This document shows positions 1 to 55,334 of a DNA stretch of 55,334 nt, in pieces. Position 1 is the stretch's first letter, and every line of letters starts with the position of its first letter. A model generated the notes under the pieces. It was not told the DNA's origin and made no database searches. It worked only from the letters and a program-made list of their open reading frames with translations. The DNA is taken from positions 1 through 55,334 of the forward strand of contig WRKR01000017.1 of NCBI GenBank assembly GCA_009782175.1, read 5' to 3'. A program made the position numbers and the translations under genes. Source of the stretch: Cystobacterineae bacterium (GTDB taxonomy: Bacteria > Myxococcota > Myxococcia > Myxococcales > Myxococcaceae).

Positions 1-147
1 GCGCGAGGAGAGGTTTGTCCGGTGGACAAACCTGCCGTGGAGGGAGGTGGAGGGCGAATATTTGTCGATATTCAACCGACGAGCAACGATGGATTGCGGA
101 AAATGCATCAAAAGATGGGTATGCCGGATAGTGTTAACAGGCCCTAG
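1..147 (+). CDS. 3' end of an unidentified protein (partial)
   Basis: The reading frame that begins at base 1 stays open for 48 codons and ends in TAG at 145-147. The translated end runs ...PVDKPAVEGGGGRIFVDIQP and finishes ...GMPDSVNRP; it is balanced in composition and uses codons like its neighbours, but no family is recognised. The other two forward frames are also open over much of this short stretch, so the frame choice is uncertain. The stop shares the four bases CTAG with the stop of the minus-strand gene that faces it, a tail-to-tail arrangement. Confidence 0.35.
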   Translation, partial: ARGEVCPVDKPAVEGGGGRIFVDIQPTSNDGLRKMHQKMGMPDSVNRP

Positions 148-431
148 TCCTGTTTGGAGCCCATGAGCAGCTCTTCCAGGCCTTGGCCGCGCTCTTCCAA
201 ATAGTGGTGAAAGCCGGCCTCAGAAAGCCCTAAGTCCTCAAGGGTTTTGGCAACAAGCTGTGGCAGGGGGGCCTGGGGTTGTTTTTTGAGGGCCAGGGCC
301 AGCTTCAGCATGGCAAGGCCATAGAGGCCATCGGGCAAATTTTCAGGGGCGGGTATTTTCTGGGAGGTGGAGCGTGTTTGGGTACGTGTTTGAGTGCGAG
401 GAGTCCGTTTGGGAGGAGGGCGCCGTAACAT
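144..431 (-). CDS. Small hypothetical protein with basic N-terminus
   Basis: This encodes 95 residues. The first 25 are rich in Arg, Pro, Thr and Gln (MLRRPPPKRTPRTQ...), likely disordered or nucleic-acid binding. Residues about 30-90 look like an amphipathic helical domain (LYGLAMLKLALALKK, LVAKTLEDLGLSEAG, LEERGQGLEELLMG). No family is recognised. The start is ATG at 431, with no clear Shine-Dalgarno ahead of it, and it sits inside a perfect 7-bp inverted repeat (427-447) that could hide the start in mRNA. The gene is divergent from panB and converges on the partial gene at the window edge, sharing CTAG with its stop. Its reality rests on protein-like composition only. Confidence 0.55.
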   Translation of the reverse strand: MLRRPPPKRTPRTQTRTQTRSTSQKIPAPENLPDGLYGLAMLKLALALKKQPQAPLPQLVAKTLEDLGLSEAGFHHYLEERGQGLEELLMGSKQD

Positions 432-447
432 AGAGGGAGCCTATGTT
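427..447. repeat. Inverted repeat over the start of the small minus-strand gene
   Basis: AACATAG (427-433) and CTATGTT (441-447) are perfect reverse complements with a 7-base spacer. The left arm contains the complement of the ATG at 431. It could be an operator or a start-codon hairpin; function is inferred. Confidence 0.4.
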
Positions 448-496
448 CCGGGCGGCCATAATTCAACTCTAATGCGGGGAAATGTGCATGGAAGCA

Positions 497-502
497 TATA
501 AT
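497..502 (+). promoter_or_regulatory. Candidate -10 box for the panB operon
   Basis: A perfect TATAAT lies 144 bases before the panB start, in the only gene-free stretch ahead of the operon. No convincing -35 hexamer is seen at 16-18 bases upstream, so an activator or another sigma factor may be needed, or the match is chance. Confidence 0.3.
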
Positions 503-510
503 CCATGTGC

Positions 511-585
511 AAGTGGCTCAAAGCTGGCATAAATGAATAAGAGTGCTGACGGCGAGCTTCCTTGGAAGACGGCGGAAGGCCACTT
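511..585 (+). promoter_or_regulatory. Possible structured leader ahead of panB
   Basis: AAGTGGC (511-517) can pair with GCCACTT (579-585). The enclosed sequence holds a second perfect stem, CTTCC/GGAAG, with a 2-base loop near 558-569. Together they form a nested structure between the candidate promoter and the panB ribosome-binding site. No known riboswitch class is recognised; a regulatory role is inference. Confidence 0.25.
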
Positions 586-645
586 AAAGCAGGTGCGAGA
601 GGCGCGCTTGTTTTGAAAAACCCTTCATTTAACAGGAGGTGAACC

Positions 646-1524
646 ATGAAAAAGGTCACCATCCACGCTTTGCAGAAGAAGAAGGCCGAGGGGCAGAAAA
701 TTTGTGTTGTCACCGCCTATGACGCGGCTTTTGCCCGAATATTTGACGAGGCAGGCATAGACGCGCTGTTGGTGGGGGACTCTTTGGGCATGGTTATTCA
801 GGGCCAGGCTTCGACGTTGCCGGTGAGCATGGAGCATATGCTCTACCATACCCAGGCAGTATCCCGTGGGGCCCAGCGTTGCCACATTGTGGCGGATTTG
901 CCTTTTGGGAGCTACCAGGCTTCGGATGAAGAGGCCGTACGCAATGCAACGCGCCTTATTGCGGAGGGGGGGGCGGGCAGTGTCAAACTGGAAGGGGGTG
1001 AAAGCTATGCTTCCACGGTGAAGCGGCTGGTCCGCGCTGGCATTCCCGTCATGGGGCACATAGGGCTGATGCCGCAGCAGGTGCACAACATGGGCGGCTT
1101 TGTGGTGCAAGGGCGTGGAGAGGAAGAAGCCCAGCGGATAATGCGTGACGCCAAAGCTTTGGAGCAAGCCGGCGTTTATGCCCTTGTTTTGGAGGCCATT
1201 CCGGCGGAGTTGGCCCGCACGCTTGGCGCCATGCTTTCCATTCCAACCATTGGCATTGGGGCGGGCAAGCACTGTGACGGCCAGGTGTTGGTGAGTTATG
1301 ACTTGTTGGGCCTCATGGCGGATTTTAAGCCCAAGTTTGTCAAGCGTTATGCCAACCTTTATGCCACGGTTTTGGAGGCTGCCGTGCAGTTTTGCGAAGA
1401 GGTGCGCGCAGAACATTTTCCGGGTGAGGAGCATAGTTTTCACGCCATGCGCCTGGTTGCTTCCAACCCACCCATGGAGGAGGAGCCTGGGCGCACGGGT
1501 TTTGACTATGGCGCTCCCATATGA
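646..1524 (+). CDS. panB: 3-methyl-2-oxobutanoate hydroxymethyltransferase
   Basis: PanB makes ketopantoate from alpha-ketoisovalerate and 5,10-methylenetetrahydrofolate, the committed step of pantothenate (vitamin B5/CoA) synthesis in the cytoplasm. The 292-residue protein has the usual TIM-barrel family motifs: GDSLGMV (D45 metal ligand), VKLEGG (about 113-118, K114 and E116), GHIGLMPQ (about 137-144), the general-base glutamate in LEAIP (E183) and [14 protein letters not shown]. Start ATG is preceded by a strong AGGAGGT at 634-640. It overlaps panC by ATGA (1521-1524), so the two enzymes are translationally coupled. The C-terminal tail after about residue 265 is slightly longer than in E. 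coli. Identification is secure. Confidence 0.97.
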
Positions 1525-2375
1525 GTCTTTTGTTTTTGAGAAGGGCTGCGGACATACGCTCTCAAGTGGTGGCGCTTGCTGCTCAGGGGCGCCGTTTGGC
1601 GCTGGTGCCCACCATGGGTTGTTTGCATGAGGGGCATTTGGCCTTGGTGGAGGCAGCGCGAGCCAAGGCGGAGGTGGTAGCGCTTTCCATTTTTGTCAAC
1701 CCCCTTCAATTTGGTCCCCAGGAGGATTTCAGCCGCTACCCTCGGCAATTGGAGGAGGATTTCCGCCTGTGTGAGAAAGCGGGGGTGGACTGGCTTTATG
1801 CTCCTGAGGAGGAGCAACTCTATCCCCCGGGTTTTCAAACTTATGTGAGTTGTGAGGCCTTAAGTCAGCCTTTATGTGGGCAAAGCCGCCCTATGCATTT
1901 TCGCGGGGTGGCGACGGTGGTGTGCAAGTTGTTTGCCTTGTTTCGTCCTTGTTGGGCGATGTTTGGGGAGAAGGATTTTCAGCAGCTTTGTTTGGTGCGG
2001 GCCATGAGCAGAGACTTGGACTTAGGCGTAGAGGTGGTGGGCATTCCCATTGTACGCGCCGAGGACGGGTTGGCTTTAAGCTCTCGCAATGTTTTGTTGT
2101 CAGCGGCAGAGCGCGAGCAGGCGACGGCACTTTTTCGTGTTTTGCTTTGTGCCAGGCAACGTTATGGCGAGGGAGAGCGTTTGGCCTCTGTTTTGCTGGA
2201 AGAAGCCCGGCAGCATTTATTTCAAGCGGGCATTCGTGTGGACTATATAGACATTGTGGACGAGGCGACGCTGCAGCCTATAGAGTATATTGAAGCCCAG
2301 GGTGCGCGCATGTTGGTGGCAGGGTTTGTAGGGAGCACGCGCTTAATAGACAACATGGCTTTGGAAGGGGCCTGA
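1521..2375 (+). CDS. panC: Pantoate--beta-alanine ligase (pantothenate synthetase)
   Basis: PanC joins pantoate and beta-alanine with ATP to give pantothenate, directly using the product chain of PanB. The 284-residue length is typical. The class-I synthetase HIGH-like signature is seen in [15 protein letters not shown] (residues 32-46, H36 and H39), followed by [18 protein letters not shown] (pantoate site), [20 protein letters not shown] and the KMSKS-like stretch [12 protein letters not shown]. The start overlaps the panB stop (ATGA). The panD gene for beta-alanine is not in this window. smpB follows after 29 bases. Confidence 0.97.
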
Positions 2376-2404
2376 CTTTTTTAAGCCCAGTCCTTCGAGG
2401 TGGC

Positions 2405-2875
2405 ATGAAAAAAACCCCAGCCAAAACGGCGGTGAGGAGCATTGCTGAAAACCGTCAAGCGCGCTTCCTCTATGAGATAGAAGACAGCCTGGAGGCTGGC
2501 ATAGAGCTTTTAGGCAGTGAGGTGAAGTCATTGCGCGAGGGGAAAGTCAGCCTTGCGGAGGGTTATGCTGCACCTAAAGGCAAGGAGGTTTACCTCTATA
2601 AACTGCACATTGCCCCCTATAAGGCCGCTGGCCTTTATGGGCATGAGCCTTTGAGGCCGCGCCGTCTTTTGTTGCGCCGCAGGGAAATAGAGAAATACCT
2701 GGGCAAGGTGCGAGAGCGAGGGTTGACGCTGGTGCCGCTTTCTCTCTATTTCAAAGAAGGTTGGGCCAAAGTGCAGCTGGGCTTGTGTGTTGGAAAGAAG
2801 CAAGCGGACCGGCGTGAAAGCGTGAAGGAACGTCAAATGCAGCGAGAAATAGCCACTGCATTGAGGAGGAGATGA
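2405..2875 (+). CDS. smpB: SsrA-binding protein SmpB
   Basis: SmpB binds tmRNA and brings it to stalled ribosomes for trans-translation. The 156-residue protein carries the family signatures NRQARFLYEIEDSLEAGIEL and GSEVKSLREGKVSLAEGYA near the N-terminus, the beta-barrel core, and the basic C-terminal tail (RRESVKERQMQREIATALRR) that in known SmpB enters the decoding centre. The stop overlaps the next start by ATGA at 2872-2875, coupling it to an SspB-type adaptor gene that acts later in the same quality-control route. The tmRNA gene itself is not seen in the window. Confidence 0.96.
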   Translation: MKKTPAKTAVRSIAENRQARFLYEIEDSLEAGIELLGSEVKSLREGKVSLAEGYAAPKGKEVYLYKLHIAPYKAAGLYGHEPLRPRRLLLRRREIEKYLGKVRERGLTLVPLSLYFKEGWAKVQLGLCVGKKQADRRESVKERQMQREIATALRRR

Positions 2876-3444
2876 TGGAGAATTCCCTGAAGGAGAAGGA
2901 AGACAAGCTCAAGTCCATGCTTGAAAAAGGCATGGTGATGATTCACCTGGACGCGCGCAAAACGGGTGTGCGTCTGCCTGAGCACCTTAAAAGCCAGGCC
3001 CATTTGACACTCAACCTCTCCTATCATTTTTCCCCTGCGGATTTGACAGTGAATGCCTGGGGAGTGAGGGCCACATTGAGTTTTGAAAGGCAGCCTTTTG
3101 CTGTCGCTGTCCCTTGGTCTGCCATTTTTGCCCTACGCAGCCATGTGACGATGGAGTTTTGGCTTTTTCCAGAGGACATACCCGAAGAGTTTCTGGAGGC
3201 GGAGGCGGGAGGGGTTGTGCCGCCGACGCCTGGAAAGCGAGCCCCTTTTCAACTGATACACTCTGCTCCGCCCTCAACAGAAGCGCAGGGGCCCTCAGAG
3301 CGAGAGGGGGAGGGCTTGCCGGAAGCGCAGAGCGCTTCAGGGGAAGAGGGTGTCTGCGTGGAGGCAGGTGGTTTAGCCGAAGGAGAAGAGGGAGATGCCG
3401 CCGACAAACCGAAGCGGCCTTCGCATTTGAGGTTGTTAAATTAG
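2872..3444 (+). CDS. sspB: SspB-family ClpXP adaptor
   Basis: This 190-residue protein resembles the stringent starvation protein B fold. A conserved block, DARKTGVRLPEHLKSQAHL followed by NLSYHF, LTVNAWGVRATLSF and FAVAVPWSAIFALRS, spans residues about 24-105. SspB grips SsrA-tagged proteins and tethers them to ClpX. Residues about 115-190 are acidic and low-complexity and end in KRPSHLRLLN; known SspB proteins end in a flexible tail with a short ClpX-binding motif, and this tail may do the same (inference). Two ATGs (2872 and 2875) are possible; the first gives the ATGA overlap with smpB. The neighbour supports the function. Confidence 0.85.
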   Translation: MMENSLKEKEDKLKSMLEKGMVMIHLDARKTGVRLPEHLKSQAHLTLNLSYHFSPADLTVNAWGVRATLSFERQPFAVAVPWSAIFALRSHVTMEFWLFPEDIPEEFLEAEAGGVVPPTPGKRAPFQLIHSAPPSTEAQGPSEREGEGLPEAQSASGEEGVCVEAGGLAEGEEGDAADKPKRPSHLRLLN

Positions 3445-4250
3445 CTTTTGAGTTTGCGGTGGCCCAGTGCGGGCAAGCGGGCGCGCAGCTCGAAAAGCAG
3501 CGCCAAGTCTATATCTGCCAGGGCCATGCCTTCGCCTTCTTCTTCGCAGAGGGCCACCACTTTTCCCCAGGGGTTGACTATCATGGCATGTCCGAAGGTT
3601 GTGTGGTTGGGGCTGTGTTGGCCGATTTGTGCGGGGGCTGCGAGCCAGCAGAGGTTTTCAATGGCCCGGGCGCGCAGCAATATTTCCCAATGGACACGGC
3701 CCGTTTCCCACATAAACGCTGCCGGCACCCACAAGAGTTGTGCCCCTTGGGTGCTCAGGTGGCGATAGAGCTCCGGGAAACGCAGATCATAACAAATGGA
3801 CAGCCCCATGATACACTCAGGCGTATGCACGCAAGCGGGACGCTCTCCGGGGCTTGTCGTCTTTGACTCGCAGTGTTGCCCCCCCACCTGCGCATCAAAG
3901 AGGTGGATTTTGCGATAGGTGGCTAGGCGTTCCCCTTGGGGGCCTAAAAGCACGCTGGTGTTATAGGGTTTTTCGGCATTTTCGCGTTTTTCAAGCAAGG
4001 AGCCTATTAAAATGCCGACCCCTAGGTTTTTGGCGAGGGTGGCCATGGCCTGCAGGCATGGGCCCTCGAGGGTTTCGGCGGAGGGGGCGGCCTGGTGTGG
4101 AGGGCCCATCCAAAAACAATTTTCGGGGAGGCCCACCCAGAGGGCGCCTTGTTGGGCGGCTTTGTGGATGAGGCGGGTGGCGTTTTCGAGGTTGGCATTT
4201 TTGTCAGCCAGAGAAGTCATTTGGAGGGCGGCAAGCCTAAATGTTGTCAT
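3441..4250 (-). CDS. Nitrilase-superfamily amidohydrolase (Nit/omega-amidase type)
   Basis: This is a 269-residue carbon-nitrogen hydrolase with the full Glu-Lys-Cys triad: E43 in GLPENCFW, K114 in YRKIHLFD and C153 in SICYDLRFPELYR. Length and spacing fit the Nit1/Nit2 branch, which hydrolyses deaminated glutathione or alpha-keto acid amides such as 2-oxoglutaramate; the exact substrate cannot be told from sequence. It is cytoplasmic, with no signal peptide. It faces the panB-sspB operon tail to tail with a 4-base overlap at 3441-3444, and diverges from rimP, with about 100 bases between for both promoters. Confidence 0.9.
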   Translation of the reverse strand: MTTFRLAALQMTSLADKNANLENATRLIHKAAQQGALWVGLPENCFWMGPPHQAAPSAETLEGPCLQAMATLAKNLGVGILIGSLLEKRENAEKPYNTSVLLGPQGERLATYRKIHLFDAQVGGQHCESKTTSPGERPACVHTPECIMGLSICYDLRFPELYRHLSTQGAQLLWVPAAFMWETGRVHWEILLRARAIENLCWLAAPAQIGQHSPNHTTFGHAMIVNPWGKVVALCEEEGEGMALADIDLALLFELRARLPALGHRKLKS

Positions 4251-4318
4251 GGTGGGGTTTGCACCTCTTGAAGGATTGTAGTAGGCAGAGCAGGCTTTTT
4301 CTTAGCAGAGAGAGAAGT

Positions 4319-4345
4319 GGGCGGGTTGAGTGGCCCGCTTTTTTT
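4319..4345 (+). terminator. Terminator-like hairpin just upstream of rimP (possible attenuator)
   Basis: GCGGG (4321-4325) pairs with CCCGC (4334-4338), extendable by two G-T pairs, and is followed at once by seven T (4339-4345), ten bases before the rimP ATG. It lies in the leader of the rimP-nusA operon. A NusA-responsive attenuator is inferred from its position; NusA autoregulation through the operon leader is known in E. coli. Confidence 0.4.
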
Positions 4346-4355
4346 GTGCAAGCCT

Positions 4356-4838
4356 ATGAGTGCTGTGGAGAGTTTAAAGACGACGATAGACAAAGCCAAG
4401 GAGCTCTTGGAGCCTTTGCTGGAGGCAGAGGGTTATGAGCTTGTGGACATAGAATACAAACAAGAGTTTGGACACTGGGTTTTGCGTTTATTCATAGATA
4501 AGCCCGATGGAGTTCATTTGGAGGATTGTGTTCAGCTGACAAGCGTTGTAGGTCCATTCCTGGATGTGGAGGATATTATTCCTCAGGAATATAACCTTGA
4601 GGTTTCCAGCCCGGGGTTGAATCGCCCATTGACGAAACCACAACATTTCGTTCAAGTCCTCGGGCAGAAGATTCGGTTGAAGGCCAAAAGGCCGCTGAGT
4701 CAACCGCCCAGGCGGGTGTTGAAGGGGCGTTTGGTGGATGTGAGCGAGAGTGGTGTAGAGCTCGACATAGAGGTGGCGGGCAAAATCTGGATAGCGTTTT
4801 CAGAAATTGCAAAAGCGAATTTGGAATATGAGTTTTAG
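4356..4838 (+). CDS. rimP: Ribosome maturation factor RimP
   Basis: RimP helps assemble the 30S subunit. The protein has 160 residues from the chosen ATG (MSAVESLKTTI...). A longer GTG start at 4317 is possible, but it would translate the leader hairpin and adds no conserved residues. Family hallmarks are LEAEGYELVDIEYKQEFGHW, LRLFIDKPDGVHLEDC and the strongly conserved LEVSSPGLNRPLTKPQHF, followed by a C-terminal SH3-like domain (LKGRLVDVSESGVELDIE). It is the first gene of the rimP-nusA-ylxR-infB-ylxP-rbfA-truB operon, 84 bases before nusA. Confidence 0.95.
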   Translation: MSAVESLKTTIDKAKELLEPLLEAEGYELVDIEYKQEFGHWVLRLFIDKPDGVHLEDCVQLTSVVGPFLDVEDIIPQEYNLEVSSPGLNRPLTKPQHFVQVLGQKIRLKAKRPLSQPPRRVLKGRLVDVSESGVELDIEVAGKIWIAFSEIAKANLEYEF

Positions 4839-4922
4839 AGCTTTTTTAGCCAGGCAGTGGGCCAGGCGAAATGGATATGGGCGCCACAATTTGCGTCACG
4901 AAATATTTTAAGGAGACTGTTT

Positions 4923-6650
4923 ATGGCCCTTGGCAATGAAGGCCCGACGCTGGATGACATCATCACTCAGGTAGCCAAAGACAAAGGCATTGAGAAGGGG
5001 ATGTTGTTGTCTAACCTAGAAGAGGCCATGCGCACAGCCGCCAAGAAGCATTTTGGGCAGGAGCGCTACTTGGAAGCGCAATATAACCCTGAGAAGGGTG
5101 TGGTGGAAATTTCTCAAGTTATTTCCATTGTAGAAGAAGTGACCGACCCGTTGAATGCCGTCAACGAGTTGACTTTGCGCCAGGCCAGGCAAAAAGGTTT
5201 GGACGTAGAAGTGGGAGATGAGCTGGTTTTTCAAATTTTCTACCGCGACGAAGATGCGGCTGAGGCCAAAGCGCAGGATGAGCGTTGTGGGGACATTTTG
5301 GGGCTCAAAACCTTTAGGCGTGGCTTTGGGCGTATTGCGGCACAGACGGCCAAGCAAGTGCTGCGCCAAAGGACGCGGGATGTGGAGCGGGAAAACGTAT
5401 ACAACGAATATAAAGACAGAAGAAATGAAATTGTGACGGGCATTGCGCGGCGGCTGGAGCGTCGAAACCTCATTGTGGACTTGGGGCGAGCTGAGGCTGT
5501 TTTGCCAGAGCGCGAGCAAGTGCCCCGTGAAACATATCGCCCGGGTGACCGAGTCCAAGCCTATGTGGTGGATGTGTTGCGCGACTCGAAGGGGCCGCAA
5601 ATTGTCCTTTCGCGCACCGCCGTCAACTTGCTTGTGAAGTTGTTTGAAATGGAAGTACCTGAAATTGCGGAGGGCATTGTGGTTATTGAGGCAGCGGCCC
5701 GAGAGCCTGGGCGCAGGGCCAAAATTGCGGTGAGCTCCCGCGAGCAAGATGTGGACCCTGTTGGCACCTGTGTGGGCATGAAAGGTGGGCGGGTGCAGGC
5801 GGTGGTGCAGGAGCTTCGAGGGGAGAAGATTGACATTATACCCTGGGATGAAGACCCTGCGCGCTTCGTCTGTGCCGCGCTTGCGCCGGCCGAGGTTTCT
5901 CGTGTTATTATTGATGAATCCAACCGTGCGATGGAGATTGTTGTTCCGGACGACCAACTCTCTTTGGCCATTGGTCGGCATGGGCAGAATGTCCGTTTGG
6001 CTGCACAGTTGACGGGTTGGAAACTGGACATTAACAGTGAGACGCGGGTGAAGGAGATACGTGAGTTTGCAGCCAAGAGTTTGGGGGCCTTGCCGGGGAT
6101 GAATGAGGTTTTGGTTGAAACCCTCTATGCGCATGGTTTTAGGCAAGCCAAAGACATTGCGGAGGCTTCCGCTGAAGTATTGGTACAGATTCCAGGGTTG
6201 GAGACCGCTCACATTGAAGCTTTGCAAGAAGCCGCCGCTGCCCAGCTTGCTGTGGATGCGGGTGTTATTGTGGATATGGAAACAGAGCCTGTGCAGAGCC
6301 GAGAAGAGGCAGAAAACCGCCACCCGGATGAGATGACGCCCCGGGAGCGTTGGCTCCATATACGCGGAATGACAGAGGGGATGCTGAGTGCCCTTGAGCA
6401 AGAAGGCTATAAGACGGTTGAGGATTTGGCCAAGGAAGAAGACGTGGTCCGCCTGGGAGGCATAGACGGCATAGGCATTAAACGCGCGCGCATGCTGAAA
6501 GCAGCTGCGGAGGAATACCTGGAGGCAGAGTCCCTGCGCAGAGCCCGTTGGGATGCTGTGAAGGTGGAGGGTGCAGAAGATGCTGGCGGGGCGAAGGAAA
6601 GTGTTATGCCGGAAGAAGAGGGCAGCGAGGCTGGAGGGGATGGGGCATGA
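4923..6650 (+). CDS. nusA: Transcription termination/antitermination factor NusA
   Basis: NusA binds RNA polymerase and nascent RNA and controls pausing, termination and antitermination. The chosen ATG at 4923 has AAGGAGA at 4910-4916; upstream in-frame codons encode no conserved sequence. The 576-residue product has the NusA N-terminal domain (1-125), an S1 domain (about 133-200, DRVQAYVVDVLRDSKGPQIVLSR), two KH domains (about 200-345, with GRHGQNVRLAAQLTGW in KH2) and helix-hairpin-helix repeats to about residue 540 (LPGMNEVLVETLYAHGF, LGGIDGIGIKRARML). It ends in an acidic tail, so it resembles the longer proteobacterial form. The stop overlaps ylxR by ATGA (6647-6650). Confidence 0.97.
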   Translation: MALGNEGPTLDDIITQVAKDKGIEKGMLLSNLEEAMRTAAKKHFGQERYLEAQYNPEKGVVEISQVISIVEEVTDPLNAVNELTLRQARQKGLDVEVGDELVFQIFYRDEDAAEAKAQDERCGDILGLKTFRRGFGRIAAQTAKQVLRQRTRDVERENVYNEYKDRRNEIVTGIARRLERRNLIVDLGRAEAVLPEREQVPRETYRPGDRVQAYVVDVLRDSKGPQIVLSRTAVNLLVKLFEMEVPEIAEGIVVIEAAAREPGRRAKIAVSSREQDVDPVGTCVGMKGGRVQAVVQELRGEKIDIIPWDEDPARFVCAALAPAEVSRVIIDESNRAMEIVVPDDQLSLAIGRHGQNVRLAAQLTGWKLDINSETRVKEIREFAAKSLGALPGMNEVLVETLYAHGFRQAKDIAEASAEVLVQIPGLETAHIEALQEAAAAQLAVDAGVIVDMETEPVQSREEAENRHPDEMTPRERWLHIRGMTEGMLSALEQEGYKTVEDLAKEEDVVRLGGIDGIGIKRARMLKAAAEEYLEAESLRRARWDAVKVEGAEDAGGAKESVMPEEEGSEAGGDGA

Positions 6651-6919
6651 AGGGTGCGTGCACTCCGGAGCAACCCAAGCATATTCCAAGGCGCACATGC
6701 GTGGGGTGCAGAAAGAGGAAGCGCAAGCAGAAGTTATTGAGGTGTGCCGTTGGGGAGGGTGGTGTGTTGCGCTGGGACAAGGCCAAAATAATGGAAGGCA
6801 GAGGAGCCTATATTTGCGGAGAGACTTGTCTAAAGAAGGCACTTGCGGCTAAAGCATTCCATCGGGTTTTTCGGGGGCGGCAGCTGGAGTTGAGTGAAGA
6901 AATGTATAGCTGCAAGTGA
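6647..6919 (+). CDS. ylxR: YlxR/RnpM-family RNA-binding protein (DUF448)
   Basis: This is a 90-residue basic protein starting at the ATG that overlaps the nusA stop. It shows the family signatures RRTCVGCRKRKRKQKLLR and GRGAYICGETCLKKAL. In Bacillus subtilis the homologue (RnpM) binds and modulates RNase P; the role in this lineage is unproven. The position between nusA and infB is the classical one. An 82-base gap to infB follows. Confidence 0.92.
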   Translation: MKGACTPEQPKHIPRRTCVGCRKRKRKQKLLRCAVGEGGVLRWDKAKIMEGRGAYICGETCLKKALAAKAFHRVFRGRQLELSEEMYSCK

Positions 6920-7001
6920 GTGTTAAAAAAAAGAAGTGTTGAGTTGTTGGGTTTGTTTGTCAGATGGATTTTTGAAGTTGGATTGTTGATGTGGGGCCCA
7001 C

Positions 7002-9887
7002 ATGTCGAAGAAGCGCGTTCACGAGATTGCCAAGGAGTTGAGAAGTCAAGGCATCGAACTGGACAACAAGGATGTTGTACAAGAATTGGTTAGCTTGGGC
7101 TATGAGGTGAGAAGCCACTCCAGCTCCCTGGAGGATGACCAAGCGGCGGCTGCCATTCAGAGGATATTGGACAAACGTCGCCCCAAACCCACGCCCACTG
7201 TGGCTACGAAAGGTTTTGTCGTCCGCCGAAGAGCAGGGGAAGAAGTGGTGTCCGTTGTTATTCCCGAGACCAAAGCCCAGGACATATTGCCGCCACCCAG
7301 ACAAGCTTTTGCCATGGTGGAGCCTTCCGCTCAACCTGAGCATGCCCGCAAAGAGGAGCTAGAAACCCAGCCCAAGGCTGTTGCCTCTACGCCGCCCCTG
7401 GCTGCAAAGAAGCAAGAGGAAACAGCCTCGGACACGCCTTCGCTTGCCCAGGAAACAGTGCCTCTGGCCCCTCAACCTTCCCTGCCACCTGTGCCGGAAA
7501 GCCCGGCCCCAGAAAAGAAAGCCGTGACGTTGCCGCCTATGTTGTCAGCTATGGAAGGGGTTGCTACAGAAACTCAACCTCTGGTTTCAGAACGCAAGCA
7601 GGTGTTTCCTGCACAACCCTCATTGAAGAGGCCGATGCATGAGCGCACACAAGCGCCAACAAGGGCAGAGCCTCTCCAAACGGCGCGCCCTCACTCAAAG
7701 ATGGGGGCTTGGCCACACGCCGCTCCTTCCGCTTCCAGCACGACGGCGCAAGGAGAAGGACGTGCCTTGCGTCCAACGGCTACTCAGGCGGTAATTGTGA
7801 ACCGCCCGCTGATACAAATTAAGCGCCCTGTGGCGACACCGGGTGGCCGCTATTCCGGAACACCCAACCGCCGGCCTGCGGACTCCAGAGAGTTAAAGCC
7901 CCTGCAGCAGCAAACTCCCGCCGCTCCCGGACGCATTCGCGAGACGGTGGATGTGCTGCGGACAAAAGAGAAAGAGCGCCCCAAACGAGGCAGAACAGGG
8001 GAGAAGGACACAGGCGCTGTCCAACAAGACATTCGCGAGTTTGTTTTTGGCCGGCCTACCACCACGGTGAGGGTGCGAAAGAAAAAACAAGTGAAGCGTG
8101 GGCAACGCACCCCCATTACGGAAATGTCAGAAGACAAAAAAATAATTCGCCTTCAACAAGGGATTACGGTGAGCGACCTTTCCCAGCGCATGGGCGTCAA
8201 AGTGAACGAGCTTATTAAGAGGTTGATGCAGACAGGCTCCATGGTGACGGCCAACCAGATGATTGATGTGGAGAGGGCCACGCAGGTGGCTTCTGCTTAT
8301 GGGTGGAAGGTTGAAAAAGTCGGCTTTGAAGTAGAAGACTTTTTGGGTGAGCTGGACATTAACCCCGAGGACATTCGCCCCAGGCCTCCTGTGGTGACGG
8401 TGATGGGACATGTGGACCATGGAAAAACCTCTCTCTTGGATGCCATACGCTCAGCCAATGTGGCCCGAGGAGAAGCCGGCGGCATTACGCAGCATATTGG
8501 TGCATATACCGTTTCAACGCTTTCGGGGGATGTGACGTTTTTAGACACGCCGGGGCACGAAGCTTTTTCGGCAATGCGCGAGCGCGGTGCGAATATTACG
8601 GATGTGGTGGTGTTGGTTGTTGCCGCGGATGATGGTGTGATGCCGCAGACCAAAGAAGCCATTTCTCACGCCAAGGCAGCCGAAGTCCCCATTGTGGTTG
8701 CCATTAACAAAATGGATTTGCCCACCGCCAACCCCGACAGAATAAAAAAAGAGTTGGCGGACTTGGAGCTGATACCCGAGGACTGGGGTGGCCAAACCAT
8801 TACGGTGCCGGTGTCTGCCAAGGCACGCCAAGGCATTGACTTGTTGCTGGAAAACATTTTGTTGCAGGCTGAAATTTTGGAACTCAGCACCAACCCCAAC
8901 CGCCCTGCCATAGGGACGGTGTTGGAAGCCAAACTCGAAAAAGGGCGGGGGCCTGTTGCGACGGTGCTCATTCAAGAAGGCACCTTGCGCCAGGGAGATG
9001 CTTTGGTAACAGGGACACACCATGGCCGCGTGCGCATTATCCGCAATGACAGAAGCGAAATGGTGAAAGAAGTATTCCCCGGTTATTCCGCTGAAGTGGT
9101 TGGCCTCTCCGGTGTGCCGACAGCGGGTGAGGCTTTGCATGTTGTTGCAGATGAGAAGGTGGCCAAGGAAATTGCGGCACACCGCCTGCAACAAGGACGT
9201 GCAAGTGAAATAGGAAAGACAGCGACAGACTCGCTGGAAGCTTTGCTGGGCCGCATGCAGCAAAGCGAGACGAAGGAGTTGAAGGTTATTTTAAAAGCGG
9301 ATGTGGCAGGCTCCCTGGAGGCCATTGTGCAGTCCGTTGAGAAGCTCTCCTCCCCCAAGGTGAAGGTGACCATTGTGCAGCAAGGGGTGGGGATGATAAC
9401 AGAAACGGATATGAATACGGCGGCGGCATTGAAGGCGGTGGTGATAGGGTTTAACTCAAAGCCAGAATCCGGCGCAGAAGCCGCTGCGAAGACTTTGGAA
9501 GTGGAGCACGCCTCATACTCCATTATTTATGAGTTGCTGGATGGTGTTTTGAAGATGATGGAAAACTTGTTGGAGCCCATCCGCATGGAGAAGAAGCTGG
9601 GCCGCGCTGAAGTACGCAACGTGTTTAATGTGCCCAGGCTGGGTGTGATTGCGGGCTCGGCCGTTACAGAAGGCCTGATACGCCGCGGCGCGAACATTCG
9701 CCTCTGGAGAGAGAGCAAGCAGCTTTATGTTGGAAAAATAACCTCACTCAAACGCTTTAAGGATGATGTCCGCGAAGTGGCCTCTGGTTTTGAGTGCGGC
9801 ATTGGCATTGAGGGGGCCCCGGAAATGGTGGCAGGAGACGCCATTGAGGTATTTGAAATAGAGGAGATCCGCCCAAGCTTGCATTAG
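7002..9887 (+). CDS. infB: Translation initiation factor IF-2
   Basis: IF-2 is the GTPase that places initiator fMet-tRNA on the ribosome. The 961 residues comprise an IF2_N domain ([20 protein letters not shown]), a long Pro/Ala/Gln-rich linker (about 60-370), a second IF2_N motif ([20 protein letters not shown]), then the G domain with G1 GHVDHGKTS (G469-K474-T475), G3 DTPGHEAF, G4 NKMD and G5 SAK. Beta-barrel domains and the C2 initiator-binding domain follow to the end. The extended linker is typical of myxobacterial IF-2. The Shine-Dalgarno ahead of ATG 7002 is weak. Confidence 0.97.
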
Positions 9888-9935
9888 TTTGGGGTGGGAG
9901 CCACAGTTAAAACTCCATTGCGAGGCTATGTTGCC

Positions 9936-10421
9936 ATGCATGTTTGTGTTGTCCGTGTTTTATTGGAGATTCCATCCTCGCACTCGCAAAGAAACAAGCG
10001 GCATGTGATGCGAAAACTGATGGACAGGTTGCATGCGCGTTTTAGTTTGTCCATGGCTGAATTGGGAGAGTTAGACACGTGGGGGCGCTCCTCCTTGGGG
10101 CTTGCAACGGTGGGGACGAGCATGGCCCAAGTGCACTCACGGGCAGAGAAGGCACTCCATTTTATTGAAGAGAGCCACCTGGCCCAGATTGTTGAACGCA
10201 AGATGGAGACGCTTTCTTTTAATGAGGATTTTTTTGGTGCGCCCTTGGGGGGAGGCCCACTCACGGTGGCCCGCATGGACAGGAGTTTGGCCGAGCGAGA
10301 GGGGATGGGAAGTTGGGAGAAGCGCTATATGCCCACCAAAGCCACCACCAAAACCTTGTCAGCTGAGGATGCGCGCGCGCGGGCAAGGCAGATGCGAAGG
10401 CGACGCGACTGGGAAAAGTGA
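9936..10421 (+). CDS. ylxP: YlxP/DUF503 protein with a C-terminal extension
   Basis: The ATG at 9936 ([20 protein letters not shown]) matches the normal family start; a GTG at 9894 would add 14 residues without conservation. Residues 1-92 form the DUF503 domain, including [21 protein letters not shown]. Family members are usually about 95 residues, but this one continues to 161, with a basic end ([17 protein letters not shown]). The function of YlxP is unknown; it is conserved between infB and rbfA. Its stop overlaps the rbfA start (TGATG). Confidence 0.88.
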
Positions 10422-10780
10422 TGGCAAACAGCACGAGAGCAGAACGCATAGGCCATGAAATACAAGCTGCCGTAGCAGAAATTTTTGCGAGAGGGTTGAT
10501 AAGAGATCCACGCATTGGCTACATAACCATTACGGGTGTGAAGATGTCAGCCGACTTTCGCGTGGCACGCATTTATTACTCCATGCTGGGGGATGAGGCC
10601 CAAAAACTGTGCACAGCAGAAGGCCTGGAAGCAGCCAAAAATTTTGTGCGCAAAGAAGTAACCTCCCGCGTGAGGCTCCGCTACTCTCCTGAAATTTATT
10701 TTGCCTTTGATGGCTCCGTTGAAGAGGGTGACAAAATTGAGCGCCTTTTAAAAGAGTTGCGCTCCAAAGAAGGTTGGTAA
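10421..10780 (+). CDS. rbfA: 30S ribosome-binding factor RbfA
   Basis: RbfA is a KH-fold factor for late 30S maturation and cold adaptation. The 119-residue protein starts [20 protein letters not shown] and includes [53 protein letters not shown] and [15 protein letters not shown], all diagnostic. I chose the ATG overlapping the ylxP stop over the GTG one codon earlier. The stop overlaps truB (TAATG). Confidence 0.95.
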
Positions 10781-11694
10781 TGGACGGGCTTTTGATAGTG
10801 GACAAACCCGAGGGGCCCACCTCTTTTGAGGTGATACGCCAAGTGCGCCGCCTGTTGAAGGAGGCCCCACAAAAAGAGCCCCAACAACCCGAAGGTTTTA
10901 AAAGAGAGGGGCCTTATAAAATAGGACACACGGGGACTTTGGACCCCTTGGCCACAGGGGCATTGGTGCTTTGCCTGGGAGAGGCCTGCAAGCTGACACC
11001 CTTTTTGGCAGAACTGGACAAAGTATATAGCGTAGATATTGCGCTTGGCATTGAAACCGACAGCCATGACGCCCAGGGAAAGGTGATACAAACACGCCCC
11101 GTGCCCCTCCTCACTTCCGCGTTGCTTGAAAACCACCTTTGCGCATTCCGCGGGAGTTTTTTGCAAACGCCACCCATGCACTCCGCCATTAAACAAAAAG
11201 GCCAAAGGCTTTATGCGCTGGCGCGCCAAGGCATAGAAGTGGAGCGCCAAGCACGAGCAGTAGTGGTACACCGCCTGCAGCTGGAAGCATGGGAAGCGGA
11301 GCGAATACAATTGACGGTGCATTGCTCCAAGGGGTTTTTTATACGCAGCCTGGCACATGAGTTGGGAAAGCTTTTGGGCTGCGGTGCCCACGTAAAGCAT
11401 TTAAGGCGCACCTCCGTGGGGCCTTTTGGCCTTGCGCAAGCGCTGACTTTGCCGGCCATGGAGGCCGATGTGGCTTGCCTGCAAAGGCAGCTGATACCTC
11501 TGGACAAGGCCTTGCCCTGGCTGCCGGCGCATGTGTTGAAAGCCGATGAAGCCCAGAAAGCACGGCACGGTGCACGCTTTAAGCTGCAAGCCCCCCCCGG
11601 ACGGCTGCGCCTGTTGGATGAGCAGGGGCAGCTTTTGGCACTTGCTGAAGTGCTTGACGGAGAGCCTTTGCGCTATTTGCGGGTTTTTCTTTAA
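10780..11694 (+). CDS. truB: tRNA pseudouridine-55 synthase TruB
   Basis: TruB converts U55 of the tRNA T-loop to pseudouridine. The 304 residues start [20 protein letters not shown] at the ATG overlapping the rbfA stop. The catalytic motif GHTGTLDPLATGALVLC holds the nucleophile D55. Further motifs are KVYSVDIALGIETDSHDAQG, PPMHSAIKQKGQRLYALARQ and GFFIRSLAHELG. A short C-terminal PUA-like region follows (RHGARFKLQAPPGRLRLLDE). It closes the translation operon; the next start is 55 bases on. Confidence 0.96.
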   Translation: MDGLLIVDKPEGPTSFEVIRQVRRLLKEAPQKEPQQPEGFKREGPYKIGHTGTLDPLATGALVLCLGEACKLTPFLAELDKVYSVDIALGIETDSHDAQGKVIQTRPVPLLTSALLENHLCAFRGSFLQTPPMHSAIKQKGQRLYALARQGIEVERQARAVVVHRLQLEAWEAERIQLTVHCSKGFFIRSLAHELGKLLGCGAHVKHLRRTSVGPFGLAQALTLPAMEADVACLQRQLIPLDKALPWLPAHVLKADEAQKARHGARFKLQAPPGRLRLLDEQGQLLALAEVLDGEPLRYLRVFL

Positions 11695-11749
11695 GCACCC
11701 TAGCTTTGGCCATGCGAAAACAGCTTGTTTTGGCTATGCTTTAGCATGC

Positions 11750-14137
11750 ATGGGCCGAATACCTTCCACAACGCAAGAAAACTTGCCACAAGCCACGCCT
11801 TCGCCTTTTTTAAAACGCTACAGGCAGAGGCTCAGGTTGTTTTGGCAGCGGTGGTTGTTGCCCGTTTTGTTGGCCCTCACCATAGCCACAGTGGCAAGCC
11901 TGGTGATGCCCCTGGGGTTGTTTTCCTTTCAGCCACTGCCGGAGTTGGGTGAGGAGGATATAGGGCGCCCCTTCCGCGGGGTGGAGCCCTTTAAAGTGGC
12001 CAGGGACATTGAGGTGGTGGATGAAATAAGCACCCAGGCCAAGCGTGAACGCATGCGGGACAGGGTGTTGGTGGTGGTGGATTATGAGCCCTCCACACAA
12101 GAAGCCATATTGCGCAACATTCAGCGTGGCTTTAAAAACATGCGAGCGGTTTTGGCACAGGAGAGAGGGGCGGCAAACGCCAGAGAAGCCAAAACCAACA
12201 AGAGAGCAGAGGCAGAAAGGCAAGCCTTGCTCCAAAAAGCGAAAGCTGTTTTCCTCGAAAACTTTTCCACGCTGGGGGATGAGGATTTTGAAGCTTTGGT
12301 GGGTGATAGATTTTCAGACGCCTCGGAGAAAGCGGCGCAGCTGTTGATAGATGTTGCCTATAAGAGCCGCCTCCTTTCCTCCCGGGAAGCGTTGTTGCAG
12401 ATGAATGCCGCTGACCTGCGCGTGCGGACTTTGGGTGGCACCGGGGAATATATGTTAAGAGCACTTCCTCCAGAGGTGATGGATTTGCAAGAGGCCCAAA
12501 CGGAGTTGGACCGTTTTGCCTCCGTACCCGGCAATTTGTTGCCAGAAACCAGCCCCCTGTTGAGGCGCGCCGTTTTGCGTTTGGCCAAACGAGAGCTGCG
12601 CGCCAACCTCACCATAAACCGCGCAGAAACAGAAACACGCCGCGCAGCTGCCTATGCGGAGGTAGCCGCAGTGAGGGTTGTGCTGCGCAAAGGACAAAAA
12701 ATTATTGGCGACGGAGAGCTGATTACGCACGCTCACCTCCGGCTGATTGAAGCCCTCAGAAGCCAGGCAGACCCAACAGAAAACTTGAGGCAGCATGTGG
12801 GCAGTTTTTCCACGGTGCTGCTTTTTTTGTTTGCATGCTTTGTATTTTTCCGCACCGCCTTGAGCAGGTTTAGGCCCTCTTCCAAGGATTTGGTTTTTTT
12901 GGCCACACTCCTTTTGGGAATGGTGTTGACCCTTTTTTTCTGGAGGATAATTTCCGAAGCGCTGAGCGAGCGCCACCCTCGACTCTCTCTGCAGGCTTTG
13001 CAGGCTTTGTTTCCTTTGGCGACGGGTGCCGCATTGGTGCGTTTTGTGTTGGGTGAAGAGGCGGCGCTTTTTTTTGCCATTGCGTTTTCAGCCATTGCAG
13101 GCATGTTGCTGGGGGACTCGCTTTCCTTTGCCTCGGCGGCATTGGCCGTCTCTTGCCTGGCCTCTGCCAGCATTGCGCGCGCCCAGGATAGAAAAGGCAT
13201 TTTTAAAGCGGGACTGCTCTCCGGGGTTTTGGCTTTTTTCGTCATGTTTTTTTGGGGGCTGGCAGAAGGGAAATACCTGTGGGAGTGCTTGGCCACAGGT
13301 TTTTCCGCCATGCTGGGCTTAAGTTTTGGTTTGCCCGCTTTGGTTATGGCTTTGACGCCCATTGTAGAGTTTGCCTTCGGCTATGCTTCGGATTTGAAGT
13401 TGCTGGAGTTGGCCAACTTAAACCACCCGGCATTGAAGGAGTTGATTGTGCGGGCCCCCGGCACTTACCACCACTCCATTGTTATGGGGAGTTTGGTAGA
13501 GTCCGCCGCACAAGCCATTTCAGCAAACCCCCTGCTCGCCCGCTCCTGTGCTTATTACCACGACATAGGAAAGGGGGCTAACCCCAGATATTTTGCGGAA
13601 AACCAAAAGGGAGAAAACCCGCATGACTTTTTAAGGCCTGTTGAAAGTGCCGCCATTATTAAGCAACACGTTATTGACGGCCTGGAGTTGGCCAAACAAC
13701 ATAAACTCCCCAAGCGTGTGATGGAGGCCATTCCCCAACACCACGGCACCCGGCGCATAGCTTATTTTTTCCACAAGGCAAGCACGCAGGCAGGCGAGGG
13801 TGTGCAGGTGGATGAAAGCGCATTTTGCTATATGGGCCCCAAGCCTCAATTTAGGGAGGCAGCCCTCGTTATGTTGGCGGATGTGGCAGAGGCAGCAGCA
13901 CGCTCCTCGGCCTCGACCTCACCGGAGGAGTTGAAAACTTTGGTGTTGAAAATGGTGAATTTGATTTTTTCCGAGGGCCAATTGGATGAGTGCGACTTGA
14001 CTTTGAAAGACTTGCACAAAGTGGTGGATGCGTTTGTTGTTGCACTCAGCGGCATTTACCATGCACGCCCTCAATACCCGGCAGAAGCTTTTAAAACCAA
14101 CAAACCCGAAACAACCCCCAAACTCCTCTCCACATGA
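11750..14137 (+). CDS. 7TM HD-domain phosphohydrolase, PgpH type (putative cyclic-di-AMP phosphodiesterase)
   Basis: The ATG at 11750 gives 795 residues. An N-terminal membrane segment (about 31-53) is followed by a 7TMR-HDED extracytoplasmic domain (about 60-340), a block of about seven hydrophobic segments (about 350-555) and a cytoplasmic HD domain. The HD metal residues are H574/H575 in GTYHHSIVMG, H604-D605 in YYHDIGKG and the histidines of IPQHHGTRR. Characterised PgpH proteins of this architecture hydrolyse cyclic di-AMP; whether this organism makes that nucleotide cannot be told here. The stop overlaps ybeY (ATGA), the usual pairing. No clear Shine-Dalgarno is seen, so the start is moderately sure. 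Confidence 0.88.
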   Translation: MGRIPSTTQENLPQATPSPFLKRYRQRLRLFWQRWLLPVLLALTIATVASLVMPLGLFSFQPLPELGEEDIGRPFRGVEPFKVARDIEVVDEISTQAKRERMRDRVLVVVDYEPSTQEAILRNIQRGFKNMRAVLAQERGAANAREAKTNKRAEAERQALLQKAKAVFLENFSTLGDEDFEALVGDRFSDASEKAAQLLIDVAYKSRLLSSREALLQMNAADLRVRTLGGTGEYMLRALPPEVMDLQEAQTELDRFASVPGNLLPETSPLLRRAVLRLAKRELRANLTINRAETETRRAAAYAEVAAVRVVLRKGQKIIGDGELITHAHLRLIEALRSQADPTENLRQHVGSFSTVLLFLFACFVFFRTALSRFRPSSKDLVFLATLLLGMVLTLFFWRIISEALSERHPRLSLQALQALFPLATGAALVRFVLGEEAALFFAIAFSAIAGMLLGDSLSFASAALAVSCLASASIARAQDRKGIFKAGLLSGVLAFFVMFFWGLAEGKYLWECLATGFSAMLGLSFGLPALVMALTPIVEFAFGYASDLKLLELANLNHPALKELIVRAPGTYHHSIVMGSLVESAAQAISANPLLARSCAYYHDIGKGANPRYFAENQKGENPHDFLRPVESAAIIKQHVIDGLELAKQHKLPKRVMEAIPQHHGTRRIAYFFHKASTQAGEGVQVDESAFCYMGPKPQFREAALVMLADVAEAAARSSASTSPEELKTLVLKMVNLIFSEGQLDECDLTLKDLHKVVDAFVVALSGIYHARPQYPAEAFKTNKPETTPKLLST

Positions 14138-14643
14138 GACAAAACACCCCCCCAAAACGCCTCTATAACCGAGTGGATGTTGTTTGGAATTGCGCCACAC
14201 CCATAGAGCTGCCATGGATGCGCTTTGGAAAACGCTGGGCTTTGGCTTTTTTGAGAGGCCTGCACTTGCACGGCTGTACACTTTCCCTCGCATGGCTCAG
14301 CAATGCCGCCATGAGAAAACTCAATGCCCAATTCCGCGGACAAAACAAAACGACGGATGTGCTTTCCTTCCCCTCCGGAGAAATGCCCCCCAACCAGGCC
14401 TATGCCGGGCTGAAAAATGCCGCCACCTTTGTAGGCTTTCTGGGAGATATAGCCATTGCCCTGCCCGTGGCTTGCCGCCAAGCCCAACAATGGGGCACCC
14501 GCCCCCAAACAGAAGCCAAACTCTACCTCGCCCACGGCCTCCTGCATTTGCTGGGACACAACCACCACGCCAAAGCCGATGCACGAAAAATGGCCCTCTG
14601 GGAACGCAAACTGCTTCAACATAAGGGCATGTTGCTGCGCTAG
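14134..14643 (+). CDS. ybeY: Endoribonuclease YbeY
   Basis: YbeY is a zinc metalloendoribonuclease needed for 16S rRNA 3'-end maturation and ribosome quality control. The 169-residue protein has the H3XH5XH zinc motif in HGLLHLLGHNHH and the upstream LNAQFRGQNKTTDVLSFP block. It is translationally coupled to the PgpH gene. Its stop codon TAG (14641-14643) is also the first three bases of a palindromic repeat element. Confidence 0.94.
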   Translation: MRQNTPPKRLYNRVDVVWNCATPIELPWMRFGKRWALAFLRGLHLHGCTLSLAWLSNAAMRKLNAQFRGQNKTTDVLSFPSGEMPPNQAYAGLKNAATFVGFLGDIAIALPVACRQAQQWGTRPQTEAKLYLAHGLLHLLGHNHHAKADARKMALWERKLLQHKGMLLR

Positions 14644-15021
14644 ACCGCTTCCACTTTGACATGATCTCTTCGTGAGACTCGCTTCGCTCGTCTACTCCGC
14701 TCCAGGAATCATTTGAGAAAACAAGCTTTCTCAAATGATTCCCTCCGCTCCGTTAGGGCTCCGGTTTCGCTTAAGGAATGCACTTAAGTGCACTCCCTAC
14801 CACCTCCCTTCCGTCAGCAAGCTCCACTGGAGCTTGCTCATCGCGCCTGACCCTCGGGATTGGGGCCTCGCCCGCCTCGACCTCATGCCCAAGCGGAGCG
14901 GAGGGAATGAAGAAAAAGCATGCTTTTTCTTCCTTCATGGAGCGTAGTGCAGGCGAGCTTTAGCTCGCCTCAATTGAAACCGGTCTGGAGAATCAAATCA
15001 GTTCTAAGTAAAAGCGGTCTA
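14641..15021. repeat. Mosaic palindromic element A (MITE-like) with terminal inverted repeats
   Basis: The left end TAGACCGCTTCCACTTTGA (14641-14659) and the reverse complement of the right end at 15003-15021 match at 16 of 19 bases. Inside is a chain of perfect hairpins: 16-bp arms at 14705-14720/14727-14742, a TGCACTTAAGTGCA palindrome at 14779-14792, 9-bp arms at 14817-14825/14829-14837, a 24-bp palindrome at 14909-14932, and 9-bp arms at 14951-14959/14962-14970. It shares long stretches with the element at 44617-44870, which lacks two of the hairpin modules. Reading frames through it are not protein-like. Confidence 0.85.
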
Positions 15022-15210
15022 GACTATTTTTTTTCAGCACTCCCACCCCAACCGCCCCCCTGGCCCGCCTCCATTGCAATAGGTTTGTAGACTTATTTTA
15101 ACGCTGAAACCGCTCTGGAAAGCAGCTTTATACCCACCTGAAAACGGCATAGCACCTACTTTGGGCTACATTTGGTTGAAAGGTTGAGAGAAGAAAGCAA
15201 AACCGACGCC

Positions 15211-15289
15211 GACAGGTTAATAAAAAGACAGGTGAAAAAAACAGGTGAATAAAAAGACAGGTGAATAAAAAAGCGGGTGAATAAAAAAA
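15211..15289. repeat. Five-copy, about 16-bp A-rich tandem repeat
   Basis: Five degenerate copies of GACAGGTGAATAAAAA (units at 15211, 15227, 15242, 15256 and 15273) stand head to tail. The units differ in length by 1-3 A, as expected of slippage. Its last A-run gives the T-run of the minus-strand terminator that follows. Confidence 0.75.
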
Positions 15290-15319
15290 CAAGGTGCCAC
15301 GGGAAACCCGCGGCACCTT
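15281..15319 (-). terminator. Intrinsic terminator read on the minus strand
   Basis: AAGGTGCC (15291-15298) plus CGGG pairs with CCCG plus GGCACCTT (15307-15319) around an AAA loop with one mismatch. On the minus strand this 12-pair stem is followed by GTTTTTTTAT. No minus-strand gene lies directly upstream, so it may end an unannotated transcript or antisense RNA; on the plus strand there is no T-run. Confidence 0.5.
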
Positions 15320-15675
15320 GGAGGCCCCTCCCAAACGTAGGGGGCTGCCCTCCAGGGTAGAGGGGCAGGGGGTGCGTCTAGGCAGGCCTCAATTCAAACT
15401 ATAAACCTTGACAGCAAAAAGCATGCCATGCTAACCAGCTGAAAAAGTGGTCAGAAAACGGTGAATGTGGGCGGCGGGGTTGGTTATTTTTGGACGCCTG
15501 TCTCAACATTGGATGACAACAGCATTGCTCACTCATTGTTCAAGAGGCGACATAGGGTGTTGGGTGGTATTAAATAGGGCCTAACCCTTAATAGATAGCG
15601 AACAAGCTCTTCTCACTGGGCGGCTGGGTCCGAGGAGTATTGCGGCTTTTTTTTAGCAGTGAAGGTGTGTTCATT

Positions 15676-16839
15676 ATGGGTGTGCTCACGTTGAGTTTGT
15701 TTTGTCTTCTGCTTGCGCAAGACACTCCAAAGGTAGCGATACATCCTTTGCAGGTTCAAGCGGAACGGCATGAGGCGGATTTGCGTATTCGTTTTATGCA
15801 GGAAGTGTTGCAGCGACGCATCAGCAGTGTGGGCACCCGGCAAATTCCCGGGTGGTTGGCAACACAGCCCAAAGCCAGTTGCCAGGGGAAGACAGAGTGT
15901 TTGATGAAGCTGGCCGAGGCCATGGGGGCCACCTATGCTTTATATGCTTCCCTCAAGGTGAATGAGGGCGACTTCCAAATGTCGGCCAAAATTGTACGTG
16001 CGGATGGGGCCGTGCTGAGCCATGTGGAGAGGTTGCTCCACCCCAGGAATGTGCAGCAACATTGGGGAGAAGACGCGCAACAGGCCTTTAAAGTTTTGCT
16101 CAACACCCTTCAACCCGAGGCTTTGGCCATAAGGCCGTTGATGCTTGCTGCAGAAGAGAAAGCTGCGGCAGCACAGGAGGAGCCCGCTGCACAGGAAGAG
16201 GAAGCTGCTGTGCCTACCATGGAGTTGGATTTTCAGGAGCTGAGTGTGGAGGATGCAAAGCCGCTGTCGCGCAGAAATGTGTCGCGCAGAGCCTTGCGCT
16301 CCCCCCGGGGAACGCTGCAAAACCCAGAAGAGGCTTTTGAAAACCCCGCAGCAACACAGGGGAGCCAGCTCCGCGTGCCTTCGGAAATTCCCTCGCAAAT
16401 TTCTGTGTTTCGGATTGTTGAGCCGCTGACGGGGTGGGCGCCTCCCAGCTCTGCATGGACAAGGCCGCGCCATGTGGAGCTTCGCGATAAACCCACCCCT
16501 TTGCGTACAGCGGCTTTTGTGATGACCGGTGTGAGTGGGGCTGCATTGGCGGCAGGTGGCATTTTTGGCCTCATGGCCAAAAACAGGAGAAGTTTTTTGG
16601 AGAGAAATGCGCCCAACGGCCTCGTCCAGCCGGGGGTTGGGCCCGATGAGCTGTGGTCCGCACACAAGAAGGCGCAGCTTTATCCTAAAATTGGGGTTTA
16701 TTTGGCAGGCTCTGGAGCGGTTTTGGCCGGAACCGCTATAAGCTTGTTTATTTTAAGCCATCTCTTGGACGAAGGCATACCTTTCAGGTTGGCACCCATG
16801 AGAGATGGGTTGTTGCTGAGTTTTCAAAAACGCTTTTAA
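15676..16839 (+). CDS. Secreted/membrane protein with CsgG/TolB-like N-terminal domain, unknown function
   Basis: The ATG at 15676 follows GAAGGTG and gives 387 residues, starting with a signal peptide (MGVLTLSLFCLLLAQDTPKVA). Residues about 20-150 resemble the alpha/beta domain of CsgG/LpoB/TolB-type envelope proteins that report on a set of effectors (KVAIHPLQV..., GATYALYASLKVNEGDFQM, IVRADGAVLSHVERLL). This is followed by a low-complexity Ala/Glu linker (about 155-185) and a basic Ser/Arg stretch. Two hydrophobic segments near the C-terminus (AAFVMTGVSGAALAAGGIFG, IGVYLAGSGAVLAGTAISLF) flank a loop. The layout suits an inner-membrane or envelope sensor of myxobacterial type. No specific function is claimed. 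Confidence 0.75.
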   Translation: MGVLTLSLFCLLLAQDTPKVAIHPLQVQAERHEADLRIRFMQEVLQRRISSVGTRQIPGWLATQPKASCQGKTECLMKLAEAMGATYALYASLKVNEGDFQMSAKIVRADGAVLSHVERLLHPRNVQQHWGEDAQQAFKVLLNTLQPEALAIRPLMLAAEEKAAAAQEEPAAQEEEAAVPTMELDFQELSVEDAKPLSRRNVSRRALRSPRGTLQNPEEAFENPAATQGSQLRVPSEIPSQISVFRIVEPLTGWAPPSSAWTRPRHVELRDKPTPLRTAAFVMTGVSGAALAAGGIFGLMAKNRRSFLERNAPNGLVQPGVGPDELWSAHKKAQLYPKIGVYLAGSGAVLAGTAISLFILSHLLDEGIPFRLAPMRDGLLLSFQKRF

Positions 16840-16863
16840 AGTTTGAAAGCCTTGGAAAGCGAA

Positions 16864-16881
16864 AACCCAGAGAGCTGGGTT
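16864..16881 (+). terminator. Hairpin after the CsgG-like gene
   Basis: AACCCAG (16864-16870) pairs perfectly with CTGGGTT (16875-16881) around AGAG, 25 bases after the stop. There is no T-run, so intrinsic termination is doubtful. Confidence 0.3.
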
Positions 16882-16969
16882 GCGGTTATGCTGTAGTTAT
16901 ACTGTGGTTATACTGTGGTTATACTGTGGTTATATTGTAGCTATATTGCAGTTGCATTGTAGTTATAAA
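16882..16969 (+). repeat. Eight-copy 11-bp tandem repeat upstream of a lipoprotein gene
   Basis: Eight head-to-tail copies of GTRGTTATAYT (16882, 16893, 16904, 16915, 16926, 16937, 16948 and 16959) end 28 bases before the start of the next gene. The central four are nearly identical; outer copies have drifted. Each copy carries a -10-like TATACT or TATATT, and 11 bp is close to one helical turn. A copy-number-variable promoter spacer is possible (inference). Confidence 0.85.
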
Positions 16970-16997
16970 AGAAAGAGGCAAAGAGAGGTTTAGAGAA

Positions 16998-17270
16998 ATG
17001 CGCGCTAAAAAGCTCCACAGGGTGTTGGCGGCCAGCTTGTTGCTGTGCATGGGGGTGGCCTGTAGCCCCTTAAACATTTGTTATAGCAACATGGAATGTG
17101 AGGGGGATGAGCGTTGTTTCAAAGGTGAGAAGGAGAGCTCTGCTGCCGAAGGTATTTGTTTGGCGCCCAGTTGTGAGCCTGTATGTGTGGTTTCAGCAGG
17201 GGAAGCCTGTTTTTGGGACCTTCAGGGCACCACGGGATGGGAAGCCCATTGTGTGGTTGTTATGCCTTAG
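16998..17270 (+). CDS. Small cysteine-rich lipoprotein
   Basis: This 90-residue protein has a lipoprotein signal peptide (RAKKLHRVLAASLLLCMGVAC, predicted acylated C22). It is followed by a compact cysteine-rich region, NICYSNMECEGDERCFKGEK..., with further Cys in GICLAPSCEPVCVVSAGEACF. The C-x5-C-x5-C spacing recalls the short disulfide knots common in myxobacterial lipoproteins; no named family is assigned. ATG 16998 has AAGAGAGG nine bases upstream. Expression may depend on the 11-bp repeat just ahead. Confidence 0.75.
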   Translation: MRAKKLHRVLAASLLLCMGVACSPLNICYSNMECEGDERCFKGEKESSAAEGICLAPSCEPVCVVSAGEACFWDLQGTTGWEAHCVVVMP

Positions 17271-17295
17271 AGAGCGGTTGGTTTTTGAGGAGAAA

Positions 17296-17610
17296 ATGCA
17301 CTCACTGCAAAAAAAAATGGAGAAAGCGGAGCTTTTGAAAAAAAGGCTTTTTGAGCTGCGCCAGGTGTTTGAAGCCAGAAGGGCTTTGTGTCGCGAGGTG
17401 CTCCAAAAACAGCAGTGTTTTTTTTATGTTGAAGGAGGGGAGCTTTCTCCACAACTCAAAGCGGAGAAAGAGGCCTTTGTCCGCCAGCTGAGCGTGTTGG
17501 CTGACAAAATTGCACAAATGCAGCGCCGAACGCACCGCCTGCGAGAGCGCCTCCAAGTCCCCCTTTCTCCTCTTCAAAAGGCCAGGCCCCCCAAGCCTGA
17601 AGAGAATTAA
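17296..17610 (+). CDS. Small coiled-coil protein, unknown function
   Basis: The ATG at 17296 is set by GAGGAG at 17287-17292. Earlier in-frame codons would translate the lipoprotein gene in another frame. The 104 residues are almost entirely heptad-rich helix (MHSLQKKMEKAELLKKRLFE, FVRQLSVLADKIAQMQRRTH) with one interruption near CFFYVEGGELSP, and a Pro/Lys tail. It begins 25 bases after the lipoprotein stop and is probably co-transcribed. It has no signal peptide and no recognised family. Confidence 0.65.
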   Translation: MHSLQKKMEKAELLKKRLFELRQVFEARRALCREVLQKQQCFFYVEGGELSPQLKAEKEAFVRQLSVLADKIAQMQRRTHRLRERLQVPLSPLQKARPPKPEEN

Positions 17611-17649
17611 AAGCTTTGGCCTTCCAAAGCGTGGCCCTGGGGCCAAGCT

Positions 17650-20484
17650 TTAAACCCTGGCTGCTGACAACAGAGGCTTGAGGTATTGCCCCGTATAACT
17701 CTTCTCCACTTTTATAATTTCTTCGGGAGCTCCCTGCGCGACCAAATATCCGCCTTTGTCGCCCCCCTCGGGGCCCAAGTCCACAATCCAATCGGCACAC
17801 TTGATGACATCGAGGTTGTGCTCAATAACCAAGACGGTGTTTTGTGCTTCCACCAGCCGGTTAAGCACTGAAAGCAATTTTTGAATGTCGTCAAAATGCA
17901 GCCCCGTTGTGGGCTCATCCAAAATATAGAGTGTTTTGCCTGTGGCCACCTTGGCCAACTCCCGCGAAAGCTTGACGCGTTGCGCTTCACCACCAGAAAG
18001 CGTAGGGCTGGGTTGCCCAAGTTTTAAATAGGAGAGGCCCACATCCTCCAGCGTCTGCAGAATGCGCGCAATTTCTCTGTGTAGGCCAAAAAAACCCGCC
18101 GCCTCCCGCACCGTCATCTCCAGCATTTCAGACACATTTTTTCCCTTATATTTCACCCGCAGCGTGGCGTCGTTGAAGCGTTTGCCGCTGCATACTTCAC
18201 AGGGCACAAAAACATCGGCCAGAAAGTGCATTTCCACGCGTTTGACACCGTCTCCATGGCACTCCTCGCAGCGCCCTCCTTTGACATTAAAGCTGAAACG
18301 GCCGGGGGCATAGCCAAAAGCTCTGGCCTCCGGAGTTTTGGCCAGCACCTCGCGGATGCTGTCAAAAACCTTCGTATAGGTGGCAGGGTTGGAGCGCGGC
18401 GTGCGGCCTATGGGCTTTTGGTCAATGGAAATAACCTTGTCGAGGAAGGCAAGGCCGCGCAGTTGGCGGTGGGCGCCTATGGTGCTTTGGCTCTCATGCA
18501 GGTGCTTCATGAGGGCCGGAAGCAAAATGCTGCTGACCAGCGTGCTTTTTCCGGCCCCTGAAACCCCTGTCACAGCAATGAGGGTGCCCAAGGGGAATTC
18601 TACGTCAATGTTTTTGAGGTTATGTGCTGTGGCCCCCAAAAGTTGAAGCTTTTGTGCATGGGGTTTGCGCCTTCGCTTAGGTATTTCAATGTGGAGGCGG
18701 CCTGAGAGGAAGCCCCCCGTGAGGCTTTGGGGGTGGTTTTGAATGTTGTGCAGGCTGCCTTCGGCAACAATGTGGCCACCCCCCTGCCCTGCATGAGGGC
18801 CAAAATCCACAATATGGTTGGCCGCGCGAATGGTTTCTTCGTCGTGCTCCACCACCAACACCGTGTTGCCCAAATCCCTCAATTGTTGGAGGGTGCTCAG
18901 CAGGCGTGCATTGTCTCGTTGGTGCAAGCCAATGGAGGGCTCATCCAAAATATAAAGCACGCCCGTCAACTCGCTGCCCATTTGGGAAGCCAGGCGAATG
19001 CGTTGCCCTTCTCCGCCGGACAAGGTGGCGGCGGATCTGTCCAGGCTCAAATAGGAGAGGCCGACGTTGCACAAAAACCCCAGGCGGTGGCGTATTTCCT
19101 TCAAAAGCTCCTGCGCAATGGAAGCTTCATGCGGGGAGAGTTTGAGTTTTTCCAAAAACAGTTGGGCTTCTTCAATGGAGAGGCGTACCAGCTCGCTGAG
19201 TTTCATCCCGTGGAGTTTCACGGAGCGGGAGGCGGGGTTTAAGCGCTCGCCATGGCACGCTTGGCAGGCTTTGTTGCTGAAAAAGCGCATATAATATTGC
19301 CGCATCGCCTCGGAGCCTGTGGCTTTAAAGCGGCGCATCAACATGGGCAGCACGCCTTCCCATGTTTGGTCCCACTGCCCGAAGGAGGCATGCTTCACGC
19401 GGAAGGACTCGCCCTGGCTTCCTTCCAAAAGGAGCGCGCGCGTCTTTTGCGGGAGTTTTTCCCAGGGGCAGTCCAAGTCAATGTGGAAAGCGCGCGAGAG
19501 GCTTTCAATTAACTCAGCAGTCCATCCTTCGCCTTTGGACATGGAGGTGGCCCATACTTCAATGGCGCCCTCGCGTATGGACAGTTTGGGGTTGGGAATA
19601 ATCAACTCCACATCCATTTCGGGTTTGGTACCCAGGCCATTGCATTCGGGGCACATGCCCAAGGGGTGGTTAAAGCTGAAGCGGGCGGGGGAAAGCTCAG
19701 GGAAGGAGAGGCCACAGCGGTGGCAGGAGTTCAGCTCGCTGAAGACGCGCTCCCCCTCTCCCTTTTCGTCTACCAGCACCAACACCCCCTTGCCCTCGCG
19801 CAGTGCTGCCTCTACGGAGTCCATCAACCGCTCGCGTATTCCCTCTGTCATAATTAAGCGGTCAATCACCAGCAGAATGTCGTGCTTGTGTTTTTTGCTC
19901 AAAGAAAGCTTTTGCTCCAGGGAAACCAACTTCCCGTCAATGCGCGCGCGCACAAAACCGCGCTTCAATGCATCCTGCAGCAACTCCTTAAATTCGCCTT
20001 TGCGCTGCTGGACAAGCGGGGAGAGCAGCTGAAATTTTTGTCCGGCAGGCAACTTGAGAATTTCATCTGCCATTTGTTGGGCGCTCTGGTTGCTGACGCG
20101 TTGCTGGCATGTGGGGCAGTGCTGCGTGCCCAGAGAGGCATAGAGGACGCGCAAAAAGTCATAAATTTCGGTGACTGTCCCCACGGTGGAGCGCGGGTTG
20201 GAGGAGGCGGCTTTTTGCTCAATGGAAATGCTGGGGGAAAGCCCGCGTATGCTGTCATATTTGGGTTTTTCAAGTTGCCCCAAAAATTGCCTGGCATAGG
20301 CCGAGAGGCTTTCTACATAGCGCCGCTGCCCTTCGGCATACAGCGTATCAAAGGCCAGGCTGCTTTTCCCACTCCCGGACACACCCGTAAAAACAACCAG
20401 CTGGTGCTTCGGTATGTCCAAGGAAATGTTTTTTAAATTGTGCTCGCGCGCACCTTTTATACGTATGTATTCCTTTTTCTGCAT
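17650..20484 (-). CDS. uvrA: Excinuclease ABC subunit A
   Basis: UvrA is the damage-sensing ATPase of nucleotide excision repair. From ATG 20484 (MQKKEYIRIKGAREHNLKN, the normal family start) it is 944 residues. It has two ABC ATPase halves: Walker A GVSGSGKSS (about 34-42) and GVSGAGKST (about 630-640), signature LSGGEGQRIRLASQ and LSGGEAQRVKLSREL, with D-E in ILDEPSIGLHQRD and ILDEPTTGLHFDD. Zinc modules are CHRC...CPEC (about 250-283) and CEEC...CEVC (about 736-763). The in-frame extension upstream to 21012 is not UvrA-like. It converges on the coiled-coil gene and diverges from the macroglobulin gene. Confidence 0.97.
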   Translation of the reverse strand: MQKKEYIRIKGAREHNLKNISLDIPKHQLVVFTGVSGSGKSSLAFDTLYAEGQRRYVESLSAYARQFLGQLEKPKYDSIRGLSPSISIEQKAASSNPRSTVGTVTEIYDFLRVLYASLGTQHCPTCQQRVSNQSAQQMADEILKLPAGQKFQLLSPLVQQRKGEFKELLQDALKRGFVRARIDGKLVSLEQKLSLSKKHKHDILLVIDRLIMTEGIRERLMDSVEAALREGKGVLVLVDEKGEGERVFSELNSCHRCGLSFPELSPARFSFNHPLGMCPECNGLGTKPEMDVELIIPNPKLSIREGAIEVWATSMSKGEGWTAELIESLSRAFHIDLDCPWEKLPQKTRALLLEGSQGESFRVKHASFGQWDQTWEGVLPMLMRRFKATGSEAMRQYYMRFFSNKACQACHGERLNPASRSVKLHGMKLSELVRLSIEEAQLFLEKLKLSPHEASIAQELLKEIRHRLGFLCNVGLSYLSLDRSAATLSGGEGQRIRLASQMGSELTGVLYILDEPSIGLHQRDNARLLSTLQQLRDLGNTVLVVEHDEETIRAANHIVDFGPHAGQGGGHIVAEGSLHNIQNHPQSLTGGFLSGRLHIEIPKRRRKPHAQKLQLLGATAHNLKNIDVEFPLGTLIAVTGVSGAGKSTLVSSILLPALMKHLHESQSTIGAHRQLRGLAFLDKVISIDQKPIGRTPRSNPATYTKVFDSIREVLAKTPEARAFGYAPGRFSFNVKGGRCEECHGDGVKRVEMHFLADVFVPCEVCSGKRFNDATLRVKYKGKNVSEMLEMTVREAAGFFGLHREIARILQTLEDVGLSYLKLGQPSPTLSGGEAQRVKLSRELAKVATGKTLYILDEPTTGLHFDDIQKLLSVLNRLVEAQNTVLVIEHNLDVIKCADWIVDLGPEGGDKGGYLVAQGAPEEIIKVEKSYTGQYLKPLLSAARV

Positions 20485-20815
20485 GCCAGGCCGGCATACA
20501 ACCTTCTGTCGCATTCCCCAAAGGCTTTTGCAAAGGCGGATGAGGCCCCTTTGAGGAAAACTCAGGGTGAACGAGAAGGCCAACAAGCCAAAAGACAGAT
20601 GAGCCAAAAGGCGAATATAAAAAGGCAAATATAAAAAGAGCCATGGACAAAGGCCTGGGGAGAGGAGGCCCGATGCCTGCCGTTTTTTTCTTGGAAATGC
20701 GGTGAAATAAGCGTTTAAGTCCACAGGGGGTGGCAGGGCTGCCAAGCTCGCGCTGGGGCCTGGTGAGGTAGGCGTTTCCACTGTTTGCTTTTTTGTTTTT
20801 GCTTGGAGGTTTGCT
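20485..20815. other. Divergent intergenic region between uvrA and the macroglobulin gene
   Basis: No gene is seen in these 331 bases. They hold a two-copy 14-bp tandem repeat GGCRAATATAAAAA (20610-20637) and an inverted repeat TGGCAG-GG-CTGCCA (20731-20744) that could be an operator. No recognisable LexA-type box or clear sigma-70 promoter was found. Confidence 0.45.
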
Positions 20816-23800
20816 GTGAGAGTTGGTCGGCTTTTAAGTGTAGCCATGGTTGTTGTTTTAGGCATGTGGGGCTGTAAAGGTTGTTTAAAGGAAAAGCCAG
20901 AAACACCTGGAGAGGAAACCCAGGCGGCTGTTTCTGAAAAAATACGCATAGAGGAGTTGCAGCCTTTGCCTTTGCCGCCTGTGTTGGAAGGTGCACCGGT
21001 GTTTGCTCCCACGGGAGCGTTGGAGGTGGTGGCCAGCCGCGCTCAAAACGGTGAAAACCCATTTGGGCCCACCCTTGTTTTTTCGGCACCTGTGCAGGTG
21101 TTGGAGGGGGAGCCCATTGTGGTGAATGGCCGACCCTTTGCTTCCATAGAGCCTCAGCTGGAAGGAGAGTGGCGTTGGTTAGGCTCCACAACAGTGGAGT
21201 TTGTGCCTTTAAAGCCGCCTCCTTTGTCTACGGAATATACGGTGCGCGTTCAAGCGGGCTTAAGGGCGTTGAGTGGGGCGGAGCTGAAGGAGGAATATGT
21301 TTTTGTGGCGCAAAATGAGCGCATAAAACTCCTCGCGCTCTCCCCCCGTGCGGGTGATCAGCGTTTGCAACGCTCTCCCCGCATAGAGTTGGTTTTCAAC
21401 CAGGCCGTGGATGAGAAGCAGCTGCTGGAGCAGGCTGTGTTGAAGCAAAGAGGGGTGCATGCGCCCATGGCGTTGCGGCTGGAGGAGAAATTCACCACAA
21501 GGGAGCGTTTGGAAAAGCAGAGAGAGGAGGCCAAGGCGCGGGGTGAGTCCACGAGTTATTATGAGCAGATGTTGGATGAAAGCCATGCGGCTTTTTTAAG
21601 GCAAACAAGCTATGTGCTGATGCCCGTTCGCCCGCTTGAGTTGGAGCAGGAGGTAGAGTTTTGGCTTCCTCCCATAAAATCCGCCGAAGGTCCGTTGCAA
21701 ACCGAAGAGGGTGTGGAGCGCCGTTGGCGCACGCATGGGCCTTTGGAGGTGAAAAAAATAGAAATGTCCGATGGGACGGGGGCCTTGCGCATTTTGTCCA
21801 ACAACTGTTTGAGTGCAAAGTCGCTGAAAACAAAGTTCAAAACGGTTCCGCCGGTGGAGATATCCGCCCACTATTGCAGCACATATGAGGGTATACAAGA
21901 GCTGGTGTATGCTTCTTTTGCGCCAGGCACCTCCTATGAAATAAGGCTTGAGAAAGGTTTGAAAGACGAGTTTGGGCAGGAGTTGGAGGCGGATTTTGTT
22001 GCCCATATAAAGACGGCTGACGTGGAGCCATACCTTGGCCTGGGCGGCAGCAATACGCTTGTGGAGTTGAGCCAGGTTGAAAAAGGTTTGCCACTTTCTT
22101 TTAGAAACCTTGAGCAAGCAGAGCTTCGGGCTTGGCGAGTGAATGTTGAAGAGTTTATGCGTTTGCACACGGAGGGCTATAAGCTGATACAAGGAGAGAG
22201 CCCTCCTTCTGTCATCAGCCAGTTTTTGGGGAGGGGCCCTGACATACAGAAGTCGCTGAAACTCAAGGCTGCTCGAAATGTCCAAGCTTCTCTCAAGTTG
22301 GATGTGAAGGAGCTTTTGGCAAAGCCTGAAGAAGGAGGCTTTGTTTTTATTTATGTAGAAGAGCCAGGAAACAGCTCGAAACACAAGAGCCACACGCTGC
22401 TGCAAGTGGCAGACTTTATTGTCCATGCCAAAATAGGCAATGCAAGCTCTGCGGCATGGGTGACCCGTTTGCAAGACGCTCAAGGCATGGAGGATGTCCA
22501 TGTTCAGTTGTTTGGCGACAACCAAAAACTGCTGTGGAAGGGGACGACGGACAAGCAAGGTTTGGTGTCCATGCTGGGCTTGCAAGCCGAAGGGGTTTCT
22601 AAAAACCAATATGCAGGAAATTTATTTGTTGTCGCCACGAAGGGGGAGAAGGTGACGCTGACAAGCACCCGCTGGGATATGTTCAGCGCATGGCAGTTTG
22701 GTCTGGAGGGTGGTTGGCCTTCGCAGCAGCCGGAGGCCCAAGGCATTCTCTTTACGGACAGGGGCGTCTATCGCCCGGGCGATGAAATACACCTCAAAGG
22801 CATTCTCCGCTATGTTGAGCTTGGCGAGAAGAAAATACCGGAAGGCGCTCGAATAGGCGTGAGCGCCCACTGTGGAGGGGATGAAACCTATACGTGGAAA
22901 ACAGAAGTTCAGTTATCTGCTTTTGGGACTTTTTCCATTTCAGAGCATATTCCCAAGGATGTTCCATTGGGGACCTGTTGGGTTGTGGCCTCCGATGGAC
23001 AGCAACTTTCCGTACAGGGCTCCTTCCAAGTTGAAGAATACCGTGCGCCGAAGTTTGCGCTGACGCTGAAGCCAGAAAAGAAAGAATTGCTGATGCAGGA
23101 GCCTTTGAATGTACAGGTGGATGCCCGCTATTATTTTGGCTCCCCCATGTCCGAGGCTCCACTGAAGTGGAATGTGTTTAGCAGGCCAAAACCCTTGAGG
23201 TTTGAGCAGCACCCCCTCTATGTTTTTGGGGGACAGTCGAATGGATATGGGGAGGATGATGAAGAGCATGGCGCAGGAGAATTGTCTCGTGTTGCCTCTG
23301 GGAGTGGAAAGACAGGGAAGGGTGGCGACTATGCCATTGCGCTGCGCTCTGTGGATGCACCCAAAGAGAGTGCCTATACCTATACGGTGGAGGCGGCGGC
23401 CACGGACGTGGACAGGCAAATGGCAGGAGGGAGCACCCGGCTTTCCATATTTCCTTCGGCTTATGTGGTGGGTTTGAAGGCGCCAAGCACCTATCCGCAG
23501 GTGAACAAGAGCGCTGAAGTGAGCGTATTGGTGACGGATATAACCGGAAAGCCCCTGGCGGGAAAGCCCGTTGAAGTTGTGCTCAACCGCATTGAATGGA
23601 AACTCATTGAGCAAAAGGATGCGACGGGTGGGTTTAGAACCATCAGCGAGAGGCAAGAAACAGAATTTAAACACTGCAGGTTGAGCTCAGCGGTTTCAGG
23701 CAGTGCATGTGAGTTTGTTGCCAGTGAGCCTGGTTATTATGTTGCGAAGGCGGAGGTGAAAGACGAGCAGGGGCGTGTACACCGCACCCAAAACAGCTTC

Positions 23801-26692
23801 TATGTTTTGGGTGAAGGGTTTATTTCTTGGAACCGAGACGAGGAACAAACACTGGAGCTGGTGGTGGATAAGCAAAGTTATGGCGTAGGCGACACAGCCC
23901 ATATCCTTGTCAAATCACCCTACCCTGAAGCGACGGCTTTGGTGATGGTGGAGGGTGATGGAATCATGAGCAAACAAGTTGTTCAGCTGCAGAGCTCTCT
24001 GCACAAGCTTGAAATTCCCATTACTGAAGAGATGATTCCCAATGCTTTTGTCAGCGTATTGGTAATGCGTCCGCGGATGATGAAGGGTGGCATAGAGCCG
24101 GGAAGGGATGCAGGTCGCCCTGCAGTCCGCATGGGGCTTGTTGGTTTTAAAGTGGAGAAGAAGGAGAAGCGCCTGATGGTTTCCACGCAAACAGACAAGT
24201 CCACCTATGGGCCTCAGGAAGAGGTGACGGTGGATGTGGCTGTTGCAGACTTTAAGGGCAAAGCGGTGGATGCGGAGGTGACTTTATATGTGGTGGATGA
24301 GGCTGTTTTGGCGCTCACTGCATATAAAACTCCGGATGTCATTGAATCCTTCTATGGGGAGAGAAGGCTTTCCACCCGGTTGGCGGAGCCTTTGATGCAT
24401 TTGCTTTATATGCGAGGCCAAGAGGAAAAAGGCGAAGACGAAGGTGGTGGTGGAGGGGAAGAGTTAAAAAGAGTGATGGGAATTCGAAGCGACTTCAAAA
24501 CCACAGTCTATTTCAATCCCTCGTTGTTGATGCACAATGGAACGGCGCAAGTGAAATTTAAGCTTCCCGACAACATGACGAAGTTTCGCGTCATGGCGGT
24601 GGCTGTGAGCAAGGACAACCGATTTGGAAAGGGCGAGGCGCATTTCCAGGTGAACAAACCTCTGCTGGCGCAACCTGCATTGCCCAGGTTTTTAAGAATA
24701 GATGATGAGTTTGAAGCGGGCATTGTCCTCCATGTTACAGAGCCGGGCATGAGCAAGGCAGAGGCGACGGTGACGGCACAAATTCAGGGTCCGGTACAAT
24801 TGAGGGGAGAGAGCAGCAAGAAGGTGGTGATTGTCCCCGGGAAGCCTCAAGAAATACGGTTTCCTTTTTTAGCGTTGGGTGAAGGGGATGCGAAGTTTAT
24901 ATTTCAAGTCAACATGGGCAGTTTAAGCGACGGAGTGGAGCAAGAGCTTTATGTGGAGAAAGCCGGAATACCTCAGGCCTATGCCCTATATGGAGAGGTG
25001 GATGGTGCTGCTTCCAAGGAGCTTCTCAAGAAGGTGGAAGGCGTGAAACTTCCTGAGGGTGTTTTAGAAAGTTTTGGAGGCTTGGAGCTGCAGCTTTCTT
25101 CGACTTCCATGGGCAATTTAGAAGAAGGCTTTAAGCAACTCGTTCAATACCCCTATGGATGTGCGGAGCAACGTGCTTCCAAGTTGATTCCCTTTATTGC
25201 GCTTCGAGAAATTGCAGGACTGTTTAGCTTGCCATGGCCCGACAAAGCCGATGCTGCCTCCGAGTTAAGTGCTGTGTGGAACCGTTGGCGTGCGGATGAG
25301 CCGAGTTTGCGCAAAAACGCGCACCCTGATGTGGTCATCCAAAAGAACGTGGACGAGCTGCTGAGCATGCAGGCTTTGGATGGTGGCTTTCGTTATTGGT
25401 CAAGCTCAGCCTGCTCAAGCCCATGGGTGAGCAGTTTCGTCACGCTTGCTTTATGGAGAGCACGAGAGGTGGCTTTCGCAGTGCCTTCAGAGAAACTGCT
25501 TCAAGCCCAGAAATATGTAGAGGCGGTGTTGGGTGGGCGTGCTTCCGATTGTGGTTATTGGAAGGCGAACATGGAGACACGCGTTATGGCCGCCTATGTG
25601 TTAGCTCGAATGCACCAACCCAAGCCCAGTTATTATCCGGAGCTGTTAAAGCAACAGGACAAGTTAACCACCTTCTCAAAAGCCTTGTTAGCGCATGCCA
25701 TGTGGATAGGGAAAGGAGACAAACTCCAAGCAGAAAAATTGCTCAAAGAGTTGTTGTCCAAGGCCCGTGAGACAGCGAAGACGGTTTATATTGAAGACAG
25801 TTTGGATGTTGGAGCGCTCTTTGGCTCTCCTGTCCGGACGACAGGAGCTGTGTTGCAGACATTGGCTTTGGTTTCTCCCCAGCATCCCTACATAACGAAG
25901 ATGGTACGTTATTTGGCTGAGGATTCTCGGCGCAGGGATGGCTCGTGGAGCTCAACGCAAGAGGCGGCTTTTGCTCTCATGGGGTTGGTGGATGTGTTGC
26001 GTCAAAAAGAGAGGGAGGAGCCGGATTTTGTTGCCCGAACACTTTTGGGGGACAACCCTGTTGTGGAGAAGGTGTTTAAGGGCAGAAGCCTCAAAGCGGA
26101 GAATGCACAGATTCCCATGGAAACCTTGTTGCAGTCCGGCACAGTTGGGGAGTCCAAAAACCTTGCTTTTGAAAAAGAAGGCGTGGGCGTCCTCTATTAT
26201 TCCGCGCTTCTTAAATATATGAGCAAACAATTGCCGCAAACCCCGATGGAGCGAGGCATTGCTGTGCAGCGTTGGTTTGAGCCTGAGGATAAAAAGCTTC
26301 AAACGAAAAAGTCCTGGGCAGGAGACAGGGTGCGCGTTGTTGTGCGCATTGCCACCCATGAACCCCGCCATTTTGTGGCCATAGAAGTTCCCTTGCCTGC
26401 AGGCCTAGAAGCCATCAACGCCTCATTGGCGACTTCCGTCGGCTCTTTTGAGCCCACCGAAGCCAACGCCAACCGCCTGGTTTGGGCCTCGCCGTTTAAC
26501 CACGTAGAAACGCGGGACTCGAAAGTGGTGTTGTTTGCTGATGAGTTGTCTCCGGGGACATATGAATACCGCTTCTGGGCTCGTGCGACGACCATTGGGA
26601 AATTTGTTTTGAAGCCAGCCATGGCCTCTTTAATGTACCAGCCTGACGTTTGGGGAAGCACTGCTGCTTCGGTTTTTGAAGTGTTGCCCTGA
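20816..26692 (+). CDS. Bacterial alpha-2-macroglobulin lipoprotein with thioester
   Basis: This is a 1958-residue YfhM-type alpha-2-macroglobulin. The GTG start has GGAGGT at 20805-20810. The N-terminus is a lipoprotein signal (MRVGRLLSVAMVVVLGMWGC, acylated C20). Macroglobulin-like beta domains include GVYRPGDEIHLKGILR (MG3-type) and DEAVLALTAYKTPDVIESFY before the central region. The thioester motif CAEQ is complete (C1449-Q1452), inside an alpha/alpha toroid (LEEGFKQLVQYPYGCAEQ, LQTLALVSPQHPYITKMV), followed by receptor-like C-terminal beta domains. Known relatives trap attacking proteases covalently in the periplasm. The gene ends 20 bases before pbpC, the classical partner that repairs peptidoglycan. 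Confidence 0.95.
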   Translation: MRVGRLLSVAMVVVLGMWGCKGCLKEKPETPGEETQAAVSEKIRIEELQPLPLPPVLEGAPVFAPTGALEVVASRAQNGENPFGPTLVFSAPVQVLEGEPIVVNGRPFASIEPQLEGEWRWLGSTTVEFVPLKPPPLSTEYTVRVQAGLRALSGAELKEEYVFVAQNERIKLLALSPRAGDQRLQRSPRIELVFNQAVDEKQLLEQAVLKQRGVHAPMALRLEEKFTTRERLEKQREEAKARGESTSYYEQMLDESHAAFLRQTSYVLMPVRPLELEQEVEFWLPPIKSAEGPLQTEEGVERRWRTHGPLEVKKIEMSDGTGALRILSNNCLSAKSLKTKFKTVPPVEISAHYCSTYEGIQELVYASFAPGTSYEIRLEKGLKDEFGQELEADFVAHIKTADVEPYLGLGGSNTLVELSQVEKGLPLSFRNLEQAELRAWRVNVEEFMRLHTEGYKLIQGESPPSVISQFLGRGPDIQKSLKLKAARNVQASLKLDVKELLAKPEEGGFVFIYVEEPGNSSKHKSHTLLQVADFIVHAKIGNASSAAWVTRLQDAQGMEDVHVQLFGDNQKLLWKGTTDKQGLVSMLGLQAEGVSKNQYAGNLFVVATKGEKVTLTSTRWDMFSAWQFGLEGGWPSQQPEAQGILFTDRGVYRPGDEIHLKGILRYVELGEKKIPEGARIGVSAHCGGDETYTWKTEVQLSAFGTFSISEHIPKDVPLGTCWVVASDGQQLSVQGSFQVEEYRAPKFALTLKPEKKELLMQEPLNVQVDARYYFGSPMSEAPLKWNVFSRPKPLRFEQHPLYVFGGQSNGYGEDDEEHGAGELSRVASGSGKTGKGGDYAIALRSVDAPKESAYTYTVEAAATDVDRQMAGGSTRLSIFPSAYVVGLKAPSTYPQVNKSAEVSVLVTDITGKPLAGKPVEVVLNRIEWKLIEQKDATGGFRTISERQETEFKHCRLSSAVSGSACEFVASEPGYYVAKAEVKDEQGRVHRTQNSFYVLGEGFISWNRDEEQTLELVVDKQSYGVGDTAHILVKSPYPEATALVMVEGDGIMSKQVVQLQSSLHKLEIPITEEMIPNAFVSVLVMRPRMMKGGIEPGRDAGRPAVRMGLVGFKVEKKEKRLMVSTQTDKSTYGPQEEVTVDVAVADFKGKAVDAEVTLYVVDEAVLALTAYKTPDVIESFYGERRLSTRLAEPLMHLLYMRGQEEKGEDEGGGGGEELKRVMGIRSDFKTTVYFNPSLLMHNGTAQVKFKLPDNMTKFRVMAVAVSKDNRFGKGEAHFQVNKPLLAQPALPRFLRIDDEFEAGIVLHVTEPGMSKAEATVTAQIQGPVQLRGESSKKVVIVPGKPQEIRFPFLALGEGDAKFIFQVNMGSLSDGVEQELYVEKAGIPQAYALYGEVDGAASKELLKKVEGVKLPEGVLESFGGLELQLSSTSMGNLEEGFKQLVQYPYGCAEQRASKLIPFIALREIAGLFSLPWPDKADAASELSAVWNRWRADEPSLRKNAHPDVVIQKNVDELLSMQALDGGFRYWSSSACSSPWVSSFVTLALWRAREVAFAVPSEKLLQAQKYVEAVLGGRASDCGYWKANMETRVMAAYVLARMHQPKPSYYPELLKQQDKLTTFSKALLAHAMWIGKGDKLQAEKLLKELLSKARETAKTVYIEDSLDVGALFGSPVRTTGAVLQTLALVSPQHPYITKMVRYLAEDSRRRDGSWSSTQEAAFALMGLVDVLRQKEREEPDFVARTLLGDNPVVEKVFKGRSLKAENAQIPMETLLQSGTVGESKNLAFEKEGVGVLYYSALLKYMSKQLPQTPMERGIAVQRWFEPEDKKLQTKKSWAGDRVRVVVRIATHEPRHFVAIEVPLPAGLEAINASLATSVGSFEPTEANANRLVWASPFNHVETRDSKVVLFADELSPGTYEYRFWARATTIGKFVLKPAMASLMYQPDVWGSTAASVFEVLP

Positions 26693-26712
26693 CAGACAAA
26701 CGTGAGCTCCAC

Positions 26713-29121
26713 ATGCGTTTTAGGAAGTTGACGTTTTTAAAAGTTGCTGCAAGCCTTGTGCTTGCAGCCGCTTTGCTTTTAGGTGCATGGGTTGCGCAAC
26801 CTTTGCCGCAAGGCCTTTTGGATTTGCGGCCGGTTGCTTCCGTGCGGGTTGTGGATAGAAATGGACTTTTCATTCGCGAGTTGCCCACGCAGCAGGGCCG
26901 CTCCATTGCGCTCTCTGAAGAGGCCATTCCTCCCCACTTTGCCCATGCCATACTGGCTGCTGAAGACGCGGGGTTTTATGGGCATATGGGAATTTCTCCA
27001 ACAGCCATTGTGCGCTCTCTTTGGTTGAATATGAGGGCAAGGAAGGTTGTTGCCGGAGGCTCAACCTTAAGCCAACAGTTGGCTAGAAAATTGGTGCCCC
27101 GCAAAAAAACTTTTGGAGGGAAGCTCAAAGAAGCTTTGTGGGCTTTGCGCCTTGAGGCGCATACAAGCAAAAAGCATTTGTTGATGCAATATGCCAACCG
27201 TGTTGAATTTGGAAACCAAACGGTTGGGCTGGAAGCAGCGTCGCTGCTGTATTTTGGCCGGAGAGCGCAACACTTGTCTGTGGCGCAGGCCGCACTGTTA
27301 GCGGCCATTCCTCGCAGCCCCACCGCATATAACCCCTATAACCACTTGCCCAAGCTGAAGCAACGTCAGCTGTGGGTGCTCAAGCGCATGTTGGCCAACG
27401 CATTTATAACCGCTGAGGAGTGGCACGTTGCGCAGGAAGCTCCTTTGGATTTTTCCTCTTTTTTGACGGCATTTGAAGCTCCCCATTTTGTCGAAGAAGT
27501 GATGGGTGGTTTGGAAGCGTTGAAGTTAAAGGACGCCGTTGTGCTAGAGACCACCTTGGATTTAGCTCTGCAGAAACAGGTTGAAGAAATAATTGGGCAG
27601 GAGCTCCAAAAACTTTCAGACCGCAAAGTTTCTTCAGCGGCGGTTTTGGTTGTTGAGAATGCGACTTCTGAAATTTTGGCTTATGTTGGCTCCAAAGACT
27701 TTTTTGACGAGGAAATTCTGGGGCAAAACAATGGCATTCGCATGCTGCGCCAGCCAGGCTCCTTGCTCAAGCCTTTTGTCTATTTGCAAGCGCTCGAGAG
27801 CGAGCGGTTTACGGCGGCTTCGGTATTGCCGGATGTGGAGAGAGACTTTGGGGCGCCCAAGGGCCCCTATAAGCCCAAAAACTATAACAAAAAAACACAT
27901 GGCCCCATACGCCTGCGAGAGGCTCTGGCCTCCAGTTATAACATTCCTGCTGTGTTTATAGCGGAGGCGCTGGGTGCCAGCACGGTGCTGATGGGGTTGC
28001 ACAAGGCAGGGTTTCACTCTTTATCCAGAGACTTCGCCTATTATGGTTTAGGGCTTGCGCTGGGCAATGGAGAGGTTTCTCTGTGGGAAGTGGTGCAAGC
28101 CTATGCAGGGCTTTCCAGAGGCGGTTTGCTTTTGCCACTTCAAGCTGTCCGTCGAGGAATTCGTGTTTCAGGAGAGGAAGTTTTTCCTTCCGTTGACATG
28201 CGTCCGCAGAGGTTTGCCAGAGAAGAGGCTGTGGCCTTGTTGACCGATGTTTTGTCAGACAATGGTGCGCGTGTTTCTGCTTTTGGTTTGGAGAATGCGC
28301 TGCGCTTTTCATTTCCCGTTGCGGCGAAGACAGGAACCTCCAAAGGCTATTCAGACAATTGGACGGCAGGCTATACCCGGGAATATACGGTGGCTGTTTG
28401 GGCTGGGAATTTTGATGGAAGCTCCATGCAGGGTATTTCAGGTATTTCAGGTGCAGCTCCCATATTCCGTCGCGTTTTCAGCCTTCTGATGTCAAAAGCT
28501 GTCCCAAGCTTATTGAGCAGAACACATTTGTTAAGCCAGCGGAGCATATGTCCTCTGTCTGGCCAGTTGCCTGGGGAGCAGTGTACAGCTGTTGCGGAAG
28601 AGTGGTTTATTCCGGGGACAGAGCCTTTGGAGCATTGTGCTATACACGTGGGGCTCTCCCCAACCCTTCCTGAACATTTGGCGGAGAAATGTATTGCTTT
28701 AGAGAGGCGTATGGGAGGACTCAAGGATTTCGGGGTGGCTTTCAGCCATTGGGCCCAAGAGTCAGGGTGGATAAGCGAGCTACATTTGTTGGAGCATTGC
28801 AAGGCGGAGCGTGCGGATGCTGAGTTGAGGGTTTCTCGGGAAACCAAAGACATTCAACTGTTGATGCCTAAAGAAGGGGATGAGTTTCGAGTTATTGGGG
28901 ATTTGCCGGCAGATGCTCAGATGATTCCCATTCGCATTCAGGCACGAGGTGTTGAAGAGTTAGAAGTTTTTGTTGATGGGCATTGGGTTTTGACAATGGC
29001 TATGCCGTTTTCAGGGCGAATTCCAGCCCAGGTGGGCGCGCACATGCTGAGCATTCGAAAGAAAGGCGCTCCAGAAGAGCTGGTGCGAGCAAACTTCGTT
29101 GTCAGAAAAAGTGACTTATGA
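26713..29121 (+). CDS. pbpC: Penicillin-binding protein 1C
   Basis: This is an 802-residue bifunctional peptidoglycan synthase anchored by an N-terminal membrane helix (about 8-28). The GT51 glycosyltransferase has catalytic E84 in AAEDAGFYGHMG and GGSTLSQQLARKL. The transpeptidase has S350 in RQPGSLLKPF (SxxK), SSYN and KTGTS. The C-terminal domain (about 690-802) matches the PBP1C-specific BiPBP_C type. It is paired with the upstream macroglobulin, as in E. coli yfhM-pbpC. The stop overlaps the next gene (ATGA, 29118-29121), tying it to DNA-repair genes. Confidence 0.95.
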   Translation: MRFRKLTFLKVAASLVLAAALLLGAWVAQPLPQGLLDLRPVASVRVVDRNGLFIRELPTQQGRSIALSEEAIPPHFAHAILAAEDAGFYGHMGISPTAIVRSLWLNMRARKVVAGGSTLSQQLARKLVPRKKTFGGKLKEALWALRLEAHTSKKHLLMQYANRVEFGNQTVGLEAASLLYFGRRAQHLSVAQAALLAAIPRSPTAYNPYNHLPKLKQRQLWVLKRMLANAFITAEEWHVAQEAPLDFSSFLTAFEAPHFVEEVMGGLEALKLKDAVVLETTLDLALQKQVEEIIGQELQKLSDRKVSSAAVLVVENATSEILAYVGSKDFFDEEILGQNNGIRMLRQPGSLLKPFVYLQALESERFTAASVLPDVERDFGAPKGPYKPKNYNKKTHGPIRLREALASSYNIPAVFIAEALGASTVLMGLHKAGFHSLSRDFAYYGLGLALGNGEVSLWEVVQAYAGLSRGGLLLPLQAVRRGIRVSGEEVFPSVDMRPQRFAREEAVALLTDVLSDNGARVSAFGLENALRFSFPVAAKTGTSKGYSDNWTAGYTREYTVAVWAGNFDGSSMQGISGISGAAPIFRRVFSLLMSKAVPSLLSRTHLLSQRSICPLSGQLPGEQCTAVAEEWFIPGTEPLEHCAIHVGLSPTLPEHLAEKCIALERRMGGLKDFGVAFSHWAQESGWISELHLLEHCKAERADAELRVSRETKDIQLLMPKEGDEFRVIGDLPADAQMIPIRIQARGVEELEVFVDGHWVLTMAMPFSGRIPAQVGAHMLSIRKKGAPEELVRANFVVRKSDL

Positions 29122-32100
29122 AGAAACAGCCCCAGAGCCTCCACCTCTTCACGACTGTCGAGCACTTAGAACAGACGCTGAGGCAAGAAGCGCGCACGCA
29201 TGTAGTGGCGCATGCGCAGAATTATATGCTGTTAAGCCGTTTTCTGGAGCAGTGCATTCCTTTTGCAGAGAAACGCTTGTGCTCGTTCCAAGAGCAAACA
29301 CTGGTTGCTTGGGAAATGATTCGACGACACCCTCGAGAAATCAGAGAGAGCGAATCTGACTTTTATGTTGCGCAGCTGTTTGTTGAGCAATTGAAAAGCA
29401 TTCGTTTGCAAGGTTGCTCCCTGGAAGCGTGGAAGCAGGTTGCTTTCAAGCTGAAAGAGCATGCTTCGCTTTTGTGGTTTGCGGATGTTTGGGAAGAATA
29501 TAGCTTAAGCTTGTCTGCACGCTTGCTGATGGACGAAGTGGATGTGCTTTGTGCAGCCATTGACGAACTTGAGAAGGGGAAACTGCCTCCGAAGCTGCGT
29601 TGTATTTCTAAAGTTTTTGTGCATGAGCTTATACAAATAACGCCTTTGGAGCAGCGCTTTTTTTTTGCTTTAGACAAAGCCTTATATGCTGTGGGGTGTG
29701 AGCTTTTTCTTGAAACCCGCGGTGTGGACAACCCGGAGCTGGATGGGCTTGTGGATGAGTTGCATGGTGACTTTGAGAAAGCCGAAGAGAGTTTAAACGC
29801 CAACTTAAATTTAATGAGAGATGTTTTGAGCTCCTCTTCTCCTGCATTTGAGTTGTGCAAGCATATGTTTGGCGAGACGCTTCCAACAACTCAAGAGCTT
29901 CCATGGGATTGTTTTGTTGCTCCAAGCGCTTGCGGGGAGGTGCGAGAGACAGCCAGGCGCATTGCTCATTTGTTGAAGCGTGGAGTTGCGCCCGAGTCCA
30001 TAGCTGTTGTGTTGTGCAGCGAAGCACATAGAGCAGATGCCTTGTGGAACGCGTTTTCTTCTTATTCTATTCCGGCATACATCCAAGAAGAGTTGCCGCT
30101 GTCTTCCTGTGCACTGGGGAATGCGGTGCTCAGTTGGCTCAAATGGATAGAAGATGGGTTTCCCGTTGAGCAGGCTCATGTGTTTTTTTCAAATCCACTG
30201 TTTAAAAAAACATTTGTTAGTTATGATGATGTTGGCATTTGGTTGCAGAGAGCAGGCATTGGCGCTCATTCCAAGCAAGAGAGTTTGGATGGTTATGCCG
30301 AACGCCTAAGCTTTCTTCAAGAGAGTGCGCCCTGGGGTGCGCCCCAACGGTTTTTTTTTGAAACATTCAAAAAGCATATTGCGGTTGCAAAAAATGCTGT
30401 TGGAAAAATTCCTCAAGAGGGAACTTTCCAAAACATGTTGGATGCCTGGCTCTCAAGTTTCCAAGAGCTTGGCTTCAACCTCCATGCGCTCATGCCAGAG
30501 CAACTTCAGCATGAGAAAAACACTTTATTTGGGCACCCGGAGGGTTTTTCATTCAATCCCTTTGAACAACAAATGCACAGGAAAATGTTAGCTCGAGAAA
30601 ATGCTGCGGGGGCTTTTTTCAGACAAGCATGTGCAGAGTGGAAGCTGAGGTTAGAGAAGACGGGAGGGGGGCTTCACAAGCTGACGCGCAAAGCATTTTC
30701 AGAGTGGGTTTTGACTTGTTTTGGCAATGAGGTTGTGCGCATGAGGGAGCCGAAAACCGCAGGGGTGAGCATTGGGCATTTTAAAGCCATGCGAGGCCAA
30801 AAATACAAACACGTTTTTTTCGTGGGCATGAAAGACGGTGCATTTTCGCAGAAAAAAAAGAGCACGTTGATTTCTGAAGCGCTCCAACCCCTGGTGAATG
30901 CAAAAAGCACGCGTTTGCTGTTCAGAATGCAAAGAGGTGAACAGCTCCACAAGCTTCCCGAGGACATTGTTGTAGAGCGAGAGCATTTTATAGAAGCCGT
31001 CACTTGTGCGACAGAGAAGCTGTGGTTTTCTTATGCGCTGGCAGAGCATGGCGAGAGAGAAGTTGTCCCTTCATTGTTTTGGCAGGAGGCTTTGCGGATT
31101 TCAAAAAAGACAACGCCCACTTTGGTCCAGACGAAGCGCTTTTCCCAGCAGCCAAGCGAAGGGATGACCGAAGCGGATTTTCGTGGATGTGTGGCCCAGA
31201 AAATTCGGCGAAATTTTTATGAGCGAAAGCAGGAAATGCCATGGGCCGAAGCCGCGCTCAGGAAAGAAAGCTGGTTTGTAAGTCTTTCAGAAAAAAGCGA
31301 AGCTGAACGCGAGCGCTTTTATTTCCAACGCGACAGAACACGAAAATTGGGGGCATATACGGGCAATGTGTTGAGCCCCAAGACAGAAAAATACTTGAAG
31401 GAACTCACACAACTCCCCTGGAGTGCTTATGCATTGGGAAGACTCGGAGGGTGTGCATTCTGGTTTTTCATGTCGCATGTTTTGAAGGGGGAATTTTTTG
31501 AAAATTTCAACATAGATGTTGGAGCAAAAGCCAAAGGGGTTTTGCTGCACCGCGCTTTGGCTTTGCTGGGAGCTGATGGGGTTTCTTTGTTAAAAACAAC
31601 TCAAGCACAGCGTAGAGAGAAGATTGCGCAGGCAGTGAAAGCAGCGCGGGGAGAGGTGAAGGGCCTTGCTCACGCAGAGCTATGGGCGCTGTGTTGTGAA
31701 GAAGTGGAAGAGGAGCTTTTGGAGTTTTTAAACTCAAAGAGTTTTTTCCCATTGGGCATTCCTTTGCAAATATTTCCGGAGTGGAGTTTTGAAGAGAAAG
31801 CATATTTGAAAGAGGGCAGCACCTTGGATTTGAAAGCGGAGCCAGAGCTTTCAAGTTTTGTTTCTGAAGCGCAGGTTTTAAAACTGGCAGGGCGTTTAGA
31901 CCGTTTGGATGTTTTAGAAGGTGGCAGGGTGGGCGTTGTTGACTACAAGCTGGGAAAGCGGGGAAGCAAAAACAAATATAGAGAAAGTGTATTGCTCAAC
32001 GACTTCCAGTTGTTGCTTTATTTGTTTGTTTTGCGAAAGAAGGGCATGTGCGCCAACCAGGCTGCATGGGTTTTCATTCGAGAAAAGACACATTTTCTTC

Positions 32101-32330
32101 TCGAAGAATTCATCACCCAGGAAGAATTGAATGAGATTTTGGAAGAAGACTTGGCGGCTCGAATTTCTTTGAAGGAGAAGGGAAAACCCAACTTGCTCAA
32201 CCGCATGGAGGCGTTGGTTTCTACAATAAAAGAAGGAAAGTTTGCGCCTATATCTGTGGATTGTGGATATTGCCCTTTCAAAAGAGCATGCCGTGTTTCT
32301 GAAAAAATGAAAACCCAGGTGGAGAATTGA
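29118..32330 (+). CDS. addB: AddB-like helicase-nuclease subunit
   Basis: This 1070-residue protein matches the second subunit of the AddAB double-strand-break resection complex. The C-terminal PD-(D/E)XK nuclease shows GRLDRLDVL and VVDYKLGKRG (about 925-945). The four iron-sulfur cysteines of AddB appear as C778 in LGGCAFWFF and the trio CGYCPFKRAC (about 1049-1058). No Walker A motif is visible near the N-terminus, unlike B. subtilis AddB, so this subunit probably does not hydrolyse ATP. An inactive helicase-like middle region recognises DNA in known AddAB. Gene order addB-addA with TGATG overlap supports the call. Confidence 0.85.
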   Translation: MKKQPQSLHLFTTVEHLEQTLRQEARTHVVAHAQNYMLLSRFLEQCIPFAEKRLCSFQEQTLVAWEMIRRHPREIRESESDFYVAQLFVEQLKSIRLQGCSLEAWKQVAFKLKEHASLLWFADVWEEYSLSLSARLLMDEVDVLCAAIDELEKGKLPPKLRCISKVFVHELIQITPLEQRFFFALDKALYAVGCELFLETRGVDNPELDGLVDELHGDFEKAEESLNANLNLMRDVLSSSSPAFELCKHMFGETLPTTQELPWDCFVAPSACGEVRETARRIAHLLKRGVAPESIAVVLCSEAHRADALWNAFSSYSIPAYIQEELPLSSCALGNAVLSWLKWIEDGFPVEQAHVFFSNPLFKKTFVSYDDVGIWLQRAGIGAHSKQESLDGYAERLSFLQESAPWGAPQRFFFETFKKHIAVAKNAVGKIPQEGTFQNMLDAWLSSFQELGFNLHALMPEQLQHEKNTLFGHPEGFSFNPFEQQMHRKMLARENAAGAFFRQACAEWKLRLEKTGGGLHKLTRKAFSEWVLTCFGNEVVRMREPKTAGVSIGHFKAMRGQKYKHVFFVGMKDGAFSQKKKSTLISEALQPLVNAKSTRLLFRMQRGEQLHKLPEDIVVEREHFIEAVTCATEKLWFSYALAEHGEREVVPSLFWQEALRISKKTTPTLVQTKRFSQQPSEGMTEADFRGCVAQKIRRNFYERKQEMPWAEAALRKESWFVSLSEKSEAERERFYFQRDRTRKLGAYTGNVLSPKTEKYLKELTQLPWSAYALGRLGGCAFWFFMSHVLKGEFFENFNIDVGAKAKGVLLHRALALLGADGVSLLKTTQAQRREKIAQAVKAARGEVKGLAHAELWALCCEEVEEELLEFLNSKSFFPLGIPLQIFPEWSFEEKAYLKEGSTLDLKAEPELSSFVSEAQVLKLAGRLDRLDVLEGGRVGVVDYKLGKRGSKNKYRESVLLNDFQLLLYLFVLRKKGMCANQAAWVFIREKTHFLLEEFITQEELNEILEEDLAARISLKEKGKPNLLNRMEALVSTIKEGKFAPISVDCGYCPFKRACRVSEKMKTQVEN

Positions 32331-35300
32331 TGAGCTCACAAAAGCCACCTGGGCTGGCATTGGCAAAGCTGCTTCGCCTGGACTCGAACTTGGCATTGAT
32401 GGCGAGCGCCGGCACAGGAAAGACATATAGCCTCATCAGCTTATGCCTTCATTTGTTAGCGGGCGCACGCAGACGAGGTCGTGTGCAGCCGTCTAAACTT
32501 TGCCTGGTGACGTTTACGGACAAGGCTGCAAAAGAAATGCAGCACCGCCTGAAGCAGCGCCTGAAAGCTTTGTGCGCGGGAGAAGCGCTCGAGCCTGAGC
32601 TCAGACACTCCCTGGAAGCGTTTGAATTGCCTTTCCCTTCCGTGGATGAATGGAAAAAAATATACGCTCATTTGCCTGGCGTGCAGATTGGAACATTCCA
32701 CAGCCTTTGCCTCAAAATTATTCAACTCACCACGGGCTCCTTATCCCATACTGAATTGTTGAATGAAGTTGAAGCCGGTGCCTTGTTGGAGCATTGCGTC
32801 TCCCAAGTGCTTCTGGGTGCTTTGGAGAAGCAAAACGCAGCGGCACGCCATTGGGTGAGAGAAGCAGGGTTTGGAAGTTTTTCTCGCCGCCAAGGCGTGG
32901 TATATTGCCTCTGGAAAACATTTGTTTCCCTGCGTGAAGAAGGGCTTGGCGCCAAAAGGTTGCGCTTAGATGCTCCAGAGATTGTTAAACACAAATTTCA
33001 GTCTGAATTCCAAAAACTCCGCGCATGTGTTGAAGCCTTGTTGTTGTTGGCAGAGCAGAAAGAAAACCAGAAAAAAGCCATTGCTCGAATGAAAGGAGAG
33101 CTGCTGCAGACAGCCGACACCTTGCACCTCATTTCTCCAGACAACGCGCAGACGTTGTGTTTGCTGAAGGAGATGAGCGCGCGTTTTCAAAGCTCACGCA
33201 GCGCAGAAATTCGACCTCTGAAACAAGCGTTGAGCGAGCTGGAGTCCATATATTGGGAGCAACAGCTTTTGCCTGTGGAAGAGCTGGCTGTGGAATTGCT
33301 TCAACACATAGAGCTCCACTTTGAGCAGGAATTATACTCAAGAAACAAAGCGGATTTTACGTCCCTTTTGCTCCGCGCCAGAGATGGTTTGCGTGACTTT
33401 CCAGAGCGGCGCTTGGCCATACACCGCCAATGGAATGCCCTGTTGGTTGATGAATTTCAAGACTGCAATAGACTTCAACTGGAGTTGACGCTTTTGCTTT
33501 CAGAGAGACGGGATGAGGTGCGGAGATTGAGCCCACAAGAGGAATGGAGACATGCATTTCCCTTGGAGCCCGGAACGCTCTGTGTAGTAGGCGATGCCAA
33601 GCAATCCATTTATGAATTCCGTGGAGCCGATGTTGGGGTGTTTTCCATGGTGGCCACCCACCTCAAAAACGAAGGGGGAGAAGTTGGGTTTTTGAAAAAT
33701 TCCTTCAGGACACAAGAGAATTTAATTTGTTTTTTCAATGCATTTTTTCCGAAACTGTTTTCTCCTGTTTCAGAAAAACGTGAGTTTGAGGTTGCCTATA
33801 CCAATGAGGCAGACCAACTTTCTCCCATGAGAGCTGCGCGTGAAGGGCTGCCTTCCGTTATTTGTTTGGAGGACTCCAGCCTTTCCCGTGTTCCCCTGGA
33901 AGCGTGGCGTTGGGCAGATGCGAAGGCCATTGCCAAAGCCTTGAGTGAAATTTTTCAGAGGGAGCCATTAAAATATGCGGACGTTGCTGTGTTATTTCGT
34001 CGGCTTTCCTATGCGCCTGTTTATTTGGAAGCACTGCAATGCGCCGGCATTCCGGGGAGGATTATTCAAGGGACGGGGTTTTTTGGTGCGCAAGAAATTG
34101 TGGATGTTGTGGGTTTGTTGACATGGCTTGAAGACGAGAGCGATGTGGTTTCCAAATGGGCAACATTGCGCTCTCCTTGGGTTGGGCTTGCGGATGAGAC
34201 ATTGTTGACTTTGTCGATGAACAATTTTCCTGGGGATAGGGATGAAGGAGGAATTTTCAAAACCCAGGAAGAAGCCAAGCGCTATAAAAAGTTTCAGAAG
34301 GTGTTTTCCTGGCTGAAGAAAGAAAAACACCGGCTGGGGGTTTTGGACATTTTGAAAATAGCCATGGATGAGACAGATTTTTGTCAGGCAGTGGCCAGTT
34401 TTCAAAATGGAGAGCAAGCTTTGGCCAACCTCGACAAATTTTTAGAAATGGCTTCCAAACACGACGCGAAGCATAGGGGGGACAATGCCGGGTTTTGCCA
34501 AAAAATATGGAATGCCATGCAATTGGAGCAGAGAGAAATGTCCTCCGAGGTTTTTCAGGACGACAATTTAAATTGTGTCACCCTATGCACGGTGCACCAG
34601 GCCAAAGGGCTCGAATGGCCATGGGTTGTTTTGGCGGATTTGAATGCAGTGGCGCCCCACGAAGGCGGAACTTTGCTTTTTGAGCGAAGCTTGGGGGTTG
34701 CTGCCTCTGCCAAGGCCCTTTCTGAAGCGGTGGAGAACGAGTCCTCTAAAATGAAGTCCCTCAAAAAAGAGCTTCAGCTGCGACGGCAAGCAGAAGCAAA
34801 ACGGCTGCTCTATGTAGCGATGACTCGAGCGAGAGATGCCCTCATGTTGGGGTTAACCTCTTTTCCTCAAAAAGAAAGTTGGGCAGCGCATATCAGCGAG
34901 ATTCTGCGCCCACAAACCCCCGAAGGTTTGCCTGCGCCAGCTTTTTGTGAGGCACTGAAAACAGAATGCGTGGATGTGGCAAGCTTGCCCAGCAGCAGTC
35001 CGGACTTGTTGGCGAGAGCGTTTGCCCAACAGAATGAAGAGGCCCCGCCTCCTCAAAAGGAAGCAGAGACACTTCCTCATTGGCAAGCAAGCCCTCTGCC
35101 CTTAAGCCACGAGGAAGTGGTTTTTTCGGTGACGCAGTTGCAAGAGTTTGAGCGTTGTCCCCGGTGGTTTTTTTTCCGCTATTATCTCCAGATGGAAGCC
35201 AACCTTGTGCACAGCCCAAGCGCCTTGCCACCCTTCTCTCCCCAAGCCCATAGGCCGCCAAGAGGACAGATGAGCGCTCGGGAGCGCGGAGAAGTGACGC

Positions 35301-35905
35301 ACCGCTTGTTGGAGCTGATGCCCTTCTCATGGATAGGCGAGGCGCAGGCAAGCCGGCGTTTGGAACAGCTGGCGCAGCGTTTGGGTTTGCCATGGGAGGA
35401 GCAGATATTTCATTGGTTGGAGCGTTTTTGGAGCTCAGAGGTGGGAGCGCTGTTTTTGAAAGCGGGTGAAGAGAGGCTGGAGCGGGAGCTGCCCTTTTCA
35501 TGGGCGGTGCCTGGAAAATGTGCTTCGGATTGGGTTTTGTTGTTGCGGGGGCAGGTGGATCTGCTCCTTGAATATGAAGAGGGCCATTATTTGATTGTCG
35601 ATTATAAGACAGGCGCCGCAGAAAACCCGCAGGCCTATGCGCTTCAGCTGGCTTGCTATGGTGAAGCGGTGCGGCGCTGGAAAAATGGCACGAAAATACA
35701 GACGGCCATTGTTTTTCTGCGTGAAGTTTCGCCTAAGCTTCACCTTTTGGATGAGGGCAGGCTTTCGGTTTATGACGAGACATTTTTAAGAGAAAGGGCC
35801 AGGGGCATTTTAGATGCAAGGGCGTCTAATGTTTGGCCAATGCGAAACCTCAAGGAATGTCAGAGCATGGGCTGTCAATATATTCCCTTCTGTTATCCCT
35901 CTTAA
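32330..35905 (+). CDS. addA: AddA-like UvrD-family helicase-nuclease subunit
   Basis: AddA is the motor and second nuclease of AddAB, which processes broken DNA ends for RecA. The 1191-residue product has superfamily 1A motifs in order: Q/Walker A ASAGTGKTYSL (about 26-36), Ia TFTDKAAKEMQHRL, II DEFQDCNRLQLE, III VGDAKQSIYEFRGAD, V TVHQAKGLEWPWVVLADL and VI LLYVAMTRARDALM. The C-terminal nuclease motif GQVDLLLEYEEGHYLIVDYK is followed by QLACYGEAV. I prefer ATG 32330, which overlaps the addB stop, over TTG 32327. It lies 18 bases before purA. Confidence 0.93.
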   Translation: MSSQKPPGLALAKLLRLDSNLALMASAGTGKTYSLISLCLHLLAGARRRGRVQPSKLCLVTFTDKAAKEMQHRLKQRLKALCAGEALEPELRHSLEAFELPFPSVDEWKKIYAHLPGVQIGTFHSLCLKIIQLTTGSLSHTELLNEVEAGALLEHCVSQVLLGALEKQNAAARHWVREAGFGSFSRRQGVVYCLWKTFVSLREEGLGAKRLRLDAPEIVKHKFQSEFQKLRACVEALLLLAEQKENQKKAIARMKGELLQTADTLHLISPDNAQTLCLLKEMSARFQSSRSAEIRPLKQALSELESIYWEQQLLPVEELAVELLQHIELHFEQELYSRNKADFTSLLLRARDGLRDFPERRLAIHRQWNALLVDEFQDCNRLQLELTLLLSERRDEVRRLSPQEEWRHAFPLEPGTLCVVGDAKQSIYEFRGADVGVFSMVATHLKNEGGEVGFLKNSFRTQENLICFFNAFFPKLFSPVSEKREFEVAYTNEADQLSPMRAAREGLPSVICLEDSSLSRVPLEAWRWADAKAIAKALSEIFQREPLKYADVAVLFRRLSYAPVYLEALQCAGIPGRIIQGTGFFGAQEIVDVVGLLTWLEDESDVVSKWATLRSPWVGLADETLLTLSMNNFPGDRDEGGIFKTQEEAKRYKKFQKVFSWLKKEKHRLGVLDILKIAMDETDFCQAVASFQNGEQALANLDKFLEMASKHDAKHRGDNAGFCQKIWNAMQLEQREMSSEVFQDDNLNCVTLCTVHQAKGLEWPWVVLADLNAVAPHEGGTLLFERSLGVAASAKALSEAVENESSKMKSLKKELQLRRQAEAKRLLYVAMTRARDALMLGLTSFPQKESWAAHISEILRPQTPEGLPAPAFCEALKTECVDVASLPSSSPDLLARAFAQQNEEAPPPQKEAETLPHWQASPLPLSHEEVVFSVTQLQEFERCPRWFFFRYYLQMEANLVHSPSALPPFSPQAHRPPRGQMSARERGEVTHRLLELMPFSWIGEAQASRRLEQLAQRLGLPWEEQIFHWLERFWSSEVGALFLKAGEERLERELPFSWAVPGKCASDWVLLLRGQVDLLLEYEEGHYLIVDYKTGAAENPQAYALQLACYGEAVRRWKNGTKIQTAIVFLREVSPKLHLLDEGRLSVYDETFLRERARGILDARASNVWPMRNLKECQSMGCQYIPFCYPS

Positions 35906-37252
<1,347 letters not shown>

Positions 37253-37372
37253 CCCCGCCTCTGCCTTGTGGCGTGCCATGGCCTGAATGCGGTTTTGCCC
37301 TCCGTTGTGCCGCCCGTTGTGCCATGGAGGGCCAGCCTTCAGCGGCACCCTTGGGTTTTAGCTATTGAGTTG

Positions 37373-37396
37373 TAGCTATGGTTGGCATGGCTTGGC
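37373..37396 (+). repeat. Copy 1 of a short motif set shared with 38063-38097
   Basis: TAGCTATG, GTTGGC and ATGGCTTGGC occur in this order and directly adjoining. The same three blocks recur at 38063-38097, separated by a few extra bases. The copies lie upstream of the HPt and FHA genes respectively, so they may be related regulatory or repeat remnants. Confidence 0.45.
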
Positions 37397-37471
37397 GCAG
37401 CGCCTCGTCTCATGCTTGTCTTTAGGGTAGGTGTGAAGCACCCTAAGCGCATATAGAGCGAGCGCTTTATC

Positions 37472-37494
37472 CTCATATGGGTTATGTATATGAG
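37472..37494. repeat. Inverted repeat upstream of the HPt gene
   Basis: CTCATAT (37472-37478) and ATATGAG (37488-37494) are perfect complements with a 9-base spacer, 42 bases before the HPt start. The size and position fit a dimeric regulator site; no regulator is identified. Confidence 0.4.
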
Positions 37495-37535
37495 AAAATA
37501 GTTTTCATGAGGCAGCTGAGTATGAGGTAGCCTAG

Positions 37536-37892
37536 ATGGTGATGCCAGGAGCAAGTGTCAATTGGGATGATTTGAAGAGCAATTGCGGGGAAGATGAGGA
37601 TTTGATGCGTGAGCTTATCCACATTTTTCTTTCCGAGAGTCCGCAGATGCTGGAAGATATTCGAAGGAGTTGGAAGGAGAAGGATGCGGCAGCCCTCAAG
37701 CGTACAGCCCATCGCCTCAAAGGCTCCTTGGTGAGTTTAGCTGCCAACCCTGCAGCCCAATGTGCGAGTGTTTTGGAGCAAATGGGCTATGAAGTGAAGC
37801 TTGAGGGTGCAGACCAGGTGATGGCTGAGCTGGAGAGCAAAATGTCAGAGTTGAGCGCTGAGCTGAGGCGGATGACGCAAAGCCACAGCTAG
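37536..37892 (+). CDS. Orphan HPt (histidine phosphotransfer) domain protein
   Basis: The 118 residues are essentially a single four-helix HPt domain: LMRELIHIFLSESPQMLEDI, then KRTAHRLKGSLVSLAANP with phospho-acceptor H59, then a closing helix (VMAELESKMSELSAELRRM). HPt proteins relay phosphate between a hybrid sensor kinase and a response regulator. Neither partner is in the window, so it serves a phosphorelay encoded elsewhere. ATG 37536 or ATG 37542 could be the start; the Shine-Dalgarno (GAGGTA) is weak. The stop TAG starts TAGAGCGCTTT, resembling the ends of the palindromic elements. Confidence 0.88.
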   Translation: MVMPGASVNWDDLKSNCGEDEDLMRELIHIFLSESPQMLEDIRRSWKEKDAAALKRTAHRLKGSLVSLAANPAAQCASVLEQMGYEVKLEGADQVMAELESKMSELSAELRRMTQSHS

Positions 37893-37900
37893 AGCGCTTT

Positions 37901-37916
37901 GGGTTTCTCCAAACCC
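37901..37916 (+). terminator. Small hairpin after the HPt gene
   Basis: GGGTTT (37901-37906) pairs with AAACCC (37911-37916) around CTCC, followed by TATTT. It is a weak intrinsic-terminator candidate. Confidence 0.3.
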
Positions 37917-38062
37917 TATTTGAAGCCCTTGGCCCGGCCTTATTTGACATGGCATCCCGCTGGACAGGGTATTATATGCACGGTGGGCTTGAGCGTAGAT
38001 GAGCTGGCCTGGGCATAGGGTAGCATAGGGCGAGAATATTCGCCTCTTGTGCCCGCTTGTGT

Positions 38063-38097
38063 TAGCTATGTATATGTTGGCAACTAAATGGCTTGGC
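38063..38097 (+). repeat. Copy 2 of the TAGCTATG/GTTGGC/ATGGCTTGGC motif set
   Basis: TAGCTATG (38063-38070), GTTGGC (38076-38081) and ATGGCTTGGC (38088-38097) match the blocks at 37373-37396. It covers a possible TTG start at 38093, which argues that the FHA protein starts further downstream. Confidence 0.45.
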
Positions 38098-38146
38098 CTG
38101 TATAAAGAAACTTGACCTGCAATCTCAAAATGTATTTCTTCTTCCC

Positions 38147-39601
38147 GTGGGTTTTATTTTAACGACAAAATCTGGTGCTGTTGAGGGCAAAGAATTCGTC
38201 TTCGAGGACGGTGGCGAAGCCCGCATTGGCCGCACGAATGGGAACGATGTGGTTGTCAACGACAATAAAGCATCGCGGAACCATGCGCGCATAATAGAGA
38301 CGGAGGAAGGTTGTTTTATTGAAGATTTAGGCAGTGCCAACGGGACTTTTATCAACGGGGAGGAGATTCAGGAGTCTGCCTTTTTGTCCTCTGGGGATGT
38401 GATAGGCATTGGAGGTGGCGGGGAGCTGGTTTTTTGGGACCAGACTGCAGGAGCGCCTGGAGATGTTGCCTCTGAAGGAGACAGCACCGTTATTAAGTCC
38501 ACGGAGGAATTGGCCGCGGAGCGTCAGGCCCAGTCTGCCTTGGCCGTGGCTTCGAAGGTGCCACGAAAGCCTGTGCGAAAAAACCCCGCCACGCACTCGC
38601 CCCAGTTGGTTGCTATACCCAAGCGCGCAAACCAACTGGCCTCGACAGCTCAAGCCTCTGCCGCCGAGCGTGCGCGCAAACAGCGTGAGGCACAGAAGAG
38701 TTTTTTGGGCAGGCTCCACTATGCTTTTTTGGCCTTAGACGCCAAAAAGCGCCGGACGCTGCTGATCAGCTTGGCTTTGACAGGTATGGTTATTCTGCTT
38801 GGGGTATTTTTTCTCATGCATTCAGGCCCCACCACCTTTTTCCAGAGCAATGAGCCCAAGGTTTTAGAGGTGGGTGGACAACCCATTGAAGACAGTTTTG
38901 GCGTTGGCAAAGAGGTGAAATGGACCAATGTGGATTCCAAGCAATTTGTATTCCATGTCATTGCCCCCGGAAAAGCCGTTGCCATTGTCCGTTATTATGC
39001 CAAGGACATTTCTTCAGAAGAAGTGAACATTTTGTTTAACAGTGCAAGCCTGGGTTATGTTCCCGCGGATACTTTGGATACGCGGGAAATTGAGTTGGTG
39101 GTTTCTCCCCACCATATACGCAATAATGAGATGAATACCCTGATGTTTGACAATGTACGCAACCCCCCGGAGAAGGATACTTGGCGCATTTGGGGTATAT
39201 CCGTAGAAATAGAGCCTGTTCCCCTCTTTACGAGTGAGAGTGAAGCCAGTGCGGAAGTGGCCAAAGCCATTCAATCCGCCCAGCAAACCTATGATGCGAA
39301 AAGCGTTGCGCCTCCAAACCTCTATTATGCTTGGAAAGCCTATAGGCGAGCTTGGCTCATTGAAGAGTCCCTCGACATAAAAGACATTCGGGAATATGAG
39401 TTTATTTTGGCCAAATATAGAGAAATTCGGCTTGAGTTGGACAAGCGCTGCGACAGATATGTGCTTGAAGTCCACAAAATTCTCAACACCTCTCCCCAAA
39501 GAGACAAGCTGGTCACCGTGTTGGAAAATATACTCCAACACTTTCCAGAGGCAGACCACCGCTGCCACCGCGAAGCCAAGCGCGTCCTGGAAATGCTCTA
39601 G
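38147..39601 (+). CDS. FHA-domain membrane protein
   Basis: An N-terminal FHA domain (about 1-95) binds phosphothreonine peptides. It shows ARIGRTNGNDVVVNDNKASR, the SRNHARI core and DLGSANGTFINGEEI. After a Lys/Arg/Ala linker comes one membrane helix (RTLLISLALTGMVILLGVFF, about 207-228), then a probably extracytoplasmic C-terminal domain of about 250 residues, beta-rich then helical (LYYAWKAYRRAWLIEESLD, ILQHFPEADHRCHREAKRVL). The start is uncertain: GTG 38147 puts the FHA fold at the very N-terminus as is usual, TTG 38093 would add 18 residues, and neither has a Shine-Dalgarno. It precedes the Tad-like genes and may regulate them. The stop codon TAG lies inside a palindromic element end. 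Confidence 0.8.
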   Translation: MGFILTTKSGAVEGKEFVFEDGGEARIGRTNGNDVVVNDNKASRNHARIIETEEGCFIEDLGSANGTFINGEEIQESAFLSSGDVIGIGGGGELVFWDQTAGAPGDVASEGDSTVIKSTEELAAERQAQSALAVASKVPRKPVRKNPATHSPQLVAIPKRANQLASTAQASAAERARKQREAQKSFLGRLHYAFLALDAKKRRTLLISLALTGMVILLGVFFLMHSGPTTFFQSNEPKVLEVGGQPIEDSFGVGKEVKWTNVDSKQFVFHVIAPGKAVAIVRYYAKDISSEEVNILFNSASLGYVPADTLDTREIELVVSPHHIRNNEMNTLMFDNVRNPPEKDTWRIWGISVEIEPVPLFTSESEASAEVAKAIQSAQQTYDAKSVAPPNLYYAWKAYRRAWLIEESLDIKDIREYEFILAKYREIRLELDKRCDRYVLEVHKILNTSPQRDKLVTVLENILQHFPEADHRCHREAKRVLEML

Positions 39602-39676
39602 ACTGGTTTAGGTCGCTTCCTCTTTGACATAAGCTCTTCGTGAGACGAGCTTATGTCAAATGGAAACCAGTCTAGA
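39597..39676. repeat. Compact nested palindromic element B
   Basis: Outer arms TCTAGACTGGTTT (39597-39609) and AAACCAGTCTAGA (39664-39676) are perfect 13-bp complements. Inside, TTTGACATAAGCTC and GAGCTTATGTCAAA form perfect 14-bp arms around TTCGTGAGAC. The inner stretch from GCTTCC through CTCTTCGTGAGAC resembles the left part of the 14641 element. The outer arm supplies the TAG stop of the FHA gene. It could act as a terminator, but there is no T-run. Confidence 0.85.
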
Positions 39677-39782
39677 AAGGCTTGAAAAAGGTGGCCACAA
39701 GGCTGGCCATCGGTCAAACTGACGCCCTTCGCAATTTCTTTGCGAGCTTTCAGAGAATAGGACTACAAGAGAAGGACAAGCG

Positions 39783-40562
39783 ATGAGCCAGAAGAGGACA
39801 AAAAGAGGGCGAGGGCAGCTCGGTCAAGCCGCTGTGGAAACGGCCATTGTGATGCCACTGTTTGTGTTTTTGATTTTGGGCATTATTCAATTGGCGTTGA
39901 TGCACCAAGCCCGCTCGATGACCAAATATGCAGCCTTCAAAGCTGTGCGCGCGGGCATTTTGCACAATGCCGACAAGAAGGCCATGGAGCTGGCGGCATT
40001 GGCTGTGCTTTTGCCTGTTATCAGTGAAAAATCAGGGGGCTCCCAAGGGGCAGAAACCGTAAAAAGCACAAGAAGTGCCTCGGATTATGCCAAGAAGATG
40101 GGCGACCTGAAGAACAATCAATTTCCTGAAAACAGCGGTTTGAAATATGCCCAGGTTGCCATTTGTTCCCCCACCTCAGGCGAAGCTGGAAGCCAGCCTG
40201 GTCAAGGAACCAACCTTTTTGATTATCCTGAGACGCCCAACTCTTTGCAAAAGCTCAAGTCCAAAAAACTCTCTATAGAGTTGACTTTTAATTATAGGCT
40301 CTTCATCCCCTTTGTGGACAGAGTCATTTTTTATATTTCTCGAGGGCAAGAGGCACAACACGCGACCTTGTTTAAAGATGTGGTGCGCATGAACACCACG
40401 GCCACCGGCGTCACGGGGCCCAAGGACAGCCCCGAAAGCATAAGAAAAAGCTTGGCCAACCAAAAGGTTTATGTGGTGCCCATTCGCGCCAAATATGCCT
40501 TGCGCATGCAGTCTGACTTTGTGACGAGCAATTTGAGCGGTCAAAGTGAGTGCGGAAATTGA
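39783..40562 (+). CDS. TadE-like pilus/secretion-associated protein
   Basis: A 259-residue protein with a basic N-terminus, then GQAAVETAIVMPLFVFLILG and a continuing hydrophobic helix (about 13-42), the hallmark of TadE-like pseudopilins (type IVb prepilin-like signal with Glu near +5). The rest is extracytoplasmic and unrecognised. A GAAGGA lies upstream of the ATG. It is first of five closely spaced genes of the same general type. TadE proteins are minor components of Flp/Tad pili, but no TadA, TadB, TadC, CpaA or secretin gene is in the window. Confidence 0.82.
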   Translation: MSQKRTKRGRGQLGQAAVETAIVMPLFVFLILGIIQLALMHQARSMTKYAAFKAVRAGILHNADKKAMELAALAVLLPVISEKSGGSQGAETVKSTRSASDYAKKMGDLKNNQFPENSGLKYAQVAICSPTSGEAGSQPGQGTNLFDYPETPNSLQKLKSKKLSIELTFNYRLFIPFVDRVIFYISRGQEAQHATLFKDVVRMNTTATGVTGPKDSPESIRKSLANQKVYVVPIRAKYALRMQSDFVTSNLSGQSECGN

Positions 40563-40580
40563 TTTTGTGGAGGAGAGCCC

Positions 40581-42293
40581 GTGGAAAGCACCATTCAACT
40601 TAAAACCCTAAAACCCCGGCAACACAACAAGGGCCTTGCTCGAAAACAGCGCCAACGCAGAGGGCAGGTGATGGTGCTGGGGTGTGTGACCATGCTCTTG
40701 CTGGCCACCACTTTGATGATGAGTTTTTCCATTGCCAATGTGGTACATGAGCGCATCCGCATCCAGTCCCATGCCGATGCCATGGCTTTTTCCATGGCCG
40801 TGGTGGAGGCGCGCGCCATGAATTATTTGGCCTATTCCAACCGGGCCATTGCCGCTGCCTTTGTGTCGATGACCAGCGTCCATGCCTATATGGCCATTGC
40901 CAGCTCCTCCATGCCCTGGCTCTGGGGTGGCGCCATCGCCATGTTTACTTCAGCAGCTTTGGAGTTTGCAGCCTGCCCCCCATTCCAATGGCAGCATTGC
41001 TTGCATGGCATTCGGGTGTTGATTAGGGCCATTAAATATATCATGGCTGTCAACAAATATTCTAAAAAAATAAACAACATGGAAGACCCTTTCAACAAAG
41101 CAGTGGAGGCTTTTACCCAGCTGGCTGACGACCTTCATGCCTCACAACGAAAGGCGGTGACTGAAGCCAAAAACACCATCAGATATGGAAAAGAGCTGAA
41201 GAAACTGGAAGACACCAATGCAGAATGTGCCACAAGCATTCATGATGGGGTGGGCAAAATTAACGAGGCTGAGTTTGCCTGCGCTCTGGAAGGCTCACCT
41301 TTGGGTGAACCCAGTGGCGGCATTCGAAACTGCCCCTCCAAGTCGGCGATAGATAACCGCCGTGAAATAATGAGCAATGTGGTCAATGCCGCACGTCCGC
41401 CGTTTTTGCGCATGACGCATCTGTTTATTATCAATATGGGCACTCAAATTCCGCTTTTTTTCCATGAGGAATATTTGAAAGATCTGCTCGGTGAAAACAT
41501 TCCCGACCCCGATGGCATCGGCATTGGCATTCCCTATACAGTCTATGGTCAGCTGACCGACAATTTTTGCAGTGCAGCCAAGAAAGATTCAAAAGGAAAG
41601 TTTTCTTGCGCACGTGCAGGAATGGGAGTTGTTCTTTTCACGCAAGTCATTGACATGCCGGGCATTGGTGTTGCCTTGGGTGTGACGAGTGCCGGTTCGA
41701 GCAAAAGTCCATCAGGCAACAACCACACCTGGGGGCACAAGGGAGAGAAACACGACAAATACAAGGGACTCTTTGCTGATGACAAGGATGACTGCACAAG
41801 CACCGGCAACTGTTTCATCAACTATCGCCTGAGTGATAAAGAGCGTGGTTGGGGTCAGCCCGCTGTCTATTCTTATGTCACGCAGGAATTGGCGATGACA
41901 ACCGACCAGAAGAACAAATGCAACAAGGCGAAGCGCCCCTGGGAAATAAACAGCAAGAGTGAGATAACCCTCAACCACGGCCAGAGGCCACAAGGAAAGC
42001 TGAAGTTTTCACCCAACAGAGAGGGGGCGGCGCTCAGCAAGGCCTTGGTTTATTTTCACCGCATGGAAAACTGGAAATTTGCCCCCAACCTTTTCGACCC
42101 TTATTGGCGCGCCAAGCTGCATCCCTTTAGCCAAAACGAAATGAAAGATGTTTTGAAGAAAGCAGGCTCTTCCGGCGGCCTTGGAGCGCTGGGCAGTCTT
42201 GCCGGCATCGGGGGAAATACAGATGCGGATTTGCCCGGAATGGGCGTCCCCGCTGAGGGCAAATTCGGCCTAACGAAGGAGCAGGAGAAATGA
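40581..42293 (+). CDS. TadG-like (Tad-domain) membrane protein
   Basis: This encodes 570 residues from a GTG start with GGAGGAG at 40569-40575. It has a basic leader, then RRGQVMVLGCVTMLLLATTL and a following helix (about 27-55), the putative Flp pilus-assembly TadG N-terminal region. A second hydrophobic stretch is IAAAFVSMTSVHAYMAIASS (about 90-118). The long remainder is extracytoplasmic, with several cysteines. It overlaps the next gene by ATGA (42290-42293). It belongs to the pilin-like cluster; the role is inferred from family and context. Confidence 0.78.
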   Translation: MESTIQLKTLKPRQHNKGLARKQRQRRGQVMVLGCVTMLLLATTLMMSFSIANVVHERIRIQSHADAMAFSMAVVEARAMNYLAYSNRAIAAAFVSMTSVHAYMAIASSSMPWLWGGAIAMFTSAALEFAACPPFQWQHCLHGIRVLIRAIKYIMAVNKYSKKINNMEDPFNKAVEAFTQLADDLHASQRKAVTEAKNTIRYGKELKKLEDTNAECATSIHDGVGKINEAEFACALEGSPLGEPSGGIRNCPSKSAIDNRREIMSNVVNAARPPFLRMTHLFIINMGTQIPLFFHEEYLKDLLGENIPDPDGIGIGIPYTVYGQLTDNFCSAAKKDSKGKFSCARAGMGVVLFTQVIDMPGIGVALGVTSAGSSKSPSGNNHTWGHKGEKHDKYKGLFADDKDDCTSTGNCFINYRLSDKERGWGQPAVYSYVTQELAMTTDQKNKCNKAKRPWEINSKSEITLNHGQRPQGKLKFSPNREGAALSKALVYFHRMENWKFAPNLFDPYWRAKLHPFSQNEMKDVLKKAGSSGGLGALGSLAGIGGNTDADLPGMGVPAEGKFGLTKEQEK

Positions 42294-43540
42294 GCACGCC
42301 AAAGACAGGCTCCAAAGAGAGAAGCCCCAAAGCCATGCCCCGCCGCCGAGGACAAGCCACGGTTGAGTTGGCCATACTCATGGTGGCGCTGGTGCCCACC
42401 TTTCTCTATGTGCTCGCTTCAGACGACCTCATGCGCTTTCGCCTGGACTTGCAAGAAGTGGTGGTTTCCAGCCCCTGGGACTATACGCACCTCGACTATC
42501 TAGAGAAGCAAGTCAAAGCCAGTCCATTGGAGGGCCATCTGCAAAACTACTATGAAGGCCTGAGCTCCAGAACAGGCCCCATGACTTCTGTGAATTGGAA
42601 GAAGACCAACCTTGGATGCAAGGAAGACCAAGACATAGCCACACACCTCAACGGTTCCTCAGGTCCTATCAAAAAGCTGACGGGAGGGGGAGGGCTATTA
42701 GATGGTTTGTTTGGCGGTTTGTTAGGCGGCTCAAGCGGCTCTAAGGACTCGAACAGCCCCAAGAGCTCCAACTCAGGCGGCATGGGTGGTGTTCTGGATA
42801 TGGTGGATGGTTTTCTAGACAAAGCAGAAGGCCTTCTCGACGATTCCAATAAAATGATGGACGGTTTGGGCAATATGGATGTGGGTGATATGCTGAACAA
42901 TTTGGGCCAAAGCTTATTGTCCAATGTCATGGGCAGTGTAGTAAACAGTGTCCTGGGCCTGCTGGGGATGGGGGCGCCCGAATATACGGTGAACCACGGG
43001 GGGCTTTATACCTGCAAAGCCAAGATGAGCGTCACCAACACGGGACTCTTGCAAAACTTTTTTCAAGAATGGGCCGGAAACACCAAGGTAACAGACAAAG
43101 CGAAGGGACAAGGCGTGTGGGAATTCAACGAGCAACGCTTCTCTGTCATGGCAGACACCTGGGCCCTCACCAAAGGGGATCAAGATGCAAGCCGCAGCTC
43201 TCTTTTAGGTGGACGCGTCCAAAGTGTTTATAAAGGTTCATCTAAACATGGCAATGCAGAGTCCAAGGCGAATGATCTCGCCAAAAAAGGAGAAGACGAA
43301 AAAATCATCACGAAATGGGTCATCACCATGGACTGGCCCAGCCTCGGGGGCGTCTTGGGCGGTTATGGTGATAACACAGGGACAGCCGAAACAGAATTTA
43401 AAGGAACCAAAGACTGCTCCTCTCCAGACATTGAGGGTTTTGAGTCTACCCCATGGGGAAGAAAAGGTGCCGCGGGCAAAACCTACCAAGAGGTTTGCGG
43501 CAATCGCCAAAAAACCTATATGGGACGCGAACTGAAATAG
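42290..43540 (+). CDS. TadE-like protein with Gly/Ser/Asp-rich middle region
   Basis: A 416-residue protein beginning with a basic stretch and RRRGQATVELAILMVALVPT, a TadE-like prepilin-type helix (about 19-42). Residues about 125-230 are unusually Gly, Ser, Leu and Asp rich (GGGGLLDGLFGGLLGGSSGS, GLGNMDVGDMLNN), with a repeated amphipathic pattern. The C-terminal part has paired cysteines. It is coupled to the upstream gene by ATGA. The low-complexity block could be a surface-exposed flexible or self-associating segment (inference). Confidence 0.72.
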   Translation: MSTPKTGSKERSPKAMPRRRGQATVELAILMVALVPTFLYVLASDDLMRFRLDLQEVVVSSPWDYTHLDYLEKQVKASPLEGHLQNYYEGLSSRTGPMTSVNWKKTNLGCKEDQDIATHLNGSSGPIKKLTGGGGLLDGLFGGLLGGSSGSKDSNSPKSSNSGGMGGVLDMVDGFLDKAEGLLDDSNKMMDGLGNMDVGDMLNNLGQSLLSNVMGSVVNSVLGLLGMGAPEYTVNHGGLYTCKAKMSVTNTGLLQNFFQEWAGNTKVTDKAKGQGVWEFNEQRFSVMADTWALTKGDQDASRSSLLGGRVQSVYKGSSKHGNAESKANDLAKKGEDEKIITKWVITMDWPSLGGVLGGYGDNTGTAETEFKGTKDCSSPDIEGFESTPWGRKGAAGKTYQEVCGNRQKTYMGRELK

Positions 43541-43560
43541 CGCACAAGGAGAAAAGGGCA

Positions 43561-44421
43561 ATGGCGAGCGGGCCTCAAGCTATAAAACTCCCCATAGGGA
43601 AAAGCCTGCTTGGCGTGGCGGTGTTGGGCGCATGCCTGGGTGTGGGCCTGGCTTGGATGGAGCGCCGCTCTGACGAAGAAAAGCTGGAGTCCATCCTCCA
43701 AGCGCCTGAAGCCTTGTCCCCCGTGCTTTTCCCTGAGGCCCCACCTGCCCCCTTGGAAGAGGAAACAGAAAGCCCACCCCCTCTGCCTGTGGCCATGCAA
43801 GGCTTGCCTGTTTATCCGGGCAGCACCCCCCAAAGCTTTCACTCCACCGTGCTTGCAGATGGAAAACCTGTGGAAATGGCTTGGTTTTCTACCACGGACA
43901 CCCCGGCGCAACTTCGCGCCTTCTATGAGAAAGAGTTTAAACTGCGAGGCCTCCACCATGTGTCCCATGAGTATAGCCCTTTTGCCGGCTACATGGGCTA
44001 TATGGACTGGTTTGAAGAAGAGCTGCACTTGGTTTCCTATATACGCCAGGGGGAGCAAACCATGGTATTTCCTTCGCGCAGCAGGCCGGCCTCAGAGGTT
44101 GAAGGAGAGCAGCTGCCTGAAGAGGTTCCCGTACACCCCCGAGCGAGTGTGGCGAAAACCATTATATTTGTGGAGCCTGAAGGCCAAAGCCGCCTCTCCT
44201 ATTCTGCCCTTGTTGAAAACCACAGCCTGCTAGAGGTGAAACAGTTTTATAAAGAGGCCCTGCTGGCCAAAGGCTGGAAAAACATTCAAGAGAAAGAAGA
44301 GGGAGGGCGCAGCAACCTGGAAGCCTCCAACGAGCGGATGGTGGCCAATTTTTCTTTTGAGCCAAAGCAAAATAACGTGGGAATATATTTGTTGTTAATG
44401 GGCAAAGCCCCTGAAAAATAG
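43561..44421 (+). CDS. Membrane-anchored protein with a duplicated domain, unknown function
   Basis: The ATG at 43561 has AAGGAG at about 43547 and gives 286 residues. One N-terminal helix (SLLGVAVLGACLGVGLAW, about 13-31) is followed by a Pro/Glu linker. Two related domains then follow, at about 75-165 (LPVYPGSTPQSF, QLRAFYEKEFKLRGL) and about 180-285 (VPVHPRASVAKT, VKQFYKEALLAKGWKN), sharing a V-x-P-x-(G/R)(S/A) opening and an FY(K/E)E helix ending in G(L/W). No family is named. It sits between the TadE-like gene and the Flp-like pilin gene, so it may serve the same surface structure. Confidence 0.7.
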   Translation: MASGPQAIKLPIGKSLLGVAVLGACLGVGLAWMERRSDEEKLESILQAPEALSPVLFPEAPPAPLEEETESPPPLPVAMQGLPVYPGSTPQSFHSTVLADGKPVEMAWFSTTDTPAQLRAFYEKEFKLRGLHHVSHEYSPFAGYMGYMDWFEEELHLVSYIRQGEQTMVFPSRSRPASEVEGEQLPEEVPVHPRASVAKTIIFVEPEGQSRLSYSALVENHSLLEVKQFYKEALLAKGWKNIQEKEEGGRSNLEASNERMVANFSFEPKQNNVGIYLLLMGKAPEK

Positions 44422-44430
44422 GAGAAAACA

Positions 44431-44619
44431 ATGTCGACACCCAGGAAAAGCAGGCGCCGCCTTCAGCGCGGGCAAGCCATGGTAGAATATAGCCTCATTG
44501 GGCACGTCTTAATGGTGGGCGGCGTAGCAGCGGCTTGGCCGTTTTTTACGGTGCTGATGAATGCCTTTAATGCCTATTATCAAGGCATATTTTTCGTCCT
44601 CACCTCACCTGTGCCTTAA
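44431..44619 (+). CDS. Flp-like type IVb pilin
   Basis: A 62-residue protein with a short basic leader (MSTPRKSRRRLQRG) and the exact type IVb prepilin processing pattern G/xxxxEY (G-QAMVEYSLI), followed by a hydrophobic helix (LIGHVLMVGGVAAAWPFFTV). Flp pilins are this size and are cleaved after the glycine by a TadV/CpaA peptidase. AGGAG lies 6 bases before the ATG. It ends the Tad-like cluster; the stop TAA is the first three bases of a palindromic element. Confidence 0.75.
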   Translation: MSTPRKSRRRLQRGQAMVEYSLIGHVLMVGGVAAAWPFFTVLMNAFNAYYQGIFFVLTSPVP

Positions 44620-44870
44620 GGCCGGTTCCACTTTGACATGATCTCTTCGTTGGGCTCCGGTTTCGCTCAGGTCATGCACTTAAGTGCACTCCCATCGCGC
44701 CTGACCCTCGGAATTGGGGCCTCGCCCGCCTCGACCTCATGTCCAAGCGGAGCGGAGAGAATGAAGAAAAAGCATGCTTTTTCTTCATTCATGGAGCGGA
44801 GTGCAGGCGAGTGCAACGAGCCTCAATTGAAACCGGTCTGGAGAATCAATTTAACTTTGAAGCGGCTTAG
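44617..44870. repeat. Mosaic palindromic element C
   Basis: It is closely related to the element at 14641-15021. Both share the GCCTGACCCTCGG...TTGGGGCCTCGCC segment, the TGCACTTAAGTGCA palindrome (44675-44688) and GAAACCGGTCTGGAG (44829-44843). Here the AT-rich hairpin is a perfect 32-bp palindrome (44759-44790). Two hairpin modules present in the other copy are missing, as if cleanly removed. The left end TAAGGCCGGTTCCACTT recurs directly at 44867-44883, so a partial second copy may follow. The rest of the gap to 45015 holds no gene. Confidence 0.85.
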
Positions 44871-45014
44871 GCCGGTTCCACTTGGCCATTCTCCTTCGTC
44901 AGGCGCGTTGTGGCTGAAACCCCCTACCCAGGACATGTTTGCCGTTGAGCTTGTTGAAAGAGAGAGAAAAAACTGCTATTTGAGAAAAGCGTTTCAAAAA
45001 GGCTGGAGAAAAAT

Positions 45015-45248
45015 ATGCGAAAAATACTGATGGTGGGCATGGTGTATATAGGCATGCTGTGCTCGGGCTTGGCTTTGGCCTCCGGTGGAATGTCTGTGCA
45101 AGAATGCAAAAAAACCTGCGGGGACATTCAAAAAATGTGCGAAGACATTTGCAAAAAAAATATAGATAGGTCGCAACAACACAACTGCAAGCCTGGATGC
45201 AAAGACGCCATTGATGCCTGCAAGGCTGAATGCTCCAAAGCGAGATAG
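45015..45248 (+). CDS. Small secreted cysteine-rich peptide with two CX3C-X6-CX3C modules
   Basis: This encodes 77 residues: a signal peptide (MRKILMVGMVYIGMLCSGLA, cleavage near ALA-SGG), then about 52 mature residues with eight cysteines. They are spaced C-x3-C-x6-C-x3-C, an 11-residue gap, then C-x3-C-x6-C-x3-C again (CKKTCGDIQKMCEDIC and CKPGCKDAIDACKAEC). This suggests two disulfide-stapled helical hairpins made by duplication. TGGAG lies ahead of the ATG. It stands alone between a repeat element and an unrelated gene. Function unknown; structural protein, metal binder or toxin-like peptide are all possible. Confidence 0.75.
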   Translation: MRKILMVGMVYIGMLCSGLALASGGMSVQECKKTCGDIQKMCEDICKKNIDRSQQHNCKPGCKDAIDACKAECSKAR

Positions 45249-45344
45249 ACATTGTTGTTGGCAAGGCTTAAGTCTGCATGGGGGAAGCTTGTGGCATGGG
45301 CACGGGGTTTTTCTATGCTTTTCTATGCATGAGCTTTCTTTCTC

Positions 45345-46244
45345 ATGAGGATTTTGAGCTATAACGTTCGTTATTTCAGCAGCAATACCAAGGGGATATT
45401 GAGCGGAAGGAAACCGCAAAAAGAAATTTCTCTGGCCTTATCCCAACTCACTCCGCTGCCGGACATTGTCTGCTTTCAGGAAATAGAGTTTAAATCCCTT
45501 CGGGCTTTTAGGACCATTTCTCCGGAAAAAGCCCAAATGGATACTTTTGCAGAAGAGTGGGAAGAGGCCTTTTTGAACCAGGGCCTGCCCTTCCCCTATG
45601 AGGGATATTATTTCCCAGCTCATGCCTATCGCCTTAAAAATGTAGTGTTTTATACAACGGGGTTGGCCATTTTTATACGCTCCTCCTCCTTTCGTGTGCT
45701 CAACGAAACCATTGAGCCCTTTGTTTTGACCGGAACACAAAAGTTTAAATATTTGAAACAAAAAAGGATTTGTGCCCACCTGCTGTTGGAAGCCTTGGAA
45801 ACAAATAAAAAACTACATGTTTATAATACACATTTGAGCTTGCCCTCTCCTTTGACAAAAAGGTATTGGATTTCCAGGCAAAAAATGGGTTTTGGGCGAA
45901 ACCAAATGGGGGAAGCCAGACGCCTTTTAAACTATATAAAAAAGACAAAAATAGAAGCGCCCTGCATTGTTTGTGGGGATTTTAACGCCTGGCCCCACTC
46001 CCCCGTGTATGAAATGCTTTTAAGCCATGGGCGCTTGGCGGATGTGAGGGTGCTGTTAAATGAAAAACAAGAGGATTTTGTGACGGCAGGTTTTATGCAA
46101 CTGAGGCTGCATTTGGACCATATTTTTTCTTCAGCCGACATCCATTGGGAAAACATGGCGGACACCCATGGCTTTGGGGACTTAAGCAGCCCCTTTCATG
46201 GCCTTTCGGACCATATTCCTCTCATTGCTCAGTTTGAGTTTTAG
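45345..46244 (+). CDS. Endonuclease/exonuclease/phosphatase-family protein
   Basis: A 299-residue EEP-fold protein with no signal peptide. Family motifs in order: SYNVRYF (Asn of the metal site), CFQEIEF (metal Glu), YNTHLSLP, GDFNAWPHS (Asp-x-Asn), HLDHIFSS and the closing SDHIPLIAQF. Members include DNases, phosphodiesterases, sphingomyelinases and inositol phosphatases; which applies cannot be told. The start ATG at 45345 lacks a good Shine-Dalgarno but gives the conserved MRILSYNVR opening. It converges on topA, with ten bases between the stops. Confidence 0.88.
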   Translation: MRILSYNVRYFSSNTKGILSGRKPQKEISLALSQLTPLPDIVCFQEIEFKSLRAFRTISPEKAQMDTFAEEWEEAFLNQGLPFPYEGYYFPAHAYRLKNVVFYTTGLAIFIRSSSFRVLNETIEPFVLTGTQKFKYLKQKRICAHLLLEALETNKKLHVYNTHLSLPSPLTKRYWISRQKMGFGRNQMGEARRLLNYIKKTKIEAPCIVCGDFNAWPHSPVYEMLLSHGRLADVRVLLNEKQEDFVTAGFMQLRLHLDHIFSSADIHWENMADTHGFGDLSSPFHGLSDHIPLIAQFEF

Positions 46245-46254
46245 CCAGGTTTCA

Positions 46255-49023
46255 TTAAGCTTTTGTCCTCTTGGGTGCAGGCTTGGCGGCGGTGGTGGTG
46301 GGCTTGGCCGAGCGCTTTGTCGCTTTGGCTGGGCTTTTCGCCTTTTTTCGCGTTTGGGTTTTGGCGGCCACCAACTTCGGCTTGGGAGCGGTTTTTTTCG
46401 AAGCTGTTTTTTGCACGGTGCTTTCTCCAACAGCTTTTTTGGGTGCTTTTTTCGCTGCTGCCTTTTTGGCTTTGGGTTTTTTCCCACCTTGCGCGGCAAT
46501 CCACGCTCTTCTCAGCTGCAAAAGCTCTGTGGCGCGCTCTATGCCCAAGGTGGAAGCCTCGTCGCCTTGCCTCAGGGAGGCATTGCTTTCCCCGTCCGTT
46601 ACGTAGGGGCCAAAGCGCCCTTTTTTGAGGAAAATATCCCGGCCTGTCTCCAGGCATTTTCCCAAACTCTGCGCGGGTGCCTCAGAGGGGCGCCCCTGCA
46701 TGCGTTTTTGAGGCTCGCTCAAAAGGCGTAGCGCTTCTTCCAGGGACAACTCAAAAAGTTTGCTCTCATAGGCTTCACCCAAGTTGCGGCTTTGGGTGCC
46801 ATGCTTCAAATAGGGGCCAAACTTCCCTGTATAAAGCCATACCTCCTTGCCTTCAACCTCTCCCAACAATTTGGGCAAGGAGAGCAACTGCAAAGCTTCC
46901 TTCAGTGTCAAAGTCTCCAGCTGCTGGTGTTTCAGCAAGGAAGCGGTTTTGGGTTTTTGTTTGTCCTCTGCTTCTCCCAGTTGCACATAGGGGCCAAAAC
47001 GACCTGCTTTCAAAAAAACCGTTTTGCCTGTTTTGGGCTCAACCCCCAAGGCTTTGTCTCCCTTGGGCGCCCTCAAAAGCTCCAAAGCTTTGTCCACAGT
47101 CAACTCGTCAGGGAGCACCTCTTCACTCAGGGAGGCTGTTTCCTCGCCACGTTTAATATAGGGGCCGAAACGGCCGGGTTTTACGACTACCAGCTCACCC
47201 TCCTCGTCTTTGCCCAATATAATGCTGTTCACTTCTGCCGCATCAATGGAGTCCAACTCGTCTCTGACGAGGGAAAACAAACCCGAGCGCCCAGGAGAGT
47301 TGGCTGTCCCCTCTCCCCAATAAAATTGTTTCAAATAGGGGAGCTTCTGCTTCTCCCCAGAAGCAATCTCATCCAAGTCATCCTCCATGCGCGCCGTAAA
47401 AGCATAATCCACCAATTCCCCAAAGTGCTTGTCCAAAAGCTGTACAACAGCAAAGGCCGTCCAACTGGGCACCAAAGCTTGCCCGCGTTTTTGCACATAT
47501 TTGGCCTTCAGCGTCTCCAAAATGGAAGCATAGGTGGAGGGCCTTCCTATGCCCAACTCTTCCAGCTTTTTAACCAGCGTCGCCTCCGTATAACGCGCAG
47601 GCGGCTGCGTCTCGTGGGCGCGCGCCTCCAGCTCCTGTGGCTTGAGTGCCTGGCCCAAAGCCAAGGCCGGAAGCGGCCTGTCCAGTCCACCCTCTTCGCC
47701 CTCTTCACCTTCTGCCAAGTCGGAATGAATGCGCAAATAGCCCACAAACTGGAGTGTCCTCCCGGAAGCCACAAACTCCGCCGCCTTCCAGGGGAGCTTT
47801 GTATCCACCAGCTTCCCCACCATCTTCACCGTGCGGCTTAGGCCTTGTGCATCTGCCATTTGAGAGGCCAAAGTCCGTTTCCAGATGAGCTCATATAACT
47901 TCCACTCCATGGGGCTCAGCTGAGTTTTCAGGCTTTCCGGTGTCTCAAAACGTTCTCCCGCGGGGCGTATGGCTTCGTGGGCTTCTTGGGCGTTTTTTAC
48001 TTTTTTGGCAAATTGCCGGGGGGAAGGCGAGAGGTATTCTTTGCCAAACAACGCTTCAATTTGCCCACGTGCTGAAGCCACGGCTGAAGGTGAAAGCTGC
48101 GTGGAGTCCGTGCGCATATAGGTAATATAGCCGCGCTCATAGAGGCTTTGCGCAAGCCCCATCACCTGCTTGGCTGAAAGCCTCAGCTTGCGCCCCGCTT
48201 CCTGCTGCAAAGTAGAAGTCATAAACGGAGGCTTTGGAGAGGAGCGGCTGGGTTTTTGTATGTCCTCTGTTACAAGCAAAGGCTGCCCTTCAAGCGCCTT
48301 CAGCAAGGCCTGGGCTTCTTCTTTTTTCAATACATAGGCAGGGGTGGTGCACAGGCCCTGGGCGTCGAAGTCCTTGCCTTGCGCAATACGCTTCTCGTCG
48401 AGTGCCACAAGCTGCGCATGGAAAGGAGGAGGGCCTGAAAACAGGGCCTGCAAATCCAAAAACGAGGCCACGCAAAAACGCATGCGCTCCTGCTCCCTCT
48501 CTACCAACAGGCGGATGGAGGGGCTTTGCACGCGCCCCGCCGAAAGCCCCGTCTTCACCTTGCGCCACAACACCGGGGAAACCTCATAGCCATAGAGTCG
48601 ATCCAAAGCGCGGCGCGCCTCTTGCGCATCAACCAACAGCGGATCTATCTCACGCCAATGCTCTTTGGCATGCACAATGGCTTTCTTGGTTATTTCGTTG
48701 AAAACCATCCGCTTCACAGGAATTTTGGGCTTCAGCACGGAAACCAAATGGAAAGCAATGGCCTCACCCTCCCTGTCTTCGTCCGTGGCGAGAAAAAGCT
48801 CATCCACCCCCTTCAGCGCTTGGCGGAGCTTGCCCACCACCTCTTTTTTTTTCACCTCATAGGAAAGCGCAAAATTCTCCTCAACATCTACGCCTAAACC
48901 GCTCTCGGGCAAATCCACAACATGGCCTATGCTGGCCAATACGGTATAGTCCTTGCCCAGGAATTGAGAAATTGTCTTGGCCTTGGCCGGGGATTCGACA
49001 ACCACCAGAGACTTTAGGGACAT
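46255..49023 (-). CDS. topA: DNA topoisomerase I with histone-like basic tail
   Basis: A 922-residue type IA topoisomerase that relaxes negative supercoils. The Toprim domain (LVVVESPAKAKTISQFLG, DEDREGEAIAFHL) is followed by the core, with catalytic Y302 in GYITYMRTDS. Instead of the CxxC zinc ribbons of E. coli, the C-terminus has four GRFGPY-type repeats (KPGRFGPYIKRG, KAGRFGPYVQLG, TGKFGPYLKHG, KKGRFGPYVTDG; about 620-820). The last 75 residues are Lys/Ala/Pro/Thr-rich (KKPKAKKAAAKKAPKKAV), like histone H1 or actinobacterial TopA tails. Such tails raise DNA affinity and processivity in characterised enzymes. It diverges from lptC. Confidence 0.96.
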   Translation of the reverse strand: MSLKSLVVVESPAKAKTISQFLGKDYTVLASIGHVVDLPESGLGVDVEENFALSYEVKKKEVVGKLRQALKGVDELFLATDEDREGEAIAFHLVSVLKPKIPVKRMVFNEITKKAIVHAKEHWREIDPLLVDAQEARRALDRLYGYEVSPVLWRKVKTGLSAGRVQSPSIRLLVEREQERMRFCVASFLDLQALFSGPPPFHAQLVALDEKRIAQGKDFDAQGLCTTPAYVLKKEEAQALLKALEGQPLLVTEDIQKPSRSSPKPPFMTSTLQQEAGRKLRLSAKQVMGLAQSLYERGYITYMRTDSTQLSPSAVASARGQIEALFGKEYLSPSPRQFAKKVKNAQEAHEAIRPAGERFETPESLKTQLSPMEWKLYELIWKRTLASQMADAQGLSRTVKMVGKLVDTKLPWKAAEFVASGRTLQFVGYLRIHSDLAEGEEGEEGGLDRPLPALALGQALKPQELEARAHETQPPARYTEATLVKKLEELGIGRPSTYASILETLKAKYVQKRGQALVPSWTAFAVVQLLDKHFGELVDYAFTARMEDDLDEIASGEKQKLPYLKQFYWGEGTANSPGRSGLFSLVRDELDSIDAAEVNSIILGKDEEGELVVVKPGRFGPYIKRGEETASLSEEVLPDELTVDKALELLRAPKGDKALGVEPKTGKTVFLKAGRFGPYVQLGEAEDKQKPKTASLLKHQQLETLTLKEALQLLSLPKLLGEVEGKEVWLYTGKFGPYLKHGTQSRNLGEAYESKLFELSLEEALRLLSEPQKRMQGRPSEAPAQSLGKCLETGRDIFLKKGRFGPYVTDGESNASLRQGDEASTLGIERATELLQLRRAWIAAQGGKKPKAKKAAAKKAPKKAVGESTVQKTASKKTAPKPKLVAAKTQTRKKAKSPAKATKRSAKPTTTAAKPAPKRTKA

Positions 49024-49189
49024 ATTTTGTTCACTTTGCTACAAGAGAAGGAAGGAGAAAAAGCTGCACAACAAGGAAGCAAAGGCCATGGGCCGCCCAG
49101 ACGCATTACCCAAACCCGCCGTTTTGTCAAAAGACGCTTGCGTGTACTATTGGGGGCGTGCTTTTTTCAACCCCATTCCTTTCCCCCTC

Positions 49190-49753
49190 ATGCGCCTTCG
49201 GCCCTCCGCCCTCTGTGCCGCCGCTCTCCTTTGGGCCGTTGTGTCGGCCTGCTACATGCCCGCCCTGCCTTCAACACCCCCTAAGGAGGAGGAGGGGCTT
49301 TTTTTGAAAAATGTCCACTTCTATAACGTTGAAGGCAAGCAATTGCAGCTGCTTGGAAAGCTTTCAGAAGTCCGTTTTTTGCCCCAACAACAGCTGCTGA
49401 AGTCCAGGCAGGCTACATTGTTGTGGGTTCCAGAGCAATTCCACTTTTATGCGGAGCGCCTCAACATTCACCTGCAAAGCCAAGAGGCCTGGGCCTTCGT
49501 CCGTTGGACGCTACAAACCCAGGAGAATGGTTTTGGCGAAGGCACCACCGCCTATGGCCATAAAGACAAACTCGGAAACATATTTGCACAAACCCAAGCC
49601 CCCTTGCGCCTGTGGCAAGAAGAAAACACGCTGGAGGCACAGTCCGCCACCTGTGAGAAAAAAACCAAAAGTTGTGAGTTTAAAGGTGCTGTTAAAACCC
49701 ATTTAAGCAAACCCTTGTCTCCAGCCAAACCTCCTCCGGAGGGAAGGCCATGA
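49190..49753 (+). CDS. lptC: LptC-like LPS-export protein
   Basis: The ATG at 49190 gives 187 residues opening with a lipoprotein-like signal (MRLRPSALCAAALLWAVVSA then C). The body is a beta-jellyroll-type sequence (FLKNVHFYNVEGKQLQLLGK, LRLWQEENTLEAQSATCEKK) as in LptC/YrbK, which passes LPS from LptB2FG to LptA. A longer start at ATG 49088 has a better Shine-Dalgarno (AAGGAAG) but would put 34 residues before the hydrophobic core. Lipidation is unusual, since E. coli LptC has a membrane helix. The ATGA overlap with lptA supports the call. Confidence 0.75.
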   Translation: MRLRPSALCAAALLWAVVSACYMPALPSTPPKEEEGLFLKNVHFYNVEGKQLQLLGKLSEVRFLPQQQLLKSRQATLLWVPEQFHFYAERLNIHLQSQEAWAFVRWTLQTQENGFGEGTTAYGHKDKLGNIFAQTQAPLRLWQEENTLEAQSATCEKKTKSCEFKGAVKTHLSKPLSPAKPPPEGRP

Positions 49754-50613
49754 GTTATTTAGGGGTGCTCCTGTGGCTTTTAGGGGCCAGCTCCTCCCCG
49801 GGAGTGAAGGAGCCGCCTGCCAAAAAAATTGAAATTTCCGCCAAGCAACTTCAGGTGCTGGGCAATGAAAACAAAAGCGTATACCGCGAAAATGCGCATG
49901 TGCGCAGTGAGGACATGGAGCTGCACTGTGACAAACTCTTTGTTTTTTATACGAGTGAGCGCACCATTGTGCGCATTGAGGCGCATGGCCACGTGGAAGC
50001 CAATGACAACCAAAACCGCGCCAAGGGGGAGCAGGCCTTTTTTAACAATGAGACGGGCCTCCTGGAGGTGGTGGGGAAGCCCGAAGCCCAATTTATAGGT
50101 GGCTCCGTGCGTGGGACAAAAGTTTTTTTGGATACACGCAAAAAAGAAGCCATTGTGGAAACCCCCCAAACCTTGCTGAGCGAGTCCCACGGCGCCAAAG
50201 AGGCTGCCCAAGGGGGCGCTAAAGAGAGTTCCTCGGTGGCTGAGGTTGAAATTGTGGCGGAGCAACTCAAAATTGAGCGCAACAGCCAAACGGCCGCGTG
50301 GGAGGGGCAGGTGCAGCTGCGCCGTGGCCCCATGCTGATACGCTCGCCTTCCCTGCGTGCTTTTTATGATGAGAAGGGGCAACTTCAAAAAGCCATCGCC
50401 ACCGGGGGAGTTGAGGTGCAGGATGAGCTTCGCTGGGCCAAAAGCCAAACCGCCCACTTGGACAACCGTCGGGGCATTATTGTCCTCACGGGGGAGCCTG
50501 AAGTTAAAGAGGGAAACAGCCACCTCCGCGGAAGCCGCATCAGCTTTGTCTCCGGCAAACACACCTTCACCGTGGAAAACGCAAAAACCGTCTTCGAGTT
50601 GTCCTCACCTTGA
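49750..50613 (+). CDS. lptA: LptA-like periplasmic LPS-bridge protein with two OstA domains
   Basis: A 287-residue protein with a short signal peptide (MSYLGVLLWLLGASSSPG). Two OstA/LptA beta-jellyroll repeats follow: about 27-135 (KIEISAKQLQVLGNENKSVY...) and about 167-285 (VEIVAEQLKIERNSQTAAWE...). They share the order of strand motifs (GHVEAND/GGVEVQD, GEQAFFNNETGLLEV/SQTAHLDNRRGIIVL, GSVRGTKVFLD/SHLRGSRISFV). E. coli LptA has one repeat and oligomerises; this one is a built-in dimer. The two are joined by an Ala/Gly/Ser linker. It lies between lptC and lptB. Confidence 0.87.
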   Translation: MSYLGVLLWLLGASSSPGVKEPPAKKIEISAKQLQVLGNENKSVYRENAHVRSEDMELHCDKLFVFYTSERTIVRIEAHGHVEANDNQNRAKGEQAFFNNETGLLEVVGKPEAQFIGGSVRGTKVFLDTRKKEAIVETPQTLLSESHGAKEAAQGGAKESSSVAEVEIVAEQLKIERNSQTAAWEGQVQLRRGPMLIRSPSLRAFYDEKGQLQKAIATGGVEVQDELRWAKSQTAHLDNRRGIIVLTGEPEVKEGNSHLRGSRISFVSGKHTFTVENAKTVFELSSP

Positions 50614-50682
50614 GTTTTTCATGGAAAATGCATATGCCCCTCTGCCTGGGGTTTGCTCTTTTTTCTGGCCCTGGGAGGCCCT

Positions 50683-51456
50683 ATGAGAGGTGTTTTAGAA
50701 GCCAATGCCCTGGTGAAGCAATTTAGAAAGCACAAAGTCGTCAACAACGTCTCCTTCCGCGTCTCCCCCGGAGAGGTGGTGGGCCTCCTGGGCCCCAACG
50801 GTGCAGGAAAAACCACCAGCTTTAACCTTGTTGTGGGCTTGCTTAAACCCAACGCCGGCCACGTCCACCTCTCCGGCAAAAATTTAACAGGCTTGGCCCT
50901 GCACCAGCGCGCACGCTTGGGGCTGGGCTATTTGCCTCAAGAAGCTTCCATATTCCGAAAATTAACCGTAAGGCAAAACTTCCTTGCCGTCCTGGAGCTG
51001 GACAAAGCGTTGAGCAAAGCCCAACGAGAGGCACGCGCACAAAGCATGTTGGCGGAATTTTCCCTGGAAAGCGTGCATGACAACCTCGGCGAAAACCTCT
51101 CCGGCGGAGAAAGGCGACGCACGGAAATTGCACGCGCTTTGCTCGCCAACCCCGCCATTCTCCTCTTGGATGAGCCTTTCGCCGGCGTGGACCCTATTAA
51201 TATTGCTGAGCTGCAAAAAGAAATTGCTCACCTTAAAGCCAGAGGTTTGGGCATATTGATTACGGACCACAATGTACAAGACACTTTGCGTGTTTGCGAC
51301 CGGGCCTACCTCATTGTCCATGGAAAAATACGCGAAGAAGGCTCCCCTCAAAAACTCAGCCTCTCCCCCCTCGCACGCAGCCTCTATTTGGGCGAAAACT
51401 TTCAGCTCCAACCCCCGGCTGCCTCTATACAAAATACAGGCCCCTCTACCTCATAG
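50683..51456 (+). CDS. lptB: LPS export ABC transporter ATPase LptB
   Basis: LptB drives LPS extraction from the inner membrane with LptF and LptG. ATG 50683 has GGAGG at 50674-50678 and gives 257 residues. ABC motifs: Walker A GPNGAGKTT, Q-loop YLPQEASIFRKL (LptB-specific), signature LSGGERRRTEIARAL, Walker B ILLLDEPFAGVDPI and switch TDHNV. The C-terminal YLGENFQL is typical of LptB. The tail after it (about 15 residues) is a little extended. lptF and lptG are not in the window. Confidence 0.96.
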   Translation: MRGVLEANALVKQFRKHKVVNNVSFRVSPGEVVGLLGPNGAGKTTSFNLVVGLLKPNAGHVHLSGKNLTGLALHQRARLGLGYLPQEASIFRKLTVRQNFLAVLELDKALSKAQREARAQSMLAEFSLESVHDNLGENLSGGERRRTEIARALLANPAILLLDEPFAGVDPINIAELQKEIAHLKARGLGILITDHNVQDTLRVCDRAYLIVHGKIREEGSPQKLSLSPLARSLYLGENFQLQPPAASIQNTGPSTS

Positions 51457-51626
51457 CTGGCCACGGCCCACGGCCCCCTCCTTCTCCAAAAACAAGCCCC
51501 CTGGTTATTTCCATAGGTTATGAGCCTTCAGCAAAAGCCTGGCCCAGCACGCAAACAGGCTTTTCCTGTCTGCTCCCGCACAATAGCGCTAGGGTTTGGG
51601 CTTCCCCTTTGCTATTCTCCAAAAGT

Positions 51627-51641
51627 TGGCACGAATTTTGT
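51627..51641 (+). promoter_or_regulatory. Sigma-54-type promoter upstream of rpoN
   Basis: TGGCAC (51627-51632), five bases, then TTGT (51638-51641) matches the sigma-54 consensus TGGCAC-N5-TTGC except the last C. The preceding T and following G also fit (TTGGCACG). Transcription would begin near 51652, just before AAGGAGA at 51657-51663 and the rpoN start. Autoregulation of rpoN is inferred. Confidence 0.5.
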
Positions 51642-51676
51642 CTGATATAGGCTTTTAAGGAGAATGGCGACAAACC

Positions 51677-53188
51677 ATGGCGATGGAAATGCGACAAAGT
51701 TTGAAGCTTGCACAGCAGCTGGTGATGACGCCTCAGCTGCAGCAGGCCATTAAACTGCTTCAGCTCTCCCAGTTGGAGCTTCTGGAGCAACTCCAAGAAG
51801 AAATAGAGCAAAACCCTGTTTTGGAGGCCACAGAAGAAAAATTGGAGCTGGAGGCAGAGCATTATGGGCCCGGGGAGCTTTCACTGGAGGCGGATATGGC
51901 GGAGGCTCCGGCGGACTTTGAGCCTCCTGTGCCGGAAAATGCCCCTGAGTATACGGCGCAGGACAACCCTCCGGAAATGGACTGGGATGCTTTTCTCAAC
52001 AGCGACCAATTCCGGGAGGCGCTGCCTGAGGACAAAGGCAAATATACAGAGCAGGACGAGTCCTCAAGCTTCGAAAGCCATGTGGTTAAAGGCACAAGCC
52101 TCTTTGAGCATTTGCTCGCTCAGGTGCGCCTCATGCGCTTCAACGACGCGGAGCAGCGCATTGCCCTGCTCATTTTGGGCAACCTCAACGACGACGGTTA
52201 TTTGGTGCTGCCTGCGCTGGAGGGGGATCCGCTGATTGCCCTGGCGCATGAGGCCGATGTCCCCCTGTGGCTTGCAGAGCGCGTCTTGCAGCACATTCAA
52301 CGCCTGGAGCCTTTGGGTTGCGCGGCCAGAGACTTGCAAGAGTGTTTGCTGCTCCAACTCAAAACCCAACCTTCTGCGCAAACACGCTTGCTCAGCACCA
52401 TTATTAAACGCCACCTCAAACTCCTCGAGTCCACCAACTTGCCGGCCATTGCCAAGGAAATGAAAGTCCCCCTGGCCCAGATAGTTGAATGCTCCAAATT
52501 GCTTAAAACCCTAAACCCCAAACCAGGGCGCAACCACTCCGGGGAGGATGCTCCGCATATTACGCCGGACGTGTATATTTATAAACATGGGGAGAGTTAT
52601 ACCATTGTACTCAATGACAATGGCCTCTCTAAACTGCGCATTTCCCATACCTATAGGAATGCCTTGAGGCAGGGCAGCTTGTCGCCCGGCGCTACCAAAA
52701 ACTTTGTCCAGGAAAAACTCAAAAGCGCCCTGTGGCTTATTCGCTCCATCCACCAACGCCAGCGCACCATTTATAAGGTGACAGAAAGCCTCATCAAGTT
52801 TCAGCTTGAATTCCTCGAAAAAGGCGTGGACCATTTAAAGCCGCTCATTTTGCGCGATATTGCGGAGGACATTGGCATGCACGAGTCCACCATTTCCCGC
52901 GCCACCACCAACAAATATGTGCATACGCCTCAAGGTATTTTTGAGTTGAAATATTTCTTCAACTCCTCCATCTCCTCCAGCGCAGGAGGAGAAGAGCTCG
53001 CCAGCCAAGCCGTTAAAAGCCACCTCCGCCAGCTTGTGGCACAAGAGCACCCCCAAAAACCTTATTCCGACCAAAAACTCGCAGAGCTCCTCCAAGCCAA
53101 AGGCATCGATATTGCCCGCAGAACCATTGCAAAATATAGAGAAATGCTGGGCATCCTCCCCTCCAGCAAACGCAAACGCTATTTTTAG
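51677..53188 (+). CDS. rpoN: RNA polymerase sigma-54 factor
   Basis: A 503-residue sigma-54. Region I is the Gln/Leu-rich activator-interacting domain (MRQSLKLAQQLVMTPQLQQA, LSQLELLEQLQEEIEQNP), region II is acidic (about 55-125), and region III holds the core-binding and HTH parts (LRDIAEDIGMHESTISRATT). The RpoN box is ARRTIAKYREMLGI near residues 478-491. A second ATG at 51664 directly after AAGGAGA is out of frame, so the ribosome-binding site serves ATG 51677 at a longer spacing of about 13. The lptB-rpoN-hpf order is the common proteobacterial one. Confidence 0.97.
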   Translation: MAMEMRQSLKLAQQLVMTPQLQQAIKLLQLSQLELLEQLQEEIEQNPVLEATEEKLELEAEHYGPGELSLEADMAEAPADFEPPVPENAPEYTAQDNPPEMDWDAFLNSDQFREALPEDKGKYTEQDESSSFESHVVKGTSLFEHLLAQVRLMRFNDAEQRIALLILGNLNDDGYLVLPALEGDPLIALAHEADVPLWLAERVLQHIQRLEPLGCAARDLQECLLLQLKTQPSAQTRLLSTIIKRHLKLLESTNLPAIAKEMKVPLAQIVECSKLLKTLNPKPGRNHSGEDAPHITPDVYIYKHGESYTIVLNDNGLSKLRISHTYRNALRQGSLSPGATKNFVQEKLKSALWLIRSIHQRQRTIYKVTESLIKFQLEFLEKGVDHLKPLILRDIAEDIGMHESTISRATTNKYVHTPQGIFELKYFFNSSISSSAGGEELASQAVKSHLRQLVAQEHPQKPYSDQKLAELLQAKGIDIARRTIAKYREMLGILPSSKRKRYF

Positions 53189-53516
53189 GGGGCCCCTGGA
53201 GGGAGGCCAGGTGAAAACCCCAAAGGACAAAAGCTGCGCTTTAGAGCCGCCTTCCTCACATGGCCCTCCCTTGCAGAGGCCATGGCCCACATAAAAACCG
53301 CAGCCAAGGCAAACTAACTTCACACAAGCATTAAAAACCCAACTAGAATCCACTTGTGCTCAGAAGACGTCCTCAGTGCTTTGCCGCAGTGCTTTGCTTT
53401 CTTGCCCATGGCTCTTCGCAAGCCCGGAATAAGGCAAAGTTTTGGGAATGCTTTTGGGCCTTTTTCTCAACAACACCCTCGTAGCTCTGTCCCTCTTGCG
53501 TTGGAGATTTTATCGC
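53189..53516. other. Gene-free region between rpoN and hpf
   Basis: No gene is supported in these 328 bases. There is a small hairpin (CCTGG/CCAGG, near 53195-53211) after the rpoN stop and an 11-bp direct repeat CAGTGCTTTGC at 53374-53384 and 53387-53397. No clear promoter for hpf is seen; the direct repeat could be a regulator site. Confidence 0.4.
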
Positions 53517-54122
53517 ATGCAAATGAACATCACCTTTCGCCACATGGACCCGATTGACAGCCTTAAAAACTATGCCCAAGAGAAAGTAGAGAAAGCGAAT
53601 AAATACCTCGACAGGGCAGGAGAAGCCTATGTCGTCCTCTCGCTGGAGCGGCACTTGCACCAAGCCGACATTACCATTACTTCCGGCCCCTTTGTCCTCC
53701 GCGGGAGGGAAAAAAGCGAGGACATGTATGCCTCTCTGGACAAGGCCATGGAGCGCATTGAGAAACAACTGCGTCGCTATAAAGACCGTCTCAAAAGCCA
53801 CAACCGCCATGAGCGTCCACCTCAATATTTCCATGAGGAGAATGAGATGCACATCCGGCATGACGTTATGGAAGTTTCCGTCGCGGAAGAAAGCGGCATT
53901 GCCTTAAACCCGCGTGTCATTAAAACCAACGAGTTTGTCACCCAACCCATGACGGTGGATGAGGCCGTCATGCAAATGGACTTGCTCGACAATGACTTTA
54001 TTGTCTTCACCAATACACAGTCCGCTGAGCTCAACGTTATTTATAGGCGCAAGGATGGGCACTATGGGCTGATTGAAGCCACCCGCCCCGCTTCCAAGCA
54101 AAACCACAGCACAACCACCTAG
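53517..54122 (+). CDS. hpf: Ribosome hibernation-promoting factor, long form
   Basis: Long HPF dimerises 70S ribosomes into inactive 100S particles in stationary phase. ATG 53517 (MQMNITFRHMDPIDSLKNYA) has GGAG ten bases ahead; ATG 53523 is an alternative. The 201 residues hold an N-terminal RaiA/YfiA domain (about 1-105), a linker, and the C-terminal dimerisation domain (VIKTNEFVTQPMTVDEAVMQ, DFIVFTNTQSAELNVIYRRK, DGHYGLIEA) that defines the long form. It follows rpoN, as in many proteobacteria. The stop TAG opens TAGAGCGTTTC, related to the palindromic element ends. Confidence 0.95.
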   Translation: MQMNITFRHMDPIDSLKNYAQEKVEKANKYLDRAGEAYVVLSLERHLHQADITITSGPFVLRGREKSEDMYASLDKAMERIEKQLRRYKDRLKSHNRHERPPQYFHEENEMHIRHDVMEVSVAEESGIALNPRVIKTNEFVTQPMTVDEAVMQMDLLDNDFIVFTNTQSAELNVIYRRKDGHYGLIEATRPASKQNHSTTT

Positions 54123-54224
54123 AGCGTTTCTACGGCGTTTCCAGAGCGGTTTCAACGAAGGGAAGCTCAAGCTTCCCTCCGCTCCATGAAGGAAGAAAAT
54201 GCGCTTGCTTAAGCGAAAACAACA
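54120..54224. repeat. Partial, inverted copy D of the mosaic palindromic element
   Basis: The bases at 54180-54199 are the exact reverse complement of 14925-14944 in element A. TTCCAGAGCGGTTTC (54139-54153) is the exact reverse complement of 15106-15120. A palindrome GGGAAGCTcAAGCTTCCC is seen at 54160-54177. The left end coincides with the hpf stop codon. The right boundary is unclear. Confidence 0.7.
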
Positions 54225-54272
54225 GCATGGCCCCAAGGCGCGCTTTTCACTCCCCAAAAGTGTATGCTTTTA

Positions 54273-54323
54273 TTGACATTTTGTCGTTTAAAATATTACA
54301 CAATGTCAGGTTTTGTTGACATT
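54273..54323. promoter_or_regulatory. Three TGACATT boxes in the hpf-arsR gap
   Basis: TTGACATT occurs at 54273-54280 and 54316-54323, and its inverse AATGTCA at 54302-54308, in an AT-rich stretch. The first TTGACA is followed at 15 bases by TATTAC, a poor sigma-70 fit. Neighbouring genes both end towards this gap, so any transcript would be noncoding. The remaining 54324-54598 shows no supported gene. Confidence 0.35.
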
Positions 54324-54598
54324 TGAGTGCATGGCCCAACTGCGCTGCTATGTGGAGGGCGCAGCTGGGCAGCTGCAACAAGGCAAGCTTAAGCTATGGA
54401 GACAGCAGCGCCGTTGGGCCGCCTAACAACCTTTATAGCCCAGGGTAAAACCCAAAAAGAAACACAACACAGCAACTGGAGGCCACAGCACTCGCACAAT
54501 TTCCCTGAGGATTTTTTTATTCATGGCTCCCCCTTTGTATTTGGCGTTCAGCCAAAGTTTTGTGCTCCAGCTCTCTGCGCCAGCAAATGCTACTCTCT

Positions 54599-54874
54599 TT
54601 ATTTCGGTGCATATAGTCGCTCCAATGTTTTGAGGAGTTCAGAAATTTTTTCGTCAGCAAGGGAATAAAAAACCATCGGCGAGCTTTTTCTGCTCGCAAC
54701 CGCGCCACTTTTGCGCAGCACAATCAGCTGCTGAGAGACCGTGCTGCTTGGCACACGTGCAATGCGCGCCAACTCGCCCACGTTTTTTTCGCCCTCGGAG
54801 AGGGCTCGCAATATTTTGAGGCGCACCGCACCGCTCAGCAGCTTCAACCCTTTTAAGGCTTCATCGTTTTTCAT
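54599..54874 (-). CDS. ArsR-family winged-helix transcription regulator
   Basis: The 91 residues form one ArsR-type winged helix: LKLLSGAVRLKILRALSEGE, NVGELARIARVPSSTVSQQL (recognition helix), IVLRKSGAVASRKSSPMVFY (wing) and a C-terminal helix. No CxC metal site is visible, so it is probably not a classical arsenic or cadmium sensor; the ligand is unknown. It lies two bases after the preceding gene and is surely co-transcribed with it. It may autoregulate the pair, as ArsR proteins commonly do. Confidence 0.88.
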   Translation of the reverse strand: MKNDEALKGLKLLSGAVRLKILRALSEGEKNVGELARIARVPSSTVSQQLIVLRKSGAVASRKSSPMVFYSLADEKISELLKTLERLYAPK

Positions 54875-54876
54875 GT

Positions 54877-55281
54877 TCAGTTCCGCTTTCCGGTGGGCTG
54901 CTTCGACGTGGCCAAAGGGAAAAACACCAGCAGGGCTTCCTTTTTGGCTTGCATTTTGGCTTCCATTTTTTGGGCTTGCATTTTGGCTTCAGCAATGGAC
55001 TCGTTCAGCATTCCCAGAAGGGAGCTCAAATATTTTGTTATGCAGGCGTGCTCTTTTTTTATGGCGTCACACAGCACGGTGAAAATGTCTTCCAGGTGCT
55101 GCGCACCGCCTGGCCACTTAAGCAGAGAAGAAATTTTGTGCGCCACAAAGGCGGATTCTTCAAAACCTTTATTCTGGAGCACTTCCAAAATGGCGCCTAT
55201 GCCGCAGAGCAACCGGCGCTCAGCGTCGTTTAAAAAATTTCCTTCGTTTAATTTTCCTTCGTTGAATTTTCCTTCACGCAT
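54877..55281 (-). CDS. Hypothetical helical protein co-transcribed with the ArsR regulator
   Basis: ATG 55281 is chosen because GGAGGAG stands six bases upstream; an earlier TTG (55302) would place that site inside the gene. The 134 residues are mostly helical: LNDAERRLLCGIGAILEVLQ, LEDIFTVLCDAIKKEHACIT, and a coiled tail with internal repetition (EAKMQAQKMEAKMQAKKEA). The N-terminus is made by a 15-bp repeat (55228-55275) giving FNEG/LNEG/NF copies. No family is recognised; it could be a ligand- or partner-sensing protein for the adjoining regulator. Confidence 0.7.
   Translation of the reverse strand: MREGKFNEGKLNEGNFLNDAERRLLCGIGAILEVLQNKGFEESAFVAHKISSLLKWPGGAQHLEDIFTVLCDAIKKEHACITKYLSSLLGMLNESIAEAKMQAQKMEAKMQAKKEALLVFFPLATSKQPTGKRN
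55228..55275 (-). repeat. Three-copy 15-bp repeat inside a gene start
   Basis: On the plus strand GTTGAATTTTCCTTC (55261-55275), GTTTAATTTTCCTTC (55246-55260) and an 18-base variant (55228-55245) follow each other. They encode repeated GK-(F/L)-NEG residues and keep the frame. Confidence 0.75.
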
Positions 55282-55334
55282 GAACCGCTCCTCCGTCTGC
55301 AAAAGTAGAACAGCAATGCTGCCCTCCGAGGGAG

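Follow-up and report, generated by a model that had tools for sequence, protein, structure and literature searches.

The window, by which we mean the whole stretch of 55,334 nucleotides that was analysed, carries a tight array of five open reading frames encoding two TadE-like pilins, a TadG-like pilin, a membrane-anchored protein with two domains, and a short Flp prepilin (Table 1; the kil names are argued for below). An earlier note, made from the sequence alone, had drawn attention to these genes as a pilin cluster and had placed an FHA gene and an HPt gene just upstream. The coordinates and + strand of the five genes, their domains and their prepilin motifs were all confirmed, and every gene of the cluster is open with its cleavage motif intact. 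Both upstream genes are also real, but the HPt gene does not recur beside the cluster in relatives.

Table 1 Features of the pilin cluster and its surroundings, in positions of the window
Feature	Positions	Strand	Evidence and remarks
HPt protein	37536..37892	+	Hpt E=4.3e-15; considered outside the system
FHA-TM-periplasmic protein	38093..39601	+	FHA E=1.7e-18; start codon uncertain
Tight array of five ORFs (genes 1-5)	39783-44619	+	gaps of 10-20 bp or short overlap
Gene 1, kilM3-like TadE minor pilin, 259 aa	39783..40562	+	cleavage motif LG/QAAVE; Pfam TadE E=3.9e-12
Gene 2, kilN3-like large TadG-type minor pilin, 570 aa	40581..42293	+	motif RG/QVMVL
Gene 3, kilL3-like TadE-type minor pilin with extended C-terminus, 416 aa	42290..43540	+	motif RG/QATVE
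Gene 4, inner-membrane-anchored periplasmic protein with two tandem DcrB/Eag-like domains, 286 aa	43561..44421	+	
Gene 5, kilO, Flp adapter prepilin, 62 aa	44431..44619	+	motif RG/QAMVEY
Dispersed intergenic repeat between kilO and the Cys-rich gene	44622..44870	.	genome copies
Small secreted Cys-rich protein with twin CX3C pairs, 77 aa	45015..45248	+	profile match

The same five genes occur in the same order in about 45 Myxococcaceae loci, out of 67 loci retrieved by a TadG-like alignment scan of named genomes, which indicates that the cluster is more than a chance arrangement. Besides the sister species (locus L040), the relatives found by the scan belong to Corallococcus, Archangium, Myxococcus and other Myxococcaceae.

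Proteins of the cluster and its neighbours

Genes 1, 3 and 5 encode prepilin cleavage motifs with the expected Glu at +5. For gene 3, 46 of 47 relatives fit the prepilin pattern G/(A,Q)xxxE in the alignment, including the Glu at +5. Pfam and NCBIfam searches gave nothing useful for genes 3 to 5, and gene 3 has no Pfam match. The large pilin of gene 2 (KilN3) begins with a long N-terminal hydrophobic helix and has full-length relatives within Myxococcaceae. It keeps the cleavage Gly and has no Glu at +5, where 46 of 47 relatives have Leu; in its missing Glu+5, KilN resembles the GspK-type tip pilins. The KilN3 model, of moderate confidence (pLDDT 70.7), consists of two long helices and a C-terminal beta sheet, and fold searches with it returned helical-bundle look-alikes only (Foldseek E of at least 0.8; VIA best Z 6.8).

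Gene 4 encodes one TM anchor followed by two homologous domains, the halves of its profile aligning with P=7e-6, as expected of an internal duplication. The model (mean pLDDT 85) shows two beta-beta-alpha-beta-beta-beta-beta units. In a fold search, in which the C-terminal domain was the part that aligned, the top rows were DcrB, SciW, PA0094 and EagT6 (Z 8.8-10.6 over 85-91 residues; DcrB 10.6 over 86 residues at 2.1 Angstrom, SciW 9.1, EagT6 8.8), which stood above the next rows, though by no large margin. The C-terminal periplasmic domain thus has the fold of the DcrB/EagR family (SciW, EagT6), a likeness that by itself shows no function. Gene 4 is unlike that family in its organisation as a membrane-anchored tandem pair, in its location within a pilus operon and at the sequence level, where none of 38 members gave a DcrB/Eag Pfam match. 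The modelled fold suggests that gene 4 may have a chaperone-like role.

The small Cys-rich protein encoded downstream of kilO was recognised with a profile built from the ORFs that lie between gene 4 and kilO in 29 relatives. This profile matches 45015-45248 with E=3.6e-12 and 42.6 bits; the best of 1000 shuffles reached 9.4 bits. The gene is placed differently here than in those relatives, namely after kilO and behind a dispersed repeat, and we consider it a likely sixth member of the operon on the basis of this match. About 40 copies of the repeat occur in the genome, several of them at contig ends, and it has no Rfam match.

Upstream of gene 1, the FHA-TM protein shares 63% identity with its counterpart in the sister species (L040), and in 15 related loci, most of them from genera other than Myxococcus and Corallococcus, an FHA-TM gene is found close to the operon. 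It is a probable Kil-associated regulator or scaffold. The HPt protein was also considered as a regulator of the cluster and was rejected for want of neighbourhood conservation, since the related loci showed no homologue in up to 9 kb of flanking sequence.

Relation to the Tip clusters of Myxococcus xanthus

A single orthologous M. xanthus locus (L063) holds all five genes. Gene 1 shares 47% identity with the gene at this locus, compared with 29-30% for the paralogues in three other loci (L131-L133), and gene 2 matches with E=7.6e-78, compared with at least 4e-15 for its paralogues. Gene 3 matches with E=1.8e-13. The only M. xanthus homologue of gene 4 lies at this locus; the other Tip clusters inspected in that species have none nearby. 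The Flp at the position orthologous to gene 5 is exactly 59 aa long, and the published M. xanthus tip3 cluster contains a 59-aa Flp, KilO (mxan_1150; Herrou et al. 2025, PMC12075869). Taken together, the orthology of all five genes, the length of the Flp, the scores of genes 1 and 2 and the restriction of gene 4 to this locus identify the window cluster as tip3+kilO. By identity, the window Flp is similarly close to the short M. xanthus KilO (41%) and to KilK (37%), so that the name kilO was given by position and length.

In M. xanthus, genetic evidence showed that tip3+kilO forms an interchangeable tip of the Kil pilus, and that KilO serves as the adapter of Tip3 only, with KilK as the adapter of Tips 1, 2 and 4 (PMC12075869). 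We consequently read 39783-44619 as a tip3 operon, made up of kilM3, kilN3, kilL3, the anchored protein and kilO, that belongs to a Kil predation pilus of Tad type with split gene clusters (probability about 0.9). Within the cluster, the order of the three minor pilins would be kilM, kilN, kilL, by analogy with the M. xanthus kil II layout (Tip4, KilK, KilB, KilG and KilH in a row) and the published numbering.

The window cluster and the M. xanthus tip3 cluster share their gene order, their five proteins and a matching short Flp. They differ at both ends, since an FHA-TM gene stands directly upstream here and a Cys-rich gene follows; at L063, gene 4 abuts kilO and the Cys-rich gene is absent from that place. 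The M. xanthus Tip4 set (kilL4/N4/M4) with KilK, in kil cluster II, has the three-pilin plan in common with the window cluster. However, its identity to the window proteins is at most about 30-37% over parts; in M. xanthus it is linked to kilB/G/H and has no gene 4, and it is missing from the present genome. M. xanthus also has a fifth TadG-like gene (L134). The literature searched contains no mention of the tags mxan_1147-1149 and mxan_1151, and two components of the operon, gene 4 and the Cys-rich protein, appear not to have been described before.

Kil components elsewhere in the genome

With its TadE/TadG-type minor pilins and small Flp, the cluster resembles part of a classical tad/flp operon with tadEFG. 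In contrast to such an operon, the motor, secretin, CpaB and peptidase are not at the locus (TadA, TadB/C, RcpA, RcpC and TadV having been looked for there). The earlier note had remarked on this lack of a motor in the window, and our targeted searches, on which all genome-wide statements here rest, bear it out: the T2SSE matches all lie on contigs C20, C29 and C2, and the T2SSF matches all on C20, C29 and C12. An independent Tad locus was considered and rejected, since neither motor nor platform was found near C17.

The genome does contain a single Tad-type motor set, which is divided between two contigs and is not accompanied by dedicated TadE/TadG minor pilins. Kil cluster I, on C2, comprises KilF (an FHA-T2SSE ATPase), the secretin KilC, the A24 peptidase KilA and additional FHA proteins. 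Kil cluster II, on C12, lacks kilK and Tip4 and encodes KilB (RcpC/CpaB), the two T2SSF proteins KilG and KilH, and one FHA protein. A Flp-family search recovered two Flps in the genome, the window KilO and an 87-aa protein on C24 (E=0.002) that starts with RRGQGMTEY. The M. xanthus counterpart of the latter is exactly 97 aa long, the published length of KilP (PMC12075869). By length and sequence features, the C24 protein is a candidate KilP-like major pilin; two Ser/Thr kinase genes adjoin it. T3SS genes (SctN, L, J, Q, V, U, T and R) are located on C22, in a cluster where the KilC search found no secretin among its three secretin-like matches genome-wide. The C22 set is orthologous to one of the two M. 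xanthus T3SS, and may correspond to the needleless T3SS* (mxan_2434-2464). The unlinked core clusters I and II, a KilP located elsewhere and a T3SS in the genome are all features shared with M. xanthus.

To evaluate how the cluster is distributed relative to the Kil core, we scored KilC and KilN in 58 genomes of the family. Both were present in 51 and both absent in five; no genome had KilC alone and two had KilN alone (Fisher p=4.6e-6, a test that ignores relatedness and takes any match as KilN). Of the two genomes with KilN alone, one (G047) is a MAG of 80% completeness and the other (G026) matches KilN only weakly and in part. In several genomes that have KilC, no more than weak TadG-like matches were seen, and other Tips rather than Tip3 may serve in these. 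To judge by these gene matches, KilC and KilN have been lost jointly in this family. The pattern extends to the genus itself, where genome G002 has neither KilC, KilG, either Flp nor Tip3.

The note had envisaged a separate surface structure borrowing a distant motor, or a secretion device with phospho-regulation. The distant motor has been located: the sole Tad-type set lies on C2 and C12, and family-wide the Tip cluster is found together with it. Our searches turned up no complete tad operon that has pseudopilins of its own and is distributed independently of this cluster. The separateness of the structure did not hold, given the orthology to an interchangeable Kil tip (PMC12075869). We regard as highly improbable a pseudopilus or secretion device that is distinct from the KilP pilus and works on the Kil motor or on that of a T4aP or T2SS. 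T4aP- and T2SS-type motors are indeed encoded on C20 and C29, and the fold of gene 4 is that of DcrB/Eag proteins, which in other systems are chaperones of secreted effectors. Nevertheless, the published genetics of the orthologous tip3+kilO (PMC12075869) speak against such a device, as does the presence of the cluster in step with KilC across the family, and G002 retains a secretin belonging to another system, yet has lost the cluster along with Kil. The idea of secretion finds some agreement in M. xanthus, where killing by Tip3 requires T3SS* (PMC12075869). As for phospho-regulation, the FHA proteins spread through the Kil loci of this genome are suggestive of it, but the HPt half of the proposal found no such agreement.

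A single Tip in a reduced genome

At 2.70 Mb (65 contigs, 99.95% complete), the genome is small compared with those of the other genera of the family, which measure about 4-14 Mb (3.9-13.8 Mb). TadE profile matches number eight in M. xanthus and one here, and the KilN profile identified a single KilN. KilK and Tips 1, 2 and 4 were found neither in this genome nor in that of the sister species (G001, 88% complete). Of the four known tips, then, the genome keeps only Tip3, with KilO, as far as the gene complement indicates; M. xanthus differs in that Tip3 is not its sole Tip set and its kil II locus includes KilK and Tip4. That KilK is missing together with Tips 1, 2 and 4 agrees with KilO being the exclusive adapter of Tip3, and the lineage provides a natural test of the published adapter model (KilO/Tip3 versus KilK/Tips 1, 2 and 4). 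What had been a puzzling motorless pilin cluster is now explained as a familiar type of system that is unusual in having one Tip in a reduced genome.

Genome reduction also raises the question of whether the cluster is a decayed relict in a shrinking genome whose Kil pilus no longer works. The genome size, the loss of KilK and the other Tips, and a congener (G002) without the whole Kil system would all fit this explanation. We consider it very unlikely, however, in view of the open genes with intact cleavage motifs, the identity of KilC (80%) and KilG (89%) to those of the sister species, and the retention of KilP, KilA and every core part intact.

If the tip3 operon of this organism is used as in M. 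xanthus, which we suggest by analogy, the system could work as follows. KilA and/or another prepilin peptidase would trim KilM3, KilN3, KilL3 and KilO. The three minor pilins would then form a heterotrimeric, detachable spearhead with KilN3 at the outermost end, which KilO would seat on the growing KilP filament. Gene 4 and the Cys-rich protein would probably assist in the periplasmic folding, holding or loading of Tip3 prior to assembly. The KilF ATPase, with KilG and KilH as platform, would drive the filament out through the KilC secretin, and contact of the tip with prey would, together with the T3SS*-like export apparatus, result in killing and lysis.

Tip3 alone gives little or no killing of three laboratory prey in M. 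xanthus and is the least active Tip (PMC12075869), which suggests that an organism with Tip3 only may hunt other prey or use the pilus otherwise. One such use would be adhesion to a host surface, as in gut colonisation, rather than predation. This alternative concerns the use of the pilus and overlaps with the tip3 reading preferred here; we consider it unlikely, though worth bearing in mind. Apart from the weak activity of Tip3, it draws on the sister genome, a Cystobacterineae MAG (Emb289P3bin65) that, to judge by its name, may come from a termite hindgut. Retention of both the Kil core in full and a T3SS*-like apparatus is less readily reconciled with adhesion.

More tentatively, it is possible that genome-reduced Myxococcaceae run a single-Tip Kil pilus (Tip3+KilO) directed at a prey or host surface outside the M. 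xanthus assays, and that Tip3 has two dedicated periplasmic factors, a membrane-anchored chaperone with tandem Eag-like domains and a Cys-rich protein, which ready or load it for killing that depends on T3SS*. Our analysis puts a name to these two unstudied proteins of the Tip3 operon. G002, for its part, keeps SctV (82% identity), and a T3SS apparently retained without Kil is relevant to the question of whether the two systems invariably work in concert.

Tip3, TadG-like and FHA genes at other loci

A Myxococcus-like Tip3 operon was present in the record L053, whose label, Comamonas sp. KCTC 72670, looks wrong. TadE neighbours were apparently missing around the further TadG-like gene of M. 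xanthus. The FHA protein of the sister species, for which the window holds no counterpart, was 31% identical to the FHA protein of kil cluster I (L005:13118-13825). One of the two kinase genes beside the KilP candidate carries two kinase domains, and the two kinases are possible partners for the numerous FHA proteins encoded at the Kil loci.

Coordinates of the features discussed (G000 denotes the genome of the window)
Feature	Position	Remark
TadG-like gene, 721 aa	L134:2872-5037 (M. xanthus)	unassigned among Tips 1-4
FHA protein	L040:5638-6405 (sister species)	stands before the FHA-TM gene
Two Ser/Thr protein kinase genes	L163:1657-5900 (G000:C24)	adjoin the KilP candidate
Gly-rich protein pair around sctV	L145:10089-10439 and L145:14193-14537	G000 T3SS cluster
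Dispersed intergenic repeat	window 44622-44870	~40 genome copies

T3SS genes

The same-genus genome G002 retained the T3SS genes SctV, SctU, SctT and SctQ (L148, G002:C178), and neither KilC, KilG, Tip3 nor either of the two Flps was found in it. We note that G002 has a T3SS*-like apparatus without Kil. The two Gly-rich proteins that flank sctV in G000 are closely alike (114-116 aa).

A dispersed repeat

Comparison of the repeat with Rfam matched no family. Its copies are spread across the 2.7 Mb genome and many of them lie at contig ends; therefore, the repeat probably limits the genome assembly.

Follow-up and report, generated by a model that had tools for sequence, protein, structure and literature searches.

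Negative autoregulation has been reported for rpoN1 of Rhizobium etli and for rpoN of R. leguminosarum (PMC3916325 and PMC3538637, cited jointly for the two species), and a 2025 survey describes predicted sigma-54 sites before rpoN in several classes, which it reads as autoregulation, while in other phyla it terms the phenomenon "not significant" (PMC12316311). A related form of repression is reported from E. coli, where sigma-54 sites that overlap sigma-70 promoters repress by binding competition, in vitro as well, and where argT, chaC, mdfA and patA carry a sigma-54 motif within the footprint of a sigma-70 promoter (PMC4551910). According to the same report the repression-linked motifs all retain a C at -12, and loss of this C accompanies activator-independent transcription. 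In Myxococcus xanthus sigma-54 is reported to be vital, for a reason given there as not known (PMC2725144), the expression of rpoN is reported to increase through development (PMC6791715), and a study of sigma-54 promoters of natural-product genes terms the GC at -12 a hallmark and reports that its replacement by TT impaired them (PMC7910581).

Here we describe a sigma-54-type site upstream of rpoN in a 55,334-nucleotide stretch of DNA (the window) from a Cystobacterineae bacterium. As in Rhizobium, the arrangement that we propose would have sigma-54 lower the expression of its own gene; it differs from the Rhizobium case in lying in the Myxococcaceae, where it consists of a family-wide site on a putative housekeeping promoter, with no C at -12. 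The four E. coli motifs are alike in their placement, however they keep the -12 C and sit at genes other than rpoN. The classes named in the survey share with our locus a sigma-54-type site before rpoN, and Myxococcia is not among the names it gives, an absence that the noncanonical -12 box might explain. The Nla28-regulated natural-product promoters of M. xanthus belong to the same family and can be held against the same consensus, TGGCACG-4N-TTGC(T/A), but as reported they have the -12 GC together with upstream activator repeats, whereas the rpoN site has neither the GC nor, in the window's genus, a conserved upstream block. Self-regulation of rpoN is already known, and it is its family-wide overlapping form in the Myxococcaceae that appears to be new. 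In the literature covered (most subscription papers lay outside its scope) we found no description of a Myxococcaceae rpoN site, and the main text of the M. xanthus Cappable-seq paper makes no mention of rpoN.

The rpoN locus and its host genome

The window comes from a genome of 2.70 Mb in 65 contigs (G000), whose RpoN has Pyxidicoccus, Citreicoccus, Corallococcus and Myxococcus as its closest named relatives (64-65% identity) and which whole-genome sets place in the family of those relatives, the Myxococcaceae; it is a reduced genome of that family, and an initial guess of a Desulfovibrio-like host was given up because its close relatives were all Myxococcaceae. We found 6 strong sigma-54 activator domains in it, four accompanied by receiver domains and two by FHA domains, and 6 in each of the congeners G001 and G002; the complete 9.0-Mb genome of a Myxococcus-group relative (G086) has 53 enhancer-binding domains above 170 bits. 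The protein encoded by rpoN is a full sigma-54 factor, which matches TIGR02395 above cut-off and has the Sigma54 AID, CBD and DBD domains. Its gene follows lptA and lptB and is itself followed by an hpf gene, lptB preceding it on the same strand at 89 of the 91 family loci, and when we looked for a terminator between lptB and rpoN none was found.

In this gap lies TTGGCACG-AATT-TTGT, which ends 35 bases before the rpoN ATG (Table 1). The sequence is as the original prediction had described it, TTGGCACG-N4-TTGT ahead of an AAGGAGA Shine-Dalgarno, and some of its numbers shift by one: it began the site at 51627 and so left out the first T, it counted 36 bases to rpoN, and the transcript start that it gave as 51652 becomes 51653 when the -12 letter is counted as position -12.

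Table 1. Coordinates of the features discussed, numbered from the first base of the window
Feature	Position	Strand	Remarks
lptB, upstream of rpoN	50683..51456	+	TIGR04406; same strand as rpoN
Putative sigma-A -35, TAGGGT	51590..51595	+	exactly 17 bases before the -10; matches TTGACA at 2/6, weak
Putative extended sigma-A -10, TGC-TATTCT	51610..51618	+	predicted +1 near 51625, adjoining the -24 box
-24 box of the sigma-54-type site, TTGGCACG	51626..51633	+	TTGGCA invariant, 91/91 loci, 24 genera
Spacer between the boxes, AATT	51634-51637	+	
-12 box, TTGT	51638..51641	+	TTG at all 91 loci; ends in T, where the canonical letter is C and most relatives have A
Predicted +1, should sigma-54 polymerase initiate here	51653	+	12 bases downstream of the -12 letter
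Shine-Dalgarno of rpoN, AAGGAGA	51657..51663	+	
rpoN, RNA polymerase sigma-54 factor	51677..53188	+	503 aa
Probable small RNA, ~119 nt	15402-15284	-	predicted +1 at 15402; has a strong hairpin of terminator type; z-score of the fold -5.9

Conservation of the site

Taken on its own the window says little about the site, as the pattern occurs in it 7 times at two or fewer mismatches where 10.9 matches are expected, which is not significant, the rpoN site being the single match with one mismatch. For this reason we turned to conservation among relatives, using 96 genomes of the family, which gave 91 rpoN 5' ends with readable upstream sequence from 24 genera. Five genomes were left uncounted: in G014 and G001 a contig ends, G062 holds a C-terminal piece only, G104 gave no match, and in G004 the motif is present but fused to a shortened rpoN start. 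Upstream of rpoN, TTGGCA[C/T]-N5-TTG was found at every one of the 91 readable loci. Measured against TGGCACG with its GG at a fixed spacing from -12, the -24 box shows TTGGCA at 100%, then C or T, then mostly G, and the GG-N10-G spacing of sigma-54 sites is likewise kept at all 91 loci. In G002 all 16 bases of the site are the same and lie inside an identical run of 18, against 52% identity over the gap as a whole. Across the family the fully or near-fully conserved columns are those of the boxes and of the -10 TA, with most other flanking columns weak. Moreover, a search of 12 genomes with TTGGCACG-N4-TTG gave 32 matches, compared with 9 in backward controls, and 11 of the 32 were the rpoN site, the twelfth genome having TTGGCACA there; in four genomes (G006, G012, G053 and G086) the rpoN site was the sole match.

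The check that the original prediction had proposed, to look for the two boxes in close relatives, thus came out in its favor, and from this comparison we consider the candidate sigma-54-type site confirmed as real. That it is a functionless chance match, as its lack of significance within a single window might have suggested, we give practically no credence: with 91 of 91 loci and a conservation profile that mirrors the -24 and -12 boxes while the flanks diverge, conservation rules this out, unless the site is kept for some unrelated reason. An ancient delta-proteobacterial origin of the site was unsupported, since the 77 rpoN upstream stretches that we collected outside the family showed no general site, and the 6 of them whose best site reached a shuffle p of 0.035 or less compare with about 3 expected.

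Two of the uncounted genomes merit a word. The rpoN of the congener G001 is not lost, as we had considered; its contig breaks off soon after lptB, and the genome keeps its strong activator domains. In G004 (L238) rpoN is apparently without its first codons and the motif runs into about codon 19, which appears to be either an assembly error or a real truncation.

The -12 position departs from the canonical letter

Within the conserved TTG-N of the -12 box the last letter is A at 82 loci, T at 6, G at 2 and C at 1, so that the TTG is universal while the C which would complete the GC hallmark, and which the E. coli repressed set retains, is absent from 90 of the 91. We had thought of a family-wide preference for C at -12 as a yardstick, and dropped it because the genome-wide counts in 6 relatives were too close to chance and did not themselves point to a preference for C (12 TTGCW against 7 in backward controls; TTGAW gave 18 against 0). 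Matches to the pattern in the window's own genome lie mostly within open frames. Among its repeats is a 15-mer, TGGCATAGCTGTTGT, that recurs often (on contigs C14, C28, C46 and others, with spacings of, for example, 84, 87 and 246 bases); these copies are probably repeats within coding sequence rather than promoters, because the three loci that we checked (L178, L182 and L183) all fall within long open frames.

A second sigma-54-like site in the window, TGGCATG-CTTT-TTGC, lies on the minus strand at 15428-15414, before a probable small RNA (L239; Table 1). At the corresponding locus G002 retains the cores TGGCA and TTTTTGCT, together with the region of the predicted start, the body of the RNA and a block further upstream, and no match was found in G001, G022 or G086. 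The Rfam matches of this RNA are weak, all of them under gathering scores. It is a candidate sigma-54-dependent small RNA, and in its canonical TTGC and in the upstream block kept in G002 its site contrasts with the TTGT site of rpoN.

A putative housekeeping-type promoter element overlaps or adjoins the site

Across the family a promoter-like element, TRGACG-17-TANNNT and usually with a TGN, overlaps or directly precedes the -24 box. By a strict test the TA stands 4-5 bases ahead of TTGGCAC at 88 of 91 loci; of the remaining three, L225 has it shifted by one and the two from the window's genus have it 8 bases farther upstream. A -35 matching TTGACA at 4/6 or better at a spacing of 17 is present at 74/91 loci, or 18.1 of 24 genera when weighted by genus, and the 2000 shuffles (mean 0.74, maximum 5) never reached this number; no other spacing between 8 and 29 gave more than 6.2 genera. 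Similarly, a TG one base before the -10 occurs at 73/91 loci (17.0 of 24 genera, weighted; shuffle mean 1.6, reached by 0 of 2000). These genus counts of the -35 and the TG concern related genera and are not independent events; the two features are independent of the alignment, on which the anchor (the TA plus the final T, which itself belongs to TTGGCAC) depends. Four genera (g1, g17, g20 and g22) have no 4/6 match at the -35; of the 6 loci listed for g5 a single one has it, and in g7 its spacing is 18. The -35 counterpart is TRGACG in most genera and TGGGGT in G002, and at the window's own element a strict sigma-70 scan reported no promoter. The sigma-54-type site thus falls inside the footprint of the predicted housekeeping promoter, with the reservation that in the window's genus the -10 is displaced upstream and the -35 is weak. 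In genus g5 (L186, L194, L225 and L226) we also noted a second box resembling TGGCAC/T about 30 bases upstream, inside the sigma-A spacer, which may be either a further contact for sigma-54 or a coincidence.

Leader geometry and the upstream region

With the sigma-54 start set 12 bases after the -12 letter, we compared the position of the best Shine-Dalgarno at all 91 loci. It lies 3' of this predicted start at 72 of them, the window included, where a transcript made by sigma-54 polymerase would as a result be translatable. At the other 19 it begins 5' of the start and would be missing from such a transcript or cut; these loci make up 8 genera (g2, g5, g6, g7, g10, g17, g20 and g40), which leaves 16 of the 24 genera, the window's among them, with a translatable leader. 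From the predicted sigma-A start the Shine-Dalgarno is kept at 90/91 loci.

Further upstream we looked for an activator site at 80-150 bp and found no conserved block, a result that applies to the lptB-rpoN gap of one congener pair. From 61 to 150 bases upstream of the site, the window and G002 agree at 31 of 90 positions (a single genome pair), and the gap scores 0.283 over its first 110 bases, against 0.294 for shuffled sequence. By comparison, in the 60 bases adjoining the site, where the promoter-like element lies, 37 positions agree, and the site itself agrees at 16/16. An inverted repeat at 51522-51575 was set aside as an activator site, being imperfect and not kept in G002, and a match in the gap to an RNA family (a microRNA model) was far under its gathering score and was taken as chance.

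Discussion

Taken together, these comparisons suggest that the conserved site is more plausibly a brake on rpoN than its driver. The original prediction had the site drive the gene, and this part found no support: the -12 GC is lacking almost throughout, the Shine-Dalgarno would be lost in a third of the genera (8/24), and the window's genus shows no conserved block upstream, while the putative housekeeping promoter that overlaps or directly precedes the site is, judged from its sequence, the better candidate for driving rpoN. Because of this predicted promoter, the uncoupling of rpoN from the upstream lpt genes that had also been proposed is plausible. The natural interpretation of a family-conserved sigma-54-type site before rpoN is that sigma-54 feeds back on this gene, and here the original prediction holds in so far as "self-limiting" was one of its two options, next to self-activating.

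The explanation that we favor, with a confidence somewhat better than even, is homeostatic autorepression by occlusion. A sigma-A-type housekeeping promoter would transcribe rpoN through the -35 and -10 elements described above, and a high-match site for the sigma-54 holoenzyme would lie on or beside its start point; once sigma-54 is abundant, the holoenzyme would bind there as a stable closed complex and exclude sigma-A polymerase, and the resulting fall in rpoN transcription would amount to a negative feedback that holds the sigma-54 level steady. Against this stand the absent C at -12, the weak -35 in the window's genus, which the strict sigma-70 scan passed over, the genera in which the -35 match is missing, and the 16 genera, the window's included, in which a sigma-54 transcript would retain its Shine-Dalgarno and the site may serve as a promoter. 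We hold our confidence near this level because the E. coli result on the -12 C (PMC4551910) favors a promoter that bypasses activators. The reported rise of rpoN during M. xanthus development is likewise unexplained by simple homeostasis, and leaves room for an activated promoter.

Such an activated promoter would be of the ordinary sigma-54 kind, at which an enhancer-binding protein switches rpoN on under conditions such as starvation or development and adds positive feedback to basal sigma-A transcription. The boxes and their GG-N10-G spacing fit this, five of the 6 strong enhancer-binding proteins of the window genome have the Fis-type HTH, the developmental increase (PMC6791715) agrees with it, and so do the adequate leaders in two thirds of the genera (16/24). 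We nevertheless think it unlikely, given a -12 letter other than C at 90/91 loci when the GC to TT change is reported to have impaired M. xanthus promoters (PMC7910581), the loss of the Shine-Dalgarno in 8 genera, and the lack in the window's genus of a conserved upstream block at activator-site distance. The same missing block, together with the conservation of the -12 letter itself (A in 82/91) and the correlation reported in E. coli between low-level bypass transcription and a less conserved -12 C (PMC4551910), would suit a bypass promoter, in which the repressive fork junction, loosened by A or T at -12, allows a low constitutive transcription of rpoN with no need of an enhancer-binding protein. 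This we consider quite improbable, as bypass is described as weak and rare in E. coli, the Shine-Dalgarno would again be lost in the 8 genera, and an overlapping predicted housekeeping promoter is already present. 

The departure at -12, being itself conserved, might also indicate that the site serves some other regulator and merely resembles a sigma-54 promoter; we give this a slim chance, since 11 of 12 consensus positions and the exact sigma-54 spacing are found directly before the gene for sigma-54 in 24 genera, and an inverted-repeat scan of the gap found no palindrome within the site stretch itself. Finally, occlusion and bypass might be combined in a two-way device, in which the sigma-54 holoenzyme would shut the overlapping sigma-A promoter while leaking activator-free rpoN transcription, a proposal that we regard as very doubtful at present. 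If true, sigma-54, which is reported to be essential in M. xanthus, would be never lost and never in excess, and the Myxococcaceae would carry, with A or T for C at -12, a natural bypass promoter that is conserved across the family.

Whichever of these applies, TTGGCAC-N5-TTGA before rpoN offers a single short target for telling autorepression, activation and bypass apart, and the conserved absence of the -12 C provides a test of the rule reported from E. coli, that this C keeps sigma-54 silent. Moreover, the site bears on how a cell with many activators, such as the 53 domains of the Myxococcus-group genome, sets its level of sigma-54.
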